Part shown: piece after piece, positions 1 through 64,000 of the stretch
Position numbering within the stretch: the first letter of the stretch is position 1
Layout: the number at the start of each line of letters is the position of its first letter
Source: Phycisphaerales bacterium
GTDB taxonomy: Bacteria > Planctomycetota > Phycisphaerae > Phycisphaerales > SM1A02
Assembly (NCBI GenBank): GCA_009691725.1
Contig: SIAP01000003.1
Coordinates: forward strand, 62,001-126,000
Direction: 5' to 3'
Length of the DNA: 64,000 nt
Made by a program: the position numbers and the translations under genes
The notes under the pieces: generated by a model
The model's database searches: none
What the model was told of the DNA's origin: nothing
The model's input: the letters and a program-made list of their open reading frames with translations, nothing else

Positions 1-1613
1 AGGCTCATTGCTCGATCCACAATCGCTTTGACGACTGGCGCATCTGATCCAAGACCTGGCAATTGTCCCGGCAGTTTGAGACCGTACTGCAAGAACTGGC
101 TATCGCTTTGTCGTAGATCCTTGAACGCCTCCACAGTTACTCCGTAGTTTGCCGCGAGTGCCCCCAGCCCTTGATCGACCGCTTCAGTTTGAATGGCAGC
201 CGTTGATCCCGCGAGTTTCTCGTAGCGGGCAGATCGATTGATGTCTGCGATCAGCGCATCACGCACAGCGTCCACAGTTGACGGGGCGCTCGATGCCTCG
301 ATGGCGGTGGTCCGCATCACATAGAGATCTCCCGTCAATCCCTCCAACACTGGGCTCGTGATACCAACTTGAGTCACGAATGTTGGCGTCCCACCAAACT
401 CGCGCAGTGCCTGCACCAGTTGCCCCGCGTTGACTGGTTGGGTACCGAACCGATTCGTCGTGGCAGTTCCAAGACCCGGGATTGCTCCAACTTCATTCGG
501 CGAAATCCATCCCTCGCCATTGGTCGAGAGCAGGGGAGCGGTCATGCCAAACTTCGCAGCGATCTCGCTCGCCAGAGTGGCGAGGGGCAATCCGGTCGTC
601 GCCCAGTCTGCGGGCAAGTTGTAGTAGCCGTTGACTTGGGGAATCCCGCGCATCGACAACTGCATCCGATCAGAAACGAACTTTGTGATCTCGCTGCGCT
701 TCAACGCAATCGTTGCTGCCAAGACCTTGGCACGAACCGCCTCGCGCGAGCCTTCGAATGTGGATCCTTCTGCCGTCGTCGAGAGTGCTGCGGCGACGAA
801 TTCTGTTTGGTGCTCAAGCCAGTATTTTCGCAGTTCAATATTCGACAGCGCTGGACTCTGTTCGACCAGCGTGGAGATCGACGCAGCGGGAACAGTGAGC
901 CACTCAATCTTCGCACGGTCTGGGAGGCGATATCCGAAGCCATTCGTTCCCTCACCAGCCACGATGGCACCAAAGGATGCCAATTGTGCGGCGAGCGCCG
1001 ACTCACTCGGTGCGGGCACTTCAACCTTTGACTTGATGCCATCAAGCACCACGATCTCGCCAGACACCGCGGCCAACATCGCGGCAGCGGACTGCTCGAT
1101 CCGTGTCGCAGAGAGGCGACTTGGTCCACTGATGATGAGGTCGACATAACGGTCAACGCCATTGAGTTTCGCAACCGTCTCGAAGACCTCCGTTGGAGTC
1201 ATTCCAGATTCGCGGCAGAGCGCACCGAGCAGATTGCCTTCGGGAACCTTGCTCGAAGTTGCCATTTCTGCGATTCGCGCGCGACCATCTGCCGCACCGC
1301 CCACGAGCCCTGCACGCTGCGCCTCGTTGACGAGCAGGAACCAGTGCACGGGGTCCTTCTCGACTCCCAGTGTACGAACGGTGGGGTCGCCGATCAGCGA
1401 GATCGCCCGCAATTCTTGCTGCATCTTCATGCGATCACCCTCTGTGATCGTGACGCCATCAACGGTCGTCGCCCATGCTGCACGCCCCGTCATCGTCTCG
1501 GTCAGGAAGGTGCTGCTTTGGTCAAAGACGAGCCACGACACCATCAAGAGCGTCATGCCGACGATCAGAATCCATCGCGACGCCTTTTCATTCTTTCGGA
1601 AAAACTTCAGCAT
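1..1613 (-). CDS. SurA/PpiD-like membrane-anchored protein, 3' end outside the window
   Basis: The minus-strand frame is open from ATG at 1613 to the window edge, giving about 537 residues with no stop. The N-terminus MLKFFRKNEKASRW is followed by a hydrophobic segment (about residues 14-32) that looks like a signal anchor, so most of the protein should lie in the periplasm. The arrangement (short cytoplasmic start, one TM helix, long helical body with repeated Ala/Leu-rich stretches) resembles SurA/PpiD N-terminal chaperone domains. No parvulin PPIase domain can be recognised in the visible part; it could lie beyond position 1. It follows rpsD but is separated from it by a strong terminator, so it probably has its own promoter in 1620-1662, where a TATAAA-like box and 12-bp-spaced repeats are found. 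Family assignment is moderate. Confidence 0.55.
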   Translation of the reverse strand, partial: MLKFFRKNEKASRWILIVGMTLLMVSWLVFDQSSTFLTETMTGRAAWATTVDGVTITEGDRMKMQQELRAISLIGDPTVRTLGVEKDPVHWFLLVNEAQRAGLVGGAADGRARIAEMATSSKVPEGNLLGALCRESGMTPTEVFETVAKLNGVDRYVDLIISGPSRLSATRIEQSAAAMLAAVSGEIVVLDGIKSKVEVPAPSESALAAQLASFGAIVAGEGTNGFGYRLPDRAKIEWLTVPAASISTLVEQSPALSNIELRKYWLEHQTEFVAAALSTTAEGSTFEGSREAVRAKVLAATIALKRSEITKFVSDRMQLSMRGIPQVNGYYNLPADWATTGLPLATLASEIAAKFGMTAPLLSTNGEGWISPNEVGAIPGLGTATTNRFGTQPVNAGQLVQALREFGGTPTFVTQVGITSPVLEGLTGDLYVMRTTAIEASSAPSTVDAVRDALIADINRSARYEKLAGSTAAIQTEAVDQGLGALAANYGVTVEAFKDLRQSDSQFLQYGLKLPGQLPGLGSDAPVVKAIVDRAMS

Positions 1614-1627
1614 GTCTATTCCTCTTT

Positions 1628-1656
1628 GTCTTTATAGCAGTCTTGCGAGCAGTCTT
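1628..1656 (-). repeat. three GTCTT units at exact 12-bp spacing upstream of the SurA-like gene
   Basis: On the plus strand GTCTT begins at 1628, 1640 and 1652, and the last two belong to the longer repeat AGCAGTCTT (1636-1644 and 1648-1656). A TATAAA-like box (minus strand, 1636-1631) lies inside. The repeats sit just before the start codon at 1613 and after the rpsD terminator, where an operator would be expected. No -35 box is convincing. Confidence 0.3.
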
Positions 1657-1662
1657 TCTAGC

Positions 1663-1698
1663 AAAAGAGCGCACGGACGGTCATCGTCCGCGCGCTCT
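1663..1698 (-). terminator. intrinsic terminator of rpsD
   Basis: A 13-bp stem (1667-1679 paired with 1685-1697, one G-U pair in the RNA) with loop 1680-1684 is followed on the minus strand by TTTT (1666-1663). It starts about 20 bases after the rpsD stop codon and should end the rpsD transcript before the SurA-like gene. Confidence 0.85.
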
Positions 1699-1718
1699 GG
1701 AGATCTCTCGTGACACGA

Positions 1719-2318
1719 TCAGCGGTAAAACTCGACGATGAGATTCGTGTTCACGTCGAATGGGATTTGTTCGGATGATGGAGTCGCCAGCACATTCGCC
1801 GTCAACTCTGCAGGATTCACGGCAAGCCAACCCGGCACGATGTGCCCAGCAAGGCTCTCCATGTTCTCGCGGACGAGTTTGTGAGATGTGTCACGCAGCG
1901 TGATCGTCATGCCTGGCTCGCACGCATATGAGGGTCGATCAACCTTGTGACCATCGACCTTCACATGACCGTGCACAACAAGTTGCCGAGCCGCCCAGAT
2001 GGTTCGAGCGAATCCAGCACGTCGCACCAAATTGTCCAAGCGTCGTTCGAGGTTCTGCAGGAGCACTTCTCCAGTGTTTCCCTTGCTGCGACCAGCCTCT
2101 GCGAGGTAGCGCCGGAATTGCTTCTCAAGCACGCTGTAGTGGTAGCGGAGCTTCTGCTTTTCGTCCTTGCGCACCCCATATGGCTTTGCTCGTTTGCCTC
2201 GGAATCCATGCATTCCAGGAGGGGTCAATTGTCGTTTGGCGGTGTGCTTTGGGATGTCAGCAATCGGAACACCAACGCGACGGGAGAGTTTGACTTTGGG
2301 ACCGATATAGCGTGCCAT
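1719..2318 (-). CDS. rpsD: 30S ribosomal protein S4
   Basis: S4 (199 aa) binds 16S rRNA early in 30S assembly and contributes to decoding fidelity. The sequence begins MARYIGPKVKLSRR, which is the family start. It carries the N-terminal S4 domain and then the RNA-binding S4 fold with LENLERRLDN-type and RQLVVHGHVKVDG motifs around residues 95-125. The four zinc-binding cysteines of the C+ form are absent, so this is the zinc-free type. The start at 2318 was chosen over an open extension to 2342 because it matches the family N-terminus. The predicted promoter lies so close that the leader would be only about 6 nt, and no Shine-Dalgarno sequence is seen. It stands alone here, not in an alpha-operon with rpsM, rpsK and rpoA. 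Confidence 0.97.
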   Translation of the reverse strand: MARYIGPKVKLSRRVGVPIADIPKHTAKRQLTPPGMHGFRGKRAKPYGVRKDEKQKLRYHYSVLEKQFRRYLAEAGRSKGNTGEVLLQNLERRLDNLVRRAGFARTIWAARQLVVHGHVKVDGHKVDRPSYACEPGMTITLRDTSHKLVRENMESLAGHIVPGWLAVNPAELTANVLATPSSEQIPFDVNTNLIVEFYR

Positions 2319-2330
2319 GGGTAGTCGGGC

Positions 2331-2359
2331 ATTGAACACCACCCCTGCCGAATTGTCAA
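2331..2359 (-). promoter_or_regulatory. sigma-70-type promoter of rpsD
   Basis: Read on the minus strand, a perfect -35 box TTGACA (2359-2354), a 17-bp spacer and TTCAAT (2336-2331, 4 of 6 matches) precede rpsD. The predicted transcription start is near 2324, only about six bases before the ATG at 2318. Confidence 0.5.
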
Positions 2360-2428
2360 GAGATTGGCTCTCGTGTTAGAGCTCAACCCCTTCTCATGGG
2401 GTGGTCAGCGAGGTCGTGCAAGAAGCGA

Positions 2429-4345
2429 TCAGTACGCCCTCGAGTCGCTCCGCTCGCGCCAGTTGAGAAAAGCGCGGTTGAGAACCCGATATCCGCCCGG
2501 GGTGGGGTAGTCGCCCGTGAAGTACCAGTCCCCGGTGTGCTCTGGCATGGCTCGACGAAGACCCTCGACGGTTTGGTAGATCACTTCGACCTCCCCAGAC
2601 CAATCATCCGATTTGGGTCGAATCAGTCGAGCGATCTCCTGCGAAAGCTCATCCTGAGTGAATCGGTCGTAGATCAATCGGACATGGTTCTTCATCCGGT
2701 CGGGTGCAAGGTTCTCTTGACCCTTGCAGAGCGACTCGACCTCATCGAGCAGGGCGTCATCTCCTCGTTGGCGAACGAGCCCGATCGCTGCCTCGAATGC
2801 AATAAACCGACCAAGTTGGCTCATGTCAATTCCGTAGCAGTCTGGGTAGAGAATCGGAGGCGCACTACTGACCACCAGAATCCGCGACGGATTCAGCCGC
2901 GACAGAATGGTGATGATGGAATCGCGCAGGGTCGTGCCTCGAACGATGGAGTCATCCACCGCGATCAGGGTGTCACCCGTGTTGATGGTTCCGCGAGTGA
3001 TGTCATAGACATGGCTCACGAGGTCGCGGCGCGCAGCATCATGTGTGATAAATGTGCGCAAGCGTTGATCCTTGTGTGCGACTTTCTCGGCGCGCACACG
3101 AACATCCATGAGTGCCGCAATGCGCTCTGGAGTCGCTCGCCCCTCTGCGACGAGTCTGCACACTTCGTCGCTGCCACGCTTGCGCATGATTCGCTCTGTC
3201 TCCTGGACGAGTCCGAGATACGCGCTCTCCGCGGTGTTTGGAATGAACGAGAACACGGCGTGTTCAACCGATCCGCCAAGTCGTTCCAAAATGCGCGGAG
3301 CGAGGTTTTCGCCGAGTCGCTTGCGCTCCTCGTAGATCTCATGATCGTTCCCTCGACTGAAATAAATCCGCTCGAAACTGCATTGACGAATGGGTCGCGC
3401 AGGTGCGAACCGCGTCTTGGCGATCGCGCCGTCGCGTTTGATGCTGAGCACATGACCGGGTTCGAGTTGTTCAATCGCATTCACCCCAACATCGAAGACG
3501 GCGGCAAGGGCGGGGCGTTCGCTCGCGATTGCGACGACTTCGTCAGTGATGAGCACGAATGCCGGTCGGATGCCCGCAGGGTCTCGGCAGGCGAAGCAGT
3601 CGCCGTTGCCGATCAGCCCCGCGAGTGTGTAGCCACCGTCGAATCTTGCAGTGGCGCGCTCGAGAATTCGACCATAGTCGAGTTGGAGAGACACGGATTG
3701 TGCGAGTGCGCGTCCCTCGAGCGCGGAGAAAGAACCGGGTCCACTCGTGGCAATCAAGTGATCGTGTTCGCCGTCAATGGCATGACCGATCTTTTCGAGC
3801 ACCACTCCGGTGTCGCTTCCACCAACTGGAGCAAGACCATATTCCACGAGCAATTCGAAGAGTTCCGGCGAATTCGTCAAATTGAAATTGCCGGCGAGAG
3901 CGAGATTGCGACTTGCGATGATGGACCTGCGCAAGAATGGATGGCAGGCGTCGGACGAGCGACCGCCGAATGTGCCGTAGCGCAGATGCCCGAGGCTCAC
4001 TTCGCCCAACAGCGGCACGCGGCGCTTCAGATCGAGCGGTGCGATGGTGCGCAAGAGGGCATCGCTCATGTTTCGGATGGGTGAGAGTGCATCATCGAAG
4101 AGTCGTTCAACGGGATTGCGCTTGGCGCTGCGGGCCCGCTGCATGAAGGGCTCTCCCGGCGGCATGTCGAATCGCACTGTGGCAATTCCGGCGCCATCCT
4201 GCCCTCGATTGTGCTGCTTCTCCATCAACAGATAGAGCTTGCGGAGTCCCCATGCTGGATCGGCGTACTGTTCCTGAAACCACTCAATCGGCTTGCGCAG
4301 TCGCACGAGTGCGAGACCGCATTCATGTGTCAGTGCGTCGCTCAT
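2429..4345 (-). CDS. purF: amidophosphoribosyltransferase (glutamine PRPP amidotransferase)
   Basis: Catalyses the first step of purine synthesis, making phosphoribosylamine from PRPP and glutamine. The protein has 638 residues, longer than the roughly 500 of E. coli PurF. It opens MSDALTHECG, so the N-terminal nucleophile Cys is at position 9 after a short leader instead of at position 2; this HECG form with a leader is known from the longer PurF group of Bacteroidetes-like bacteria. An Ntn-hydrolase glutaminase domain (RGQDGAGIA, GHLRYGTFG) is followed by a phosphoribosyltransferase domain with the PRPP loop VDDSIVRGTT around residue 470. The gene is flanked on the same strand by the metallo-hydrolase and rpsD, with gaps near 100 bp. 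Assignment is firm; the purine role is from the family. Confidence 0.93.
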   Translation of the reverse strand: MSDALTHECGLALVRLRKPIEWFQEQYADPAWGLRKLYLLMEKQHNRGQDGAGIATVRFDMPPGEPFMQRARSAKRNPVERLFDDALSPIRNMSDALLRTIAPLDLKRRVPLLGEVSLGHLRYGTFGGRSSDACHPFLRRSIIASRNLALAGNFNLTNSPELFELLVEYGLAPVGGSDTGVVLEKIGHAIDGEHDHLIATSGPGSFSALEGRALAQSVSLQLDYGRILERATARFDGGYTLAGLIGNGDCFACRDPAGIRPAFVLITDEVVAIASERPALAAVFDVGVNAIEQLEPGHVLSIKRDGAIAKTRFAPARPIRQCSFERIYFSRGNDHEIYEERKRLGENLAPRILERLGGSVEHAVFSFIPNTAESAYLGLVQETERIMRKRGSDEVCRLVAEGRATPERIAALMDVRVRAEKVAHKDQRLRTFITHDAARRDLVSHVYDITRGTINTGDTLIAVDDSIVRGTTLRDSIITILSRLNPSRILVVSSAPPILYPDCYGIDMSQLGRFIAFEAAIGLVRQRGDDALLDEVESLCKGQENLAPDRMKNHVRLIYDRFTQDELSQEIARLIRPKSDDWSGEVEVIYQTVEGLRRAMPEHTGDWYFTGDYPTPGGYRVLNRAFLNWRERSDSRAY

Positions 4346-4444
4346 TGGAGCGCGGAAGGGTAGTGCAAGCGGATCAATGGGGTGTGCCCACGGATCTCGA
4401 GGCGGAGACCAAAGGAACTGCCCGCAAACGGGGGGTGAGGGGGG

Positions 4445-5254
4445 TTACGCGATTGCGACTTCGCTGCGGCGAATGCGCATTAGCGGCGTGGGAGCGTCGG
4501 GGCGGCTGATCACCAATGCGTTTGCCATCGACGGGAGTGCAGCGGTGAAGAGTGATCGCGCCAGTTCGGGTCGGTTGCATTGCTGCGAGAGATGGAGCAG
4601 CACGAGGTGCTGCACACTTCCCGCGGCGGTCAGGGTTTGTGCCGCGACGAGCGCCTGCTCGTTGGAAAGATGACCGCGACCCCCCATGATGCGAGATTTC
4701 AGAAAGTACGGACGGGTCGATTCGCGCTGCATCTGTTCGTCGTAATTACTCTCGATCGACAGCATGTCGAGGTTTGCAAATGCCTCGAGAAGGTCGTCGG
4801 TGACCGCGCCGAGATCCGTCGCGTGACCTATCCGTGCATGCTCGCAGTCGAAACGGAAAGCAGTTGAACCGAGCTCATCGTGCGGGACAGCAATCGGTTG
4901 CACATCAGCGGTATCGCCAAGGCGAAATGGACCATCGAGCGGCCGCAGGCACGCGGGTGGAACACCCATTGACAGCGCCATCTCTGCGTGCGCCCGCCTG
5001 AGAATGACGGGAACTGGAGCGCGTTGGAGTTGCCGCACCCACCCTGGTGACCAATGATCTCGATCCAAGTGCGTCAGAAAAATCGCACGCAGTGTGTGGA
5101 AGCGAGCCGACGCTCCGGCGTCGACGAAGGACTGGCGCACTCGTCGTGGACTCAAACCCGCATCGACAAGGACGAACTTCCCGGAATCATCGAAGGAAAT
5201 GGCAGTCGCGTTTCCCCTGGAACTGCTGCCAAGGACGCAGACAGACGCGCTCAT
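4445..5254 (-). CDS. metallo-beta-lactamase fold hydrolase, WalJ/YycJ type
   Basis: A 269-residue MBL-fold protein. The opening (CVLGSSSRGNATAI) and the metal motif THLDRDH near residue 60 are typical of the WalJ/YycJ group. Further metal ligands are probable in GHATDLG and in the C-terminal HLSNEQAL and LLHLSQQ stretches. Proteins of this group are cytoplasmic dinuclear-zinc hydrolases with presumed exonuclease activity; the substrate in planctomycetes is not known. Start MSASVCVLG at 5254 was preferred because the MBL fold begins there; an in-frame extension to 5344 adds only low-similarity sequence. It sits between lpxA and purF on the same strand. Confidence 0.8.
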   Translation of the reverse strand: MSASVCVLGSSSRGNATAISFDDSGKFVLVDAGLSPRRVRQSFVDAGASARFHTLRAIFLTHLDRDHWSPGWVRQLQRAPVPVILRRAHAEMALSMGVPPACLRPLDGPFRLGDTADVQPIAVPHDELGSTAFRFDCEHARIGHATDLGAVTDDLLEAFANLDMLSIESNYDEQMQRESTRPYFLKSRIMGGRGHLSNEQALVAAQTLTAAGSVQHLVLLHLSQQCNRPELARSLFTAALPSMANALVISRPDAPTPLMRIRRSEVAIA

Positions 5255-5350
5255 CGTGCTGACCTCTGACATTGAAGCGGGTGGTTCGAATCGATCATCC
5301 TGATCTCCGTCGTGCCATGGGTCGGGTGTGCAGTCCGTGCACACACGCGA

Positions 5351-6181
5351 TCACTCACCCTTCTCGTGACGACCGCGCGCGATCACGATACCTCGTTTAG
5401 AGGACTCGATGAAGGCGATGTATTCGGCGATGATTGGGTCGTCAGCACGGGTTTTCAGGATCTCCATCGCGCCCTTGGGCGCCATGCGGCTGCGGCACAG
5501 CGTGGCGAATACCCATCGTGCCGCGTCGATGGACGCGGTTGAAAATCCAGCACGACGCATCCCAATGACATTCACTGCGCGTGCATGATTGACTGTGAGC
5601 ACCATGAAAAATGGGCAGACATCTTGGGTCGCACCGGAGAGGCCGCCGATGAATGCGCCACGACCGATGCGCACAAATTGTTGCACGCCCGAATTGCCGC
5701 CAGTAATCACACGATCTGCAACGTCGACATGTCCTGCGAGCGATGACGCATTGGCGAAGACGCAGTTGTTCCCAACCACGCAGTCGTGGCCCGCGTGCGA
5801 GTTCGTCATCCAATAGTTGTGATCGCCGATGCGGCCGGGTGCATCGGTCTTTGGTCTGCTGATCGTCACCCCCTCGCGAAAAACATTGTGCGATCCGATG
5901 ATGACTCCTGCGCCAGCGATATCGGGCGAGGCTCCCAGATCCTGTGGAGCGCACGCAATACAGGCGTTTGGATAGAACACATTGTGCTCGCCAATCGTGA
6001 GGGGGCCCTCCAACTGCACGCGCGAACGAAGCACCGTTCCCGCACCCACGGAGAGCGGACCGAGCGTTCCCATCAGATGACACCACGGACCGACCACAAC
6101 ATCACTTGCAAGCGTGACATCTCCCTCAATAATGGCTGTGGCGTGAATCTTCGGCACCTCGGGAGAATAGCGATTGCTCAC
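5351..6181 (-). CDS. lpxA: acyl-[acyl carrier protein]-UDP-N-acetylglucosamine O-acyltransferase
   Basis: First enzyme of lipid A synthesis, transferring a 3-hydroxyacyl chain from ACP to UDP-GlcNAc in the cytoplasm. The 276-residue protein shows left-handed beta-helix hexapeptide repeats (IHATAIIEGDVTLASDVVVG, IGEHNVFYPN, IGSHNVFREG) and the catalytic segment NSHAGHDC, where the second His matches LpxA His125. A GTG at 6181 (VSNRYSPEVP) was chosen; an open extension to 6373 would overlap the divergent lipB and adds no LpxA-like sequence. Only 15 bp separate the lpxA and lipB starts. Presence of lpxA implies an LPS-type outer membrane; lpxD, lpxB and lpxC are not in the window. Confidence 0.88.
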   Translation of the reverse strand: MSNRYSPEVPKIHATAIIEGDVTLASDVVVGPWCHLMGTLGPLSVGAGTVLRSRVQLEGPLTIGEHNVFYPNACIACAPQDLGASPDIAGAGVIIGSHNVFREGVTISRPKTDAPGRIGDHNYWMTNSHAGHDCVVGNNCVFANASSLAGHVDVADRVITGGNSGVQQFVRIGRGAFIGGLSGATQDVCPFFMVLTVNHARAVNVIGMRRAGFSTASIDAARWVFATLCRSRMAPKGAMEILKTRADDPIIAEYIAFIESSKRGIVIARGRHEKGE

Positions 6182-6196
6182 TACGATCGCCCTGCG

Positions 6197-6952
6197 ATGG
6201 ATGGAGTGCGTCACAGTGATCTTGTGGAGTTCGTCGATCTTGGACGGATGTCTTATGCAGCCGCGTACAGGGTGCAATGCGACGCGCATGAGCGAGTTGT
6301 TGCTTCGCGACCGCCCATCGGCGAGGCGATCATCGAATCCCAGCCGGCGGGAGCGGTGTATTTCGTAGAGCACGACCCACCCGTCATCACAGTGTCACGT
6401 CGCAAAGATGCGCACCGCCATGTGCTGCTCTCGACGGAACAGTTAGCGGGGCGCGGCGTCCAGTGCGTCGAAACGGATCGCGGCGGGGATGTCACTTGGC
6501 ATGGTCCCGGGCAGATCGTGGTCTACCTCGTTCTGGATCTGAATCGGTTGGGACTTCGCGTGCACGGCTACTTGCGCATGCTCGAAGGCGCGGTGATCGA
6601 CACGCTCGCGGAGTTCGGCGTGCGCGGCGTGCGTGATCCTGCAGCGACGGGGGTGTGGGTGGATGAAGGGAAGAACGCCAAGAAAATCTGCGCCATGGGA
6701 GTGCGACTCTCGCGCTGGGTTTCGATGCACGGGATTGCTCTCAACGTGCATCCGGATCTCTCGAGCTTCGACCTGATTGTCCCCTGCGGACTGGTCGGGC
6801 GAGGTGTGACGAGCCTCGCGCGCCAGTTCCCCGATGCTGCGCCAACGATGGATCACGTCAAGAAAACGCTCGCGCTGAGGCTCCTTTGCGCACTCGAAAT
6901 GGCGGCGCAGCAAGCCCTGCGCAGACCAGAAACCACTTACGAGCGTCCATAG
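6197..6952 (+). CDS. lipB: lipoyl(octanoyl) transferase
   Basis: Moves octanoyl groups from octanoyl-ACP to the lipoyl domains of E2 and H proteins, the first step of protein lipoylation. The 251-residue protein has all LipB signatures: GGDVTWHGPGQ near residue 95, the Lys of KICAMGVR (general base) and the nucleophilic Cys of PCGLVGRGVTSL. MHGIALNV is also typical. ATG at 6197 was chosen because it gives the family length and clears the divergent lpxA start. The open frame upstream has no LipB similarity. lepA follows on the same strand 47 bp downstream. lipA is not in the window. Confidence 0.93.
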   Translation: MDGVRHSDLVEFVDLGRMSYAAAYRVQCDAHERVVASRPPIGEAIIESQPAGAVYFVEHDPPVITVSRRKDAHRHVLLSTEQLAGRGVQCVETDRGGDVTWHGPGQIVVYLVLDLNRLGLRVHGYLRMLEGAVIDTLAEFGVRGVRDPAATGVWVDEGKNAKKICAMGVRLSRWVSMHGIALNVHPDLSSFDLIVPCGLVGRGVTSLARQFPDAAPTMDHVKKTLALRLLCALEMAAQQALRRPETTYERP

Positions 6953-6999
6953 CACGGCGAATCAGCGGCGTTGACTACACTTCGGGGCTCCCAAATCCG

Positions 7000-8814
<1,815 letters not shown>

Positions 8815-8861
8815 TTCGTCGCGTCAGAGAGGAACGGCCGCTTCTCGCTACTCTCACGGGC

Positions 8862-9587
8862 ATGCGAATGATGACTTCTATCGTTGCGGCCTCCGTGCTT
8901 TCGAGTGCGCTCACCGCCTTCTTTATCTCAGGGATCGATCGATCAGCGGCGGCACGCGCCCTGCCACTTCCGGTGGATCTCGGACCAGCCGATGCACTCG
9001 TGCTTGCGGGCAAAGATGACTTGCGCATTACAAATGCAGATGGCCGAATGAGCTGGTCGGATCAACCAGGCAGCCGCGCGTTCTCGCTTGGGACGGTGCA
9101 TGTCGGTCGAATTCTCAATGCGCTGATGAAGAGTGAGAAGTACCAGCGCGAGCGCGACGAATTTGACGCTGTGCGAGCGGAGAAGGGCAAGGAGTTTGAG
9201 GGTCGTTACAAGGAGATGATGGAGAAGGCGCGGGGGCTCACTCCCGACTCTCCTGAGTTTCCAGCGATGCGCGAGCAGTTTGAAGCATTTCAGAAAGAGG
9301 CATCCCAGTGGAACGAGTCCAGTGAGGCCGCGGGTCGCGAGATGGTCGCACGCCACTATCAGGGTGCGTATTCCGATCTGCGCGTGGCAGTGGACGTCGT
9401 GGCAGATCGACGGAAGATCGACCTTGTGATGCGCTTCGTTCCACCTGCGGATGAAATCAAGCCGGGAGATGAAACTGAACTCGCGCGACAACTTCTCGCA
9501 CGCACCTTCCTCCGTGCGCCAGAGGCGCTCGATATCACCGAGGACATCTTGACCGAAATGAACATTCAAGCGCCAAAGAAGGACTGA
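8862..9587 (+). CDS. Skp/OmpH-like periplasmic protein, first tandem copy
   Basis: A 241-residue protein with an N-terminal hydrophobic segment (MRMMTSIVAASVLSSALTAF) that looks like a signal sequence or anchor. A region (about 30-75) with LGPADAL and GRMSWSDQPGSRAFSLG is shared with the next gene. A charged helical stretch (about 80-150, RERDEFDAVRAEKGKEFEGR) resembles the coiled-coil arms of Skp/OmpH, and the C-terminal part ends DITEDILTEMNI. Skp proteins hold unfolded outer-membrane proteins; whether these copies do so is inference. The start at 8862 was chosen because it begins the signal-like segment. The downstream copy begins 7 bp after this stop. Confidence 0.7.
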   Translation: MRMMTSIVAASVLSSALTAFFISGIDRSAAARALPLPVDLGPADALVLAGKDDLRITNADGRMSWSDQPGSRAFSLGTVHVGRILNALMKSEKYQRERDEFDAVRAEKGKEFEGRYKEMMEKARGLTPDSPEFPAMREQFEAFQKEASQWNESSEAAGREMVARHYQGAYSDLRVAVDVVADRRKIDLVMRFVPPADEIKPGDETELARQLLARTFLRAPEALDITEDILTEMNIQAPKKD

Positions 9588-9594
9588 GCTCGGC

Positions 9595-10317
9595 ATGCGG
9601 CACTCGTTGATCGTCATCGTTGGAGCGCTCGTTGCGGGATGTGTCGGCGGCATCATCGCGATCGCGCTTTCTGGAACTCCAGCTGTCGCATCGAAGTTGC
9701 TCCCTGCGGATCTTGGTCCTGCGGATGCATTATTGTTGATGTCGGCGGACGGGCAGCTCTCGCTCACCAACAAGGGTGGACGACTTGCGTGGTCCGATGC
9801 TCCATCGGCGCGCGCATTCAGCGTCGGGTGCGTTTTCATTGATCGGGTGATGAAGGGACTCCTCGCGAGTGACCGCTTTGCATCAGAGAGGCAGAGATTC
9901 GACGACGAGGCGCGAGCACAGGGAGAGTCGTTTGAGCAGCGAAGCAAGTCCCTTCAATCGAAGTACCCAGATCTCAAGCCGGACGATCCACAGTTCGAAC
10001 AGGCCAAGCAAGAGTTTGCGCAACTCCAGATGGAGTACGAAAAGTGGTTTGCAGCGCTGCAAAAGATTCAATCCAAGCACATGGGAGAGCAGGTTCAGAC
10101 TGCGTATGTCGAACTGCTCGCTGCGCTCGAAGTTGTGGCGGAGAAGAAGAAGATTGACTTTGTTTACCGATATGTTCCGCCAGATCGCCCCTTCGATTCG
10201 ATGAGTCTCGCGGATGCGATGCTTCAGGTGCAGTCTCGACCTTTCTTGCGCTCCCCCGCGTCGGTCGACATCACCGAGGAGGTCATCGTGGAGCTGGGCT
10301 TGCCTTCGGATCCCTGA
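9595..10317 (+). CDS. Skp/OmpH-like periplasmic protein, second tandem copy
   Basis: A 240-residue paralogue of the preceding gene, with the same order: signal-like helix (MRHSLIVIVGALVAGCVGGI), shared block LGPADALLLMS and GRLAWSDAPSARAFSVG, charged coiled-coil region (about 85-150), then a C-terminal block ending DITEEVIVELGLPSDP. Both copies keep a VVAxxxKID(L/F)V(M/Y)R(F/Y)VPP stretch. Identity is moderate by eye, so the duplication is not recent. A Cys in AGCVGG could be lipidated, but the context is not a strong lipobox. The 3' end overlaps the convergent gene at 10283-11161 by 35 bp. Confidence 0.7.
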   Translation: MRHSLIVIVGALVAGCVGGIIAIALSGTPAVASKLLPADLGPADALLLMSADGQLSLTNKGGRLAWSDAPSARAFSVGCVFIDRVMKGLLASDRFASERQRFDDEARAQGESFEQRSKSLQSKYPDLKPDDPQFEQAKQEFAQLQMEYEKWFAALQKIQSKHMGEQVQTAYVELLAALEVVAEKKKIDFVYRYVPPDRPFDSMSLADAMLQVQSRPFLRSPASVDITEEVIVELGLPSDP

Positions 10318-11161
10318 CGGTGGGGGCGGGCACGCTGGCCGCTGGATCTTTGGCCGCTGGATCTTTGGCCGCTGGATCTTTGGCCGCTGGATCTTTGGGC
10401 GCGGGGCGAAGCTCTCCGATCGGTGTTGTCAGGGCTTCGAAGGTCTTCGCTGGTTCAGGCGAGTTGGGGGGCGCTGGATCGCTTCGATCCACAATCGTGC
10501 AGATCACCCTCTCGGACGACGGTCCAGCTGTGCTGAGAAAGATGTATTGCTCATTGCAACTCCATGTTCCTCGGTGACCCGAGCGCGAGATGAGCGGCGC
10601 ATCTGGATCTGTGTTTGCGGCGGCGTGCAATTCGTACGTTCCATCGCCGTCGAGTTGCAGTGATCCGCCTGGACCGATCCAGCGACCGACATACGAATCT
10701 TCTGGTGCAGTCGGCGCACTCTCGACACGGCGGAGGTCTTTGGCGATTTCCAAACTCGCCATCAGCACCCCCTCAACACGGCGCATCGCGGCGCGAACGC
10801 GCGGAGGTGATCTGCCGGGCGTCTTGGGGTCGAAGTAGGGTTCGAGCCAGAATGTTCGGTAATTTTGGTGATCCCATCGACCTGATTTCGACACAGCACG
10901 GAATCGATTTGGTTGATCCCAAAAGTAGAACGCGCCGTCGTCGCGCATGTAAAGCACTTCTCTCTCATTCGTCCACCACCCGGTGATCTCGACGATTTCG
11001 GTCGGATCGAGGTCGCTCGTGCCGCTCGCAGGGAAGAAAATCGGTGCGGAGATCGGGGGCGTTGTTGCGGCGAGGACCGCACTGCAGAATGCACTCGCGC
11101 ACACTCCAACGATCGAAGCCGTGCGCAGTGCCGTCATGCGCGTTGGAGTGACTCGGCTCAC
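10283..11161 (-). CDS. secreted protein of unknown function with an AAKDP repeat tail
   Basis: A 292-residue protein I do not recognise. It has a signal peptide (TASIVGVCASAFCSAVLA) with cleavage likely near AATTP. The body contains two similar short segments with ITGWWTNEREVLYMRDDGAFYFWD and VGRWIGPGGSLQLDGDGTYEL; the W, G and aromatic pattern suggests two lipocalin-like or 'new protein scoring' beta units. The C-terminus is a Pro/Ala/Lys linker with four in-frame five-residue repeats (AAKDP). The GTG at 11161 overlaps the rimO stop (GTGA), which suggests coupling; ATG at 11137 is an alternative start. The 3' end overlaps the convergent Skp-like gene. Confidence 0.65.
   Translation of the reverse strand: MSRVTPTRMTALRTASIVGVCASAFCSAVLAATTPPISAPIFFPASGTSDLDPTEIVEITGWWTNEREVLYMRDDGAFYFWDQPNRFRAVSKSGRWDHQNYRTFWLEPYFDPKTPGRSPPRVRAAMRRVEGVLMASLEIAKDLRRVESAPTAPEDSYVGRWIGPGGSLQLDGDGTYELHAAANTDPDAPLISRSGHRGTWSCNEQYIFLSTAGPSSERVICTIVDRSDPAPPNSPEPAKTFEALTTPIGELRPAPKDPAAKDPAAKDPAAKDPAASVPAPTVRDPKASPAPR
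10337..10396 (+). repeat. four perfect 15-bp tandem repeats
   Basis: The unit GGCCGCTGGATCTTT occurs four times head to tail. It lies inside the minus-strand secreted-protein gene and encodes its repeated AAKDP tail in frame. A 15-bp unit keeps the frame when copies are lost or gained. Confidence 0.95.
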
Positions 11162-12702
11162 CGAACCACCGGCAATCGAATAGTGCGTTCGAGATCCGCC
11201 ACGGGTTGCGCAACCAAGTCGTAGCCATCGCTGTCAACAATCGTGCAGCGCACGAGTTCGCCTGCTGCAAGCGATTCGCGACTCAGGACGTGTGTCAGTC
11301 CGTCAATCTGTGGAGCCTGGTGGTAACTGCGTCCGCAATAGAGCGTGGTTGACTCGCCCACGCCACTCGTCGCACGACCGCGCGTCTTCCCGTGTGCTGG
11401 ACCATCAAGAAGCACATCGAACTGTGCGCGTTGTTCCGCGACATACGCGGCGTTTTCAAAGGCGATGGACTGCTGCAACTCCATCAATTCCTTTTCCCGT
11501 CGTCGACTGACATCGTCACTCACCATCAGCGCGGGGTCGTCGTGCATCGTTCCCGAAGGAGTCCCTGACTCCTGCGAGTAACGAAAGACTCCCATCGCGT
11601 CGAATTGCGATCGCTCGATCAAAGCGAGGAGCGCCTGATGATCCGCTTCTGTTTCGCCCGGATGCCCGGTGATAAAGGTCGTGCGGATGGCCATTCCAGG
11701 GATGCGTTGACGCAACTCCTCCAGAATGTTTTCCTGATGCGCAGTCGTGACATTGCGGCGCATCAGCGTCAGCATGCGATCGCTGGCGTGCTGCAATGGC
11801 ATGTCGATGTACTTCACAACGCTCGAGAGTCTCGCGATGGCATCCATCATCTTGGTCGTGAAGTTGGATGGATAGGCGTACATCAATCGAACCCATCCGC
11901 CGCCGTGCTCTTGCACCGCACGATCCAGTCGCTCAAGCATCCCGACAAGTCCAGACTCGTCGCCGATGTCCATCCCCCAACTGGTCGTGTCTTGACCGAT
12001 GAGATTCAGTTCGTATGCGCCATCAGCAAGCAGAAGCCGCGCCTCGTTGACAATCGCGTCCGCAGTCTTCGATCGCATCTTGCCACGAATCGATGGGATC
12101 GTGCAGAACGAACAGCGTTGATTGCAACCCTCGGAGACGCGCAGGTACGCCCAGTGTCGCGGAGTCAGGCGGAAGCGATTCTCGTCGCCTTCGAAGTATC
12201 CGATGCCTCGACCATCCTTCCCGTTGACGGTCAACCCAACAGTGGGGATGCCACGATCTGCCGCCGCAATCAAGGCATTCGAGGAGATCCAGTATCCCGG
12301 ACGGACGCCCTCGTCGCCGATCGTTTCGCGCGCTCCCGTCGCTCCGCGCACGGCATCGATGATGTGATCACGATCGAAGACGCCGATGAGCGCATCGATT
12401 CCGGGAGCCCACTCGAGAATCTTCGCACGGTGGCGTTGCACGAGGCAGCCTGCGACGATGACTCGTTTGAGTTCTCCCCGTTCCTTTCGGGCGAGCGCGT
12501 CCTTGATGACGCCGAGCGACTCGTCTTTGCTCGCTTCGAGAAACCCGCAGGTGTTCACAACAATCGCGTCGGGCGACTCGTCTTCGTTGACCAACTTCAT
12601 GCCATCCCGTGAGAGCAGCCCAAGCATCTTCTCGCTATCGACAAGATTCTTGGGACAGCCCAAACTCACGAAGGCAACTCGCTCAATGACCGTGTCACGC
12701 AT
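11158..12702 (-). CDS. rimO: ribosomal protein S12 methylthiotransferase
   Basis: Radical-SAM enzyme that methylthiolates an aspartate of ribosomal protein S12. The 514-residue protein has the N-terminal UPF0004 domain with three cysteines for the auxiliary cluster (SLGCPKN, NTCGF, AGCL), the radical-SAM motif EGCNQRCSFCTIP near residue 165, and a C-terminal TRAM domain. The sequence AFVSLGCPKNLVDSE separates RimO from MiaB. ATG at 12702 (MRDTVIERVAF) was preferred to an extension to 12744, which would run into the nadD fusion. The downstream secreted protein overlaps by 4 bp. It is longer than E. coli RimO (about 440), with an insertion around residues 120-150. Confidence 0.93.
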   Translation of the reverse strand: MRDTVIERVAFVSLGCPKNLVDSEKMLGLLSRDGMKLVNEDESPDAIVVNTCGFLEASKDESLGVIKDALARKERGELKRVIVAGCLVQRHRAKILEWAPGIDALIGVFDRDHIIDAVRGATGARETIGDEGVRPGYWISSNALIAAADRGIPTVGLTVNGKDGRGIGYFEGDENRFRLTPRHWAYLRVSEGCNQRCSFCTIPSIRGKMRSKTADAIVNEARLLLADGAYELNLIGQDTTSWGMDIGDESGLVGMLERLDRAVQEHGGGWVRLMYAYPSNFTTKMMDAIARLSSVVKYIDMPLQHASDRMLTLMRRNVTTAHQENILEELRQRIPGMAIRTTFITGHPGETEADHQALLALIERSQFDAMGVFRYSQESGTPSGTMHDDPALMVSDDVSRRREKELMELQQSIAFENAAYVAEQRAQFDVLLDGPAHGKTRGRATSGVGESTTLYCGRSYHQAPQIDGLTHVLSRESLAAGELVRCTIVDSDGYDLVAQPVADLERTIRLPVVR

Positions 12703-12713
12703 GCAATCGGAGT

Positions 12714-14024
12714 CTAGGCATAGAGTCGGTGATCGCGAATCCAAGATTCCACTTGCGGAGAAACGAGGTCGTCGATGGGCTCACCCTGACGAATCCGTTC
12801 GCGCACCTCCGTCGCGCTCAAATCGATTGCGTTGAGGGGCAAAACAGCGTGATTCCAGCGTGCGGCATTGCAGTCAAGCCGTGCAAACTTGGCGTTGAGC
12901 GCCGCAGTGAGGGCGCCAGCGTCCATCGGCGGGCGTGGCACAACGGCAACGGTCGCAAGTGATTCGGCGATGGTGCGCCACTCTCTCCACGAATCGAATT
13001 GGAGGGCTTGATCGGCTCCGATCAGGAGCACGAGGTCGTCGCGCGTGAGTCCACGCTCGCGTGCGACTTCTCGCAGTGTGTCCACAGTGAATGATGGTCC
13101 AGTGCGTTCGATTTCACGAGTGTCGAATTCCACACCACGGACGCCTGCAAACGCCAAGCGCGCCATGGCGATGCGCGCTTCAGAGGGTGCCGCTGAGCGA
13201 CCGGTGCGAAGCGGGGCATCACCAGCCACCACGACAAGAACGCGCTCACAGTGCAAGAGTTCCGCTGCCCTGGCGACGATCTCGCTGTGCCTTCGATGTG
13301 GAGGATCAAATGTCCCGCCAAAGACAAGGAGTCGTGGAGCGGTCGGCTTGCGGAGGAATCCCACAAGCGCTTCACACACCGCATCCATGGCGCGACTCGC
13401 GTCCTTTCCCAAGCGCATCAGCGTTGGGATCCGCGTCGGATGAAACAGCGTCATGAGTAGCGCACGCGTGCGCAGCGTGCCGTCATCTCCAACGAGTGAT
13501 GTCATCCACTCTGGCAGCGACATGGCGGCATCGTCGCTCACGCCGCGCACAACTCCCCACCTCCACCCTCGAGCGGTTGCCAACGCCGCAAATGCAGCGG
13601 ATTCCATATCAACGACATGCGCGTCACTCTGCATGCGGAGCGCCTGCTTCGCACGCACGTCCTCGCAGGGACGATCGACCGAGGCAATCGACACACCCTC
13701 TCCCCGTTGTAGCGGAGGAACATAGACGGCACTTTGACGCGCATGATCCGCGCCAGCGGCCACGACTCGATGAGCCCACGCGACGGATCCACTCTTGAGT
13801 GCAGGATCCAATCCTCCAGCGAGTCCCGCGAGCAGGACCACGCGACCAGCCGGAGATTGCTCTGCGCGAGCTCGCGCATCGCACTTCGACCATCGAACCA
13901 CCGCGCCTGGACCAACGCCGATCGTCGCGCACTCTGCGTCGATCCCTTCCTTCGCAAGTGCACTTTGAATCGTGCATCTTTCAAAGTCCGTTGGGGCGAG
14001 GATGAGCACGGAAATATTGGACAT
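12714..14024 (-). CDS. nadD: fusion of an MTA/SAH-nucleosidase-like domain with nicotinate-nucleotide adenylyltransferase
   Basis: A 436-residue two-domain protein. Residues 1-215 look like a nucleoside phosphorylase/nucleosidase: LAGLAGGLDPALKSG near 65, the ribose-binding VVDMESAA near 135 and the catalytic-Asp motif VRGVSDDA near 155. Residues about 230-436 are NadD, which adenylates nicotinate mononucleotide in NAD synthesis: VFGGTFDPPHRRH, IGADQALQFDSWREW, and LSATEVRERI. The second nucleotide-binding motif is HRRH where HxGH is usual. Start MSNISVLILAP at 14024 was chosen because an extension to 14057 would overlap the tRNA promoter. I do not know this fusion as a standard architecture. 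The substrate of the N-terminal half (MTA/SAH, futalosine or another nucleoside) cannot be decided. Confidence 0.85.
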   Translation of the reverse strand: MSNISVLILAPTDFERCTIQSALAKEGIDAECATIGVGPGAVVRWSKCDARARAEQSPAGRVVLLAGLAGGLDPALKSGSVAWAHRVVAAGADHARQSAVYVPPLQRGEGVSIASVDRPCEDVRAKQALRMQSDAHVVDMESAAFAALATARGWRWGVVRGVSDDAAMSLPEWMTSLVGDDGTLRTRALLMTLFHPTRIPTLMRLGKDASRAMDAVCEALVGFLRKPTAPRLLVFGGTFDPPHRRHSEIVARAAELLHCERVLVVVAGDAPLRTGRSAAPSEARIAMARLAFAGVRGVEFDTREIERTGPSFTVDTLREVARERGLTRDDLVLLIGADQALQFDSWREWRTIAESLATVAVVPRPPMDAGALTAALNAKFARLDCNAARWNHAVLPLNAIDLSATEVRERIRQGEPIDDLVSPQVESWIRDHRLYA

Positions 14025-14038
14025 CAGGTGCAGCCAGT

Positions 14039-14066
14039 TTGCCGCGTCGGGACTCAACGCTATACT
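14039..14066 (+). promoter_or_regulatory. promoter of the tRNA-Glu pair
   Basis: TTGCCG (14039-14044), a 16-bp spacer and TATACT (14061-14066) lie just before the first tRNA. The predicted start is near 14073, about five bases before the mature tRNA end. Confidence 0.6.
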
Positions 14067-14077
14067 CTTTGCCCCTC

Positions 14078-14151
14078 GGCCTCATCGTCTAGCCCGGCTA
14101 GGACACATCCCTCTCACGGATGGAACAGGGGTTCAAATCCCCTTGGGGTCA
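14078..14151 (+). tRNA. tRNA-Glu (anticodon CTC)
   Basis: A full cloverleaf can be drawn. The acceptor 14078-14084 pairs with TGGGGTC, with A as discriminator at 14151. The anticodon stem CATCC/GGATG carries the loop CTCTCAC, and the T arm is AGGGG-TTCAAAT-CCCCT. CCA is not encoded. Confidence 0.95.
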
Positions 14152-14160
14152 TTGTCAATC

Positions 14161-14184
14161 TTCTGCGCCGAGTGAGGCGCAGAA
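14161..14184 (+). other. perfect 9-bp hairpin between the two tRNA-Glu genes
   Basis: TTCTGCGCC (14161-14169), loop GAGTGA and GGCGCAGAA (14176-14184) pair perfectly. There is no T-run, so it is more likely a processing element in a two-tRNA transcript than a terminator. Confidence 0.6.
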
Positions 14185-14195
14185 CAGTCAGTACA

Positions 14196-14270
14196 GGCCC
14201 CATCGTCTAGCCTGGTCCAGGACACCTCCCTTTCAAGGAGGACACATGGGTTCGAATCCCATTGGGGTCA
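14196..14270 (+). tRNA. tRNA-Glu (anticodon TTC)
   Basis: The acceptor GGCCCCA (14196-14202) pairs with TGGGGTC, with discriminator A at 14270. The anticodon stem CCTCC/GGAGG holds the loop CTTTCAA, and the T arm is ATGGG-TTCGAAT-CCCAT. With the CTC gene upstream this covers both Glu codons. CCA is not encoded. Confidence 0.95.
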
Positions 14271-14340
14271 TTATTTGTCGGGTGAAAATTGTGTTTTGCC
14301 CAACGAGAAGTATGTTTGGGGGGTAAGTTGAGAGATCACC

Positions 14341-15813
14341 ATGATGTACCACCGCCGCGAACTGTTCTCGATTGTGGCTCTGCTGTGCGCTGTCCAAGGC
14401 GCTCACGGAGCCGTTCGATATGTTGATGGAGCACTCACCACGGGGTTGAACAACGGCACTTCGTGGGTCGATGCCTACTACGGTCCAGCAGCGGTTGCGA
14501 CGGCGATGAACGCAGCGGTGTCTGGTGATCAAGTGTGGGTGAAGGCTGGCACATACAAACCAACCACCACCACCACGCGCACGATGTGGCACACGATGAA
14601 ATCTGGAGTTGGTGTGTACGGCGGATTCGCAGGCGGCGAGACACTCTTGACTGCGCGCAATCCACTCGTCAATGTCACGACACTCACTGGCGACTTGACT
14701 GGCAATGACACGCCAGGTTCGGCGACGTATATGGGAGAGAACTCGTACCACGTGGTGATGGGCAGCAGTGTTCTCAACACGGCGATCCTTGATGGATTCC
14801 GCATCGTCGGCGGGTACGCCAACGTCGGTTCAGCGTCCAACTACGACAAGGGTGGCGGCATCATCATTCTCACCAATGGCAATCCAACCATTCGCAACTG
14901 CAAGTTCATTGGGAATCGCTGCACATTTGGTGGCGGCGCTGGATACATCTATCAGGCGCAAGCCACTTTCACCGACTGCGAGTTCACCGACAATGTTGGC
15001 GGTTCGTATGGTGGTGCCTTCGACACCAATTCCACCACCGTCAAGTGGGAGCGCTGCATCTTCACGAACAATCAGGCAGCGCGAGCAGGGGCGATTGAGT
15101 CCTTCGGCAGTTCGCAGACCACGATCACGAATTGCATCTTTCGATTGAACAAGGCGACGACCACGAATTCCGGCGGAGCGATTTGGATGGGCACGACGTC
15201 GACGGTGACGGTTCGTGACTCGACGTTCGTCGGGAACACGACAACCGCCACGAGCGGCGGCGGCTTCTACAACACCAGCGGAACGGGCAGTATCGCGAAT
15301 TGCATTTTCTGGGGGAACACCGGCGCAGCGGGAGCGATGGCGAACAACCAGATCACTGCGGCTGGCGGCACCAACACCGTGAGTTACTCACTCGTTCAAC
15401 TCGGCGCATCAGGAGCTGGAAACCTGAGTGCAGATCCACAATTCGTTGATCTTGCGGCGGGTGATCTGCGCCTTCAAATGAGTTCGCCGGCAATCGATGC
15501 TGGGAGCAACGCGCTCATTCCTGCGGGGGTGACACTGGACTTCGCATTGCTCGCACGGCGCGTGGATATCGCGTCCGTCGCAGACACGGGCGTCGGAACC
15601 GCGCCGATCGTGGACATGGGCGCATCCGAAGTTCAAGCTCCGCCTCCACCTGCCTGCCCACCTGATACCAACGATGACGGGTATGTCGATGGGTTGGACT
15701 TGTCGACGGTGCTTTCCGGATGGGCGACACCAATGGGCGATGTGAATGGCGATGGCTACACAGATGGCGGTGATCTCGCCGTGATTCTGTCGGGATGGGG
15801 TGCTTGCCCGTAA
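14341..15813 (+). CDS. secreted right-handed beta-helix protein with C-terminal dockerin-like repeat
   Basis: A 490-residue exported protein. A signal peptide (residues 1-23, LFSIVALLCAVQGAHGA) is followed by 'RYVDGA...GTSWVDAY', common at the start of planctomycete parallel beta-helix proteins. The helix rungs have repeated patterns such as NPTIRNCKFIGNR, ATFTDCEFTDN, TVKWERCIFTNN and TTITNCIFRLN over residues 170-330. After a Pro-rich linker (APPPPACPP), residues 442-490 hold two Ca-binding-like DxNxDG segments, each ending in LSGW. This is the dockerin-like terminal module frequent in Phycisphaerae secretomes. Function is unknown; surface or polysaccharide-related roles are inference. ATG at 14344 is an equally good start. 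Confidence 0.85.
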   Translation: MMYHRRELFSIVALLCAVQGAHGAVRYVDGALTTGLNNGTSWVDAYYGPAAVATAMNAAVSGDQVWVKAGTYKPTTTTTRTMWHTMKSGVGVYGGFAGGETLLTARNPLVNVTTLTGDLTGNDTPGSATYMGENSYHVVMGSSVLNTAILDGFRIVGGYANVGSASNYDKGGGIIILTNGNPTIRNCKFIGNRCTFGGGAGYIYQAQATFTDCEFTDNVGGSYGGAFDTNSTTVKWERCIFTNNQAARAGAIESFGSSQTTITNCIFRLNKATTTNSGGAIWMGTTSTVTVRDSTFVGNTTTATSGGGFYNTSGTGSIANCIFWGNTGAAGAMANNQITAAGGTNTVSYSLVQLGASGAGNLSADPQFVDLAAGDLRLQMSSPAIDAGSNALIPAGVTLDFALLARRVDIASVADTGVGTAPIVDMGASEVQAPPPPACPPDTNDDGYVDGLDLSTVLSGWATPMGDVNGDGYTDGGDLAVILSGWGACP

Positions 15814-15825
15814 AGTGTCGGGGTG

Positions 15826-16467
15826 ATGTCATTCCAAGCGACCCTCGACTGGCCCAGCGCAGAGTTCGAGGCACTGTGGACTGAAGTTGCAGGTGCGACG
15901 CCCGCAGGATCGTTTACGAAGGACAACATCGCTGAGTTTCCGGTGATTGCACGCCCCAATTGGCAGAGCGTTCCTGCGGGAGCATGGGTGCACATCAGAG
16001 GAAAACTTGAACAACGAACACCCCTCGGAGACGTTCATCCAAATGGCGAAGAGTGGTTCGTGCGCGCAGAGAATGGCGATCCTGTCGCCGTCTACCTGAT
16101 GTCAGATCTCAGTTTTTCGGTTGGAACGACTGTCTCCGTCCTCGGACGACATGCGGGGCTGATTCGACTGATGAATCGTGCGGGAGATGTGCAGGAGTAT
16201 CAGGCGGTGATCGCACGTCCACTCGATCAATCTGCTACGCACACTCTGCAAGCCGCTGGCCAAGCCGCTGGCCATCACGGTGGCGCAGAAGCGGCGGGCG
16301 AAGTCCCTCTGTCGTTCGTGGTGGTTGGTGCGGTGATCCTTTTACTCTGCGCATGGTTCGCGATTCGCTTTCTTGTGAAGCGTTCGACCGGTCGCCCAAT
16401 GCTGCACATTCATCAAGTCGCAGATCGTGCGCGTGCGATTGGCATGGCAGAGGAGGCCAAGCCATGA
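15826..16467 (+). CDS. single-pass membrane protein with an OB-like domain, unknown function
   Basis: A 213-residue protein I cannot assign. Residues about 40-125 form a beta-rich segment (AWVHIRGKLEQRTPLGD, EEWFVRAENGDPVAVYL, VGTTVSVLGRHAGLIRL) whose spacing is compatible with an OB-fold, like NfeD- or GIDE-type domains next to membranes. A low-complexity AAGQAAGHHGG linker precedes one TM helix (about 160-182, SFVVVGAVILLLCAWFAIRFLV) and a short basic tail. There is no signal peptide, so the N-terminal domain is probably cytoplasmic. ATG at 15826 follows a GTG at 15823. The stop overlaps the aroB start (ATGA), so the two are probably translated together. Confidence 0.65.
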   Translation: MSFQATLDWPSAEFEALWTEVAGATPAGSFTKDNIAEFPVIARPNWQSVPAGAWVHIRGKLEQRTPLGDVHPNGEEWFVRAENGDPVAVYLMSDLSFSVGTTVSVLGRHAGLIRLMNRAGDVQEYQAVIARPLDQSATHTLQAAGQAAGHHGGAEAAGEVPLSFVVVGAVILLLCAWFAIRFLVKRSTGRPMLHIHQVADRARAIGMAEEAKP

Positions 16468-17597
16468 CGCGCGAAATGGTGCAAACATTCGGTGAACAGC
16501 GTGCGCCAGTCATCGTGGGCAGCGGTGTGTTGGCATCGATTGCCAAGCGTGTGCGCGAAGTCAACGGTGGAAGGAATCCAACCAAGGTCTTGATCGTGTG
16601 CGATGGTGCGATCGAGTTGACATGGGGAGAGGTTGTCGCCACCGCATGGAAGGATGAAGCGAGTGATGGCATCGAAGTGATGCGCATTGCACTCTGCGCC
16701 ACCGAATCGGCAAAGTCAGTCGCATCGTGGCAGCTGATCTTGGACGCCGCGGTGCGAGGCGGATTGGATCGCAAGAGCCTCATCGTGGCAGTCGGAGGCG
16801 GTATCACTACCGACATCGCTGGATTCGCCGCGGCGAGCTACCTGCGTGGAATCCCGTGGATCGCAGTCCCGACAACTCTGCTGGGAATGGTCGATGCCGC
16901 GCTCGGTGGGAAGACTGGGATCAACCTGCCAACCGGCGGTGGTGCGCTTGGGAAGAATCTGGCGGGAGCATTCTGGCCGCCCGCTGCGGTCCTCTGCGAC
17001 ACCCTCACGCTCTCCACATTACCGATTCGGACCTTTCGAGCCGGACTTGCCGAATGCGTGAAGCATGCGATGCTCGGGGATACGACGATCGATCCGCTCC
17101 TCGAAGACGCGCTCCGCTCGTATTCAAGCTCCCAGGCCGGGGATCAATGGAGGCTGATCGATCTGGTAGCGCGGGCAGCAGCTGTCAAACTCGCCATCGT
17201 GGCACGCGACCCAAAAGAGGCAAACGAGCGCATGCTCCTCAATCTCGGGCACACCTTCGCACACGCCATCGAGTCGGAACTCTCGAGCGAAGTCCTCCAC
17301 GGAGAGGCTGTCGCCCTTGGGCTCATTGCTGCGAGCAATGCATCGGTCGCATCGGGAAGGATGACGCAGGCTCAGTCACGCATGCTGAGGGATCGAATCG
17401 CTGCGCTCGGCTTTGGGATCACCCTGCCTCGACATGTTTCCCTCGAAAAACTGGTGATTGCGGCGGGTTTTGACAAGAAACGAGAGGGCGCATCCCTCAC
17501 GCTCGTCCTGCCCCTCGCGCAGGGATCCGCCGAAATCGTGCGCGGAGAGAACTGGGAATTGCTGCGGGATGGCTTCCGTTCGATTGGCAGTTCGTAG
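16464..17597 (+). CDS. aroB: 3-dehydroquinate synthase
   Basis: Second step of the shikimate pathway, cyclising DAHP to 3-dehydroquinate with NAD and zinc. The 377-residue protein shows the NAD-binding VAVGGGITTDIAGFAAASYLRG motif near residue 110, PTTLLGMVDAALGGKTGINLP, and the zinc ligands Glu (AECVKHAM), His (NLGHTFAHAIE) and His (LHGEAVALG). ATG at 16464 overlaps the previous stop by 4 bp and gives the family length. Other aro genes are not in the window. Confidence 0.95.
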   Translation: MTREMVQTFGEQRAPVIVGSGVLASIAKRVREVNGGRNPTKVLIVCDGAIELTWGEVVATAWKDEASDGIEVMRIALCATESAKSVASWQLILDAAVRGGLDRKSLIVAVGGGITTDIAGFAAASYLRGIPWIAVPTTLLGMVDAALGGKTGINLPTGGGALGKNLAGAFWPPAAVLCDTLTLSTLPIRTFRAGLAECVKHAMLGDTTIDPLLEDALRSYSSSQAGDQWRLIDLVARAAAVKLAIVARDPKEANERMLLNLGHTFAHAIESELSSEVLHGEAVALGLIAASNASVASGRMTQAQSRMLRDRIAALGFGITLPRHVSLEKLVIAAGFDKKREGASLTLVLPLAQGSAEIVRGENWELLRDGFRSIGSS

Positions 17598-17669
17598 GCG
17601 CCGCAGGACGCGCGAGGTTCTTGGTGAGACTTCAAGGAAAGCAGCGGAGTCTGTCGATCTTGTAGCCAT

Positions 17670-18647
17670 ATGCGTGTCATTGCAATTGTGAATCAGAAGG
17701 GTGGGAGCGGCAAGACCACCACCGCTGTCAATCTTGCTGCGGTCTTGGCTGCGCGCAAACAGAGAACGCTGCTGGTCGATCTTGATCCCCAGGGGCACTG
17801 TGGTTTAGCGCTGGGGATCGCGCCGGCACGCATCGAAAGAGGCATCGAAGATGCGTTGCAGCAGGGGAGTGGGACTGCGCTCCTCGACGATGGGCTGTTT
17901 TGGGAGCCTGCGCCAAACCTTGTCCTCGCTCCCTGCACCATTCGCCTTGCAGGATTGGAAGCCCCCGGCAGTCCCCTCGCCGAAGCGCACGACCGAGATC
18001 GTCGATTGAGTGGGCTGTTGGATCGCGTTGCGCCGCGCTTCGAGTGGTGCATCATCGACTGCCCTCCTCACATCGGGCTTCTCGTCTTCAACGCACTGCA
18101 CGCATGTGACGAGGCACTCATTCCGATTGAAACTGGCTACTTCGCCTTGCGTGCCGCGGAGAGGCAAGTTGCCACCGTGCGCGCTGTGGCAGATCGATTG
18201 CAACGATCGATCATCGTGAGAGCACTCCCCACGCTGGTGCGCAAAGACTCGCCCATTTCACAGGACATCTTGGTCGCGATCGATCGCGCCTTCGGCAGTC
18301 AGGTTGTCCCTGCGATGATTCGAGAGCACGATGTCCTGCGCGAAGCTGCTGGATTTGGACAGCCCATCACGGAGTATGCCCCGAACTCCGACGCATGTCG
18401 TGACTTTGAGTGGCTCGCAGAGTGGCTCATCGCCCATCCGGTGAATGCGCAGCGCATGGGTGGCGTCTCGGCTCTGGCAGATCGCACGAGTCCAGACGCT
18501 GCGTTGATGGCGCTGCTCGCTGCGCCTCGCACGAACACCCGACCAGTTGATCCACCAATCGTCGAAGTGGAATTGACGCCGATGCAATCGTCCGCGACCG
18601 AGAGTCGCATTTCAGAATTGGCTGAGCGATTGCGCACTTCGAGATAG
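17670..18647 (+). CDS. ParA/MinD-family ATPase
   Basis: A 325-residue P-loop ATPase. The deviant Walker A with signature lysine is NQKGGSGKTTTAVN at residues 8-21; Walker A' is LLVDLDPQGH and Walker B is CIIDCPPHIG near residue 125. The C-terminal 60 residues are an extension rich in Pro and Thr. Such ATPases position chromosomes, flagella or other cargo. No ParB gene or parS-like palindrome is visible, and the neighbour is instead a probable degenerate relative, 10 bp downstream. Alternatives are a chromosome Soj orphan or a FlhG-like protein. The family is clear, the cargo is not. Confidence 0.9.
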   Translation: MRVIAIVNQKGGSGKTTTAVNLAAVLAARKQRTLLVDLDPQGHCGLALGIAPARIERGIEDALQQGSGTALLDDGLFWEPAPNLVLAPCTIRLAGLEAPGSPLAEAHDRDRRLSGLLDRVAPRFEWCIIDCPPHIGLLVFNALHACDEALIPIETGYFALRAAERQVATVRAVADRLQRSIIVRALPTLVRKDSPISQDILVAIDRAFGSQVVPAMIREHDVLREAAGFGQPITEYAPNSDACRDFEWLAEWLIAHPVNAQRMGGVSALADRTSPDAALMALLAAPRTNTRPVDPPIVEVELTPMQSSATESRISELAERLRTSR

Positions 18648-18657
18648 GATCGCACGA

Positions 18658-19863
18658 ATGAGCCGAGCAGCCGACGACTTTGACGGACTGACCACGGCGT
18701 TCTTGGGGAGTGGATCACGGGGTCGCATCACGCCTCGAGTGCAGGCGATGCCGATGGTGCTGGTGGTGGGGAATGTTCCAACCCTCGCTGGCATTTGGAT
18801 CGCACAGTACGCAGATCAAGTTGCGCGGACATCGGGACCAGTGGCATTGATCCGTCTTGATGGTGTTGCGAGCCGAGCCGAGGTCTATCGAGCACAAGGT
18901 CGTGCGATGCCGCTCGACGGAAATGCGTGGCTCGAGCGAGCAAGCGCCTTTGCACGAGGATGGATTGTCTGCGTTGACTCGCGCACCTCGGCAACCGAGT
19001 TGTTGGAGGCGCGTTGCGCACTCACTCTGATGAGCGGCACTGATGAAACAGCCATCGCCGCAGCGAAGCGAACGATTGAAGCGATCGTGCAGGCTGCGTC
19101 AACAGTGGGTCAGGCACCGCCCGAGATTGGGTTGGTCTTCGTCGGAAGCGCAGAAGATGTTGCTCAAAGCGCAGCGCGGGGGCTGATCGCGTGGGCTTTG
19201 GAACGATCAATGGGAGTTGCATTGTCGATGGTCGCACATGCTCCCCGCGTCGATCGCGTTGAATCAACGGGTCCTGTTCCGCTGGCCATGTTGAGTGGAC
19301 TGGACCTTGGGGCAGCGACTGAATATGTCTCGATGGCGATGGCGGGCAATCCAAATCGGTTCGATGCTGCACGGAATGCACCCCCGCCAGAGTCGAATCG
19401 AGTGACTGCCTCGCCTCCATACGCACAGGATGCGGTGTCGACGAGTCTCCCCGCTGCGGCACCACTTCCAAAACCCCTCCCTTCAGAATTGGCCGCAGTC
19501 TATTTCTCACAGTTGTCGGCACTGCCCTTCACCTGTCCCGATGCATCTTCAGTGGTGCTTGCGCTCGATGAGAGTGGTGCGCTTCACCTGATTCAAATGG
19601 GCAACACGCAGCACGCACTTCGCGTGACGGCATCGTGGGCTCGTGCAAACTGGATGTTGATCGTCGCGGCGTGTCCGCGATTGCAGACGAGCCCCCCCAA
19701 CATCGTTGAGCATCTGCTCCTCGATGACGCACGAGATGCCGCACCCCTACATCGAACCGGCGTGCTCCTGCATGCGCGCATGGATGTGTCTGTTGGTTCG
19801 GCGTTCGTGCGACAGCGCATCGATCTGAATGACGCCGCAAGTGCTGGATTGCCCTCGTCGTGA
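18658..19863 (+). CDS. probable pseudo-ATPase partner of the ParA-like protein, unknown function
   Basis: A 401-residue protein that follows the ParA-like gene by 10 bp. Residues 30-215 have the beta-alpha layout of a MinD-like fold: a first strand and helix (MPMVLVVGNVPTLAGIWIAQ) where a P-loop would be, VALIRLDG, WIVCVDSR, then a switch-like stretch (LTLMSGTDETAIAAAKRTIEAI). The residues GKTT are missing, so it should not bind ATP in the usual way. A Pro/Ala linker (about 235-280) leads to a second domain (285-401) with SVVLALDESGALHLIQMG. I do not recognise the second domain. The fold call is by eye and is inference. Confidence 0.6.
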   Translation: MSRAADDFDGLTTAFLGSGSRGRITPRVQAMPMVLVVGNVPTLAGIWIAQYADQVARTSGPVALIRLDGVASRAEVYRAQGRAMPLDGNAWLERASAFARGWIVCVDSRTSATELLEARCALTLMSGTDETAIAAAKRTIEAIVQAASTVGQAPPEIGLVFVGSAEDVAQSAARGLIAWALERSMGVALSMVAHAPRVDRVESTGPVPLAMLSGLDLGAATEYVSMAMAGNPNRFDAARNAPPPESNRVTASPPYAQDAVSTSLPAAAPLPKPLPSELAAVYFSQLSALPFTCPDASSVVLALDESGALHLIQMGNTQHALRVTASWARANWMLIVAACPRLQTSPPNIVEHLLLDDARDAAPLHRTGVLLHARMDVSVGSAFVRQRIDLNDAASAGLPSS

Positions 19864-19868
19864 CGCCC

Positions 19869-20864
19869 TCATCGTGACGTCTGCGCAAGGGATGCATTCC
19901 ACACCGAAAGCCAATTTTCGCTGGCGAATCTCGCGCACGACTCTCCTGTCCAACCCCGTGCAAGAAGCGCATCTGTGAGAGCGTGATATCGCTGTGGACC
20001 GCGCAATTCTGCGGGCACGAGCGCCGGCGAGAATCCTCCGTCGAGGTCTGATCCCAGTGCGTTCACGCTGTCGCACCCTGCCACCTGTGCGATATGTTCG
20101 ATGTGATGGATCGCATCTTCGAGTGTTGCTGGTCGATCCACGGCGAGGAACTTTCCGTAGAGATTCAACCCCACGACGCCGCCGCGACGCGTGATCTCGC
20201 GGATGTGTTCATCGCGAATATGGCGTTCGCTCGAATTGAGGAGCGCGCGCGCATTGGAGTGTGAGGCCACAATGGGTTGATCGGTCATCGTCACGAGATC
20301 GTCAAGTGCGGCATCGGAGAGATGACTTGCGTCATGCACGATGTGATGCGCATCGAGTGCTGCGATCACATCACGACCTGCGGCCGTGATCCCGCCACCG
20401 GTCTGATTGCCGCCAGCGAATCGGGAACCGAGTGCCCATGTCAGCCCAACCATACGAACACCGCGCGCGTGCCAGCGTGCGACATCATCCCCGTCGCGTA
20501 TGGGATCTGCACCCTCCATCAGAATCACGAGTCGTGGCAGTGCGTCGTCCGCGAGATCACCACGCGATCGCACGATCCGCAGCAGACCATCTCGTTCGAG
20601 TGATTCGTAGTAGGCCATCTGCAATTCCGCAGCTCGGTTGGCTCCCTCCCAATCCGAAGCGTCCCTGTATCCCCACGGTTTCGTCGCAGCCTCGACCCCA
20701 GACTCCACAAAGAGAGTTGCAGCCATGATGCCGACTCCACCTCGAGCGAGTGCAGGAAGACTGACACATCGCTCTTCGCCCTCCCTGGGTTCACGTCGAA
20801 CATCGCTGTGTTCCTGCGAGATGTACGCCAAGTCCAAGTGCCCGTCGATCCAAGAGAATTGCAT
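19869..20864 (-). CDS. membrane dipeptidase (peptidase family M19)
   Basis: A zinc dipeptidase of the renal dipeptidase family, 331 residues, with no signal peptide, so probably cytoplasmic despite the family name. The metal motif is DGHLDLAY at the N-terminus. A bridging Glu probably sits in LVILMEGADP near 115, and His residues in HIVHDASHLSD and IVASHSNARAL. GLNLYG and GSDLDGGF are also family hallmarks. It hydrolyses dipeptides, including some D-amino-acid ones. It ends convergently 6 bp after the pseudo-ATPase gene. The next gene upstream (20915) is divergent. Confidence 0.92.
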   Translation of the reverse strand: MQFSWIDGHLDLAYISQEHSDVRREPREGEERCVSLPALARGGVGIMAATLFVESGVEAATKPWGYRDASDWEGANRAAELQMAYYESLERDGLLRIVRSRGDLADDALPRLVILMEGADPIRDGDDVARWHARGVRMVGLTWALGSRFAGGNQTGGGITAAGRDVIAALDAHHIVHDASHLSDAALDDLVTMTDQPIVASHSNARALLNSSERHIRDEHIREITRRGGVVGLNLYGKFLAVDRPATLEDAIHHIEHIAQVAGCDSVNALGSDLDGGFSPALVPAELRGPQRYHALTDALLARGWTGESCARFASENWLSVWNASLAQTSR

Positions 20865-20914
20865 ATCGCAAGGCTAGGCTTTGGACGGTCTCCTCGACTA
20901 CGATCCCGCTCCGC

Positions 20915-21403
20915 ATGAGTTTGACCATGGAGCCAACCGCAATCACAGCCGTTCAACCGCACCGAGCAGGGGTGCAGTTGCCGCTGAAGAATCGCTGCGT
21001 TCTGGGGACCTGCGCACTCGGTGCATTGGCGCTCTTGCTCGTCGCAGCGTGGCTCGAGCCATCGTCTGCCCTGTTGGGAACGCACACCCAACTTGGAATC
21101 CCCCCGTGCACGTGGCCAACAACGCTGGGGATTCCCTGTCCGAGTTGTGGGATGACCACTGCATTCGCACTTGCTGCGGATGGTCGGTGTGTCGAATCGC
21201 TCAACGCGCAACCGCTCGGGTTCATCTTGGCTCTCTGCGCTGCTGGATTCGCAGTGGTGGCCGGCTTCGCTGCCGCGACTGGTTCGCCGATCGTGGGTGC
21301 GCTGACACAGCAATGGGGTGCCAAGTGCTGGTGGGCTCTGGGCGCGGCGATCCTGCTCTCGTGGGGATACAAGATGCTCGCAACGCAAGGAGCGTTCTCA
21401 TGA
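20915..21403 (+). CDS. DUF2752 membrane protein
   Basis: A 162-residue protein with about three TM segments (30-50, 100-120, 138-155). The family hallmark is a Cys-rich stretch GIPCPSCGMTTAF near residue 92, with CP-x-CG-x-T as in DUF2752. The function of DUF2752 is not known. It begins an operon of four overlapping genes: its stop shares bases with the ATG of the next lipoprotein (ATGA at 21400). Confidence 0.88.
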   Translation: MSLTMEPTAITAVQPHRAGVQLPLKNRCVLGTCALGALALLLVAAWLEPSSALLGTHTQLGIPPCTWPTTLGIPCPSCGMTTAFALAADGRCVESLNAQPLGFILALCAAGFAVVAGFAAATGSPIVGALTQQWGAKCWWALGAAILLSWGYKMLATQGAFS

Positions 21404-22065
21404 TTCGGATCTGCTGTCTTGCTGCGCTGTTGGCACTCATGCCGATGAGTGGGTGCATTCTCTTTGGAATCGGTTCCGCCATCGGATCCAACATCGAGAA
21501 GAACAAGCAGATCGAAGTGCTTGCGAAGTACCGAGGGCTCGAGAACAAGTCGGTCGCAGTCCTGGCCCACACGGATATGCGAACTGCGTATGAGTATCCA
21601 ACCGCACTCCCCAATCTCGTTGGCAATACCGCCAACTTTCTCGCAAAGAATGTCTCTGGAATCAGATTGCTCGACCCGAAGTACTCGGTGTCATGGATGC
21701 ATCAGACGCCTGGATGGCCAACCATGCCGTTGGCGGACCTCGCAAGTGAGCTGGATGTTGACCGCGTGATCGTGATCGACATGTTTGAGTATCGGTTGAA
21801 TCCGGAGGGGAACAGCTTCATGTGGGATGGCGTCGCCGCAGCGAACATCGGCATCGTCGAGCGAGATGGCATTGATCCAGACTCGTATGCGGAGGAGTTT
21901 CAGGTCATCTCGAAGTTCCCGGACATGGATGGCATCGGCAAGGCGCAGGCGGGACCGCGCGAGATCGAACTTGGTTTGCAGAAAACCTTTGTCGACGAAG
22001 TGACATTTCTCTTTTACGACCACATCGAAGACAAGTACCCAGACCGAGGGATCAAGCGCAAATGA
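21400..22065 (+). CDS. lipoprotein, unknown function (first of a pair)
   Basis: A 221-residue lipoprotein. The signal sequence ends in the lipobox LMPMSGC (Cys18). After a charged linker the mature part has KSVAVLAHTDMRTAYEYPTA, a strand-helix layout seen in TolB-N or CsgG-like accessory lipoproteins, and DVDRVIVIDMFEYRLNP near residue 125. The same pattern (VVFIEVDEFNL) recurs in the next gene, so the two are probably diverged relatives. Location would be the periplasmic face of the inner or outer membrane. It shares bases with both neighbours (ATGA overlaps), so translation is probably coupled. Confidence 0.75.
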   Translation: MIRICCLAALLALMPMSGCILFGIGSAIGSNIEKNKQIEVLAKYRGLENKSVAVLAHTDMRTAYEYPTALPNLVGNTANFLAKNVSGIRLLDPKYSVSWMHQTPGWPTMPLADLASELDVDRVIVIDMFEYRLNPEGNSFMWDGVAAANIGIVERDGIDPDSYAEEFQVISKFPDMDGIGKAQAGPREIELGLQKTFVDEVTFLFYDHIEDKYPDRGIKRK

Positions 22066-22745
22066 ACTCGGTCGCGAATCCACCGCAGCCGTTCGTGCGC
22101 AGATGTCGCATTGCGCTTGTTGTGGTGGGAGGTGCAGTCGCGCTCCAGGGTTGCAACTTTCTGATCCCATTAACGTACCTCGCCGAAGGACCTCCCAAGG
22201 CGCCAGCCGCCTTTGAATTGCCATCGAAACGGACTGCATTTGTCGTCGACGATCGAAAGAACAGGATGGCTCGCGTCGCGTTGCGCGTCGAGATCGGCGA
22301 GTCTGCAGCAACCGGACTTCTCGAAAACAGCGTTGTTCCAGAGGTGATTTCGACGCGTGATTCTGTCGCCATGGTTCGGCGTCTCGACACCGCATCGAAG
22401 CCGGTGTCGATTCAGCGGGTGGGCGAATCGCTCGGCGCAGAGCAGGTGGTGTTCATCGAAGTCGATGAATTCAATCTGTCAGGTGGTCGCGCAGAGGGCG
22501 GTCCAGAAGCAGTCGCGCTCGTGAAGGTCATTGACATCACCACAGGTGAGCGACTCTGGCCATCCGCAGGGTCAGAAGCCGTGCAGTCTTCGCTGCAAGA
22601 CATCGACCCATCGCTGATCACGACGAGCGCAGGTCGGCGTGAGATTGAAGACAAACTCGCCGCACAACTCGGCGATGACATCGCCAAGTTGTTCTACGCC
22701 CATCCCCGACGCGAACTCGGCGGACGTCTTGGTGTGAAGAAGTGA
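22062..22745 (+). CDS. lipoprotein, unknown function (second of a pair)
   Basis: A 227-residue lipoprotein with a basic start, a hydrophobic segment (IALVVVGGAVALQGC) and a lipobox Cys near residue 31. The mature region begins with a Pro-rich linker, then KRTAFVVDDRKNRM and GAEQVVFIEVDEFNLSGGRAEGG, similar in layout to the preceding lipoprotein. The C-terminal helix includes KLAAQLGDDIAKLFYAH, which parallels the KTFVDEVTFLFYDH of the partner. Function is not known. Start and stop both overlap neighbours. Confidence 0.75.
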   Translation: MNSVANPPQPFVRRCRIALVVVGGAVALQGCNFLIPLTYLAEGPPKAPAAFELPSKRTAFVVDDRKNRMARVALRVEIGESAATGLLENSVVPEVISTRDSVAMVRRLDTASKPVSIQRVGESLGAEQVVFIEVDEFNLSGGRAEGGPEAVALVKVIDITTGERLWPSAGSEAVQSSLQDIDPSLITTSAGRREIEDKLAAQLGDDIAKLFYAHPRRELGGRLGVKK

Positions 22746-23746
22746 ATCAACGGGGCGCGCTGCGGCTTCTTCCGCGCGCTGGCGCGCTCCATCTGCTCCA
22801 GACAACTGATGGGATCGGTTGGAGTGCGGGTGCCATGACCGGAGATGTTCGGACAGACCAACGCATCGCGATCGGTCCATCGTGCGTGCGTTCGCACGAA
22901 CGAGCAATGTCCCTGCCGCTCGACGGGATTCTGACCGCGCCGCTTGGAATCGAGAGATTGCTTGCCCGTCGATTGCGTGCGTGGGTCCTCCGAGACGGCA
23001 CCTGCCCAGCACGGGTGATTTCGTACGGAAGTCAGGTGGGCGATCTCGCAGGGCGCGCGCTGGTCGATGTTGACCGAGTTATGCACCGAGATCCGCCGAG
23101 CGATGCCATGATGCAGTGTGCGCGAACGGCTCTCGCAGGGTGGCGAGAATTCACCGTTTCCAGACGCGCCGCGCTGCGTGAGGAACTCGGCATTCGCCCA
23201 GAATCGTTGGTGATTCTCGCTGGTGGCGATCGAGCGCAGTCCATCGACTTTCGAGCCGCATTCGATGCCACGAGCCAAGCAATTCTTGCCGGATCCGACT
23301 TCGTGCTCATCGCGCCGCAGAATTCTCGTTGGGCGTCCGAGACAGTTCGGTATGTGGCTCGGGTTGGCATGAGTGATCGGGTGCGACTGATCGATGATGC
23401 TGAGATTCCACACCAGCTGTGGCAGGTGGTCGATGTCATGTTGCTTCATGCACCGAGCGGTGTCGCGGGGAACCGATCGTGGTGGGGATGGTCCGCATGG
23501 TGGGCACGCGCTGCGGGGATTCCCGTGATCCACGAATCATGCGCCCATGATTGCGAGGGATCGTTGCGATTCGACGTGGGTGACCGCAGCGGTTGCGTGC
23601 GGGCGCTTTTGGAGTTTGGAGATCACAGCGATGTACGTGAGGAACTCTCCGCTGCGGCACTGCGAAGTGCGCACAGGGCGTCGCGTGGCGAGTCGCCGCA
23701 CGGCAGCGTCAACCCGAGCGAGTGCGCTACGCAAGTATCGATCTAA
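22742..23746 (+). CDS. glycosyltransferase-like (GT-B) protein, tentative
   Basis: A 334-residue protein. The middle has RAALREELGIRPESLVILAGG, which resembles the start of the nucleotide-binding half of GT4-type glycosyltransferases. DFVLIAPQNSRWASETVRYVARVG and a segment near VRLIDDAEIPHQLWQVVDVMLLHA fit the strand pattern of GT-B enzymes. The usual EX7E motif is not clear, so an inactive or different role is possible. The start is GTG at 22742, overlapping the previous stop (GTGA). The 3' end overlaps the convergent DUF1501 gene by 20 bp. It closes the DUF2752 and lipoprotein operon. Confidence 0.5.
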   Translation: MNQRGALRLLPRAGALHLLQTTDGIGWSAGAMTGDVRTDQRIAIGPSCVRSHERAMSLPLDGILTAPLGIERLLARRLRAWVLRDGTCPARVISYGSQVGDLAGRALVDVDRVMHRDPPSDAMMQCARTALAGWREFTVSRRAALREELGIRPESLVILAGGDRAQSIDFRAAFDATSQAILAGSDFVLIAPQNSRWASETVRYVARVGMSDRVRLIDDAEIPHQLWQVVDVMLLHAPSGVAGNRSWWGWSAWWARAAGIPVIHESCAHDCEGSLRFDVGDRSGCVRALLEFGDHSDVREELSAAALRSAHRASRGESPHGSVNPSECATQVSI

Positions 23747-25235
23747 CGACTTCGCCCTTCACATCCGTCAGTCGAAAGTCACGACCCTGCGCTCGATAGG
23801 TGAGTTTGCGATGATCGATCCCCATCAGGTGCATCATCGTGGCGTGCAGATCGTGTACCTCGACTGGATTCTCGATGATGTTGTATGAAAAATCGTCTGT
23901 TTTCCCGTAAGAAATGCCTGGTTTCACGCCTCCGCCAGCCATCCAAATCGAGAAGCAGCGGGGGTGGTGATCGCGCCCGTAGTTCTCGCGCGTCAGCGCT
24001 CCCTGGCTGTAGACGGTGCGACCGAATTCGCCAGCCCACAGCACCAGCGTCTCGTCGAGCAAGCCGAGTCTCTTGAGGTCTTTGACAAGTGCCGCTTGCG
24101 GTTGATCGACTGCGTTGCACTGCGCGCGGAGTTCTGATGGCAGGTTGCCATGTTGATCCCATCCGCGCATATACAACTGGGTGAAGCGAACGCCGCGTTG
24201 CGCGAGTCGACGCGCGAGCAGACAGTTGGCAGCAAAGCTTCCCGGAGTACGAACTGCGGGACCGTACATCTCAAGCGTCTCTGCTGGCTCTGTGGAGAGG
24301 TCGGTCAGTTCTGGGACAGACATCTGCATCCGATACGCCATCTCAAACTGCGCGATGCGGGCACGAATCTCTGGATCGAGCGTGGTCTGAAACTCCTCTT
24401 CGTTGAGGCGACCGACCAAGTCCAACATACGCCGTCGATCATCGCGCGAGACGCCATCGGGATCGCGCAGGTATAGGACGGGATCGCGTCCAGCCCGCAG
24501 GCGGCATCCCTGATGTTCGCTGGGAAGAAATCCGCTCCCCCAGAAGCGCGCAGAAAGTGCCTGCATGTTGCCGATTCCCTGGGTGATAAGCACGACAAAT
24601 GACGGGAGATTCGCGTTGGAACTGCCGAGTCCGTAACTCATCCACGAACCGACTGAGGGACGTCCCGGTTGTTCCGTCCCAGTCTGGAAAAAGGTGATGC
24701 CAGGTTCATGATTGATCGCCTGCGTGTGCATCGATCGAATGACGCAGATCTCCTTGGCGATACTTCCCGTGTGTGGGAGCAACTCTGACATCATGAGCCC
24801 ATCTTCATTGTTTTCGTGTCGATCGAATCGAAAAATGGTGGGCGCGACTGGGAAGCGGGCCTGACCGCTGGTCATGCCAGTGATGCGTTGACCGTTGCGA
24901 ATCGAGTTGGGGAGATCGACGTTGTATTGTTCGTGCAGCGCAGGCTTAAAGTCGAAGAGGTCGAGTTGGCTGGGCGCTCCCTCCATGTGCATGTAAATCA
25001 CGCGCTTCGCCTTTGGAGCGAAGTGGGGAAGCTTCTGCAGGATCTCGTCGGGGGTCACACTGGTGTGAGTTGCAGATGCGCTTTGGGATCCAATCAGTTG
25101 ACCCAGTGCAATCGCGCCGAGTCCAGCGCTCATCGTGCCGGCGACTGATCCAAAGAAGCGTCGTCGCGTCAGGTTCACGAGGTACTCCTCGAGTGCGTCG
25201 GAAGTGGGTGCGCGTGGCGTGCGTCGGTGTTCCAT
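23727..25235 (-). CDS. DUF1501 (planctomycete) protein with Tat-type signal
   Basis: A 502-residue exported protein. It has a twin-arginine signal NLTRRRFFGSVAGT near residue 22 and a hydrophobic stretch to about 50. The DUF1501 body has MHMEGAPSQLDLFDFKP, a run like AGEFGRTVYSQ near 385, and GRDHHPRCFSIWMAGGGVKPG, which resemble alkaline-phosphatase or sulfatase-type metal-binding segments. It lies 3 bp downstream of the DUF1549/DUF1553 gene. This gene pair is a hallmark of planctomycetes and occurs in many copies per genome; biochemical function is not established. Paired function with the neighbour is inference from conserved adjacency. Confidence 0.92.
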   Translation of the reverse strand: MEHRRTPRAPTSDALEEYLVNLTRRRFFGSVAGTMSAGLGAIALGQLIGSQSASATHTSVTPDEILQKLPHFAPKAKRVIYMHMEGAPSQLDLFDFKPALHEQYNVDLPNSIRNGQRITGMTSGQARFPVAPTIFRFDRHENNEDGLMMSELLPHTGSIAKEICVIRSMHTQAINHEPGITFFQTGTEQPGRPSVGSWMSYGLGSSNANLPSFVVLITQGIGNMQALSARFWGSGFLPSEHQGCRLRAGRDPVLYLRDPDGVSRDDRRRMLDLVGRLNEEEFQTTLDPEIRARIAQFEMAYRMQMSVPELTDLSTEPAETLEMYGPAVRTPGSFAANCLLARRLAQRGVRFTQLYMRGWDQHGNLPSELRAQCNAVDQPQAALVKDLKRLGLLDETLVLWAGEFGRTVYSQGALTRENYGRDHHPRCFSIWMAGGGVKPGISYGKTDDFSYNIIENPVEVHDLHATMMHLMGIDHRKLTYRAQGRDFRLTDVKGEVVRSILA

Positions 25236-25238
25236 GGA

Positions 25239-28200
25239 TTAGTCCTTCACGAGCGATGCATCACTACACAAGATGGCGTTGGCGATGAGCGTCCACGCCG
25301 CAATCTCAGATGATTGTTCCGGCGGTGGCGAGGGCGACTCGCCGGTCGCCAGAAATTTCTCTGCATCTTCCACCTGCGCTTCATACCGAGATCGATTCGC
25401 GGTGAGAGTCTCCATCAGCGCATGCATGCACTCCTCTGACGGTCGCTCACCAGTACAGCGCAGATAGAGCAGCGCGAGCCGTGCGACATCGCCCACCGCA
25501 TCAGCCAGCACGCGTTCTGCGGCGTGGCGGGCGATCTCCACAAACTGTTCATCGTTCCACAACACCAGTGCCTGCAGTGGCGTGTTCGTGGTGAAGCGGC
25601 GCGTCGAGCAGAACTCTCGCGAGGGTGCATCGAGTGTGAGCATGGCGGGGGGGGGCGAAGCGCGTTTCCAGTAGGTGTAAAGACTGCGCCTCCAGAGATC
25701 GCTGTCCATTCCACGTTGATAGATGCGAGTGTTGGACTGCGGCATCGCCACTTCTTGCCAGAGTCCTTCAGGCTGATAGGGCTTCACGCTGGGACCTCCG
25801 AACTGTTCGTGCAGCAGTCCACCAACAAAGAGTCCTTGGTCTCGAATCTGTTCTGCAGGGAGGCGTTGGCGCGGGTACCACGAGAGCAATCGGTTGTCTG
25901 GATCGCGCGCGCTGATCTCAACTCGAAGGATCGACGCTTGTGCGTAGGTGTTGCTGGTGAGGATGAGCCGAATCATGTGCTGCAGATTCCACCCGCTGGT
26001 GCGGAACTCCACAGCAAGCCAATCGAGCAACTCGGGATGTGTCGGCCATTCACCCTGCAATCCAAAGTCGTTTTCGGTGCGAACGATGCCGCGGCCAAAG
26101 AACTGTTCCCACAAGCGATTGACGACGACGCGCGCCATGAGTGGATTCTCTGGTGAGGTGATCCACTGTGCGAGCCCGAGACGATTTGTCGGTTGACCCT
26201 CCGCAAGAACTCCAAGTGCGGCGGGAATCGAGCGCTGCACGGGTCGCTCCCGATCTGGTTGGTCGTAGAGGCCGCGCGTGAGAACAAATGTTTCGGTCGG
26301 CACCATGCGATCCTTCATCACCATGGTGTGCGGGATCATGGAGGTCACCGTCGTCCGCTCCTGCTGCGCCGCCGTGAGTGACTGCGAAAGTGCTCGATAC
26401 CGTGGCGATGCGCTCGCCCTCCATGCAGTGCGTGCGAGTGACCGCGACTCTTCGCGTGTGAACCTTTCTGGAAGGATGATCGGAACCATCGCTGTTGTCA
26501 TCGCACCATCCGCAGCATGGGCACGGTGGTAGAAGCCGCCGATCCCTCCCGTGTTGACAATCTTGCAGACCAACAGGTTTTCGCCAGCCTGCAACGGAAG
26601 AACCACGCGTTCCTGATCGGGTTTCACCGCGCGGTCTGTACGCGTCTCATGCACCTGCGCGCCGTTGAGAAAGACTTGAATTCCATCGTCGCTGCCAAGT
26701 GACACCTCGAGATCGCGAGCCGTGGGCGCGAATATCTGCCTCGCGAGGTACTCGGTGGATGTGCCTTGCGCAAGTCCGACGACCTGACCCTCAAGCACGG
26801 CGGGGGCGTATCGCCATCCAAATTCGCCCCACGATTCGCCTCGCGAAAAGAGTCGTGCATTCTCGGGCCCACGCGCCACTTCATATGGATCGCTCCCCGC
26901 CTCTGTGATCCACGGACCAGCGATGTACCACGCGCTGGAGGACACTGGGAGCCGCGCCATCACGCGGTCGCTCGCAGCAGCGATAGACACTCGCACGCGA
27001 CCCATCACATGTTGACCAAATGGAGAGGTGTATCCCAGCGAGACGCGCAGGTTCGTGCCACCAGTAAATCCAAAGGGCACGCTGGATGCAAAGAGCGCGA
27101 TGCGCGACCCGGGACGCGTGTGCGAGTCAACGGCCCACTCTCGACCATCGTCCTTTGTGAGCGCGTTGGTCGCGGAGAAGTCCCCATTGGATTGCTCGAC
27201 ATCTGCCCACGCCCAGTCCAATGGAATTCGTTCATGTCGCGACGGATCTGCCGCCGAAGTCGCTTCGACGACGATGGAATCGAGAATCGCATTTCCGTTG
27301 GGAGCCCGTCCGACCCGACCCTCCGTGAAAGACGGGTCGCTCATCACTTCGACTGCAATCATGCGCAGTTCGGTGGCATCTGTGGAGAGCGTCAGCGTGT
27401 GCCGATCGTTCGCAGGATTCGCCCCGCTCGCGAGCACCGATCCATCGCTCTGAATCGCCAGCGTCGATCCATTGGATGACTCAGCGGCGATCGTTGGCGC
27501 AGCGACCCATTCGATGGCGTTCTCTGCGAGCACTTCGCTGGAGTACTGCGCGAACGCCGCTGATTCGTCGCTTCCTGGAAGATCTCGCTCGACGGTGAGT
27601 GCGGCGATGGATTGATCGAGTTGTTGGAGTTGCGCCTGTTGTGTTGGAGTTGGCGTCTCGAGGAAGGGCTCGAAAGATCGCTCTGCATCGGGGAGTTGCG
27701 AGTACACGCCCGGCTCCTCCACCGAATTGAAGAATGCCAGCACGCCGTAAAAATCCTTGGTGGTGATGGGATCGAATTTGTGATCGTGGCAGCGCGCACA
27801 CTGCATGCTCAACCCCAAGAATGCACTGCTCGTCGTGGCGACTCGGTCCACTGCGTACTCCAACAGATATTCCTCATTGATTGCGCCACCCTCGTCGCTG
27901 GTGACATGATTGCGATTGAATCCGCTTGCAATAGTTTGCTGAGTGGTTGCGCCCGGAATGAGATCGCCTGCAAGTTGATCGATGACGAACTGGTTGTAGG
28001 GCTGGTTGCTTCGGAAAGACTGGAGCACCCAGTCTCGGTAAAGCCAGATGGATCGACCCGCGTCCATGTGGATTCCAGATGTGTCTGCAAATCGAGCCAC
28101 ATCCAACCACGGAACAGCCATTCGCTCCGCATAACGAGAGCGATAGGGTTCCTCGGTGAGCAGGCGATCGATCAACTTGCCGCGCGCGTCGTCACTGGTG

Positions 28201-28883
28201 TCAGCAACGAAGGCATCAAGTTCGATTTCAGTGGGTGGAAGTCCAGTGAGGTCCAGAAAGATTCGCCTGCAGAGCGTGGCGCGATCTGCAGAGGGACTTG
28301 GCGAAACATTCGTTTGCTCCAAGCGTGCGAGGATGAATTGATCAATTCCATTCGCGCTCCACGCTGCATTCTTGACCGAGGGCGACGCGGGACGAACTGG
28401 CGGAGTGAATGCCCAGTGTGATTCATACTGCGCGCCTTCATCAATCCAGCGACGGATGGTCTCGCACTGAGCAGCGTCGAGTGCATGCTTGGTGCTCGAT
28501 GTCGGCGGCATCATCTCTTCTGGATCAGTTGAGGTGATCTTCTGCCATACAAGGCTCGCCTTGGACTGCCCCGCAACAATGGGAGCGCCGTGTGGACGGA
28601 TGTGCGTTGCGTTCTCGAACGAGTCCAAACGCAGATCGCCTTTGCGCGCGGCGGCGTCAGGACCGTGGCAGACGAAGCAACGGTCCGAGAGGATCGGACG
28701 AACATCTCGCCCGTACCGAATTGGTTCAGGGGGAATGGCTGCAGACGGCGCGTCGATGCGACTGATGGCGACAACGATTCCAACCCCGACTCCGCCAGCC
28801 ACAAGCCATCGCGTCCGGTTCACCCAAACAGAGTAACTCAGCCGAGGCGATCGGCTACGAATGGGCACGAGTTTGGGCAACAT
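25239..28883 (-). CDS. planctomycete cytochrome-domain protein with DUF1549 and DUF1553
   Basis: A 1214-residue exported protein. A hydrophobic N-terminus (WLVAGGVGVGIVVAI) is followed by a cytochrome-c-like domain with the heme motif CFVCHG near residue 75. DUF1549 (about 180-390) includes DLTGLPPTEIELDAFV. A beta-rich middle section follows, with PGSRIALFASSVPFGF and a PA14-like or galactose-binding-like part (LGSDDGIQVFLNGAQVHE). DUF1553 (about 900-1180) has WITSPENPLMARVVVNRLW and GRGIVRTENDFG. The ATG at 28883 overlaps the amidohydrolase end; GTG at 28823 (VNRTRWLVAGG) gives a shorter and more typical signal and may be the true start. Confidence 0.9.
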   Translation of the reverse strand: MLPKLVPIRSRSPRLSYSVWVNRTRWLVAGGVGVGIVVAISRIDAPSAAIPPEPIRYGRDVRPILSDRCFVCHGPDAAARKGDLRLDSFENATHIRPHGAPIVAGQSKASLVWQKITSTDPEEMMPPTSSTKHALDAAQCETIRRWIDEGAQYESHWAFTPPVRPASPSVKNAAWSANGIDQFILARLEQTNVSPSPSADRATLCRRIFLDLTGLPPTEIELDAFVADTSDDARGKLIDRLLTEEPYRSRYAERMAVPWLDVARFADTSGIHMDAGRSIWLYRDWVLQSFRSNQPYNQFVIDQLAGDLIPGATTQQTIASGFNRNHVTSDEGGAINEEYLLEYAVDRVATTSSAFLGLSMQCARCHDHKFDPITTKDFYGVLAFFNSVEEPGVYSQLPDAERSFEPFLETPTPTQQAQLQQLDQSIAALTVERDLPGSDESAAFAQYSSEVLAENAIEWVAAPTIAAESSNGSTLAIQSDGSVLASGANPANDRHTLTLSTDATELRMIAVEVMSDPSFTEGRVGRAPNGNAILDSIVVEATSAADPSRHERIPLDWAWADVEQSNGDFSATNALTKDDGREWAVDSHTRPGSRIALFASSVPFGFTGGTNLRVSLGYTSPFGQHVMGRVRVSIAAASDRVMARLPVSSSAWYIAGPWITEAGSDPYEVARGPENARLFSRGESWGEFGWRYAPAVLEGQVVGLAQGTSTEYLARQIFAPTARDLEVSLGSDDGIQVFLNGAQVHETRTDRAVKPDQERVVLPLQAGENLLVCKIVNTGGIGGFYHRAHAADGAMTTAMVPIILPERFTREESRSLARTAWRASASPRYRALSQSLTAAQQERTTVTSMIPHTMVMKDRMVPTETFVLTRGLYDQPDRERPVQRSIPAALGVLAEGQPTNRLGLAQWITSPENPLMARVVVNRLWEQFFGRGIVRTENDFGLQGEWPTHPELLDWLAVEFRTSGWNLQHMIRLILTSNTYAQASILRVEISARDPDNRLLSWYPRQRLPAEQIRDQGLFVGGLLHEQFGGPSVKPYQPEGLWQEVAMPQSNTRIYQRGMDSDLWRRSLYTYWKRASPPPAMLTLDAPSREFCSTRRFTTNTPLQALVLWNDEQFVEIARHAAERVLADAVGDVARLALLYLRCTGERPSEECMHALMETLTANRSRYEAQVEDAEKFLATGESPSPPPEQSSEIAAWTLIANAILCSDASLVKD

Positions 28884-29958
28884 TCGCGGTCATTTCTTCC
28901 GCGATCGCGCACGCCGTGTTGGCGTAGAAATCGCGGAGAATTGACTGTGGCAGAGCGATCCCTCGCAGAGCGGGTGAGTCCTTGGGTGCGAACGCGGCCG
29001 GATCCACCATCGCAAGGTCGGGGTCTGCGATGGGACTCGCCCCAGTCCAGTTGGTTTCCCAGAGTGTGCGCAGCGCCCAGTATCGGCTCGCATAGAGATC
29101 AAACGCGCTCGCGCGCGAATGCGCTTTCGCGTCCATCTCATGCACCGTGGATGCATCGCTGAGATGTTCGTCGCTCGTCACGATGTCGGAGCCGAACATG
29201 AGTCGACCACTCCAACGTGCGAAGAAATCGCCAACCACGCTTGGCTCGTGTCGTGATACTTCGCGAATCATCCACTTGGTCGCGCTGGTGTCGAGCACGA
29301 GATTGGCATGGCGCGTGAGGAGTCCGCTGAGGAACTCCAGATCTTCTGGCCATCCACCCATGTGTGCGGCGATCCATCGTGCTGGGAATCGATCGAGGAC
29401 GATTTCGAGCGGCTCGTACTGCGATGCCTTCGTTCCATACCGCGATGCGTCTGCATAGCGCGTGGCGAACCAGGTGTTGGGATCTGCCACATGCACCATG
29501 AAAGTCATTCCCAAGTCGAAGGCGGTTTGCATGGCCTCGATGCGGACCGGATTGTCGAGTCGCATCAATGCGGGATCGCCGACCTCGTGGCCGATGTCGA
29601 TCCCGCGCGGCGCAGCCCAGAACTTTGCGATAGATGCTCCCCTGGCGTGAAAGTCGCGGATTCGTCGCGCGTATCCAACCCCGTGAGATTCACGGCGATT
29701 GGGGTCTCGCCAATTCGGCACTGCAATGAATCGAATCCGATTCCCAAAGAGCTCGCGCAGTGGATCGAGTTGCTCGATCACGGATGTCATGCTCCAAATC
29801 TCTGCGACCCCGTAGAGATCCATGGCTTCGATGAGGATCTCCGCCGCGCGCAGTCCGCCAACATGTGCGTGCGCATCCACAATTGGAATGCATGGCGAAC
29901 CGAGCCGCGCAGCGAGGTCGCGATAATCCCAGTTCCAAAGATTTGAATCGTTCACCAT
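28855..29958 (-). CDS. amidohydrolase family protein (Amidohydro_2 type)
   Basis: A 367-residue TIM-barrel metal-dependent hydrolase. Metal ligands are seen in VDAHAHVGG near residue 30 (HxH), TFMVHVADPN near 175, IAAHMGGWPED near 220 and the catalytic Asp in LMFGSDIVTS near 275. The family includes decarboxylases and hydrolases such as aminocarboxymuconate decarboxylase; the substrate cannot be told. It begins 9 bp after the flavin reductase stop and overlaps the cytochrome-domain gene, so all four minus-strand genes down to 23727 look like one operon. Confidence 0.85.
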   Translation of the reverse strand: MVNDSNLWNWDYRDLAARLGSPCIPIVDAHAHVGGLRAAEILIEAMDLYGVAEIWSMTSVIEQLDPLRELFGNRIRFIAVPNWRDPNRRESHGVGYARRIRDFHARGASIAKFWAAPRGIDIGHEVGDPALMRLDNPVRIEAMQTAFDLGMTFMVHVADPNTWFATRYADASRYGTKASQYEPLEIVLDRFPARWIAAHMGGWPEDLEFLSGLLTRHANLVLDTSATKWMIREVSRHEPSVVGDFFARWSGRLMFGSDIVTSDEHLSDASTVHEMDAKAHSRASAFDLYASRYWALRTLWETNWTGASPIADPDLAMVDPAAFAPKDSPALRGIALPQSILRDFYANTACAIAEEMTANVAQTRAHS

Positions 29959-29967
29959 CCCAGAATG

Positions 29968-30564
29968 TTAGGAGGGGCGGCGAACCTTTGAGGATGCGCG
30001 TGCGCGTCCCGTGCCGTTGGGTTTCTCTGTCGATGGACTGCGCTTGGCGATGCGCGCCCAACCATGTGAATGAACTCGAGAGACGCCCCGCCGCGCCACT
30101 TTGGTTTTCGGTTGTTCGACGAGACCGGCGTGATGGACCATCCCGATATAGACCTCGTAGTCCGCTTCAATGTCGAGGTGGCGAACCAGTTCGCACGCGA
30201 TGTATCCGAGTGCACGCATCGGAACTGGAGACCCGCCAGGCACAATGAGATGCGGAATCGTGAGAAACGCATCGACACCTTGATCGGGTGCCGTTGCAAA
30301 CATCATTCTTGTTGCACGGTCGTCATGGGCGAGCACACAAATCGCAAAGTTTCGGCTGTCACGAATGACGGGAGAGAGTGATTGACCCTTCTCCATCGCG
30401 ACGAGCATCATTGGAGGATGCATCGCCACCTGCTGCACGCACTTCACCACGACAGCACTGCGGAGTTCGCCGTAGGCAGAGCTCAGAAGGAATGTCGTCG
30501 CAGGAACGAGATTGAGCACATGCTCCACGGAGTCTCTGTTTGCGGCTGGTCGGTCAGTCTGCAT
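29968..30564 (-). CDS. flavin reductase family protein (FMN-binding split barrel)
   Basis: A 198-residue protein of the flavin reductase or DIM6/NTAB type, which binds FMN and often supplies reduced flavin. The N-terminal part has VPATTFLLSSAYGELRSAVVV, MLVAMEKGQSLSPVIRDSRNFAICVLA, and a later GYIACELVRHLDIEADYEVYIG stretch, all fitting the fold. The C-terminal 40 residues are a basic tail unlike the family. ATG at 30564 was chosen because a promoter lies at 30602-30629, making a GTG at 30630 impossible on that transcript. First gene of the operon with the amidohydrolase and the planctomycete pair. Confidence 0.83.
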   Translation of the reverse strand: MQTDRPAANRDSVEHVLNLVPATTFLLSSAYGELRSAVVVKCVQQVAMHPPMMLVAMEKGQSLSPVIRDSRNFAICVLAHDDRATRMMFATAPDQGVDAFLTIPHLIVPGGSPVPMRALGYIACELVRHLDIEADYEVYIGMVHHAGLVEQPKTKVARRGVSRVHSHGWARIAKRSPSTEKPNGTGRARASSKVRRPS

Positions 30565-30601
30565 GAAGTAAGAAAAATCCCAAAGAACACGCCTCGAGCG
30601 G

Positions 30602-30629
30602 ATAATACTCTGGTATTCGGGTTTGTCCA
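30602..30629 (-). promoter_or_regulatory. promoter of the flavin reductase operon
   Basis: On the minus strand TGGACA (30629-30624, 5 of 6 matches), a 16-bp spacer and TATTAT (30607-30602, 5 of 6) give a good sigma-70-type promoter. The predicted start is near 30595, about 31 bases before the ATG at 30564. Confidence 0.65.
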
Positions 30630-30728
30630 CAAATCTATTCTCTGCAACCAGTTACGCCAATACCTATTGGGCACCATGGTTCTAGGACCACGATTCGTGC
30701 AGCGCGATGTCGCGATTCGCATCAATTT

Positions 30729-30768
30729 TGTTGTAAAGTGTTGCATTGTGGGGCACAGTGGGTATAGT
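30729..30768 (+). promoter_or_regulatory. MraZ-type operator (four pentamers, 10-bp period) over the mraZ promoter
   Basis: TGTTG (30729), TGTTG (30739), TGGGG (30749) and TGGGT (30759) start at exact 10-bp intervals. MraZ is known to bind TGGGN repeats spaced by 5 nt, which gives the same period. A -10 box TATAGT (30763-30768) overlaps the last repeat, with TTGCAT (30741-30746) as a weak -35 inside the second. Binding would block the promoter, consistent with autorepression. Confidence 0.75.
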
Positions 30769-30795
30769 TCACCACGACTCACATGGTCCACACCA

Positions 30796-31266
30796 ATGCT
30801 CTTCCTCGGCGAATACGAACACAGTCTCGACTCGAAACAACGTCTCGCCATACCAAGCGAGTTGCGCGAAGTGCTCAATCCAGCGGTCAACGGGGACTCG
30901 TTTGTTGCAGTCCCGGGCGCGGACGAGGTACTCACACTCTGGCCCAACGGAACGTTCGAGAAATTGGCGATGGATCATGGCGGGTCGTTGATCGGCGACG
31001 AAGTGCTTCGGCAATTCGAGCGATCTTTCTTCAGTCAAGCAGCACGCTGTCAACTGGATTCTGCCGGTCGCGTGCGCATTCCGGATCGACTGCTCACGCG
31101 CTTTGGATTGGCGGGTGCAGTCGTCATCTTGGGAGTTCGAGACCACTTGGAGTTGATCGCGTCTGCGCGGTGGAAGAGTCAGCAGAAGGAACGGAATTCT
31201 TCTGCGGGCGAACTTTTTCGTCAGGCCAATCAGATTATGAAATCACGATCGGGTGGGGCGCGGTGA
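30796..31266 (+). CDS. mraZ: transcriptional regulator MraZ
   Basis: A 156-residue DNA-binding protein with two SpoVT/AbrB-like halves. The first is MLFLGEYEHSLDSKQRLAIP at the N-terminus, and the second is CQLDSAGRVRIPDRLLTRFGL near residue 80. The D-x-x-x-R motif of each half is kept. MraZ normally heads the division and cell-wall (dcw) cluster and represses it. Here no rsmH, ftsL or mur gene follows; a structured non-coding region and csrA come next. The start at 30796 follows a promoter with a repeat operator, which supports autoregulation. The stop shares bases with an ATG of a 29-codon frame (TGATG at 31264), not called as a gene. Confidence 0.95.
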   Translation: MLFLGEYEHSLDSKQRLAIPSELREVLNPAVNGDSFVAVPGADEVLTLWPNGTFEKLAMDHGGSLIGDEVLRQFERSFFSQAARCQLDSAGRVRIPDRLLTRFGLAGAVVILGVRDHLELIASARWKSQQKERNSSAGELFRQANQIMKSRSGGAR

Positions 31267-31365
31267 TGGATCGCCGCAACCACTTCGACGCCGCTTCGCC
31301 ACGGATGGCGTCGCGCAGAGACAACCCTCGGACCCCGCACGGACGCGGCTTCTGAGCAGACAACA

Positions 31366-31498
31366 GGGTCAAGGATGACCCAAATCGTTCGCACGGATAA
31401 GCCATGGATGGCAGGCTGTGCGAATAGTCGGGCGGAATCACTTCCGCTCGATTATCAACCTCTTGCCCCTGCGTCACTGGCCCGACGCAGGGGTTTTT
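31366..31498 (+). ncRNA. candidate CsrA-binding RNA, three hairpins plus terminator
   Basis: Hairpin A, 31366-31381: 6-bp stem, loop AGGA. Hairpin B, 31388-31424: 7-bp outer stem TTCGCAC/GTGCGAA, with ACGGA at its start and an inner stem GCC/GGC around the loop ATGGAT (31404-31409). Hairpin C, 31430-31449: 8-bp stem with loop TCAC. The terminator ends the region. CsrA family proteins recognise A-N-GGA in hairpin loops; AAGGA, ACGGA and ATGGA are all here, and csrA lies 290 bp downstream. It could be a separate sRNA or the 3' UTR of mraZ; no internal promoter was found. The RNA role is inference. Confidence 0.4.
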
Positions 31499-31500
31499 GT
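31466..31500 (+). terminator. intrinsic terminator after mraZ / candidate RNA
   Basis: CCCCTGCGTC (31466-31475) and GACGCAGGGG (31484-31493) form a perfect 10-bp stem with an 8-nt loop, followed by TTTTTG. A strong rho-independent terminator on the plus strand. Confidence 0.93.
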
Positions 31501-31635
31501 TTGCATTTCCGGCATTGATGGCTGATTCTGCAAAAAAGATGGCATTCTCAGCTGGCACAGTTGGGAGATCGACCCAGCGTGAGTCGCATCCCATAACGGG
31601 GTATTTCGTCAAATTGTGATTTGGGAAGAATGATG

Positions 31636-31787
31636 CGACCGATCGAGCGATACCCTTCAAGAAGGTCAGCCGCTCGGTCGATGAATGTCATCCGAGTATT
31701 CGCAGGGAGGACGCATGGTGCGTCCAAGGCGAGCTGAGCAAGTCGGTGGGCGACGCCCCACCGTATCAAGGGCAGGAGGTCCGCAGC
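31636..31787 (+). promoter_or_regulatory. structured csrA leader with three hairpins and a CsrA-like ribosome binding site
   Basis: Structure 1, 31636-31680: CGACCG/CGGTCG and AGCG/CGCT stems around an inner CCTTC/GAAGG hairpin. Structure 2, 31709-31725: perfect 7-bp stem GGACGCA/TGCGTCC. Structure 3, 31745-31762: GGTGGG/CCCACC. The Shine-Dalgarno AGGAGGT (31774-31780) lies 7 bases before ATG and carries AGGA, the core CsrA site, so autorepression of csrA is plausible. The 138 bases before (31499-31635) hold no recognisable gene. Confidence 0.5.
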
Positions 31788-32021
31788 ATGTTGGTCATCA
31801 CCAGACGCGAAGGCGAAGAAGTCGTAATCGGAAACCCCGCTTCACCAATCGGGATCGTCCGTATCGCATCGATCAAGGGGGACCGCGTGCGGCTTGCTTT
31901 TGAGTTCCCTCGCGAGGTTGCGGTGCATCGCAAGGAAGTCGCTGAGCAGATTATTGCCGGCGCGAATGACCCAAGCAAGAATGTCATCGGTCAGATCCGT
32001 CCGGCCGAAGGCGGTGCTTGA
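31788..32021 (+). CDS. csrA: carbon storage regulator CsrA
   Basis: A 77-residue RNA-binding protein. It begins MLVITRREGEEVVIGN, the family start, and has the IKGDRVRLAFEFPREVAVHRKEV core with the conserved Arg of VAVHR needed for RNA binding. CsrA dimers block or expose ribosome binding sites of target mRNAs. The tail beyond residue 60 (ANDPSKNVIGQIRPAEGG) is longer than in E. coli (61 aa). A strong Shine-Dalgarno and a hairpin-rich leader precede it. fliW, the usual antagonist outside gamma-proteobacteria, is not in the window. Confidence 0.96.
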   Translation: MLVITRREGEEVVIGNPASPIGIVRIASIKGDRVRLAFEFPREVAVHRKEVAEQIIAGANDPSKNVIGQIRPAEGGA

Positions 32022-32102
32022 AATCGCTGGTCTCTGATTCGCTGGTCTCTGTCTGCGGGAGGGGGTTGCGATCACGCGACGCGATTGCGCCGGACCTGCG
32101 CC

Positions 32103-32369
32103 TCAATTGAGCGCTCGCACCTCAAGCACTTCAGGGATGCGCTCCCGCAGTTGTCGGGCAATCCCAGTTTGCAATGTCATGTTGCTTGAAGGGCATCCGA
32201 TACACGCGCCGTGAAACCGAACTTCAACGATGCCGTCGTGGACGCGGACGACCTCGACATCGCCGCCGTCAGCCTGAATATCAGGGCGAATCAAGTCGAT
32301 CACCGCCCGCACTCGTGTCAGGAGGTCGTTCTTTGAATTCTCTGATTCGACGCTGCGGGATGGCACCAC
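32103..32369 (-). CDS. NifU C-terminal-domain protein (Fe-S cluster carrier)
   Basis: An 88-residue stand-alone NifU-C/NfuA-type domain. The motif IRPDIQADGGDVEVVRV near residue 30 and the cluster-ligand pair CIGCPSS near 58 are diagnostic. Such proteins carry 4Fe-4S clusters to targets. The start is one of two tandem GTG codons (32369 or 32366). It is convergent to csrA and divergent from the lipoprotein gene; rimO and lipoate enzymes in the window are possible recipients, but that is speculation. Confidence 0.93.
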   Translation of the reverse strand: MVPSRSVESENSKNDLLTRVRAVIDLIRPDIQADGGDVEVVRVHDGIVEVRFHGACIGCPSSNMTLQTGIARQLRERIPEVLEVRALN

Positions 32370-32403
32370 GATGAGTCTAATCAGGTTTTCTTACACTCAC
32401 GCG

Positions 32404-33834
32404 ATGCAGGTCAGCGTTGCTTCGTACCTTTGGACTGTCGCGGTGGTCATCCTCTCGTGTGGATGTGCAGCCACTCCCGCCGGTGATCCACTGCAATCCC
32501 TGAGTCGTACGGATCTCGTGCCAGCACGCCAGATTGCGGCGATGAGATTGCTCGACGCGGATCCATCCTCTGCCGAGTACCTCAAGGCACTGCGCAAGAT
32601 GATCGTGCAACCCGGGTTCTCTCTTGAACTTCGCAATGAAGCGTGGGAGCGTCTCCTCAAGAGTGATCCAGTTGGGTTGAGGACATCGCTCGAACTCAAC
32701 CTACCGCGCATGATGATCTACGAGTGGCGGCGCGAGGTCTGCGTGCGGCTCGGTCGGCTCGGATGGAAAGACATGACACCAACCCTCGTTCGTGCGTGGG
32801 CGGTTCCGGTGATCGCGTACGGCAACGATTTGTGGCAGCGTCCCGAATACGACGCACTGGTGGCGCTCTGGGGGAAAGAGCGCGTTCCCCAAGTCTTGTA
32901 TGAATTGTTCCTCAAGAGTGATCCGATCAAGGAAGCGAATCTGCGGAGTCGCTGCTGGGAACTCTTGCTCGCCACTGGGCAACGCGATCGCATTCTTGCG
33001 CTGCTCGCTGATGAGCAAACCGCGACGACGGATTCGTTCATTCTGGACATGCGCAGATCGGCGAGCGATTTGGGAATCATCCCTCGCAATCGCGAGGAAA
33101 TCTTGTGGATCCGCGCGCTGCGAACTCCAGCGCATCGAGCACTGTGGGATGCCGCCCGTGCGGGCGTGGCGCAACTGCCAGCAGATGTGCGAGCATCGCT
33201 CGAACCGCGCGACATTGCAATCATCGTGGCGGCCGCGAAGTACAGCCCGCACTTGCTTGGGCGATCCCGTGATGATCTCTTTGCCGAGGTGAGCACCCGT
33301 TTGCGATCGGAAGGAACTCGTCGATACAGCGCATCGTTCGAGGGGTATGGCACGCAGCTTGCAGAGACACCTCGCGCGCACGAGAGCGAGATGCGGTGGG
33401 GGGATTGTGCGGCAGTCCTCATCGCGCTCTCGGCGCTCGAAGAGGGCACCATTCGATCGCACCTCTTTGACATTGCGGATCGCGATCAGTCCGATCGGCT
33501 GACCGAATATGGCGGACTGCTGCGACTGGACGAACACGGGAGATACGAACTGGTGGAGTTCAGTCCGCAGTCGCGCGGGAGCGATGTGCGTTACGAGGCA
33601 TCGCAGAAGATGTTTGATGCGGGGTATGACGCGCTCTTCCATTTTCACAACCACGCGCAGGCGTATGACAATCAGCGGTACGCCGGTCCTCATCTCGGCG
33701 ACTTCCATTACGCAGACAACACGGGAGTCAATGCACTCGTGTTCACATTCGTCGATCACAACACACTCAATGCAGACTTCTACCGGCACGGTCAGGTGGT
33801 GATCGATCTGGGAACAGTCAAACGACAGGAGTAA
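32404..33834 (+). CDS. lipoprotein with a C-terminal JAB/JAMM-like histidine cluster, unknown function
   Basis: A 476-residue lipoprotein with lipobox ILSCGC (Cys20 from this start). Residues 30-260 are helical and may form repeat-like helix pairs (ARQIAAMRLLD, LRNEAWERLLK, SRCWELLLATG). The C-terminal 110 residues contain ALFHFHNHAQ near 412, then YAGPHLGDFHYA and FTFVDHNTLNADFYRH. An H-x-H plus downstream Asp layout recalls JAMM metalloproteases, but the conserved Ser is not present, so this is only a suggestion. The stop overlaps the dapF start (TAATG). An ATG 33 bp upstream (32371) is possible but would lengthen the signal. Confidence 0.6.
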   Translation: MQVSVASYLWTVAVVILSCGCAATPAGDPLQSLSRTDLVPARQIAAMRLLDADPSSAEYLKALRKMIVQPGFSLELRNEAWERLLKSDPVGLRTSLELNLPRMMIYEWRREVCVRLGRLGWKDMTPTLVRAWAVPVIAYGNDLWQRPEYDALVALWGKERVPQVLYELFLKSDPIKEANLRSRCWELLLATGQRDRILALLADEQTATTDSFILDMRRSASDLGIIPRNREEILWIRALRTPAHRALWDAARAGVAQLPADVRASLEPRDIAIIVAAAKYSPHLLGRSRDDLFAEVSTRLRSEGTRRYSASFEGYGTQLAETPRAHESEMRWGDCAAVLIALSALEEGTIRSHLFDIADRDQSDRLTEYGGLLRLDEHGRYELVEFSPQSRGSDVRYEASQKMFDAGYDALFHFHNHAQAYDNQRYAGPHLGDFHYADNTGVNALVFTFVDHNTLNADFYRHGQVVIDLGTVKRQE

Positions 33835-34742
33835 TGGCAGTGCGCTTTACAAAAATGCACGGCATCGGCAATGACTACATATTCGTCGACACTGCGCAGG
33901 AAACCGTAGAGGATCCCGCATCGCTCGCACGAGCCATCAGTGATCGACACACCGGGGCGGGATCGGATGGACTGATCTTGATTGGTCCTCCCACGGATTC
34001 ATCGTGTGCAGATGCACGGATGCGGATGTTCAATGCCGACGGAAGCGAAGCAGAGATGTGTGGCAATGGGATTCGATGTGTCGCCAAGTTCGTCGTGGAT
34101 CGCGGCCTGTCGGGCGAGAATCCACTGCGCATCGAAACGGGGCGTGGGGTATTGGAAGTGCGCTGGTTGGTTGGGTGCGACGGCCTCGTTGATGATGTGG
34201 AAGTCGATATGGGTGCGCCGATGTTGGAATCCGCTGCGATGGGCGTGCGCTGGAGCGGTGTGGATGGGACGGAGCGAATTGTCGCACGGAGATGGCCGGG
34301 CGCAGACCTTCTGGCACCATTCGCTGTGGAGCCAACGGCGACCGTGGTGTCCATGGGCAATCCGCACATCATTTTCTGGGCGAAGGACGTCGCGGCGGTG
34401 CCGCTGGAATCATTCGGGGCGTCGATCGAGCGCCACGAGTTTTTCCCACAGCGCATCAATGTGCACATCGTCGAGGTTCAATCGCCACGCGAGTTGCGAA
34501 TGCGAACGTGGGAGCGCGGATCCGGCATCACGCGTGCATGCGGAACCGGCGCGAGTGCCGTCTGTGTTGCGGGGGTGCTCGAGTCGCGGAGCGATCGCGC
34601 TGTTGTGGCTCATCTTCCCGGTGGAACACTCGCGCTTCGATGGGACGAGACCTCGGGTCGCGTCCTGATGCGCGGAGCCGCAACGCACGTGTTCGATGGC
34701 AAATGGAATCAACGCACTGCTGGACTCCTGCATGGCGCGTAG
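33834..34742 (+). CDS. dapF: diaminopimelate epimerase
   Basis: Converts LL- to meso-diaminopimelate for peptidoglycan and lysine. The 302-residue protein begins VRFTKMHGIGNDYIFVD and keeps the two catalytic cysteines, in EMCGNGIRC near residue 80 and TRACGTGASAVC near 238. Length is slightly above the family norm (about 275). It overlaps the lipoprotein gene by one base and the M20 gene by 11 bp. Lying at the head of an operon with an M20 hydrolase and class III aminotransferase, it could belong to a DAP or amino-acid module. Proline-racemase-like activity is a remote alternative. Confidence 0.92.
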   Translation: MAVRFTKMHGIGNDYIFVDTAQETVEDPASLARAISDRHTGAGSDGLILIGPPTDSSCADARMRMFNADGSEAEMCGNGIRCVAKFVVDRGLSGENPLRIETGRGVLEVRWLVGCDGLVDDVEVDMGAPMLESAAMGVRWSGVDGTERIVARRWPGADLLAPFAVEPTATVVSMGNPHIIFWAKDVAAVPLESFGASIERHEFFPQRINVHIVEVQSPRELRMRTWERGSGITRACGTGASAVCVAGVLESRSDRAVVAHLPGGTLALRWDETSGRVLMRGAATHVFDGKWNQRTAGLLHGA

Positions 34743-35943
34743 CGACTTCGAGTCGAAGATCGCAGAGGCGATTGCCACACGGCGCGAGCGTATGGTCGCG
34801 GACATTGAGCACCTGGTGGCGATTCCAACTGGGCATGGTTGCCGAGCTGGTCTGGAATCTGCTCGTGCGTGGATGAGCGCTCGACTGACTGCGATGGGCG
34901 CCACCATGTCGCGCTTTGCCGCTGCTCCTCGACCAGAGTGGCTGCGCGAACCCACGACCGCCGGAGCCGATGCCGGCGATGTCATCTGTGCCACACATGT
35001 GGGCTTGGGAGAAGGAATTCGACTTCTGTTGAGTGGGCATCTCGACACTGTGCACGATCCCGCGAGTCCCTTTCGCGAACTCGCACCTGATGTGGGCGGA
35101 ATTCGACGGGGACCCGGCGCAGCAGACATGAAGGGCGGACTGGTCGTCGGATTGACTGCCCTTGAAGTGTTGCATGAACTTGGCGTTGGTGTGCGCTGGT
35201 CATTCGTACTCAACGCAGATGAAGAGAGCGGAAGTTTCTCGAGTGCTGATCACCTGAGAACGATTGCGCGGGAGCACGATATTGGGCTGGTCCTTGAACC
35301 GGCGTCCGACGGAAAGTTCGTGACGGAGCGTGCAGGATCTGCGCAGTTTCGAATCGATGCCTTCGGTCGTGCAGCGCACGCGGGTCGAGATGCGGCGCAG
35401 GGCATTTCGGCGGTGGGTGCACTCTGCAAGGCGATCACCGAGATGCTGTCGATATCGGATCCCGCAACCGGGCGGACGGTGAACATCGGTCCATTGCAGG
35501 GTGGCGAGGCAACGAACATCGTGCCTGATCACGCCGTCGCATGGGGAAATGCGCGATACCGCACCGATGAGCAACGGGCTGCGATCGAGTGTGCGCTGCT
35601 TGCGATACAGACGCACGAGTCGAACTCGATTCCGCGCGTCACAGTGCAGACACTCCATAATCGTCCACGAAAACCAGAGACTCCAGCTGTCCGGGCGATT
35701 GCCGATGTCGCGCTTGCGGTCGCTGCTGATGTGGGAATCGCGGCGGGGACGACTGCGACGGGCGGCGTGAGCGATGCCAATGTCCTTCAGTCGGCGGGAC
35801 TTCCATGCCTCGATGGACTCGGGGTGCGCGGCGGCAATCTCCACAGGTCCGACGAATTCGTGGTCGTTGAAAGTCTGGTCGAGCGTGCGACGCTGCTGGC
35901 CATCCTCATCGAGCGATTGGCGCGAGGGCCATCCGTACCATGA
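34732..35943 (+). CDS. M20 family metallo-hydrolase (ArgE/DapE/CPG2-like)
   Basis: A 403-residue zinc hydrolase that removes acyl groups from amino acids or cleaves peptides. Metal and catalytic motifs: LLSGHLDTVHDP near 105, GPGAADMKGGL near 130, NADEESGS near 165, and GEATNIVPDHAVAWG in the dimerisation-domain region. Both a DapE-like role (next to dapF) and a desuccinylase role in the downstream astA/astD module are possible; AstE, the usual succinylglutamate desuccinylase, is not seen here. ATG at 34732 overlaps the dapF stop, and the stop overlaps the aminotransferase start (ATGA). Confidence 0.88.
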   Translation: MARSDFESKIAEAIATRRERMVADIEHLVAIPTGHGCRAGLESARAWMSARLTAMGATMSRFAAAPRPEWLREPTTAGADAGDVICATHVGLGEGIRLLLSGHLDTVHDPASPFRELAPDVGGIRRGPGAADMKGGLVVGLTALEVLHELGVGVRWSFVLNADEESGSFSSADHLRTIAREHDIGLVLEPASDGKFVTERAGSAQFRIDAFGRAAHAGRDAAQGISAVGALCKAITEMLSISDPATGRTVNIGPLQGGEATNIVPDHAVAWGNARYRTDEQRAAIECALLAIQTHESNSIPRVTVQTLHNRPRKPETPAVRAIADVALAVAADVGIAAGTTATGGVSDANVLQSAGLPCLDGLGVRGGNLHRSDEFVVVESLVERATLLAILIERLARGPSVP

Positions 35944-37394
35944 CCACAGTGAGCACGAAGTTCAAAACAAACAATGCGCCGTTGTCGCATCTTCCGCCGC
36001 TCGCAGTCAACCCGAGAGTGCGCGGTGCGATCGATCTCATCATTGACGAACTGAAGCGCGAGCAAGCGTCAATGACCGGCGCGCGTGGGAGCGATTCGAA
36101 CAAGACGGAGGCGTACGCCGCGTGGATGAGTCGCAACAATGAGTTGCGCGGTCGACCAACGATGTACCCCTATGTCGGCGCTGGCTTCGGTCATGGACCA
36201 CTGGTGCAACTGGCGGATGGCAGCGTGAAGTGGGACATGCTCAGTGGGATTGGCATCAACATGTTTGGGCACAGTGACTCGCGAATGGTGGAGGCTGCGA
36301 TCGAGGCGGCGCTTTCGGATGTGTGCATGCAGGGTCACTTGCAGCACAACACCGATGTGCTGGCGATCTCTGAACTCCTCAGTGCCGAGGCGGCGCGCGT
36401 CAGCCGCCTTCGCCATTGCTTCGTGACGAACTCGGGTTGCATGGCAAACGAGAATGCACTGAAGATCTGCCAACAGAAGACGCAGAGCGCACCGAGGGTG
36501 ATCGCCTTCAACGACTGCTTCATGGGTCGCTCGACCACCATGAGTCAGATTGGCGACTCCGCTGCGTATCGCCAAGGATTGGTGCAGAACATCCTCGTGG
36601 ACTACATGCCGTTCTACGATCCCGCACAAGGGTCCAGGTCGACCGATGCGACTGTCAGGGCGCTCAAGCAGGCGATCGCTCGATACCCCAAACAGCACTC
36701 GTGCTTCGTGATGGAAGTGATTCAAGGGGAGGGCGGCTTCAATGTTGCGCCGCGCGAATTCTTGGTGGCGCTCATGCAGATTTGCAAAGCGGCGGCCATC
36801 CCGATATGGATCGATGAGATTCAGTCATTCGGACGAACCGAAAACATGTTTGCCTTCGACACGCTCGGCGTCGGCGAGTTTGTTGATGTCGTCACAGTCG
36901 GCAAGATGACGCAGGTCTGTGCGTGCCTCTTCACGTCGGACTTCAATCCCGGTCCTGGGCTGATGGCCGGAACATTCAGTTCCAGCACAAGCGCCTACCA
37001 CATTGGATTGCGTGGGCTTGAGATACTGCAGAGTGGCGGGTACTACGGTGCCGACGGGCGCATCGCGAAACTGCATCGGGCATTTCGCGAGTGCGCTGAG
37101 GATCTTGTCGCACGCCGCGGCGAGTTCTTTCCGCCAGTCGTCGACTCGCATGGCCGAACACTGCCCGATGTGATCGGCGGAATCGGTGCGATGCTGCGAC
37201 TCACGCCACTGGGCGGTGACAAGGACCGCATCTCCGCGCTGCTCAAAGTTCTTTTCGAGGAGGGGGTCATCGCCCTCAATTGTGGACACGGTCCATATCA
37301 CCTGCGATTCCTGCCGCCGATTGGCGTGATGGAACCCGCGCAATTCAAGCCAGTGTTTGCCATCATTGAGAGGGCACTCCAGCGAGTGCCATAA
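35940..37394 (+). CDS. class III PLP-dependent aminotransferase (succinylornithine/ornithine or lysine 6-aminotransferase-like)
   Basis: A 484-residue aminotransferase. The PLP Lys is in TVGKMTQVCAC near residue 323, like the GKKTQVCG of lysine epsilon-aminotransferases, not the TxGKxxGxG of AstC/ArgD. NSGCMANENALKICQQ near 166, FNDCFMGRSTTMSQIG and EVIQGEGGFNVAPREF also fit the class, and IDEIQSFGRT holds the cofactor Asp. With astA and astD next to it, it most likely supplies the omega-transamination of a succinylated diamino acid. AstC function is inference from context. It starts 4 bp before the M20 stop; astA begins 3 bp downstream. Confidence 0.85.
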   Translation: MTTVSTKFKTNNAPLSHLPPLAVNPRVRGAIDLIIDELKREQASMTGARGSDSNKTEAYAAWMSRNNELRGRPTMYPYVGAGFGHGPLVQLADGSVKWDMLSGIGINMFGHSDSRMVEAAIEAALSDVCMQGHLQHNTDVLAISELLSAEAARVSRLRHCFVTNSGCMANENALKICQQKTQSAPRVIAFNDCFMGRSTTMSQIGDSAAYRQGLVQNILVDYMPFYDPAQGSRSTDATVRALKQAIARYPKQHSCFVMEVIQGEGGFNVAPREFLVALMQICKAAAIPIWIDEIQSFGRTENMFAFDTLGVGEFVDVVTVGKMTQVCACLFTSDFNPGPGLMAGTFSSSTSAYHIGLRGLEILQSGGYYGADGRIAKLHRAFRECAEDLVARRGEFFPPVVDSHGRTLPDVIGGIGAMLRLTPLGGDKDRISALLKVLFEEGVIALNCGHGPYHLRFLPPIGVMEPAQFKPVFAIIERALQRVP

Positions 37395-37397
37395 ATC

Positions 37398-38483
37398 ATG
37401 TTCATCATTCGCCACGCCGTCAACGAGGACATGCCGCAACTTCTGAAGTTGTCGCGACTTGTCCATTCATTCAACCTGCCGCAGGACAAAGATTCGCTTG
37501 CCGCAAAGATCGATCGAAGCACTCGCGCATTTTCTGGAGCGGTGAAGGATCCCAAGGGTCGCGAGTTTGTGTTTGTGCTCGAGGATCTCGACAGCAAGTC
37601 AGTGGTCGGAACGAGTGCGGTCTACTCACGGATCTCGTGGCCCGGTCATCCCCATTTGTTTTTCAAGGTTCGCAAGCGCGAGCATTACAGTCGTGATCTT
37701 GGTACTGGACAGGTGCACGTCACGATTCAACTCGACAGCGATGAGAGTGGGCCAAGCGAAATCGGCGGACTCATTCTTGCGCCTGGCTACCGCGGTCATC
37801 CGCAGAAACTTGGATCGCTGCTTTCGTATGTTCGCTTTCAATTCATCGGGCTCCACGCCGCGTGGTTTCAGCCTCGGATCATCGCTGAGTTGATGGGGGC
37901 GCTCACCCCTGACAGTCGTTCAACTCTGTGGGACTATCTCGGTCGACGATTCATCAATCTCTCATACACCGAAGCAGACACCTTCAATCAGCGCAGTAAG
38001 GAGTTCATTCTGAAACTGTTTCCGTCGGTGGAGATGTATATCTCCCTGCTTCCGCCCGAAGCGAGGCAACTGGTGGGCAAGGTCGGGGACGAGACGCTGC
38101 CCGCGCTCAAGATGCTCGAGAAACTCGGCTTTACGGCGCAAGATCATGTTGATCCATTTGATGGAGGTCCCTATTTGCACGCGCAGCGGGATGAGATTCC
38201 AATCGTCCGTTGCTCGGCAACGAGGACTCTCGCAGGCGCAACCAAGAGCGCGACCCACACTGGCGTTGTGTCGTGCATGGGCGATCACGGATTTCGCGCC
38301 ATGCGAAGTGCGTTTGAGGTCACCGGTTCGAATGTGCGATTGCCTGCGAAGTCGATCGAGGCGCTCGGCGCTGCTCCGCGGACGGCGATTGGTCTGACCG
38401 CCTTCGACAAAACTGGAAACGCCGTCGCGATACGCAGTAGCAGCCCGAGCAAGAGGACGCGAGGGGCTGGGAAGAGTCGATGA
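37398..38483 (+). CDS. astA: arginine/ornithine N-succinyltransferase
   Basis: A 361-residue AstA-family enzyme, which succinylates the alpha-amino group of arginine or, in some bacteria, ornithine. It starts IIRHAVNEDMPQLLKLSR and has EIGGLILAPGYRG near residue 120, EFILKLFPSVEMYISLLPPEARQ near 195, ALKMLEKLGFT and VDPFDGGPYLHA near 250, all typical. The last 20 residues are a basic tail. It sits between the aminotransferase and astD, with an ATGA overlap to astD, so a joint pathway is clear. Confidence 0.92.
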   Translation: MFIIRHAVNEDMPQLLKLSRLVHSFNLPQDKDSLAAKIDRSTRAFSGAVKDPKGREFVFVLEDLDSKSVVGTSAVYSRISWPGHPHLFFKVRKREHYSRDLGTGQVHVTIQLDSDESGPSEIGGLILAPGYRGHPQKLGSLLSYVRFQFIGLHAAWFQPRIIAELMGALTPDSRSTLWDYLGRRFINLSYTEADTFNQRSKEFILKLFPSVEMYISLLPPEARQLVGKVGDETLPALKMLEKLGFTAQDHVDPFDGGPYLHAQRDEIPIVRCSATRTLAGATKSATHTGVVSCMGDHGFRAMRSAFEVTGSNVRLPAKSIEALGAAPRTAIGLTAFDKTGNAVAIRSSSPSKRTRGAGKSR

Positions 38484-40000
38484 GTGAGGGTCACCGGCGG
38501 GGGCTTCTTGACCATCCGCCGAGCGACTTCATCCGGGGGGAGTTTCGGTCTCTGACATCAACCGCGGATGGCGCGGCAGTCGAACAGATCGTGAGTTGTG
38601 ATCCCGCTCATCCGTGCACAGAAGTGTGGCGTGGCGCAGCAGTGTTGGCGCATATCGACCATGCGGTGCAGGCGGCGCGCGAGGCGGCACGCGGATGGAA
38701 CGCAACGGGGGAAGAGAATCGTCGAAAGTCGCTTCATTCGTGGCGCGCTGCCCTGATTGCGAATGAGGATCGGCTGGCGCGATTGATCACACTCGAAACA
38801 GGCAAGACGCTCGCCGAGAGTCGGCTCGAAGCGAAGGCACTTGCAGAGAAGGTCTCAATCACCCTGGATCCAGTGAGCGCGGATCGAGTGCGTGGCTTTG
38901 ATTTCCAAGTCACACCAACGCGACAAGGAGTGTGCGCATTTCGTCCACACGGGGTGATGGCGGTCCTGGGACCATTCAACTTTCCAGCGCATCTTCCCAA
39001 TGGACACATCGTGCCAGCGCTGTATGCGGGGAACACCATCGTGTTCAAGCCAAGTGAACGAGCGCCTGCTGTGGGGCAGTTGCTCGGCGAGATTGCGGCG
39101 AGCGCTGGGTTTCCACCCGGCGTGTTCAATGTCGTTGCGGGTGGCGCGAGGGTTGCGCAGCGACTGAGTGAGCATGGTGACATCGACGGAATCCTCTTCA
39201 CTGGGTCTTGGTCTGTCGGTCGTCGAATCGTGGCAGCGAATCTCGATCGCCCCGGACGAGTCATCGCACTGGAAATGGGCGGCAGTAACGCAGCGCTCGT
39301 CTGCCGCGATGCGAACCTGAAGCAGGCAGTCATCGAATGCGTGCGAAGCGCGTTTGCGACAGCGGGGCAGCGCTGTACCTGCACACGGCGCATTCTTGTG
39401 GATGCGTCGATCGCTGATGCGTTCATCCCACTCTTTGCGAGAGTGGCGAGCACACTGGTGATTGGCGCAGGAGATTCAGCAGAGCCGGTCTTCATGGGAC
39501 CGGTCATTTCATCGGCGGCGAGAGATGCAGTCATGGCGTTCCAGTCGCGGCGTGTTCGCGAGGGCGCGGCGATCATTCTTCCTGCAACGACGCTTGACAG
39601 AGCGGGTTGGTTTGTCTCGCCTGGCGTGTTGCAGGTTCAGCGATTCGACATCGCAACAGATGAGGAGTGCTTCGGTCCGATCGTGCAGATCGCAGTTGCC
39701 AGCGACGACGACGACGCCATCGAGCAAGCGAACGCATCGCATTTCGGACTTGTCGCGGCAGTGTTTACGGCGAGTGAAGAGCGCTGGCAGCGCATCGCGC
39801 CGCATATTCGCGCTGGGTGCATCAACTGGAATGTGGGAACCGCGGGTGCGAGCAGTCGCCTTCCATTTGGCGGGCTCGGTCACTCCGGAAATCACCGACC
39901 CGCTGGCGCATTCAGCGTGGACTACTGCGCTGCGCCGATTGCACACCTTCAGGAGCGCTCCGATGCGGCAGCGCTGCCGCAAGGGATGCGACCCTTCTGA
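38480..40000 (+). CDS. astD: succinylglutamate-semialdehyde dehydrogenase
   Basis: A 506-residue aldehyde dehydrogenase. NAD-binding and catalytic motifs: GPFNFPAHLPNGHIVPAL near 160, FKPSERAP, EMGGSNAALV (catalytic Glu) near 260 and AGQRCTCTRR (catalytic Cys) near 297. The segments GKTLAESRLEAKALAEK and FDFQVTPTRQGV, and INWNVGTAGASSRLPFGG, agree with AstD. It oxidises N-succinylglutamate semialdehyde to N-succinylglutamate. The start overlaps the astA stop (ATGA). The ureohydrolase follows after 31 bp. Confidence 0.9.
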   Translation: MSEGHRRGLLDHPPSDFIRGEFRSLTSTADGAAVEQIVSCDPAHPCTEVWRGAAVLAHIDHAVQAAREAARGWNATGEENRRKSLHSWRAALIANEDRLARLITLETGKTLAESRLEAKALAEKVSITLDPVSADRVRGFDFQVTPTRQGVCAFRPHGVMAVLGPFNFPAHLPNGHIVPALYAGNTIVFKPSERAPAVGQLLGEIAASAGFPPGVFNVVAGGARVAQRLSEHGDIDGILFTGSWSVGRRIVAANLDRPGRVIALEMGGSNAALVCRDANLKQAVIECVRSAFATAGQRCTCTRRILVDASIADAFIPLFARVASTLVIGAGDSAEPVFMGPVISSAARDAVMAFQSRRVREGAAIILPATTLDRAGWFVSPGVLQVQRFDIATDEECFGPIVQIAVASDDDDAIEQANASHFGLVAAVFTASEERWQRIAPHIRAGCINWNVGTAGASSRLPFGGLGHSGNHRPAGAFSVDYCAAPIAHLQERSDAAALPQGMRPF

Positions 40001-40031
40001 AGAGTGCCCGTGAATCGCTTATCCTCCGTGG

Positions 40032-41000
40032 ATGCCGACGGATCTCCCGAGCGGGCGAACGCAACCGCGATTCGCAGGAATTTCGACATTCATGCGATTC
40101 CCGCGCCTGACCGACGTGGGGAGTGAGCCGATCGATTGGATTGTCTACGGAATTCCATTCGACGGCGGAACGACATTTCATCCAGGCGCGCGATTTGGTC
40201 CGCGAGCGATTCGCGACGCAAGCCAGTATCTCAAGGCTGCGAGCATGGAACATCGAATCGATCTCGCGATGTCATTCTCGCTTGCGGACGGTGGCGACTC
40301 ACCCGTTGCCCCTTACTCATGCGCCGACAATCTTGAGAGCGCGACCACCTTTGCACATGAATTGGGTGCGAGCGCACAGTCCCATCTCTTGGCGCTCGGT
40401 GGAGACCATTCGATTTCGCTTGCAAACATCCGGGTGGCATGGGATCGCGCAGGGTCTCCTGCGAATGGTCTTGCTGCGGTCATCTTTGACGCGCATATGG
40501 ATACGGTCGATGCCGTCTGGGGCGAGTCTTACGGTCACGCGTCGTTCTTGCGCCGTGCGATCGATGATGGGTGTATCGACCCCTCACGCACTGTCATCGT
40601 GGGTGTTCGCGGGTCGCTCAATACGCTCGATGACATGAAGTATGCAGATGCCGAGCACATCACGCTCGTGCCAATGAGCAGTTTCATCGACGACTCTGCC
40701 GCTGCTGAACGAAGCGTGCTGGAGTTTCGCCGCCGCATCGGTGATGCGCCTGTGTATTTCTCGTGCGATGTCGATGCAGTCGATCCAGCGTTCGCCTCCG
40801 GGACAGGCACGCCCGTGTGCGGTGGATTCTCCTCGGCGCAATTGCTCGGGTTGATTCGCAAGTTTGCTGGAGCGCAACTCGTTGGAGCAGATGTTGTCGA
40901 GGTGTGCCCAGCCCGAGATCAATCGAACAACACGGCGATGCTTGCTGCGCAGATCGCCTTTGAGTTGCTCTGTGTCGACGCTGTCGGCCGGCGAGAGTGA
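40032..41000 (+). CDS. ureohydrolase (arginase/agmatinase family)
   Basis: A 322-residue manganese enzyme of the agmatinase/arginase fold. Metal motifs: LALGGDHSISL near 120, VIFDAHMDTVDA near 150 and FSCDVDAVDPAFASGTGTP near 240; agmatinases (SpeB) have the same GTGTP-GG pattern. No speA-like arginine decarboxylase is in the window. Its position at the end of the astA/astD operon suggests it makes ornithine from arginine or cleaves succinylarginine, the step usually done by AstB. The substrate is undecided: agmatine, arginine, guanidino acids or succinylarginine. Confidence 0.88.
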   Translation: MPTDLPSGRTQPRFAGISTFMRFPRLTDVGSEPIDWIVYGIPFDGGTTFHPGARFGPRAIRDASQYLKAASMEHRIDLAMSFSLADGGDSPVAPYSCADNLESATTFAHELGASAQSHLLALGGDHSISLANIRVAWDRAGSPANGLAAVIFDAHMDTVDAVWGESYGHASFLRRAIDDGCIDPSRTVIVGVRGSLNTLDDMKYADAEHITLVPMSSFIDDSAAAERSVLEFRRRIGDAPVYFSCDVDAVDPAFASGTGTPVCGGFSSAQLLGLIRKFAGAQLVGADVVEVCPARDQSNNTAMLAAQIAFELLCVDAVGRRE

Positions 41001-41001
41001 A

Positions 41002-41610
41002 TCACATGCCCGATGCAGGCTGTTGACCAATCGAAATCAGGCGCAGGAATTCGGATCTGGTGGCGGGGTCTTCCAAGAAAATCCCAGTGAGTTTGCTGGT
41101 GGTGGTCCAGGCGTGTGGCTGACGCACGCCGCGATAGCACATGCAGAAATGGCGGGCCTGAATGACGACCGCTGCACCCATCGGTTGGAGGTGCATCTGA
41201 ATTGCGTTGGCGATCTGCGCAGTCAATTTCTCCTGCACTTGCAACCGCTTCGAGAAAATCTCGACCACCTTGGCGAGTTTGGAAAGTCCAACGACCTTTC
41301 CATGTGGGATGTACGCGATGTGCGCCTTGCCAACGAATGGAACCATGTGATGTTCGCAGTGGCTATGGATATCGATTCCAGTCAGCAGCACCATCTGGTC
41401 GTAACCCTCGATCTCCGAGAATGTTCGTCCGAGTTCCTCTGCGGGATCCATCGCGTAGCCGCTGAAGTGTTCACGCATCGCGTGCACGACGCGCTTGGGT
41501 GTGTCGATCAGTCCCTCGCGATCGGGATTCTCGCCGATGAACTTGAGCATCTCACGCACATTCGCCATCGCCGCGATGCTCGCGGGATCGGTTGGTTCAG
41601 GTCGTGGCAT
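41002..41610 (-). CDS. folE: GTP cyclohydrolase I
   Basis: Makes 7,8-dihydroneopterin triphosphate from GTP for folate and related pterins. The 202-residue protein has RVVHAMREHFSGY near 45, the zinc ligand motif IHSHCEHHMVPFVGKAHIAYIP near 95 (Cys, two His), GLSKLAKVVEIFSKRLQVQE and the third zinc ligand in HFCMCYRG near 162. Start MPRPEPTDPAS at 41610 was chosen because the divergent AsmA-like gene starts 11 bp away and the family core follows shortly. It is convergent with the ureohydrolase, with only one base between the stops. Confidence 0.95.
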   Translation of the reverse strand: MPRPEPTDPASIAAMANVREMLKFIGENPDREGLIDTPKRVVHAMREHFSGYAMDPAEELGRTFSEIEGYDQMVLLTGIDIHSHCEHHMVPFVGKAHIAYIPHGKVVGLSKLAKVVEIFSKRLQVQEKLTAQIANAIQMHLQPMGAAVVIQARHFCMCYRGVRQPHAWTTTSKLTGIFLEDPATRSEFLRLISIGQQPASGM

Positions 41611-41620
41611 AAGAGGGCGA

Positions 41621-42439
41621 ATGATAGGCTCGCTGACGATGTCGCGCTCGATTCGCAAGATTGTGCTCGGAGCCTTGGTGCTGACCGCACTCTGCGTTGT
41701 CGCAGCGATCCTCTTCTGTGATGCCGTCGCTGCGCGCATGCTTGCGACGAGCGGGAGTCATGTCTTGGGAGTCGACACCACCGTGCGCTCCGTGCATCTG
41801 GGGATCTTCGACGGCAGATCGACACTCAACGGGCTGCGCGTCTCCCAGCCCTCTGGATTCGGGGAGGGAGCGATGTTCACTGTTGAGCGAGCGTCCGTGG
41901 CAGCTGGGGTGTTTGAACTCTTTGGCAGGGACATCGTGTTGGAGTCGGTTGAAATCGACGGGATCCATGTGTATCTCGTTGAGTCCGGTGGACTGGTGAA
42001 TCTGCAGGTGGTCGCGCAAAAAGTTGTTGGCAACGATTCTGTGACGCACCCCGCGCCGCCATCCAATGGCGATGCGGGAACGGTCACGATTCGGCAACTC
42101 AGGGTCACCAACATTCGAGTCTCTGCAACGGGTGGATCAGTGCTTGGCGAGGCGTCCGTGGATGTCACCCTGCAGGATCTTGTGATCAACGATGTGGGAT
42201 CGAAGACTCCCTTCAGCGAGATTGCGCAGCAACTCACCGTGAAACTGATGGACACGCTCACGACCGCCATCATTGCGGCGAAGATCAAGGGTCTTCCCAT
42301 GGAGTTCGCCACCGGGCTTGAGACCGCTGCGTCCACGCTCACGGATCTCACGAAGTCGATCCTGAATGAGAGCGGCGGCGCGATCAAGAGCACCATCGAC
42401 GGCGCAGGCAAGGCGCTTCAAGATCTCTTTGGGCGTTGA
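41621..42439 (+). CDS. AsmA-like envelope protein
   Basis: A 272-residue protein with an N-terminal TM segment (IVLGALVLTALCVVAAILF). Directly after it comes a region typical of AsmA/TamB N-termini (VLGVDTTVRSVHLGIFDG, STLNGLRVSQPSGF, IVLESVEIDGIHVYL). Such proteins lie in the inner membrane with a periplasmic lipid-transfer or assembly domain. This one is far shorter than AsmA (600 residues) and has a helical tail (SEIAQQLTVKLMDTLTTAI). An AGAGGG Shine-Dalgarno sits 4 nt before ATG 41621; ATG 41639 is an alternative. The 3' end overlaps the convergent S9 peptidase by 22 bp. Confidence 0.7.
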   Translation: MIGSLTMSRSIRKIVLGALVLTALCVVAAILFCDAVAARMLATSGSHVLGVDTTVRSVHLGIFDGRSTLNGLRVSQPSGFGEGAMFTVERASVAAGVFELFGRDIVLESVEIDGIHVYLVESGGLVNLQVVAQKVVGNDSVTHPAPPSNGDAGTVTIRQLRVTNIRVSATGGSVLGEASVDVTLQDLVINDVGSKTPFSEIAQQLTVKLMDTLTTAIIAAKIKGLPMEFATGLETAASTLTDLTKSILNESGGAIKSTIDGAGKALQDLFGR

Positions 42440-44496
42440 CTCGGCTGCTGAAACATGCGCTGCCACCATCCGAGTATTTCCTTCAACCTGTGAATGCGCA
42501 AATCCGGTGGACCGTTGCGACTCATTCCGTGGCTTGACTCTTTGGGATAGCGCACGAAGCGCACGGGCACATCCTGCGCCGCGAGCGCGGAGTGAATCTG
42601 TTCGGATTGTTCGATGTTGCAGCGCAAGTCCCCCTCGCTGTGAATGAGCAGCATCGGCGTACGCGCCTTCGAGAACGCTGCGATCGGACTGGACTTCCAC
42701 AGCGTCGATGGATCCGCATAAGGAGTTCCCTTCCAATAGACGCCCGGCACATCTGGAAAATCCGAGTTGCCGCAGTGGCTCACAATGTTCGAGACGCATC
42801 GATCGCTGATCGCACCGCAGTACTTCGTGGAGTGCCCAACCGCCCAGAGCGTCATGTATCCGCCGTAGGAACCGCCCATGATCCCAACGCGACGCGCATC
42901 GACCCTGCTGTCGCGGCGAACCGCGTTGGTGATCGCTTGGATGTCGATCCAATCTTTGTCACCCCACGATCCCGCAATCGCGTGGCAGAAGTCTCGACCA
43001 TAGCCCTTGGACCCTCTGGGATTCCCATACGCCACTGTGTATCCCGATGCGGCGAGCAATTGAAACTCGAGGAAGAAACTCCATCCATACTGGGCATGGG
43101 GTCCACCATGCACTTCGATGACGGCCGGCGTTCGACCTCGCGCTCGCGCAGTGGCTGGTGGCCGCATGATCCAATAGTGCACCATCATGCCATCCTTCGC
43201 TCGTACCCAATTCTCGTTTGGTATCGAAAGATCGAGTTGATCGCAGAGCGCACTGTTGAGTGTGGTCAACTGTCGCACGGGAAACTCACGTCCGGCGACT
43301 TCGGCAACACATACTTCTGGCGGTTCTGTGGGAGCAGTGCGGATGAGTGCGATGCGGCTGCCATTGTGCGCAAGCGTGCATGGAAGATGCTCCGCCCCCG
43401 GTGACGTGTGCATCACGACATCGCCGCCCCGCGCACTGACACTCGCGAGGAATCCAGAGCCATGCCATCCCACGCGCATGATGATCGAATCACTGCCAGG
43501 CATCCAACGGAACCAGGCGGCGAAGCCGCTCTCGGCACAGTCTGAAAGTGTCGCGCTCATCAGGCAGAAGTCACATGAGGAGAGCACATCGTGCGTCTTC
43601 TGTGTGTGCAGGTCGTGCACGAACAGACCGAGATTCTCGGTGGCGTAGGCGTCGTTTCGACCTCGACGACCTGCATACGCGAGCTTGGATCCATCTGGGC
43701 TCCACGCAATCGCACCCTTTGGACCAGTTGGCAAACCCTTCACGCTGGTGATTGTGCCATTGCGAACATCTGCGATCACGACCTCAACAGCCCACGGTTC
43801 AAAGAGTGCGCGTTTGGATCGATTGACGGTCGCCGCGATCGAACGAGAATCTGGAGACCACGTAAAGGTGAATGTGCCCATCGTGTCGCCCAGCGCGATC
43901 TCGCGCACGCGCCGTGTCTTGATGTTGATGACGCAGAGACGAAATCGTGCGGCCCCAAAGACTCCATCGCCATCGAGTCGATACCAGGGATCATCGACGA
44001 TCAATGGTGGCGTGCTCTGACCCGCGCGTGTGCGTGCCGCAGCCGCAGCTGGCGTGCGACTCGTCAATGTGTCGCGCACAGCACACGCAATCGATGTGCC
44101 GTCTGGAGACCACTGAACATCGCCGATCGACGCCGGCGCAAACTTCGTCAGGCGCTTCAAGGAAGCGAGACGATGTCCGCGCAGCGAACCGAGCATGATT
44201 TGGGGGATTCCCTTGTCCTTCTCGCTGACGAAGGCGAGCGCAACTCCGCTCGGTGCCCAGCGCGGAGTTCGATCGCGCGGTCCGCGCGTCAACATGTGCG
44301 CCTTCGGTGTGCCGCTTGCACGTGTCAACCACAGTTGGGTGCGATAGCTGCCCGGTGTGTCGGCACGCTTGTGGACAAACGCAACGCGATCGCCAGAACT
44401 GTCAATCTGTGGATCTGATGGGACGGCGAATTGTCGGACATCCTCTGCTTCGATCAATCTCAACGCGGACTTCGTTCGTCGTGGCATGGAGTTCAT
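42418..44496 (-). CDS. S9 family peptidase (dipeptidyl/acylaminoacyl peptidase type)
   Basis: A 692-residue serine peptidase. The N-terminal two thirds form a WD-like beta-propeller (repeated SPDG-type blocks: WSPDGTSIAC, WSPDSRSIAATV, WSPDGSKLAYAG). The C-terminal alpha/beta hydrolase domain has HGGPHAQYGWSF, GNPRGSKGYGRDF, the nucleophile in GGSYGGYMTLW near residue 545, and the catalytic Asp and His in LLIHSEGDLRCN and SHGMSRNG. No signal peptide is visible, so it is probably cytoplasmic. Start MNSMPRRTKSALRL at 44496 is preferred; 44526 would overlap the divergent hutG-like start. Confidence 0.92.
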   Translation of the reverse strand: MNSMPRRTKSALRLIEAEDVRQFAVPSDPQIDSSGDRVAFVHKRADTPGSYRTQLWLTRASGTPKAHMLTRGPRDRTPRWAPSGVALAFVSEKDKGIPQIMLGSLRGHRLASLKRLTKFAPASIGDVQWSPDGTSIACAVRDTLTSRTPAAAAARTRAGQSTPPLIVDDPWYRLDGDGVFGAARFRLCVINIKTRRVREIALGDTMGTFTFTWSPDSRSIAATVNRSKRALFEPWAVEVVIADVRNGTITSVKGLPTGPKGAIAWSPDGSKLAYAGRRGRNDAYATENLGLFVHDLHTQKTHDVLSSCDFCLMSATLSDCAESGFAAWFRWMPGSDSIIMRVGWHGSGFLASVSARGGDVVMHTSPGAEHLPCTLAHNGSRIALIRTAPTEPPEVCVAEVAGREFPVRQLTTLNSALCDQLDLSIPNENWVRAKDGMMVHYWIMRPPATARARGRTPAVIEVHGGPHAQYGWSFFLEFQLLAASGYTVAYGNPRGSKGYGRDFCHAIAGSWGDKDWIDIQAITNAVRRDSRVDARRVGIMGGSYGGYMTLWAVGHSTKYCGAISDRCVSNIVSHCGNSDFPDVPGVYWKGTPYADPSTLWKSSPIAAFSKARTPMLLIHSEGDLRCNIEQSEQIHSALAAQDVPVRFVRYPKESSHGMSRNGPPDLRIHRLKEILGWWQRMFQQPSQRPKRS

Positions 44497-44513
44497 CGTA
44501 GGATGAGCGCACA

Positions 44514-45467
44514 ATGACATGGACATGGCGAGGTCGAGATGACGGAAGTGATCCAGCCGCGCAGAGATGGCATCAAGTGATCAAGCCGTGGGATGCGATT
44601 GCGCACGCACGCGGTCGCAGGCACCCGATGGTGGTGATCGGCTACCCCACAGATGCTGGCGTTCGCGCCAATTTCGGACGCGGTGGAGCCGTCGAGGGTC
44701 CTCTTGCTCTTCGAGCTGCCTGCGCAAATCTGCCTGCTCCCACCACGCACGCACTCTTCGATGCAGGGGATGTGTCAGGGGGTGGTGACGATGTCGAAAC
44801 GTGGCAGCGCGCGCTCTCTGCAGCGGTCGCTGCGGTGCGCGCGGGTGGAGGGATTCCGGTGATTCTTGGTGGAGGTCACGATCAAGCGTTTGGTCATTGG
44901 CTGGGGACCGTGCACGCGGCATCCGAGGGATCGATCGTGGGATGCATCAACTTTGATTCACACATCGACATGAGACCGCTGCTGGGTGGGCGCGCACACT
45001 CGGGGACTCCCTATTCGCAGGTGCAACAGTGGTGCGCTGCGCATCACCGTCCATTCAAGTACCTCCTTCTCGGGATGCAGCAAACGCACAACACGCCAGC
45101 ACTCATCCAATCTGCATCGGCAGGAGGAGGACAATTGGTCGATGCGGACGCATTTCATCCAGGACAAGAGGCGTCACTCTTGCAGTTGATCGATCGGTTC
45201 ATCGCAACCGTCGATCATGTGTGCTTGAGTGTTGACCTCGATGTCTTCAGCGCTGCAGTCGCGCCGGGAGTGAGTGCGCCATCGCCGATGGGAATCATTC
45301 CTGATGCGACATTTCGCACGATCATTCGTCGCATTGCTTCGAGTGGGAAGATCGCCGGAATCGAAATCGCAGAGTGCGCGCCCTGTTTGGATGTGGGTGG
45401 CAGGACTGCTCGGTTGGGGGCGGCCGTAATCGACACCATTGTCCGAAGCCTTCCATTGGTGCCGTGA
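44514..45467 (+). CDS. hutG: formimidoylglutamase-like ureohydrolase (HutG type)
   Basis: A 317-residue member of the arginase fold, with metal motifs ILGGGHDQAFG near 122, NFDSHIDMRPLLGG near 145 and SVDLDVFSAAVAPGVSAPSP near 240. The HSGTPYSQV and APGVSAPSPMGI segments are those of formimidoylglutamase, the last step of one histidine degradation route. No other hut gene is in the window, so the substrate remains open. It is the second ureohydrolase within 5 kb and is not close to the first in sequence. The ROK kinase begins 13 bp downstream. Confidence 0.75.
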   Translation: MTWTWRGRDDGSDPAAQRWHQVIKPWDAIAHARGRRHPMVVIGYPTDAGVRANFGRGGAVEGPLALRAACANLPAPTTHALFDAGDVSGGGDDVETWQRALSAAVAAVRAGGGIPVILGGGHDQAFGHWLGTVHAASEGSIVGCINFDSHIDMRPLLGGRAHSGTPYSQVQQWCAAHHRPFKYLLLGMQQTHNTPALIQSASAGGGQLVDADAFHPGQEASLLQLIDRFIATVDHVCLSVDLDVFSAAVAPGVSAPSPMGIIPDATFRTIIRRIASSGKIAGIEIAECAPCLDVGGRTARLGAAVIDTIVRSLPLVP

Positions 45468-45480
45468 TCGTGAGCCACGG

Positions 45481-46377
45481 ATGAGAGTTGGAATCGACCT
45501 TGGCGGAACAAAGATTGCTGCGTGTGTGCTCGACGCAGACGGCAGCGAGGTTCTTCGTCGGCGAGTCTCCACGCCACAGGGTGACTACGAACAGACGATC
45601 GCATCGATCACCGCACTCGTCCAGTCCATCGAGAAAGAGGTCGGTGCAGTGTGTACGGTGGGAATTGGATACCCCGGAAGTGTCTCGCCACTCCGCGGCG
45701 TGCATCGCAATGCGAATTCCACTTGCCTCAACGGACGCGACCTCATTGGCGATCTGCAGGCGAGGCTTGGTCGAGACATTCGAGGCGCGAATGATGCGAA
45801 TTGCCTCGCGTTGAGTGAGTCATTCGATGGTGCTGGTACTGGAGCGCGCGTGGTGTTTGCAGTCATTCTTGGCACTGGAACGGGCGGGGGAATCGTTGTC
45901 GACAAACACATTGTGGTGGGTCGAAATGCGATCGGCGGTGAGTGGGGTCACTGCCCAATGCCAGGGACCGATCGCGCAGAACGCCGCGCGCGACCCTGTT
46001 ACTGCGGGCAGTTTGGTTGTGTTGAGCAGTTTCTCGCAGGTCCTGCGCTTGAATCGGAATACTTCCGCCATGAGAGCGAGCATCGTTCACTCCAAGAGAT
46101 CAGCGGACGCGCTGCGACGCACTGCGATCCGAGTGCGACCGCTGTCATCCAACTTCTCTGCGAGCGACTCGCCGATGCCCTCGCAGTTGTGGTGAACACG
46201 CTCGACCCAGATGTCATTGTGCTCGGTGGCGGAGTGAGCAACATTCACGCGTTGTACGAATGCGTTCCCTCCTTGATTCGCCAGCGCATCTTTTCGGATC
46301 AGTTCGAGACGCCCCTGGTGCCAGCGCGATTCGGTGATGCGAGTGGCGTGCGAGGCGCAGCGCGTTTGTGGGAGTGA
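45481..46377 (+). CDS. ROK family sugar kinase (glucokinase/fructokinase type)
   Basis: A 298-residue ROK protein. The phosphate-binding start is MRVGIDLGGTKIAACVLD. The catalytic Asp lies in ANDANCLALSE near residue 105, followed by GTGTGGGIVVD and GGEWGHCPM (the HxxGH zinc motif in variant form). The zinc site CYCGQFGCVEQFLAG near 178 is complete. ROK kinases phosphorylate glucose, fructose, N-acetylmannosamine or glucosamine; substrate not decided. There is no helix-turn-helix, so it is not a repressor. Start 45481 fits the family; an extension to 45439 overlaps the hutG-like gene. Confidence 0.9.
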   Translation: MRVGIDLGGTKIAACVLDADGSEVLRRRVSTPQGDYEQTIASITALVQSIEKEVGAVCTVGIGYPGSVSPLRGVHRNANSTCLNGRDLIGDLQARLGRDIRGANDANCLALSESFDGAGTGARVVFAVILGTGTGGGIVVDKHIVVGRNAIGGEWGHCPMPGTDRAERRARPCYCGQFGCVEQFLAGPALESEYFRHESEHRSLQEISGRAATHCDPSATAVIQLLCERLADALAVVVNTLDPDVIVLGGGVSNIHALYECVPSLIRQRIFSDQFETPLVPARFGDASGVRGAARLWE

Positions 46378-46422
46378 TGCGTGGCCGCAGGAGCGCTCGA
46401 GTGCGCTGACTTCTCGACCTGA

Positions 46423-47676
46423 TCACCGACCCGGACGAACGGACGCGAGTATCTCCGAGTCAATCGACTGCACTTCACCGCAGATGTCGCACGCGACAAT
46501 CTGGCCAGTGACGGGACCGAGCATCAACCCCATCATGGCGTGACCTGTTGCGACATACAGACCGGGCGTTTCACGAGCGAACCCGATCACCGGCATTCCA
46601 TCGGCGGTGCAGGGGCGATAGCCCGCCCACTCTTGTGTGACGCGTCCTCCATCGATCCCGTGCAGATATTTGCGCGCACCTGTGACAAGTGCATTCATGC
46701 GTGTGCGCATCCATGGTCTGCCAACAGGAGCGATCTCAAGCGTTCCGGCAAGGCGAAGTTGTGCGCCCATCGGGTTGTAGGCAACACACAGTTCGTGCAT
46801 CACGCCACCGTTCGCCGGCATCTGTGCGACGCCGTCGAGTTGCACGTGATAGCCCCGCGCAGGCTGCATCGGCACGGACACCCCAGCGCATCGTGCGAGA
46901 TCATCCGACCAGATCCCAGCCGCCACCAGTGTGGTGTCTCCCTGCACCACTTCGCCACCGGTGAGTCGTGCACCGACGCACACTCCGCGGTGATCCCGTT
47001 GCAATGCGCTCACCTCGGTCCCCATCCGAATCGTCACCCCTCGTCGCCCCAGCGCATCGGCCAATCCGCGGACGAGCCGACTCGGATCAAGGATCGCAGT
47101 GTCGAGATAGTGAATCGCGCCAGCAATCTCGTCGCGGTAGGCCCCATCGCGTTTGCGCAATTCTGCGCCAGAAATGACATCCGTGCGATAGCCATGTTCG
47201 GCGATCACGCGCCCCTCACTCCGGGCGGACTCCAGATTGCGAGCGTCCAGAATGAGATCCATCCATCCATTTCGTCGGTACATGCAGTCGATCGACTCTG
47301 CGTCGAGCATCGCTTCCAGTGCCTGCACGGTGCGCCATCCCATGGCACACAGCGTTCGGACACACCTTTCCATATGGGCTGCGTTGCAGTGGCGATGAAA
47401 CTTCCACAACCATCGCAGCAATGCGGGCGAGAGACTCGGTCGAATCCACAGTGGGCTCGATGAGTCGAACATCCATCGAAGTCCGCGCCAGGAGGCTCCT
47501 GGTTTTGTCAGCGGATAGTGACCAATCGAAAAGAGCCCAGCGTTTCCGCACGACGCGCTGTCGAATGTCGTGGCTCGGTCGAGCACAACGACGTCCATCC
47601 CTCGCTTGGAGAGTTCGTACGCACTGCACAATCCAACAATGCCTGCACCAACCACAACCGTCCGTGGAGTCGCCAT
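46423..47676 (-). CDS. FAD-dependent oxidoreductase, D-amino acid dehydrogenase (DadA) like
   Basis: A 417-residue DAO-fold flavoprotein. The dinucleotide motif is VVVGAGIVGLCSAYELSKRG at the N-terminus. The conserved SCGNAGLFSIGHYPLTKPG, PLWIRPSLSPALLRWLWKF and, at the C-terminus, WAGYRPCTADGMPVIG and LYVATGHAMMGLMLGP stretches are those of DadA and related D-amino-acid or hydroxyproline oxidases. It deaminates D-amino acids to oxo acids at the membrane in known members. It is divergent from the Gfo/Idh/MocA gene, with 19 bp between starts. Confidence 0.87.
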   Translation of the reverse strand: MATPRTVVVGAGIVGLCSAYELSKRGMDVVVLDRATTFDSASCGNAGLFSIGHYPLTKPGASWRGLRWMFDSSSPLWIRPSLSPALLRWLWKFHRHCNAAHMERCVRTLCAMGWRTVQALEAMLDAESIDCMYRRNGWMDLILDARNLESARSEGRVIAEHGYRTDVISGAELRKRDGAYRDEIAGAIHYLDTAILDPSRLVRGLADALGRRGVTIRMGTEVSALQRDHRGVCVGARLTGGEVVQGDTTLVAAGIWSDDLARCAGVSVPMQPARGYHVQLDGVAQMPANGGVMHELCVAYNPMGAQLRLAGTLEIAPVGRPWMRTRMNALVTGARKYLHGIDGGRVTQEWAGYRPCTADGMPVIGFARETPGLYVATGHAMMGLMLGPVTGQIVACDICGEVQSIDSEILASVRPGR

Positions 47677-47695
47677 GATTTCGTATCCTAGAGAG

Positions 47696-48766
47696 ATGAG
47701 CTTTGGACTTGGCGTGATTGGTTGCGGCAGTATTGGTGGCGTTCACGCCCACGCCGCACGCCGCGCTGGCATCAGGGTCGTTGGTGCATGGGACATCCTT
47801 CCCGAGCGCGCGACGGCGTTGGCGCTGGAGCATGGTGGTCAGACGGCGCCCAGCATCGATGCGCTCTTGGCGATGGCTGGGATCGATGCCGTTGCCGTTG
47901 CGGTGCCAAATGATCGTCACTCCGAGTGCGCCAGCAAGGCGCTGCGTGCGGGAAAACATGTGCTGCTGGAAAAACCAATGGCGATGAACGCAGCAGAGTG
48001 CGATGAGATTCTCGCGCTCGCCAAGAACAGCGCAGGTCAATTGCAACTTGGGTTTGTCTGTCGTCAATCGCCCGCAGCGCTGGTGGCGAAGCGGTGGATC
48101 GACGCGGGACGAATGGGCGAGATTTATCACATCAAGGCGAGCCTCTATCGACGTCGCGGCATTCCTGGTCTCGGCGGATGGTTCACCACAAAGAAGCATT
48201 CCGGTGGGGGACCACTGATCGACCTTGGTGTGCATGTGATCGATCTCGCGCTGCACCTCGGTGGTCATCGAGCGGTTGAGCGAGTGAGTGGAGTCACATG
48301 GTCCAAGTTTGGCCACCCAATTGCTGACTATCGCTACACATCGATGTGGGCTGGTCCGCCGAAGTTGGACGGCACCTGTGATGTCGAGGATGGCGCGACC
48401 GCGCTCATCCGATGCGCGGGCGGACTGACCATCGAAGTGAATGTGACATGGGCCGCGAACATCCCAACGGGTTCCACCGTGGACGGCATTTCGGTGTGGG
48501 GCAGCAGAGGCGGCGTGTTCTTCGACATCTTTGGTAAAGATGTTTCCATCGCAGCCGAAGAAGCAGGGATGCTCGTGGACATCAAGCCGCAGTTCGACGC
48601 ACCAAATCCCACCGATCAAGCGTGGGACGAGCAGTACCGCCACTTTGCCTTGATGGTGACCAAAGGAAAAACGCCCATCGCCACGGGGGCGCAAGGGCGT
48701 TCACTTCAAGCAGTGCTTGATGCGATCTATCAGAGTGCAGAACTCAATCGCGAAGTTGAACTCTAA
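47696..48766 (+). CDS. Gfo/Idh/MocA family oxidoreductase
   Basis: A 356-residue NAD(P)-dependent sugar or inositol dehydrogenase relative. The Rossmann motif GVIGCGSIGGVHAHAARRAG is at the start, EKPMAMNAAECDE near residue 88 has the catalytic Lys of the EKP motif, and the substrate-side Asp and His lie in GGPLIDLGVHVIDLALHLGG near 172. There is no Tat signal, so it is cytoplasmic. Start at 47696 was chosen as it lies at the Rossmann fold and follows TAGAGAG. Substrate unknown; these families are expanded in planctomycetes. Confidence 0.9.
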   Translation: MSFGLGVIGCGSIGGVHAHAARRAGIRVVGAWDILPERATALALEHGGQTAPSIDALLAMAGIDAVAVAVPNDRHSECASKALRAGKHVLLEKPMAMNAAECDEILALAKNSAGQLQLGFVCRQSPAALVAKRWIDAGRMGEIYHIKASLYRRRGIPGLGGWFTTKKHSGGGPLIDLGVHVIDLALHLGGHRAVERVSGVTWSKFGHPIADYRYTSMWAGPPKLDGTCDVEDGATALIRCAGGLTIEVNVTWAANIPTGSTVDGISVWGSRGGVFFDIFGKDVSIAAEEAGMLVDIKPQFDAPNPTDQAWDEQYRHFALMVTKGKTPIATGAQGRSLQAVLDAIYQSAELNREVEL

Positions 48767-48788
48767 AGTTCAAGTCACAGAAGGCGAT

Positions 48789-49955
48789 TCAGATGGGCTT
48801 CCCATCTGCGGGTGAGCCCGTCTCGTAGCCATTGAGCGTTTCCTTCATCTCGTCGAGCATGCCACCCTCGGGGGTATTCTCGATCGCTCGCTTCTGAGTC
48901 TGGATCGCCGACGGCTTGTCGCCCGACTCCCAGTAGGCACGAGCAAGCGTGTCCAAGATCGCACCATCTTTTCCGCCGCTCGCGTCGACTCCAGCTTTTG
49001 CGGCTTCGAGTGAGAATGGAATGTCCTTGACCTTGACCGCGGCTTCGGTCATTGAATACCACGCAACCTGATTCAGACCAGCAGAGTTCTTTTCTGCAAT
49101 GAGTCCCGCGACGACCTTGCGACCGAGCGTGAATCCTGCGGCTGTTTGATTTGCTGGTCCGATGAGGATCTGAAACTTCTGCAACTCCATTCCGAGCGCC
49201 TGCTGTGGAGTCGCAGTGAGGATCGCCTCGTCGAGCATGGCGAGGAATTGGGTGAAATCTCCAGACTTCTTCGCTTCTCGCATCACGGTAGACATTCGTC
49301 GTTGAACCTTGCTCGCTTGCGCAGCACCTTCGAATGCCTGCTTGGCTTTCTCAATGTTCCAGGATCCAGCGACGATTTCTTCAAGAGGGCCATCCATCGA
49401 CATTGGATGACCAATCCACTGCACGACACTGTCCTTCACGATGAATGCGCATGGGATGCCATTCTGCAGCGCTGGTTTCATGTACGCGTTGGTGGTGGAG
49501 TGATCTTCGTCGCAGCAGAGTGTGTACTGAGTCTTTGCTGCCCACTCTGGCTTGTCGAGAAATGTCTTCACTGTCGCGACTGGTTCATCGCTGATGCCGA
49601 TGATCCGCAGACCCCGGTCGGCGTACTTGGCTTGCACCTCGCTCAAGTGCGGCATTCCAGTGCGGCATGGACCGCACCATGTTGCCCAGAACTCCAGGAT
49701 GTAGGTCTTCCCGCTCTCGAACTCAGCGATCGAGTCACCCTTGACCCAGTCAGAAATCTCAGGAAAGGCTGCTGGGGATCCTGGGGTCATTGTTGGCGAT
49801 TGTGGTTCGACGCCCGCTGGCTTGTCTGGAGCGACGAGCACGATCTTCGCTGCAGGAATGGTCTTGCCTCGAGCGGCGGTTCCATCCTGAGCGCTACCGC
49901 TGGGTGGGGTGGCTTGAGGAAGCGCGAGGGTCGCTGCGATAATGAGTGAGAGCAT
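48789..49955 (-). CDS. TlpA-like thioredoxin-fold protein with TPR-like C-terminal region
   Basis: A 388-residue exported protein: signal peptide (MLSLIIAATLALPQA), a linker, then a thioredoxin domain (about 75-200) with YILEFWATWCGPCRTGMPHL carrying the redox pair WCGPC near residue 96, and the cis-Pro region NGIPCAFIV near 165. The C-terminal half is helical, with SAGLNQVAWYSM and LDTLARAYWESGDKPSAIQTQKRAIEN, a TPR-like pattern. It probably works in disulfide exchange in the periplasm. Start 49955 was chosen for the signal peptide. Its start lies 64 bp from the divergent folD start. Confidence 0.85.
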   Translation of the reverse strand: MLSLIIAATLALPQATPPSGSAQDGTAARGKTIPAAKIVLVAPDKPAGVEPQSPTMTPGSPAAFPEISDWVKGDSIAEFESGKTYILEFWATWCGPCRTGMPHLSEVQAKYADRGLRIIGISDEPVATVKTFLDKPEWAAKTQYTLCCDEDHSTTNAYMKPALQNGIPCAFIVKDSVVQWIGHPMSMDGPLEEIVAGSWNIEKAKQAFEGAAQASKVQRRMSTVMREAKKSGDFTQFLAMLDEAILTATPQQALGMELQKFQILIGPANQTAAGFTLGRKVVAGLIAEKNSAGLNQVAWYSMTEAAVKVKDIPFSLEAAKAGVDASGGKDGAILDTLARAYWESGDKPSAIQTQKRAIENTPEGGMLDEMKETLNGYETGSPADGKPI

Positions 49956-50019
49956 AGGGATCTCCGTATGGTGACAGAACTGAACCACATGAGAGTAGCG
50001 GACGGGATACCTTTCCCCG

Positions 50020-50862
50020 ATGCCAGCACGAGTCATTGATGGAAGGGCGTTGGGTGCGAGCGTCCGCAGCGAGATCCGCAGGCGGATCGCCACGTCGGGG
50101 CGACCGGTGCGATTAGACGCGGTGTTGGTGGGTGACGATCGTTCTGCTGGGATTTATGCGCAGAACCAAGCGCGCAACTGCGCCGAAGCGGGGATCGATT
50201 ATCACATCCACACGCTCCCCGCAGAGTCTGGCTATGAAGAAATCGCCGGACGCATCCTCTTGATGAACACCGATGACTCGATCCGAGCCATCATGATGCA
50301 CCTGCCGCTGCCAGTGGGAGTTGATGCGGAGCGTGTGCAGTCGCTCATCGACCCCCAGAAGGATGTCGAAGGAGTGAACCCTGCGAACATCGGGAATGTG
50401 GTCTATGGCCGACGGAGTTTGGTGCCGTGCACTGCGCTGGCGGTGATCGAGATGATCGAGTCGACGGGGATCACACTCAAGGGTTCGAAGTGCGTTGTCG
50501 TGGGAGCGAGCAACATCGTCGGCAAGCCAATCGCCATCTTGCTGATGCGCGAAGAGGCAACTGTCATCAGTGCCAACAAGTACACCAACGATCTTCCGAT
50601 GCTCACACATGAGGCTGATGTCATTGTCGCTGCCGCCGGCGTGCCTGCGCTCGTCACGCGCGACTGGGTGAAGCCCGGCGCAGTGGTGATCGATGTTGGC
50701 ATCAACCGAAAAGTTGGCGCAGATGGAAAGGCGTTCACCGTTGGCGATGTCGATCCCAGAGTGAGCGAGGTCGCAGGATGGATGAGCCCTGTTCCAGGCG
50801 GGGTCGGTCCAATGACAGTTGCGATGCTGCTGCGAAATGTCGCGGAAGCTGCGCTGCGGTAG
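50020..50862 (+). CDS. folD: FolD-like methylenetetrahydrofolate dehydrogenase with altered cyclohydrolase residues
   Basis: A 280-residue FolD homologue. The fold is clear: VDPQKDVEG-type region near 110, PCTALAVIEMI, VVVGASNIVGKPIAILL near 165, VIDVGINRKV near 225 and SPVPGGVGPMTVAMLLRN at the C-terminus. Against E. coli FolD the catalytic Tyr is kept (GIYAQNQ), but the Lys four positions later is Gln, the Gln of VQLPLP is His (MMHLPLP), and the Asp of DVDG is Glu (DVEG). These three residues are those needed for cyclohydrolase action; the dehydrogenase half may still work. Members with a separate FchA would not need it. It stands alone between divergent and convergent genes. Confidence 0.88.
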   Translation: MPARVIDGRALGASVRSEIRRRIATSGRPVRLDAVLVGDDRSAGIYAQNQARNCAEAGIDYHIHTLPAESGYEEIAGRILLMNTDDSIRAIMMHLPLPVGVDAERVQSLIDPQKDVEGVNPANIGNVVYGRRSLVPCTALAVIEMIESTGITLKGSKCVVVGASNIVGKPIAILLMREEATVISANKYTNDLPMLTHEADVIVAAAGVPALVTRDWVKPGAVVIDVGINRKVGADGKAFTVGDVDPRVSEVAGWMSPVPGGVGPMTVAMLLRNVAEAALR

Positions 50863-50940
50863 ATCGTCCTGCTTGTTGCGCGGCGGCTGGCGCAGTCGAT
50901 GGCGCAGCGGATTTCGTTGCGGCCTCCGCGCTCTCTGTCG

Positions 50941-50989
50941 CTCGCGACTCGCGACTCGCGACTCGCGACTCGCTACTCGCTACTCGCTA
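50941..50989 (+). repeat. seven 7-bp tandem repeats after purC
   Basis: Four copies of CTCGCGA are followed by three copies of CTCGCTA, head to tail, 49 bp in all. They end 2 bp before the purC stop codon (50991) in the gap between the convergent folD and purC. The repeat carries no gene. Confidence 0.95.
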
Positions 50990-50990
50990 T

Positions 50991-51938
50991 TCATGGGGCG
51001 GGAAAGAGTCTTTCGAGCGCCTCTTCATATCGCGCCACAGTCCCTGCAACGATCTCCGCTGGCACATCTGGTCCTGGCGCCGACTTGTTCCAGTGCCCAT
51101 CTGCGACCATTGACAGCAACCAGTTGCGCAGAAACTGCTTGTCGAAACTCGCTTGCTCTCGTCCTGCTGCGTACTGTGCGCGATCCCAGTAGCGACTTGA
51201 GTCAGGGGTCAGAACCTCGTCGACGAGCATGAGTTCCGTGGTGGGCGCTCCTGCGGCATCGAGTGCGAATCCGAATTCAAACTTCGTGTCCGCCAAGATC
51301 ACGCCGCGTGCGAGGGCGTGTTCTGCGGCGATGGAGTAGATGCGAAGTGTGAGTTCACGGAGTGTTGTCATCAACTCGCTTCCAACGAGCGATGCAGCAT
51401 TTTCGAATGAGATGTTCTCGTCGTGACCCTCGACCGCCTTCGTCGCAGGGGAAAAGATCGGTGATGGAAGCCGAGCGCACTGTGCAAGTCCAGAGGGGAG
51501 TTCGACGCCGCACACGCTGCCAGACTGCTGATACTCCACCCATCCACTTCCAGTCAGGTACCCGCGCGCAACACACTCAATGGGCACGACATGCGCAGCA
51601 CGACACACCATTGTTCTTCCAGCCAGCGAACTGCGAAGCCGATCATCGATGCCTGGGATGAACGGGAGATCGGTCGAAAGCAGATGATCTCTCACCATGC
51701 TGTGATTGCGAAGCAAGGCAAACCATCCCGACGCCATCTGGGTGAGCAGTCGACCCTTGCCCGCAATTGGCGTGGGCATCACAACATCGAAGGCAGAAAT
51801 GCGATCCGACGCAACGAGCAACAATCGGGGACCGTGCGCATCAGGCGAAAGTTCGTAGAGATCCCGAACCTTTCCTTGTCTTCGACCCGGCAACGGCAAT
51901 CGTGTCTCGAAGAGCGCGTCGGCAGTGGGCATCGGCAT
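50991..51938 (-). CDS. purC: phosphoribosylaminoimidazole-succinocarboxamide synthase
   Basis: SAICAR synthase of purine synthesis, joining CAIR and aspartate with ATP. The 315-residue protein has PGRRQGKVRDLYEL near the N-terminus, the nucleotide loop LLLVASDRISAFDVVMPTPI near 40, VPIECVARGYLTGSGWVEYQ near 115, GVILADTKFEFGFALD near 210 and VDEVLTPDSSRYW near 240. It is the longer, yeast-like form (about 300). The start is ATG 51938 or 51932; an extension to 52157 would overlap the divergent GH10-like gene. It is the second purine gene in the window, far from purF. Confidence 0.94.
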   Translation of the reverse strand: MPMPTADALFETRLPLPGRRQGKVRDLYELSPDAHGPRLLLVASDRISAFDVVMPTPIAGKGRLLTQMASGWFALLRNHSMVRDHLLSTDLPFIPGIDDRLRSSLAGRTMVCRAAHVVPIECVARGYLTGSGWVEYQQSGSVCGVELPSGLAQCARLPSPIFSPATKAVEGHDENISFENAASLVGSELMTTLRELTLRIYSIAAEHALARGVILADTKFEFGFALDAAGAPTTELMLVDEVLTPDSSRYWDRAQYAAGREQASFDKQFLRNWLLSMVADGHWNKSAPGPDVPAEIVAGTVARYEEALERLFPAP

Positions 51939-51997
51939 TCCCAAAGTGTATGGAATTGAGATCCCCGCGATTCGACCGCTACACTCGAAATCGATCG

Positions 51998-53596
51998 ATG
52001 TTGAATTTTGCAATCCAATCTGCGTCGAGCGATTCAGTGTCGATCGATATCGCCAATGCGTATCTGCTTGCAGCCAACGATGTCGCGCTCGCGGGACGGA
52101 TTCGACGGGGGCGGACTCGATTGGAGTGCGCGCCGGCGACGAAGCAGGCAGCGGCACTCAATCTCGAAGTCGAGATGCGTGACATGGGTCGCCTCTCGCT
52201 CTCGACGTGCTTGCTCGAGCAACGCGACGAACCCTACTCATTGATGCTTGAGTTGGCCCGTCATTGCATCAAGCACTTCATCGCCAAGTGCGACGACTGG
52301 CAGATTTGGGATCATCCCGTGGCAGTCGATGCTCTGGTCCGGTGGAATCAGGCACGTCGCCACTTCACTGCGGCAATGACCACCCACAATCTGGCAGATG
52401 CGGACGACCTCAGCCTTCGCGCACTCGTGGCTGGCCTCAAGGCGAGCGAACTGCTCGCAGTGTCGCAAGCGCGGGTCTCTCTGCATCGTCGCTTCAGCGT
52501 GAAGGCCGCTTCGAAGATGGTGTTGGGAATTCGGGTGGATCCGCGCACTGCGCCAACAGAGGCGGCGGAGGCTGCTCGTTCGTTTGACATGATCAGCGTC
52601 CCGCTGTGTTGGGGAGAGATCGAAAAAACCCCAGGCAAGTACGACTTCAGTCGAGTGACCCCGTGGTTCGATTTCGCGCAGAAGGCTGGGAGAACGGTTC
52701 TCGCAGGTCCTGTGATCGATCTCCAGCCAACCACAGTGCCACCTTGGATTGCCCAGAAGCGTGGCGAGTTCGGTCCACTGCGGGATGGCATCTGGAGATT
52801 CTGTGATGCGGTCGGCCGTGAATTCGCTGGTCGCACTGGAATGTGGAACATCGCCTCTGGAATCAACTGCAACGCATGGTGGACACTCAATCTTGAAGAG
52901 ATGGTCGAGCTCTCTCGGCGAGCAGTGGTGGGATTGCGTCAAGCGCGCAAGGGTGTGCCGACGCTGCTGGAATGCCCAGATCCATTTGGCCATCTCGTCG
53001 CGTCGCGTGCTGGTGCGATCTCTCCACGGGGAATTGTCGATGCGCTTGTGAATGATGGGATCCACTTGGACTGTCTGATGTTGCAGTTCGTGATGGGTGA
53101 GCCAGGTGCAAGGAACTTGACGCGAAATTTGCTCGAGGTCTCTGCGTTGCTCGACACCTACCGCCCACTGCGCAAGTCGATCTTCGCGAGCTTTGGCGCG
53201 CCGAGTGCGCCCGCCTCGGCGACGGCGGGATATTGGAGAACGCAGTGGAGCGCGAAGAGTCAGGCTGTGTGGGCGAGCAAAATGTTCGCAATCGCCATGT
53301 CCAAGCCGCATGTTGGGATGGTTTTGTGGGATTCACTGATCGATGGGGTCGATGGTTCGCTGCACCGTGGAGCGCTCGATGCGAGGTGCGTGGCAAAGCC
53401 GATGTTGAACTCACTGTTGTCCGCGCGACGTGCCCTTGCGGCGCCCATCGGACCATGGAGCGCACGCGAGAAGCAGTCCACTGCTGCCACCACAGACGGG
53501 GCCGGCGCGAGTTCTGACGAGAGTTCTGACGAGAGTTCTGGCGAGAGTTCTGGCGAGAACGCCGGCGCGAGTTCTGGCGAGTCAGCCGATGCGTAG
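51998..53596 (+). CDS. GH10-like TIM-barrel protein without recognisable catalytic glutamates
   Basis: A 532-residue protein. Residues about 170-480 resemble family 10 glycoside hydrolases in layout: MVLGIRVDPRTA, FDMISVPLCWGEIEKTPGKYDFSRVTPWF (the GH10 W-x-x-x-E-x-x-G-x-Y-F stretch), KAGRTVLAGPVI and GMWNIASGINCNAWW, where GH10 has W-x-x-x-N-E. The acid/base Glu is thus not in its usual place, and the nucleophile strand (CLMLQFVMGE) is not a clear match. There is no signal peptide. Residues 500-532 are a Ser/Glu/Gly tail coded by 12-bp repeats. The stop overlaps the HhH gene by 8 bp. Carbohydrate binding without hydrolysis is possible. Confidence 0.6.
   Translation: MLNFAIQSASSDSVSIDIANAYLLAANDVALAGRIRRGRTRLECAPATKQAAALNLEVEMRDMGRLSLSTCLLEQRDEPYSLMLELARHCIKHFIAKCDDWQIWDHPVAVDALVRWNQARRHFTAAMTTHNLADADDLSLRALVAGLKASELLAVSQARVSLHRRFSVKAASKMVLGIRVDPRTAPTEAAEAARSFDMISVPLCWGEIEKTPGKYDFSRVTPWFDFAQKAGRTVLAGPVIDLQPTTVPPWIAQKRGEFGPLRDGIWRFCDAVGREFAGRTGMWNIASGINCNAWWTLNLEEMVELSRRAVVGLRQARKGVPTLLECPDPFGHLVASRAGAISPRGIVDALVNDGIHLDCLMLQFVMGEPGARNLTRNLLEVSALLDTYRPLRKSIFASFGAPSAPASATAGYWRTQWSAKSQAVWASKMFAIAMSKPHVGMVLWDSLIDGVDGSLHRGALDARCVAKPMLNSLLSARRALAAPIGPWSAREKQSTAATTDGAGASSDESSDESSGESSGENAGASSGESADA
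53507..53578 (+). repeat. six imperfect 12-bp tandem repeats
   Basis: Units of the type GAGAGTTCTGRC (with end variants GCGAGTTCTGAC and GAGAACGCCGGC) follow each other six times. They encode the Ser/Glu-rich C-terminal tail of the GH10-like protein in frame. Confidence 0.9.
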
Positions 53597-54089
53597 CGGG
53601 CATCAGCCAGCGGCGGCGCATTCGAGCGGACATCCTCGCTCATCCCAGAGAGTTGGAGTCGGCAGGGTTGGAGTCGGCAGGGTTACTGGAAGAAGAACTC
53701 TCTCACGCAACACCATCGCACTGGTGTCTATTGTGGGAATCGCCATCGCCGCAGCAAGTGTTCTGACAGTGAACGATGCGCGGAGTCGCCGAGCCGAGAT
53801 TCTGTTGCCGGTCGAATATCAGATCGATCTCGACCACGCAGACGCAGCGACGCTCGCATTGCTTCCCATGATCGGTCCCGCACTCGCAGCGCGAATCGTT
53901 GAAGAGCGTTCTCGATGTGGTCCATTCGGTGGGGTGCATGGGCTCGAGCGGGTTCGTGGTATTGGTCCAGCAATCGTCGCCTCGGTCGAGCCGTTCGTTG
54001 CGACGCACACGCCCACTCACACGCCCACTCACACGCCCACTCACACGCCCACTCACACGCCCACTCACACGCCCACTCACACGCATTGA
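53589..54089 (+). CDS. ComEA-like helix-hairpin-helix protein, membrane-anchored, with THTP repeat tail
   Basis: A 166-residue protein. A basic N-terminus with two RVGVG repeats (15-bp duplication) leads to one TM helix (about 40-58, NTIALVSIVGIAIAAASVL). A double HhH domain follows (75-135): YQIDLDHADAATLALLPMIGPALAARIVEERSRCGPF and GLERVRGIGPAIVASVEPFV, very like the C-terminal DNA-binding domain of ComEA. The tail is six THTP units. It may bind DNA at the periplasmic face, but no other competence gene is in the window. The start at 53589 overlaps the previous gene's stop. Confidence 0.8.
   Translation: MRSGHQPAAAHSSGHPRSSQRVGVGRVGVGRVTGRRTLSRNTIALVSIVGIAIAAASVLTVNDARSRRAEILLPVEYQIDLDHADAATLALLPMIGPALAARIVEERSRCGPFGGVHGLERVRGIGPAIVASVEPFVATHTPTHTPTHTPTHTPTHTPTHTPTHTH
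54009..54080 (+). repeat. six perfect 12-bp tandem repeats
   Basis: The unit ACGCCCACTCAC occurs six times without change and encodes the THTP-repeat tail of the HhH protein. The perfect copies suggest recent expansion or easy slippage. Confidence 0.97.
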
Positions 54090-54128
54090 TCGCACCAAGC
54101 GCGAGAAACGTCCCGTAGATTTCCGCTC

Positions 54129-57100
54129 ATGCCTCCCATGCCGCTCATGCCACACATGGATTGGTTTCCACGCATTCGAGATTCCACATCAGTGGATGCG
54201 ATCGTGAAATTGCTCCATGAAAACAAGGGAAAGCTCCCCATCAGCGTGACGGGTTCGGCTGGTTCGAGTGCATCTGTGATCACAAGTGCCATCGCCAGCC
54301 GCATGGCAGCGCCTGTTGTGCTCGTCATGGCGCACCGAGACGAGGCAGATGAAGCCGCAGCAGAGATTCGCGGGATTGTTGGGGCGTTGGGTGCGGAGTG
54401 CGGCGTGGATTGCGCGCTTTTCCCGGCACTCGAGTCATCATTCGCTGCGCATGAAGTTGCCGAACAATGTGCCGAGCGCATGCGTGTCCTGCGACGGATC
54501 GATGCCGGCGATTCGCCACGGATCATCGTTGCTCCAGTCACGGCGTTGATGCAGGGGGTTCCCTCTGCGGCCGAGATGCCATCGATGCTCATGACGATCT
54601 CGCAGGGGGAGCGGCACTCCAGAGAGTCACTTCTTTTGTGGCTCTCGCAGGGTGGATATGAGCGGATGGCGACGGCGGAAAGCCCCGGCAGTTTCGCAGT
54701 GCGCGGAGGCATCATGGACATCTTCGCTGTTGATGCGATCGCTCCGATTCGGATTGAACTCCAGGGCGATGAAGTCGAGCGCATCTTTGAAGTGGATCCA
54801 GGAACGCAGGCGACTGATCGCCGAATCGAATCGATCGATCTGATCCGCGGGGGAGGTCTCTTCGACGCAGATCGCGTCGAGCCGCTCTCGGATCGATTGG
54901 ATCCAAGAACCATTCTCGTGCTGCAGGATTCTGCGGAGATTTTGGAGCAATCCAGGGGGTATCAAGATCGGTTGGCCGATGGTCGTGGCATCGTTCCATG
55001 GAAAGACACGCTTCGCGCGCTGCACCTGCGATGCGCCACGACGATCGAGTGTGGTTCGCTGGTGCAGGTCGCAGATGCTGCCAGACATGTGTCAATGCAC
55101 ATCAAAGCGCTCGATCCGTTTCCCCCAACGCCAGCGGCTGCCGTTGCGAATGTGTTCGAACGTGCGCGAACCCACGCTGTGTGCCTGCTCTGTGAAACTG
55201 CGGGGGACTTTTCGCGTGCGAGCGAGTTGTGTGCGCAGCATGCCCCCGATCCGCAGCACGCAGCGCGAATTCACATCGAGCAACGCCGTCTGCAGCGCGG
55301 ATTCACCTTCGAGGAGGGACCCAATACGAAAATTGCGCTTGTGCCGTGGCACGAGTTGCTCAATCGATTTGGTGTGCGGCGCCGAGGTGGAGCGCAGGCA
55401 CCCTCGGGAAGTGGTCGATCCCGCGATGCGTTTCTATTCTTCGAACCAGGTGACTATGTCGTGCACCGCGATCATGGTGTCGCTCTCTATCACGGGTTGA
55501 AGCCGCTCCCGCAGCAGGAGCGCACATCATCGAGCGACGATGAGTACCTCACGCTCGAGTTTCACGGCGGCGCCCTCCTCCACGTTCCGGCGAGCAAGGT
55601 GTCACTCGTGCAGCGGTACATCGGCGCAGGTGCGCAGCGACCACACCTCTCGGCGCTCGGTGGAAAGCGGTGGAGTAAACAGAAAGAGGATGTTGCCGAG
55701 GCGGTGCGCGATCTCGCAGGAGAACTCATCCGAGTACACGCGGTGCGCGAATCCACAGCGGGAATCGCCTTTCCTGCCGATTCCCCCTGGCAGAGGGAGT
55801 TTGAGGCGGAGTTTCCATTCGTCGAAACGGAGGATCAGGTCACGGCGATCGCAGCCACGAAGCGCGACATGGAGCGCGCGCGTCCGATGGACCGGCTGGT
55901 CTGCGGCGACGTCGGATTCGGCAAGACTGAAATCGCTCTTCGCGCTGCGTTCAAGTGTGCAGACTCCGGCAGGCAAGTGGCAGTGCTCGTGCCAACCACG
56001 GTGCTCGCCGACCAGCACGAACGCGTCTTTCGACAACGGCTGCGCGCATATCCCTTCGTCGTCGAGGGTGTCAGCAGATTCAAGAGCGATCGTGAGGTGC
56101 GCGAGATTCTCGATCGTGTCGCTGCGGGAACCGTCGATATTGTTATTGGAACGCATCGATTGCTCTCTGCCGATGTGCGTTTTCACGATCTTGGGATGGT
56201 GGTCATTGACGAGGAACAACGCTTCGGTGTGGAGCACAAGCAGCGGCTCTTCGAGTTTCGGCTGACTGCGGATGTGTTGACGTTGAGTGCGACGCCCATC
56301 CCACGCACGCTGCACATGGCGATGCTTGGTCTGCGCGACATTTCAAGTTTGACGACGCCGCCTCCTGACCGTCGCGCGATCGTGACCGAAGTCATGCCGT
56401 GGAGCCCCGACCGTCTTGCAGGTGCGATCCGCCGTGAACTGGCTCGGGAAGGGCAGGTCTTCTGGGTGCACAATCGGGTCTATGACATCGAGTCCGCGGC
56501 GGATGATGTCCGACGACTCGCCCCAGATGCGCGCATCGTCGTCGGTCATGGTCAGATGGGCGAGGGTGAACTGGAAGAGGTCATGCGCAAATTCATGCAC
56601 AGAGAGGCGGACATCTTGGTGTCCACGACGATCATCGAGAGCGGCATCGACATTGCAACAGCAAACACGATGATCATCGACAACGCCCACCGATTCGGGC
56701 TGTCCGAATTGCACCAGCTTCGCGGTCGAGTCGGTCGATCGAACCATCGCGCATACTGCTATCTCCTCCTGCCCACAGATCGACCAGTTCCGGCGGATGC
56801 AATGAAGCGTTTGCGTGCGCTCGAGGACTACTCCATGCTTGGCGCGGGTTTTCGCATCGCCGTGCGAGATTTGGAGATCCGCGGGGCGGGGAATCTGCTC
56901 GGCAGTGAACAGTCCGGGCACATCGCAGCCGTTGGTTATGAGTTGTATTGCAAGATGCTCGATCAGTCAGTCCGCGATCTTCGATGTGAACCACAGATCG
57001 TGCCAATCGACACCGTGATCGACATCGGTCTCACTGGGTTGCTCTCCAAGTCGTACATCCCCAGCGATCGCCGCCGACTTGAGGCATACCGCAGACTCAG

Positions 57101-57470
57101 TGATGCAACCACGCCGGAGCAACTCGCCAAGGCCATCGGCGACCTCGTCAACGGATATGGCGATCTCCCCGATGTGACCGCAGACCTCTGTCTCCTGAGT
57201 GAAATCCGGCTTCGTTCGACCATGATGGGCGTGCGATCACTTCGCCGCGCCGAGGGTGATCTGGTCTTTCGCACTCCCGATCCGCAGGCGATCCATGCGA
57301 TGTTTCGTGGTTCCAAGGGATCCGTTCGGACTGTGGGGGACCGCGATGAGAAGGGAATCGTTGATGTCTATTGGCGCCCGCCGCAGGATCTGCGCACGGC
57401 ACGAGCCATCGCACAGGAACTTCAGAAACGGCTCACTCGGGCGACGACATTGCAGAGTCGATCGAACTAG
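54129..57470 (+). CDS. mfd: transcription-repair coupling factor Mfd
   Basis: An ATP-driven translocase that removes stalled RNA polymerase and recruits UvrA. The 1113-residue protein has a UvrB-like N-terminal module, an RNA polymerase-interacting domain with PGDYVVHRDHGVALYHGL near residue 440, RecG-type motor domains with Walker A VCGDVGFGKTEIALRAAF near 592 and DEEQRFG near 697, LSATPIPRTLHMAMLGLRDIS, and a TRG-type motif around RFGLSELHQLRGRVGRSNH near 855. Start ATG 54129 is the longest; ATG 54156 (MDWFPRIRD) is equally possible. The end overlaps the convergent TSCPD gene by 4 bp. Slightly shorter than E. coli Mfd (1148). Confidence 0.96.
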   Translation: MPPMPLMPHMDWFPRIRDSTSVDAIVKLLHENKGKLPISVTGSAGSSASVITSAIASRMAAPVVLVMAHRDEADEAAAEIRGIVGALGAECGVDCALFPALESSFAAHEVAEQCAERMRVLRRIDAGDSPRIIVAPVTALMQGVPSAAEMPSMLMTISQGERHSRESLLLWLSQGGYERMATAESPGSFAVRGGIMDIFAVDAIAPIRIELQGDEVERIFEVDPGTQATDRRIESIDLIRGGGLFDADRVEPLSDRLDPRTILVLQDSAEILEQSRGYQDRLADGRGIVPWKDTLRALHLRCATTIECGSLVQVADAARHVSMHIKALDPFPPTPAAAVANVFERARTHAVCLLCETAGDFSRASELCAQHAPDPQHAARIHIEQRRLQRGFTFEEGPNTKIALVPWHELLNRFGVRRRGGAQAPSGSGRSRDAFLFFEPGDYVVHRDHGVALYHGLKPLPQQERTSSSDDEYLTLEFHGGALLHVPASKVSLVQRYIGAGAQRPHLSALGGKRWSKQKEDVAEAVRDLAGELIRVHAVRESTAGIAFPADSPWQREFEAEFPFVETEDQVTAIAATKRDMERARPMDRLVCGDVGFGKTEIALRAAFKCADSGRQVAVLVPTTVLADQHERVFRQRLRAYPFVVEGVSRFKSDREVREILDRVAAGTVDIVIGTHRLLSADVRFHDLGMVVIDEEQRFGVEHKQRLFEFRLTADVLTLSATPIPRTLHMAMLGLRDISSLTTPPPDRRAIVTEVMPWSPDRLAGAIRRELAREGQVFWVHNRVYDIESAADDVRRLAPDARIVVGHGQMGEGELEEVMRKFMHREADILVSTTIIESGIDIATANTMIIDNAHRFGLSELHQLRGRVGRSNHRAYCYLLLPTDRPVPADAMKRLRALEDYSMLGAGFRIAVRDLEIRGAGNLLGSEQSGHIAAVGYELYCKMLDQSVRDLRCEPQIVPIDTVIDIGLTGLLSKSYIPSDRRRLEAYRRLSDATTPEQLAKAIGDLVNGYGDLPDVTADLCLLSEIRLRSTMMGVRSLRRAEGDLVFRTPDPQAIHAMFRGSKGSVRTVGDRDEKGIVDVYWRPPQDLRTARAIAQELQKRLTRATTLQSRSN

Positions 57471-57853
57471 TTCGGACACTCGCGCTGCGGATTTCCGTAG
57501 TGATGTTCGAGATAGCGCGCCACATAGTCCAAGATGCTTGAGCATTCTGGGATGTCTGGATTGCTCGTGGGGCCGAGTGGTTCAAAGCGCATGCCTCGAA
57601 AACGCTCGGCAGCATCGCGGAGTGAAAGTCCATGTTGCAGCGACAGGCTGAACGCGCGGCAGAATCCTTGCAGGAGTCCCGAGAGTGTCGAGCCTTCTTT
57701 ACTCATCTTGATGAAGATCTCGCCTGGGCGTCCATCTGGGAAGAGCCCGACGGTGAGATAACCCTCGTAGGTGGTAATCGAAAACTTGTGGGTGAGAGAT
57801 CGGCGTGTCTCTGGAAGGACTTCGCGCCGCACTGCAGGAATCGATCCAGTCAT
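57467..57853 (-). CDS. stand-alone TSCPD domain, like the C-terminus of class II ribonucleotide reductase
   Basis: A 128-residue protein matching only the C-terminal region of NrdJ-type B12-dependent ribonucleotide reductases. RRSLTHKFSITTYEGYLTVG near residue 17, the FPDGRPGEIFIKMSKEGSTLSGL stretch, and EPLGPTSNPDIPECSSILDYVARYL near 92 are as in that family. The catalytic barrel is absent, so it is either a separate subunit or domain of unknown role, or part of a split reductase. It is convergent with mfd. An open frame of about 24 codons (GTG near 57924 to the stop at 57855) ends with a 4-bp overlap upstream of it and was not called. Confidence 0.85.
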   Translation of the reverse strand: MTGSIPAVRREVLPETRRSLTHKFSITTYEGYLTVGLFPDGRPGEIFIKMSKEGSTLSGLLQGFCRAFSLSLQHGLSLRDAAERFRGMRFEPLGPTSNPDIPECSSILDYVARYLEHHYGNPQRECPN

Positions 57854-57973
57854 GCCAAGAATTCCTCCAAGCGATCAATCACACCGGCGATCCCTGCCAG
57901 TCGAAAGGGGATAGACAACGCCACCGAAGTAGTCAATCGTCAAACTCTCCACTCCTCCTGCGGTTTTCGTCCA

Positions 57974-58603
57974 TCAATCCTTCTTAGATTTTTCTCGTGT
58001 CTTGCGTGCGCTCTTGGTCGGCTGATCGGACTTCGAGTCTTCGCTATCGGACTTGGATTTCGCATCCGCCGGCGCTGCCTCTTCGGCGGTCTCTTGCTCT
58101 GGTTCATACTCACGACTTGGCGCAGCAGATGTCTCCAACTCGATGATCCGGTCGGGCTTGACGACAACGATGACATCGGCGAGGAGGTCGCGACCGAATT
58201 GGATCGTGACCGATTGCGTTCCGACTCGGCGAATTGGATTGTTGAGTCGCACGGCACGCATGTCGATCCCGTAGCCATCGGCGATGAGTTGATCGCTGAT
58301 GTCCCGTTGTGTGACTGCGCCGTAGAGGACTCCCTGATCGTTGCACGCACGAATGAGGTTCACCGTTGCACCGCTGAGCCGAGCGATCACCGCTTCGCGT
58401 GCAGCGCGTTGCTTGGAGAGTTCGGCCTCTGCGATTGCTCGCGCTGCCCTGAGCGATTCGATCTTCTCTGGCGTTGGCGCTTCGGCCATCGCATTGGGAA
58501 GGAGATAGTTGCGGGCGAATCCGGGTCGAACCTTGACGACATCGCCAACGAGTCCGAGGTTTTCGATCGTTTCGAGAAGCAGAAGTTCGTAATTGCGTGC
58601 CAT
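57974..58603 (-). CDS. rplI: 50S ribosomal protein L9
   Basis: A 209-residue L9. The N-terminal RNA-binding part is ELLLLETIENLGLVGDVVKVRPGFARNYLLPNAMA, with the conserved GxxxxxxxGxxRNYLxP. A long connecting helix (about 42-78) and the C-terminal domain follow. Unlike E. coli L9 (149 aa) it has a 50-residue low-complexity tail (ETAEEAAPADAKSKSDSED, KTREKSKKD), acidic then basic. Start 58603 has AAAGGA at a good distance on the minus strand. It lacks the usual rpsF, ssb and rpsR neighbours. Confidence 0.93.
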   Translation of the reverse strand: MARNYELLLLETIENLGLVGDVVKVRPGFARNYLLPNAMAEAPTPEKIESLRAARAIAEAELSKQRAAREAVIARLSGATVNLIRACNDQGVLYGAVTQRDISDQLIADGYGIDMRAVRLNNPIRRVGTQSVTIQFGRDLLADVIVVVKPDRIIELETSAAPSREYEPEQETAEEAAPADAKSKSDSEDSKSDQPTKSARKTREKSKKD

Positions 58604-58694
58604 GAGTCGCTGTCCTTTCAAGAGAGAGTTAGAGGCGCCGCCGGGCCTCAACGAGTTTCTCCGGCGCGTGCCGAAGAAAGCGGCTTGGGATGGA

Positions 58695-58746
58695 CCGCCC
58701 TTGGTGGGCGGGGCGAAAGTATTGCAGATTCCACCGTGATCTGCAA
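58695..58746. other. two perfect hairpins between the cystathionine beta-synthase and rplI
   Basis: CCGCCC (58695-58700) pairs with GGGCGG (58706-58711), and TTGCAGAT (58722-58729) pairs with ATCTGCAA (58739-58746). They lie after the CBS stop on the minus strand and before rplI. Neither has a T-run, so a terminator role is only possible. Confidence 0.45.
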
Positions 58747-58765
58747 GCCCTTGCCGCCAAATCTC

Positions 58766-60157
58766 TTACGACGCCGCTTTCATCCGCAGGTGCTGAATGA
58801 GGTCGATCTTCGTGATCAGCCCACAGAACCGCTCTCCGTCATGGACCACCGCAACCAAGTCGGCGCGAAAGATCGGCAGAAGGTCGCTGGTTGACCGCGA
58901 TGGATGGATCGTCTCGACGCGGCTCGTCATGAACTCACTGACCGGGCGATCGTGTGCCTTGGGATCCTGCGCAAGCGCAAGGAGCAGATCGCTCTCGTCG
59001 AGGATTCCGACAAGTTCATCTTGGGAATCGAGAACTGCCATCTGACTGACACTGAACATACGCATGCGGCGGATGGCGAGTGCGAGAGTGAGCGTCGGGT
59101 GCAACACGAAGTCCTCGCCTTGATCGTGCCTCCGAGCGATGAGGTCGCGAAGGTCACCGGTCTTCGGTCGCGAGATGAAACCAAGATCCCGCATCCAGAA
59201 GTCGTTGTACATCTTTGACAGATACTTCGCGCCGCTGTCGCAGATGAGGGTCACCACACGCTTGGGTGTTTTCTGCTCACGGCAGTACTGCAGTGTTGCG
59301 TGCAGCAAGACTCCAACACTTGATCCTGCGAGGATCCCTTCCTTGCGCAGAAGTTCGCGCACGGCGGCGAAGGCTTCGCCATCGGTGACGGTGTATGCGC
59401 GGTCGATGACCGCAAGGTCGAGGATCGATGGCACGAAATCTTCGCCAATCCCTTCGACGAGCCAGGATCCAGCCTCGACCGTCTTCCCTTCATTGACCAG
59501 CGGCGCGAGGATCGATCCGCGCGGATCAGCAAGGATGATCTCGCACTGTGGGTTTTGAGACTTCAAGAATGCACCGACCCCTGCGACAGTTCCACCGGAT
59601 CCCACTCCAGCGACGAACGCATCCACGCGATGCTCCATTTGCTCCCATATTTCAGGACCAGTCGTGTCGAAGTGCGCCGCCGTGTTGTCCGGGTTGGCGA
59701 ACTGATTCACATAGAACGATGCGGGATCCTCACGCGCCATGCGCTCTGCCATGTCTTGGTAGTACTCGGGATGCCCCTTGGCCACGTCAGATCGTGTCAG
59801 CACGACCTCTGCACCCATCGCACGCAGGTGTGCCATCTTTTCTTCGCTCATCTTGTCTGGCATGACGACGGTGAGTCGATACCCCTTCACTGCGCCCACG
59901 AGCGCCAGCGCGATACCCGTGTTGCCCGCAGTTGCCTCGATGATGCGACCGCCCGGCTTCAACTTTCCAGATCGCTCGGCAGCAGCGATCATGGAGAGCG
60001 CGATGCGATCCTTGATTGATTGCCCTGGATTGAGATTCTCAAGTTTGACGAAGAGTTCGCAGGGACCAGCGTCAAGATGGGTGATCTTGAGCATCGGCGT
60101 GTTGCCAATCATGTCGAGGACACTGGAAAAGACGGGAGCAAGCGGCGCGGGCGTCAT
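58766..60157 (-). CDS. cystathionine beta-synthase (PLP domain plus CBS pair)
   Basis: A 463-residue enzyme that condenses serine and homocysteine, or forms cysteine from O-acetylserine in relatives. The PLP fold shows DMIGNTPMLKI near 15, the lysine in NLNPGQSIKDRIALSMI near 50 (GG replaced by GQ), EATAGNTGIALALVG near 75 and the phosphate loop GVGSGGTVAGVG near 180. Residues about 335-463 are two CBS domains (MRMFSVSQMAVLDSQDELVGIL, RADLVAVVHDGERFCGLITK). Start ATG 60157 was chosen as the family start; an extension to 60322 would cover the divergent rsmJ start. Confidence 0.9.
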   Translation of the reverse strand: MTPAPLAPVFSSVLDMIGNTPMLKITHLDAGPCELFVKLENLNPGQSIKDRIALSMIAAAERSGKLKPGGRIIEATAGNTGIALALVGAVKGYRLTVVMPDKMSEEKMAHLRAMGAEVVLTRSDVAKGHPEYYQDMAERMAREDPASFYVNQFANPDNTAAHFDTTGPEIWEQMEHRVDAFVAGVGSGGTVAGVGAFLKSQNPQCEIILADPRGSILAPLVNEGKTVEAGSWLVEGIGEDFVPSILDLAVIDRAYTVTDGEAFAAVRELLRKEGILAGSSVGVLLHATLQYCREQKTPKRVVTLICDSGAKYLSKMYNDFWMRDLGFISRPKTGDLRDLIARRHDQGEDFVLHPTLTLALAIRRMRMFSVSQMAVLDSQDELVGILDESDLLLALAQDPKAHDRPVSEFMTSRVETIHPSRSTSDLLPIFRADLVAVVHDGERFCGLITKIDLIQHLRMKAAS

Positions 60158-60180
60158 CCGTCGAGTGTAATACTTACACG

Positions 60181-60858
60181 ATGTCTGATAGCGAGCCTCG
60201 GATGATGGTCGGAAGAGATCCGGAGGGACGGTTGGAGCTGGCGGTCGAAGGCGCACGGTCAGGTCATGGCGCGTCTGTCGACTTTCGGCGCACGACACTC
60301 CGTGGGATCTCATCGTCGCCACTCATTCGTGCGTGCGGACCACGGGGGACCCTGCTCGATGCCACGGCTGGACTCGGCGGCGATTCATTCATTCTTGCGG
60401 CGGCGGGTTTCTCGGTGACGGCCGTCGAGCGGTCTCCACTCGTCGCTGCGGTCTTGCGTGATGGGCTGGCGCGCGCAGCGGCAGAGCCTCGCACTGCGAC
60501 CATCGCTGCACGCATCGAACTGCGCGAGGGAGATGCGCGGACGATCATCGCCGCATCGCAAAGCGTGTGGTCGGTGATCTATCTTGATCCGATGTATCCA
60601 GTGAAGAGCGGGAGCGCGCTCGCTCCCAAGCCAATTCGACTCGTGCGCGAAGCAGTGGGCGATGATCTTGATTCGCGGTTACTGTTTTGCGCTGCGGCAC
60701 AGGCGAGTTGTGGACGAGTGGTGGTAAAGCGGCCACACCATGCCGAGTCTCTCTGGTGCGAACCTGATCTTGTGTTCGAGAGCAAACTCGCGCGCTACGA
60801 CACATATCTTCGGCAGGGGAAGTCGTTGCGTGCGATGGCGCAGGGGATCGAATCGTGA
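60181..60858 (+). CDS. rsmJ: 16S rRNA (guanine-N2) methyltransferase RsmJ
   Basis: A 225-residue SAM-dependent methyltransferase that modifies G1516 of 16S rRNA in known members. The SAM motif LLDATAGLGGDSFILAAAGF near residue 58, VTAVERSPLVAAVLRDGLARA near 78 and the substrate-side VIYLDPMYP near 135 are as in RsmJ (YhiQ). It starts 23 bp from the divergent CBS start. Its stop overlaps the rsmE start (GTGA), so two 16S rRNA methyltransferases are translated together. Confidence 0.87.
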   Translation: MSDSEPRMMVGRDPEGRLELAVEGARSGHGASVDFRRTTLRGISSSPLIRACGPRGTLLDATAGLGGDSFILAAAGFSVTAVERSPLVAAVLRDGLARAAAEPRTATIAARIELREGDARTIIAASQSVWSVIYLDPMYPVKSGSALAPKPIRLVREAVGDDLDSRLLFCAAAQASCGRVVVKRPHHAESLWCEPDLVFESKLARYDTYLRQGKSLRAMAQGIES

Positions 60859-61562
60859 GCGCACTGTGGATCTATCTGCCTGAGTTACCGCACAGCGCGC
60901 CATCGACGTGTCGCATCAACGCAGACGAGGCGCGTCACGCCACGGCGAGTCGACGGCTTCGGGCTGGTGATGCGATTCATCTCTTCGATGGCAGAGGGCA
61001 GGTCGCGGACGCGGTGCTGAGCGTGCTCAATCACAATGGGTCGATCGACGCATCAGTCGAGGCTGTTCGAAGCGTGCCACGCATACTGCCGGACATCGAG
61101 ATTGCCTCTGCCATTCCAAAGGGGGATCGACTCACCACTCTTCTGGAATCAATCGCACCGCTCGCAGCATCGCGTTTCACTCCGCTGCAGTGCACGCATT
61201 CGGTGGTGCGGTGGTCGCAGGCCATCGAGATGCGAGCAGCGCGAGTGCTCATCGCAGCCTGCAAGCAATCACATCAGCCTTGGATTCCCGAAGTCAACCC
61301 AGAGGCAACGCCTGTGTATATCGCTCGTGATGCTGTTGCACGGGGACGGCGAGTCGTGATCGCAGTACCAGGTGGCGCACCGCTCGTGCCACGCGCCGAG
61401 ACAGGTCAGCCGATCACGATGCTCGTTGGTCCCGAGGGCGGATTCACCCAAGTCGAAGCAGATGCCGTGCTCTCGCTTGGCGGCGAATCCATTTCTCTGG
61501 GCAGTTCGATCCTGCGAATCGAATTGGCAGTTGCCTGCGGGCTTGCGCGGCTACGTCTGTAG
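60855..61562 (+). CDS. rsmE: 16S rRNA (uracil1498-N3) methyltransferase
   Basis: A 235-residue SPOUT-fold enzyme. An N-terminal PUA-like part includes DEARHATASRRLRAGDAIHLFDGRGQ. The knotted methyltransferase part has AIPKGDRLTTLLES near 90, VLIAACKQSHQPWIPEV near 132, MLVGPEGGFTQVE near 190 and ISLGSSILRIELAVACGL near 215, which match RsmE. Start GTG at 60855 overlaps the rsmJ stop. The hairpin ACGAATC/GATTCGT (61574-61603) follows, without a T-run. Confidence 0.95.
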   Translation: MSALWIYLPELPHSAPSTCRINADEARHATASRRLRAGDAIHLFDGRGQVADAVLSVLNHNGSIDASVEAVRSVPRILPDIEIASAIPKGDRLTTLLESIAPLAASRFTPLQCTHSVVRWSQAIEMRAARVLIAACKQSHQPWIPEVNPEATPVYIARDAVARGRRVVIAVPGGAPLVPRAETGQPITMLVGPEGGFTQVEADAVLSLGGESISLGSSILRIELAVACGLARLRL

Positions 61563-61641
61563 GGGACGACGACACGAATCCGTCGCGGTGGCACACGATT
61601 CGTCCCGCAAAGGGGATGAAGTGGCGCGATCCAGCAGAAAA

Positions 61642-61714
61642 TGGAGCGTATCGGGGTCGAACCGATGACCTCCGCGTTGCAAACGCGGCGCTCTCCCAAT
61701 TGAGCTAACGCCCC
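61642..61714 (-). tRNA. tRNA-Ala (anticodon TGC)
   Basis: The minus strand reads GGGGCGT at the 5' end (61714-61708), a D arm with GCTC...GAGC, the anticodon stem CCGCG/CGCGG with the loop TTTGCAA, the T arm TCGG-TTCGACC-CCGA, and the discriminator A at 61642. CCA is not encoded. Confidence 0.95.
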
Positions 61715-61765
61715 AATGCGTCAGTCCAACGACTGTCCACGAGGAGGTGGGATACTAACGACTTT

Positions 61766-63094
61766 TTAGCCGCCGCTGGGGGCGGGTGCACGAGGAGTCA
61801 GAAAGTCAATCGTCTTGGGTGTGATGGTGTCCATCTTGAGTGCGTCGTCAAAGACTCTTTCGCCCTTGATTCCAAGGAGTGTGCCGAGCATCGTGGGGAG
61901 TTGGAAGCCCTCTCCTGGGGTGACATATCCAACGGTCTGCCCGGTCGAAGGGTCTTGCAGTCGATAGAGCAATGGCAGTCGCGCCCCGTCGTAGACGATC
62001 GACGCATTCAACACGCCCACTGCGGTGTACTCGCTCCGAGCCTCAATCGCCAGTGCAACGCCGTTGATCTGCGCGCACTCGCCTGCGATCCGCGCTCGTG
62101 TTGTCTGCAACTCAAGGATCTTGTTCTGCACTTCCTGCTGCACTTCCAATTGCGCGATGCGCGATTCTGCGCGCGCTCGCAGCGTTGGCTCGCCCGCGGA
62201 CTCTGCGCACAACAACACATACTGCGTGTAGAGCGCCATGAGTTCAGCATCGGCAATTGGTTGCCCTTTCACCTTGAGCCACGTTGCTTCCAAGTCAGCA
62301 AAGGTCGCCCGACGCCTTTCGAGTGCGATCTGCTCTGGACTCTTCGAGGGCTTCGCAGGAACGATCTCGGCGGTGGCGACAATGCCACCTGGTTCGCTCG
62401 CAGATTCGCCAACTGGACTGCCAGATGCGTCGCCAGCTGGAGTGATGCCCTGCGCAGTTGGATCAGCGAGTCCATCGCCTTCGACGACCACCGCATCAAT
62501 GACGGGCGGTGCGTCGAATGCCGCTGCTTCGGCAGGAGTCGACCGTCGCAGAAAATTAGAGTTGATCCATCCCTCTCCAATTTCAGGCAAACGCACCGTC
62601 CACACAGAGCCCCGTTCGCCATCGATGCGATTCACCACCAAGAGGGTTGCCCCTGCGTCGATGCGTCCGATCTGCTTCCATGAACTATCTAGAGTGGACT
62701 CTGCGCCAATGTTTGGAGCGCGAAGTTCCGTTGCCGCATTCGCTGTGATCGATGCGCCGTCTGCCGACAGTTGCGCTCGATCGTCGACGGGAACGAATCC
62801 AGTGATGTCTGCAAATGCCAACCCTGCGGTCTGCACTCGCGCCCATCCAAAACTTTCTTCAACCACGCGCACCACTTCGCCGCGATCCATCTTTCCAAAT
62901 GGATAGGAACTTTGCACACTCGGTCCAGAACGGACATACACATTGTCCGCTGTAACGGTTGCAAAGTATTGAGATGATTGGGATTCCGCGGGTGGCGCCG
63001 CGCCTTGTTTTGCATGCACAGGTGAGTGCAATGCGCTCACTGTTGCAAAGAAGGCGAACGCGACCAGGGGACCGGCTATCCGTGCTCTGTCCAT
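61766..63094 (-). CDS. exported SH3-domain protein with helical C-terminal region, unknown function
   Basis: A 442-residue protein with a signal peptide (IAGPLVAFAFFATVSALHSPVHA). Residues about 42-110 are a bacterial SH3 domain: YFATVTADNVYVRSGPSVQSSYPFGKMDRGEVVRVV, with the typical N-V-R-S-G-P pattern, then FGWARV. A second SH3-like part (about 125-190) has ATLLVVNRIDGERGSVW. A Pro/Ala linker and a coiled-coil segment (RRRATFADLEATW, ESRIAQLEVQQEVQNKILEL) follow. The C-terminal part has VGYVTPGEGFQLPTMLGTLLG. Such proteins bind the cell wall. It is divergent from the TolC-like gene. Confidence 0.78.
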   Translation of the reverse strand: MDRARIAGPLVAFAFFATVSALHSPVHAKQGAAPPAESQSSQYFATVTADNVYVRSGPSVQSSYPFGKMDRGEVVRVVEESFGWARVQTAGLAFADITGFVPVDDRAQLSADGASITANAATELRAPNIGAESTLDSSWKQIGRIDAGATLLVVNRIDGERGSVWTVRLPEIGEGWINSNFLRRSTPAEAAAFDAPPVIDAVVVEGDGLADPTAQGITPAGDASGSPVGESASEPGGIVATAEIVPAKPSKSPEQIALERRRATFADLEATWLKVKGQPIADAELMALYTQYVLLCAESAGEPTLRARAESRIAQLEVQQEVQNKILELQTTRARIAGECAQINGVALAIEARSEYTAVGVLNASIVYDGARLPLLYRLQDPSTGQTVGYVTPGEGFQLPTMLGTLLGIKGERVFDDALKMDTITPKTIDFLTPRAPAPSGG

Positions 63095-63130
63095 TCGCAA
63101 ATCATATGCGGTAGTATTCGAGTCGTGCTA

Positions 63131-64000
63131 GTGCGAATTCGAAGAATTTGTGTGGGAATGTGTTTTGCAACCCTGACGCTCACGGCGTGCCAGTCCCCGA
63201 TGTCCGACGATGACGGCTCGGCACAACTGCACGCCGCAATCGAAGCTGCGATCGCCCGACAGGGGGCGTCGCCTCGTGATCCATCCGACCCAGTTGAACT
63301 CAAGTCGGTCTCGCGCACTCCAAGTACGCTCTTTTCGACCCTCGAACAACGGATTCCAGAGCTCGACTCCCTCGGTCCACAGGGAGTCAACGGTGGTCTT
63401 GGCCTTGATCTCGGTCCAAGTCTCGATTCCGGATCAGATCCGCAGGTCCAGCTGAATCTAAAGAGTGCCATTGCCGCGGCCGTAAAGAACAATCTCTCTG
63501 TCCAGGGGGCTCGAATCGAGCAGGCGGTTGCCGAAACCGATGTGGTGAGGGCAGAAGCGGCATTTGATGCGGTTCTCGTGGCAACGACCGGCTACCAATC
63601 CAACAACATCCCTCCGCCACCGATCAACATGCCCGGAGGCTTGGACAATGCTTTCACTCAGGAAAACAACCAGACGAATCTCTCGACAGGGATTCAAAAG
63701 CGGCTGATTTCGGGCGGAACTGTGGCAGCGTCCATCAACATGGATTACATGCAGCAGGCGACGCAGAGCATCTACGACCCTGCAAACTATTGGACCAACT
63801 CGGTCAACTTCAATCTCGACCAGCCGTTGCTTCAGGGCTTCGGCAGCGATGTGAACGAGGCGCAGATCCGCCTTGCCCGCAACCGCGATCGTGCGGGCGT
63901 GGTCACGCTGCGAAAGTCGCTCCTGGACATCGTCAAGCAGACTGAGGTGCAGTATTGGACGCTCCTGGCCGCACGTCAGCAGGTGGTTGCATCGGCGTGG
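63131..64000 (+). CDS. TolC-family outer membrane lipoprotein, 3' end outside the window
   Basis: The frame is open to the window edge (290 residues seen). A short basic start and hydrophobic stretch end in a lipobox LTLTAC (VRIRRICVGMCFATLTLTAC), so the protein is probably lipidated, as in OprM-type outer membrane factors. After a linker, from about residue 110, there is the TolC-type repeat LNLKSAIAAAVKNNLSVQGARIEQAVAETDVVRAEAAFDAVL, then LSTGIQKRLISGGTVAASI and NFNLDQPLLQGFGSDVNEAQIRLARN, typical of planctomycete TolC proteins. It would form the outer tunnel of an efflux or secretion system; partner genes may follow. Starts at GTG 63125 or 63131 are both possible. Confidence 0.85.
   Translation, partial: MRIRRICVGMCFATLTLTACQSPMSDDDGSAQLHAAIEAAIARQGASPRDPSDPVELKSVSRTPSTLFSTLEQRIPELDSLGPQGVNGGLGLDLGPSLDSGSDPQVQLNLKSAIAAAVKNNLSVQGARIEQAVAETDVVRAEAAFDAVLVATTGYQSNNIPPPPINMPGGLDNAFTQENNQTNLSTGIQKRLISGGTVAASINMDYMQQATQSIYDPANYWTNSVNFNLDQPLLQGFGSDVNEAQIRLARNRDRAGVVTLRKSLLDIVKQTEVQYWTLLAARQQVVASAW

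Follow-up and report, generated by a model that had tools for sequence, protein, structure and literature searches.

What does MraZ govern in a bacterium whose mraZ is not followed by rsmH? The locus that raises this question lies in a window of 64,000 nucleotides, the whole stretch of DNA analysed here (G000:C13:62001-126000), from a Phycisphaerales assembly of 2.07 Mb in 51 contigs that is 92.6% complete. Among the named relatives, those with MraZ proteins 68-92% identical to that of the window are metagenome-assembled freshwater Phycisphaerales and other planctomycetes, some of whose record names (e.g., Singulisphaera) are depositors' labels. Two genes on the same strand frame the region of interest:

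30796..31266 (including the stop codon), plus strand: mraZ, 156 amino acids (PF02381, 78.3 bits, 4.2e-22)
31788..32021, plus strand: csrA2, a divergent CsrA paralog with a 4-residue insertion and VHR retained (PF02599, 5.3e-15)

The solved MraZ chains 9qlr and 1n0e match the window protein at 1e-8 to 1e-7. On the 3' side of csrA2 there follow a NifU-like gene on the opposite strand, an open reading frame without assignment and the gene for diaminopimelate epimerase. The mraZ-rsmH pairing of the dcw cluster was not found in any of the 90 mraZ loci sampled from this family; the positive control for this search, 20 loci of other orders, returned rsmH after mraZ in 18. The window's own genome keeps an rsmH on contig C45, without any FtsZ/tubulin match. 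An MraZ operator had been recognised upstream of mraZ; its setting, namely an array of GGA hairpins at the end of mraZ and a link to csrA, escaped that reading and is the finding reported here.

The MraZ operator and the mraZ promoter

The original prediction read the pentamers TGTTG, TGTTG, TGGGG and TGGGT, starting at 30729, 30739, 30749 and 30759, as an MraZ operator with an exact 10-bp period over the mraZ promoter. All four are present exactly as claimed, and the parts of operator and promoter are:

30729..30733, plus strand: weak upstream box TGTTG, the fourth of the operator; its TG core is kept in 65 of 89 family loci, and TGKK in 41 of 89
30739..30743, plus strand: operator box TGTTG, also the start of the -35; TGTTG in 82 of 89
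30741..30746, plus strand: -35 element TTGCAT; TTG stands 16 bp (23 loci) or 17 bp (63 loci) before TANNNT, 86 of 89
30749..30753, plus strand: operator box TGGGG, within the promoter spacer; TGGG in 81 of 89
30759..30763, plus strand: operator box TGGGT, abutting the -10; TGGG in 79 of 89
30763..30768, plus strand: -10 element TATAGT, with a 16-bp spacer to the -35

The four units form the sole four-unit TGKK run at exact 10-bp spacing on either strand of the 64 kb, and such a run arose 3 times when the 250 bp before mraZ were shuffled 20,000 times at constant dinucleotide content. As predicted, the last unit overlaps the -10, TGGGT sharing one base (30763) with TATAGT. The operator appears to overlie the only recognisable promoter of mraZ, with one box serving as -35, one in the spacer, one at the -10 and a weaker one upstream. 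A simple promoter scan of the window did not report this promoter because TTGCAT fits just three of the six positions of the scan's first hexamer. The other run in the window, three TGKK units at 10-bp spacing at 34057 (plus strand) inside the diaminopimelate epimerase gene, is probably due to chance.

The family sample comprises 90 mraZ loci from 89 genomes and 39 of 45 genera (g13, g16, g20, g30, g34 and g41 lie outside it), and 89 upstream regions were scored, L031 with its 9 upstream bases being left out. Most often the longest TGKK run has three or four units, with 36 regions each; 10 regions reach five units, 6 stop at two and 1 has a single unit. Runs of at least three units thus occur in 82 of the 89, against 0.6 per set in shuffles, and an array of MraZ type with spacing like the published one is kept in relatives, so that the prediction passes the check on relatives which it had itself named as able to refute it. 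The TG core of the 30729 unit is found in 17 of 18 sequences of the window's genus, and 33 of 89 regions show a TG core in a unit 3' of the -10. In six g6 loci (L105, L107, L109, L110, L113, L115) the upstream unit is absent and the downstream one takes its place, so that about four boxes seem to be usual.

Are the two TGTTG units products of drift, as had been supposed? Neither bears this out. At 30739, TGTTG is the near-constant form, kept because its TTG is the -35 box; the unit is, from its conservation and its fixed distance to TANNNT, a predicted -35 held by selection, and the MraZ boxes are therefore threaded through the promoter. The 30729 unit, with its conserved TG core, is a weak box, not a decayed strong one. 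Three loci lack TANNNT at 16-17 bp (L075, L094 with TGTAG at that unit, and L108), and in L057 and L060 the TGTTG unit occupies a different position in the array, with the TANNNT shifted along with it.

The published MraZ core is (AAAGTGKN3)3, where K is G or T (as quoted in PMC5282649, with a similar form in PMC8475190), so TGT was already allowed. PMC7761207 describes the Burkholderia mraZ operator as four 7-nt repeats with 3-nt spacers lying after the -10, and in E. coli K-12 the three TGGG units likewise lie after the mraZ -10. The window shares with the operators of Mollicutes, E. coli and Burkholderia the TG(G/T)-type direct repeats with a 10-bp period before mraZ. However, it differs from the latter two in that its boxes are woven through the -35, spacer and -10, and in that no rsmH follows its mraZ. 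Alternatively, the pentamers might belong to a bare promoter (TTGCAA / TANNNT) whose spacer is G-rich by chance and to which no regulator binds, and TTG and TANNNT are indeed real promoter elements at mraZ. However, the spacer TG cores recur at 10-bp spacing in 88-89 of 89 regions, which a sigma-70-type promoter does not need, and the units look like the mraZ repeats of E. coli and fit the consensus published for MraZ, leaving a promoter without MraZ very improbable.

The operator is of an ordinary type, though its construction is better than the original prediction held. Taken alone it would be one more MraZ site, yet it offers a case of one box that may be readable by both MraZ and a sigma factor. 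The natural reading, judged from the DNA, would be autorepression of mraZ by MraZ. A wider regulon, for which a genome scan had been proposed, did not emerge: the perfect three-unit pattern has one match in the 2.07-Mb genome (92.6% complete), the mraZ site itself, and one further match with one mismatch. With up to two mismatches there are 63 sites, barely above the 45 for the reversed pattern used as control, and so no second clear target was found in this genome.

A conserved element, TC[TCG]CGGAC, keeps set distances to the MraZ array; 38 of 89 loci have it, where about 0.03 per locus would be expected. In the window's genus it lies about 57-58 bp upstream of the operator (TCTCGGAC; the window copy, near 30682, is TCTAGGAC). 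It is found at -42 in genus g42, at +40 in L065, L068, L069, L072 and L098, and on the reverse strand in L105, L107, L109 and L115. Perhaps it is the site of a second regulator.

The GGA hairpin array at the end of mraZ

The mraZ transcript carries, from its last codons onwards, a series of hairpins with ANGGA(N) loops, a form that we take to be that of a CsrA site:

31182..31205, plus strand: GGA hairpin in the mraZ coding end, loop ACGGAA; 9-bp stem, z -3.3
31260..31277, plus strand: GGA hairpin across the mraZ stop codon, with AUGGAU as loop; GGA unchanged in all 18 genus sequences
31297..31310, plus strand: GGA hairpin, loop ACGGAU; helix 2, 5 of 9 pairs with both-side changes
31335..31348, plus strand: GGA hairpin, loop ACGGAC; outer helix 3, 6 of 8 pairs with both-side changes
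31366..31381, plus strand: GGA hairpin GGGTC-AAGGAT-GACCC; helix 4, 100% of cells paired, z -3.6
31387..31425, plus strand: compound hairpin, tip GCC-ATGGAT-GGC, with a second GGA in the stem; z -4.5
31424..31455, plus strand: 14-bp perfect hairpin, past the array and before the terminator, outside the strict GGA-loop definition; z -7.4
31465..31500, plus strand: intrinsic terminator closing the mraZ/GGA transcript; 11-bp stem then U5, z -5.3

A strict hairpin was defined as a hexaloop ANGGAN closed by at least four pairs. Five of the eight such sites on both strands of the 64 kb fall in 31191-31371, one in the mraZ coding end, one over the stop codon and three beyond. The RNA from 31264 to 31505 folds at -111 kcal/mol (z -5.9). 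The 14-bp hairpin at 31424-31455 perhaps serves RNase III processing or stability. The terminator stem is preserved in the 16-17 genus sequences that reach that far, and a terminator-like site occurs in 70 of 87 family loci.

The array is a family trait. The 82 mraZ-csrA gaps hold 202 strict hairpins on the mraZ strand and 1 on the other, where shuffles give 2.4; this strand bias, together with the shuffles, rules out a chance outcome of GC-rich DNA. In a stretch that starts 120 nt upstream of the mraZ stop and ends 420 nt downstream of it, three loci with short stretches being excluded, all 87 usable loci have at least one strict hairpin, 76 at least two and 51 at least three, 11 having a single one; the genomes counted are related, and the numbers are not independent of one another. 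Strict hairpins reach 5.9 per kb in the mraZ 3' region of 23 named loci, compared with 0.049 per kb elsewhere. A looser hairpin definition gives a smaller excess, 416 against 168 in shuffles, with 201 in the mraZ coding sequence.

Within the window's genus, four of the loops keep their GGA in all 18 sequences while the stems vary. RNAalifold on these sequences finds both-side changes at 17 of 43 pairs. In the four named GGA helices 92.8% of cells are paired, versus 34-49% when the helices are slid, and covariation amounts to 0.359 versus 0.150 in shuffled alignments, none of 500 shuffles being as high.

How is the array transcribed? The promoter pattern TTG-N16-18-TANNNT, the one type searched for, is found within 110 nt upstream of mraZ in 79 of 90 loci, and in none of the 90 within the final 200 nt of mraZ. 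The array therefore seems to depend on the mraZ promoter. Rfam returned no match up to E = 1 in the interval 30301-32500, and over 18 loci a single sub-threshold match, to an unrelated family, so that no known RNA family was matched.

csrA beside mraZ and the two kinds of CsrA

A csrA lies downstream of mraZ within the fetched stretch in 82 of 90 family loci, co-directional in 35 and convergent in 47. Six of the eight loci without one have only 523-1087 bases after the mraZ start (L021, L060, L084, L095, L104, L112); in L102 csrA is just upstream of mraZ and in L111 about 13 kb off. Could the array then be a csrA leader for CsrA autoregulation? In the window csrA does lie downstream on the same strand. 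However, a terminator stands between array and csrA there, the hairpins remain on the mraZ strand in the 47 of 82 loci where csrA is convergent, and the loci of other families keep them as a group although all 18 lack csrA in the stretch. A leader role is scarcely credible, and was rejected on gene orientation.

Those 18 loci, from four other families of the order, have neither csrA nor rsmH in a 4.5-kb stretch. Strict hairpins still amount to 4.07 per kb in their mraZ 3' regions, compared with 0.083 elsewhere, and a pattern search sees the operator in 13 of them and not in 5. Other orders of the class, sampled with 20 loci, show a weak excess (14 hairpins, 1.7 versus 0.16 per kb), and a loose pattern recovers the operator in 4 of the 20. 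Since hairpins and operator persist without an adjacent csrA, the array and the promoter-threaded operator belong to mraZ in the order; on this gene content, the csrA neighbour looks like a family-level addition. The densest array among the loci of other families and orders is that of L120 (family f4), where the 500 nt after mraZ hold seven strict GGA hairpins and a count over 350 nt gives five, csrA not adjoining.

CsrA matches in the family are of two kinds, one scoring high (about 74-90 bits) and the other low (about 50-60 bits), the kind being set by the best E-value (1e-16 line) and not by a tree. Among the part of the places that was listed, the window included, the csrA adjoining mraZ is of the low-scoring kind. 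In an alignment for which 16 of the 82 mraZ-side csrA were chosen, and from which 5 of 20 fetched csrA stretches were dropped for yielding no protein under the start pattern used, this kind shares the 4-residue insertion and a common sequence (MLVITRREGEEV...), and has VHR in most members (VFR in L106, VNR in L093). The arginine of VHR is presumably the RNA-binding R44 of CsrA.

The two kinds also differ in their partner. By hand count, CsrA is present in 177 of 181 genomes. The high-scoring kind occurs in 132, of which 130 have FliW (the exceptions being G041 and G114), and in pairs compared by eye its gene lies within a few hundred bases of fliW. The 45 genomes with low-scoring CsrA only, again counted by hand, include none with FliW. 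G092 has a FliW fragment and no CsrA. In the window's own genome, 92.6% complete, no FliW and no FtsZ match was found, and the sole CsrA is the low-scoring divergent kind. Family f3 of the order (G203, G242, G355, G236) has ordinary CsrA only, yet three of its four loci carry 2-3 hairpins; the array therefore need not be dedicated to CsrA2.

A candidate CsrA decoy in the mraZ transcript

Why would an mRNA carry so many GGA loops beyond its stop codon? The reading that we favor, with a probability of roughly 0.6, is that of an MraZ-gated, mRNA-borne CsrA decoy, in which the operator would set mraZ mRNA and decoy together, MraZ binding, CsrA binding and sequestration being deduced from the sequence. 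Because the boxes overlie the -35, spacer and -10, bound MraZ and RNA polymerase would compete for the same promoter DNA, and MraZ would repress by excluding the polymerase. The transcript would comprise the MraZ coding part, then the chain of ANGGA hairpins from the last codons to the terminator. Its 3' part, either within the mRNA or cut free by putative processing, may bind and sequester CsrA, drawing it off its targets; the likeliest protein to be captured would be the divergent CsrA2 encoded alongside. MraZ would thereby set CsrA activity, taking the position that belongs to Gac/BarA-UvrY in the control of gammaproteobacterial CsrB/RsmZ. There may also be feedback, should CsrA on the coding-end hairpins alter the mraZ mRNA.

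Alternatively, and this is the main rival, there may be plain autorepression of mraZ alone, with the GGA hairpins as CsrA sites that regulate the mraZ mRNA itself (its stability, termination or 3' processing) and no decoy. The genus hairpins begin in the mraZ coding end and span the stop codon, and the array remains at mraZ even in loci without a neighbouring csrA, as such a role would have it. However, CsrA control of a single mRNA usually needs fewer sites than the several found in the non-coding 3' part up to the terminator, and CsrA normally acts near ribosome-binding sites. A role confined to the mRNA is thus unlikely, though a serious contender to the decoy.

How does the proposed decoy compare with known systems? 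It resembles CsrB/CsrC and RsmX/Y/Z in its multiple GGA sites placed in series in hairpin loops and in its terminal intrinsic terminator. Unlike them, the array is part of the mraZ transcript and belongs to another phylum, neither a promoter of its own nor an Rfam match was seen, and its candidate controller is MraZ and not BarA-UvrY. According to PMC4682653, BarA-UvrY is characteristic of gammaproteobacteria and anti-correlated with FliW, and Planctomycetes are among the possible users of FliW. For Vibrio fischeri, CsrA/RsmA RNAs derived from 3'-UTRs have been predicted, and would be the first examples if validated, according to PMC5568370. The array likewise has its GGA loops towards the 3' end of an mRNA. 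However, unlike these predictions for one species, it accompanies one gene across a family and, more sparsely, across an order, and lies beside a CsrA paralog. RNA pieces cut from within the E. coli mraZ mRNA (PMC6156199) are a precedent for stable fragments, not for CsrA sites. The Planctomycetes literature searched, with subscription journals mostly outside it, contained no description of an mraZ-csrA or CsrA-RNA arrangement.

If the decoy reading is true, MraZ, whose phenotype is little known, would gain a plausible output in bacteria without FtsZ, and the Planctomycetota, for which FliW alone has been suggested so far, would gain a candidate RNA antagonist of CsrA and thus a CsrA decoy system outside the Proteobacteria. 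A broader proposal, to be held tentatively and at slightly less than even odds, is that the MraZ of this family left the division cluster and now gates a CsrA-sequestering RNA in its own 3' end, together with a second, FliW-free CsrA, in a GacA/UvrY-like role and against a background of FtsZ-less division.

The CsrA-FliW pair is the remaining point of comparison. The ordinary CsrA of the family adjoins FliW, as in that pair, whereas CsrA2 has the 4-residue insertion, adjoins mraZ and has no FliW partner. The csrA2 leader (31700-31787) carries one GGA within an AGGAGG ribosome-binding site as well as a GGACGC-ATGG-TGCGTCC hairpin, and csrA2 may therefore control itself.

Follow-up and report, generated by a model that had tools for sequence, protein, structure and literature searches.

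In many phyla CsrA serves as a global regulator, and the RNAs that antagonise it are known mainly from gammaproteobacteria; FliW is a protein antagonist of CsrA. A genome survey proposed that RNA antagonists driven by BarA-UvrY are rare or absent outside the gammaproteobacteria, and listed the Planctomycetes among the groups that may rely on FliW (PMC4682653). Our own search of the literature on CsrA in Planctomycetes or Planctomycetota, with most subscription papers outside its reach, found nothing relevant. A 64,000-nt stretch of DNA from a freshwater planctomycete of the Phycisphaerales (the whole stretch analysed here, “the window”) raises the following question: what is the role of a row of hairpins with GGA loops that stands between mraZ and csrA, on the strand of both genes? 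The initial annotation had suggested a CsrA-titrating RNA with a gene of its own beside csrA.

Results

The hairpin array occupies positions 31254-31498 of the plus strand, opening within the final codons of mraZ, at its stop codon, and ending in an intrinsic terminator. Of the six hairpins that precede the terminator, five present ANGGA in the loop and one does not. Hairpin H1 (31254-31283, with a 7-bp core at 31260-31277) carries its ANGGA at 31266-31270, such that the A of the motif is the final base of the mraZ stop codon TGA (31264-31266). H2 (31292-31315) and H3 (31327-31356) hold the motif at 31301-31305 and 31339-31343, respectively. H4 (31366-31381) has the form GGGTCA-AGGA-TGACCC, with an AGGA tetraloop (ANGGA at 31371-31375), and in H5 (31387-31425) the motif at 31404-31408 belongs to the loop of an inner stem, GCC-ATGGAT-GGC (loop 31404-31409). 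The terminator (31465-31498, stem 31465-31494) consists of 11 pairs and a T run and is conserved in the genus. Folding of 31340-31510 yields -81.2 kcal/mol, compared with -54.5 +/- 4.1 kcal/mol in shuffled sequences (z = -6.5; 0 of 200 shuffles).

H4, the H5 loop and the terminator are found exactly where the initial annotation had placed them. The three hairpins that it described are present and well folded, but the third (H6, 31425-31454) has its GGA paired in the stem and shows no conserved GGA loop; an ACGGA noted at 31393-31397 exists, but is partly paired and not conserved in congeners. The boundaries had been drawn too narrowly, as H1 (core), H2 and H3 lie upstream of them and are among the best conserved hairpins.

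A DNA similarity search of plasmids gave no match. None of the Rfam models for CsrB, RsmX, RsmY/RsmZ and RsmW reached its gathering cut-off for the region; the best score was 18.1 bits for RsmW against a cut-off of 52 (E = 1.1). The array fits no Rfam family and resembles known Csr sponges.

Within the genus the array is present in nearly all genomes. BLASTN with the region found matches in 17 of the 18 other genomes of the genus (E <= 1.5e-5) and a convincing score in none of 22 other genomes of the family and order, and a covariance model recovered the array from 18 of 19 genus genomes, including all 14 of high quality, each time as a single copy. The neighbourhood, flavin reductase - mraZ - array - csrA - nifU, does not vary. 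In an alignment of 16 species the ANGGA motifs of H1-H4 are invariant except for the N, and the stems around them covary: 15 pairs show double changes, with both-side changes in 5 of 9 pairs of H2, 8 of 13 of H3 and 2 of 7 of H4. The 60 double-change cells observed compare with 23.7 +/- 3.8 after shuffling (0 of 500 shuffles as high) and with 8-21 in slid-partner controls; 88.9% of the cells in the test were paired. This test covers H1-H4, H5 and H6 having been left out because MAFFT misaligns H5. The comparison with relatives that the initial annotation had proposed thus came out in favour of its idea, with the array retained, its stems changed in a compensatory way and its GGA loops kept.

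The stop codon context TGA-N-GGA stands at the aligned position in 17 of 18 congeners, and in L012 a TGACGGA follows 9 nt later. A counterpart of H5 with AGGA or ANGGA, in a loop of variable length, occurs in most congeners, and the arrays of L012 and L013 contain additional hairpins, i.e. single hairpins turn over. The stems of the array are unrelated to each other, and the indels in the alignment are non-triplet.

The terminator loop ACTGGCCC (31476-31483) differs in just one of 18 species, by a single A to G change, and is identical in the other 17, which exceeds the needs of a terminator. The terminator 18-mer was tried as a tag for a wider search and rejected: in the class sample exact matches were confined to the genus, and across unrelated genomes many chance matches were obtained.

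For the order as a whole, ANGGA-loop hairpins were counted in 424-nt segments at the mraZ stop codon of 61 loci from 31 genera. All 138 such hairpins in these regions lie on the sense strand, with 0 on the antisense strand. With permuted motifs the sense-strand count in the same regions fell to 3-17, and dinucleotide shuffles gave about 0.07 ANGGA hairpins per region. When averaged by genus, sense exceeds antisense in 27 of 31 genera and falls below it in none (Wilcoxon p = 2.6e-6). Four genera and several single genomes of the order have no array hairpins at all, and families f4, f5 and f6 include genomes with just 0-1 strict hairpins after mraZ. The array is therefore common, though not universal, across the order.

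Outside the order the signal is weaker (32 sense versus 2 antisense hairpins in 51 regions). In other classes of the phylum, 25 regions hold just 7 sense hairpins against 2 antisense ones, and a phylum-wide spread of dense arrays was rejected on these numbers. Among class-level families, f9, f14, f15 and f20 are enriched for hairpins and f16 is not; class-level regions were not counted as evidence because many of them also contain coding sequence. In two class-level relatives (L304 and L310) the ORF that follows mraZ is of rsmH size, and one GGA hairpin lies close to its start, about 210 nt behind mraZ; this hairpin may be a site of translational control by CsrA.

The array belongs to mraZ rather than to csrA. 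Two layouts exist in the family. In the layout of the window mraZ is followed by the array and then by csrA, all on one strand; in the other, csrA faces mraZ and the array sits directly behind mraZ, on the mraZ strand, and was not found in the region upstream of csrA. The covariance model built from the window genus alone recovers arrays of the second layout (L248, L241, L253 and L358) on the mraZ strand, which is why they appear homologous. In whole-genome searches under strict filters the model gave few matches outside the genus because hairpin number and stems vary, and the search at the level of the locus is more sensitive. No csrA adjoining mraZ was seen in the order's other families, and ANGGA hairpins are still often found behind mraZ there. 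The array thus sits behind mraZ in both layouts, with H1 overlapping the stop codon in the genus. The idea that the array generally goes with csrA was considered and rejected, since csrA flips or moves while the array stays with mraZ; the neighbourhood of csrA that the initial annotation had stressed is specific to certain lineages. A simple sigma-70 scan from the region upstream of mraZ to csrA returned no promoter, a result of little weight, since the scan likewise failed to pick up the promoter on which mraZ itself must depend. In place of the stand-alone gene of 130-150 nt that had been envisaged, the location argues that the array is probably part of the mraZ transcript.

The mraZ gene itself (30796-31266, plus strand, 156 aa) matches PF02381 in frame (G000:C13:92799-93203), and its product is 68-92% identical to those of congeners. 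Its coding sequence includes a 9-bp hairpin (31182-31205) whose loop reads ACGGAA and which has similar counterparts in one or a few congeners only. Upstream of mraZ, at 30738-30762 on the plus strand, are putative MraZ boxes in which GTG recurs every 10 nt (GTGTTGCATT GTGGGGCACA GTGGG), a spacing taken to be that of MraZ boxes in line with a secondary description. TGGG-N6-TGGG precedes mraZ in 46 of 67 loci, compared with 2.5% of background segments. According to PMC8475190, which cites Eraso et al. 2014, MraZ represses its own operon via MraZ boxes.

In the window genome rsmH is found on another contig (G000:C45:18012-18908) than mraZ (C13), and the mraZ-rsmH pair is split in the genus; since rsmH is the usual neighbour of mraZ, mraZ therefore lies apart from the dcw cluster.

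A possible partner is encoded nearby. The csrA gene (31788-32021, plus strand; PF02599, 55.6 bits) encodes a divergent paralogue of 77 aa, the single CsrA of the window genome (one match in the genome search). CsrA of this divergent type is conserved through most of the order, and csrA genes occur through the order. The window protein aligns with solved CsrA/RsmE structures over the RNA-contact segments, which matter for RNA binding, and keeps MLxxTRR and VHR(K/E)E. FliW was not found in the window genome; it is present in most genomes of the family and missing where the divergent CsrA stands alone, e.g. in G015, G019, G023 and G051. Most genomes of the family (f1) have two CsrAs, a divergent and a canonical one, and the canonical one has a FliW match no more than a few hundred bases away on its contig. 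In the window lineage canonical CsrA and FliW have been lost or were never there. Family f5 is without the divergent CsrA, yet some of its members retain the array, and there the partner would have to be a canonical CsrA.

The 5' leader of csrA (31590-31787) is highly conserved in the genus. It contains an ANGGA at 31704-31708 of the plus strand, and alignment A4 shows an invariant TCGCA-N-GGA and an AGGAGG Shine-Dalgarno sequence, which suggest a possible site of CsrA autoregulation. Further downstream, an ORF of 487 aa (32371-33834) has no Pfam match and is conserved beside nifU and csrA in the genus.

Discussion

Our analysis provides strong support for the idea of a CsrA-titrating RNA, in the form of invariant ANGGA loops on covarying stems. 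The features by which a Csr sponge would be recognised from sequence are found together, namely several ANGGA loops, compensatory changes, a CsrA gene in the same genome and a 3' end defined by a terminator. We regard it as probable that the array acts as a CsrA-titrating RNA, and that an mraZ transcript autoregulated by MraZ carries it as part of its 3' UTR or gives rise to it by processing of that UTR.

According to this scenario, for which we infer co-transcription with mraZ, repression by MraZ, CsrA binding and titration, the 3' UTR of the mraZ transcript, or a small RNA cut from it, would carry four to seven CsrA sites on hairpins, the row being closed by the intrinsic terminator. MraZ itself would probably repress the mraZ promoter through the MraZ boxes. 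Whenever the promoter fires, the trailing RNA would bind several CsrA dimers and CsrA-repressed mRNAs would be set free, so that CsrA activity would be tied to MraZ. A more far-reaching proposal, that mraZ, detached from the dcw cluster, has become the head of a sponge unit replacing both FliW and the BarA-UvrY/CsrB circuit, has in our judgement an even chance of being right.

The main rival is a role of CsrA in cis: binding to the array would protect or destabilise the mraZ mRNA or cover its stop codon, and mraZ would be a Csr target. The inclusion of the stop codon in the first CsrA-type site in all congeners (at the aligned position in 17 of 18) and the attachment of the array to mraZ irrespective of the orientation of csrA would both be explained in this way. 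However, four to seven strong sites, kept on separate stable hairpins of which single ones turn over (the extra hairpins of L012 and L013), exceed what one cis site needs and are sponge-like. We therefore hold this explanation to be unlikely, although it is the best of the alternatives.

More improbable still is a structured 3' UTR in which another protein or, in an anti-Shine-Dalgarno-like manner, the ribosome reads the ANGGA loops, CsrA being uninvolved. GGA does also belong to Shine-Dalgarno sequences, but the signal here is A-N-GGA with a free N and mostly C or U after GGA, which is the CsrA consensus and not GGAGG. Permutations of the motif such as T.GGA are far less frequent, and the presence of csrA genes throughout the order also argues against it. 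An attenuator or leader RNA that controls csrA via read-through from mraZ could be imagined from the genus alone, where csrA follows on the same strand with a strong terminator in between, but the persistence of the array where csrA is convergent or not adjacent makes this very improbable. Hairpins form easily in G+C-rich intergenic DNA, and chance-like stems were also found here, but an origin of the array by chance, from a mobile palindromic repeat or as a short coding region can be dismissed almost entirely given the strand bias of 138 to 0, the shuffles near 0.07 per region, the compensatory stem changes, one copy per genome with mutually unrelated stems, and the non-triplet indels.

If the titration scenario is true, Planctomycetota would gain their first reported Csr sponge, and a near-universal cell-division regulator would be tied to the Csr system. 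The array offers a candidate function for a stand-alone mraZ and a testable connection from MraZ to Csr. That an ANGGA array with covarying stems follows mraZ across the order is contrary to the expectation from the genome survey (PMC4682653).

Two known systems concern mraZ or CsrA antagonism at more distance. UpsM of Rhodobacter is an abundant small RNA that also derives from the mraZ transcript; it is a 5' leader, Hfq-linked and located before an intact dcw cluster, and the available text of PMC5089854 does not report a role as CsrA sponge. In Campylobacter, according to PMC4894983, flagellin mRNA, i.e. an mRNA and not a dedicated small RNA, affects CsrA activity, and the CsrA-FliW network uses FliW without antagonist small RNAs, whereas the window genome is without a detected FliW.

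The closest precedents are CsrB/RsmZ by function and RsmU by origin from a 3' UTR. CsrB/CsrC and RsmX/RsmY/RsmZ of gammaproteobacteria likewise carry many short ANGGA hairpins with CsrA encoded in the same genome (PMC7366521), and by analogy a titration of CsrA dimers of the CsrB/RsmZ type is presumed for the array, too. In contrast to them, the array has no Rfam homology, occurs in Planctomycetota and is attached to the 3' end of mraZ; CsrB and RsmZ are independent genes under BarA-UvrY/GacA, and the array has MraZ boxes upstream instead. RsmU of Xanthomonas is an RsmA-binding small RNA with three or four GGA motifs that is processed from the 3' UTR of an mRNA (PMC7694677), and so sets a precedent for a Csr sponge with the origin proposed here. 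RsmU belongs to comEA, is restricted to its genus and bound RsmA even after mutation of its GGA motifs (PMC7694677), whereas the array has mraZ as its host gene, extends through most of an order and, in the window genus, starts at the stop codon itself.
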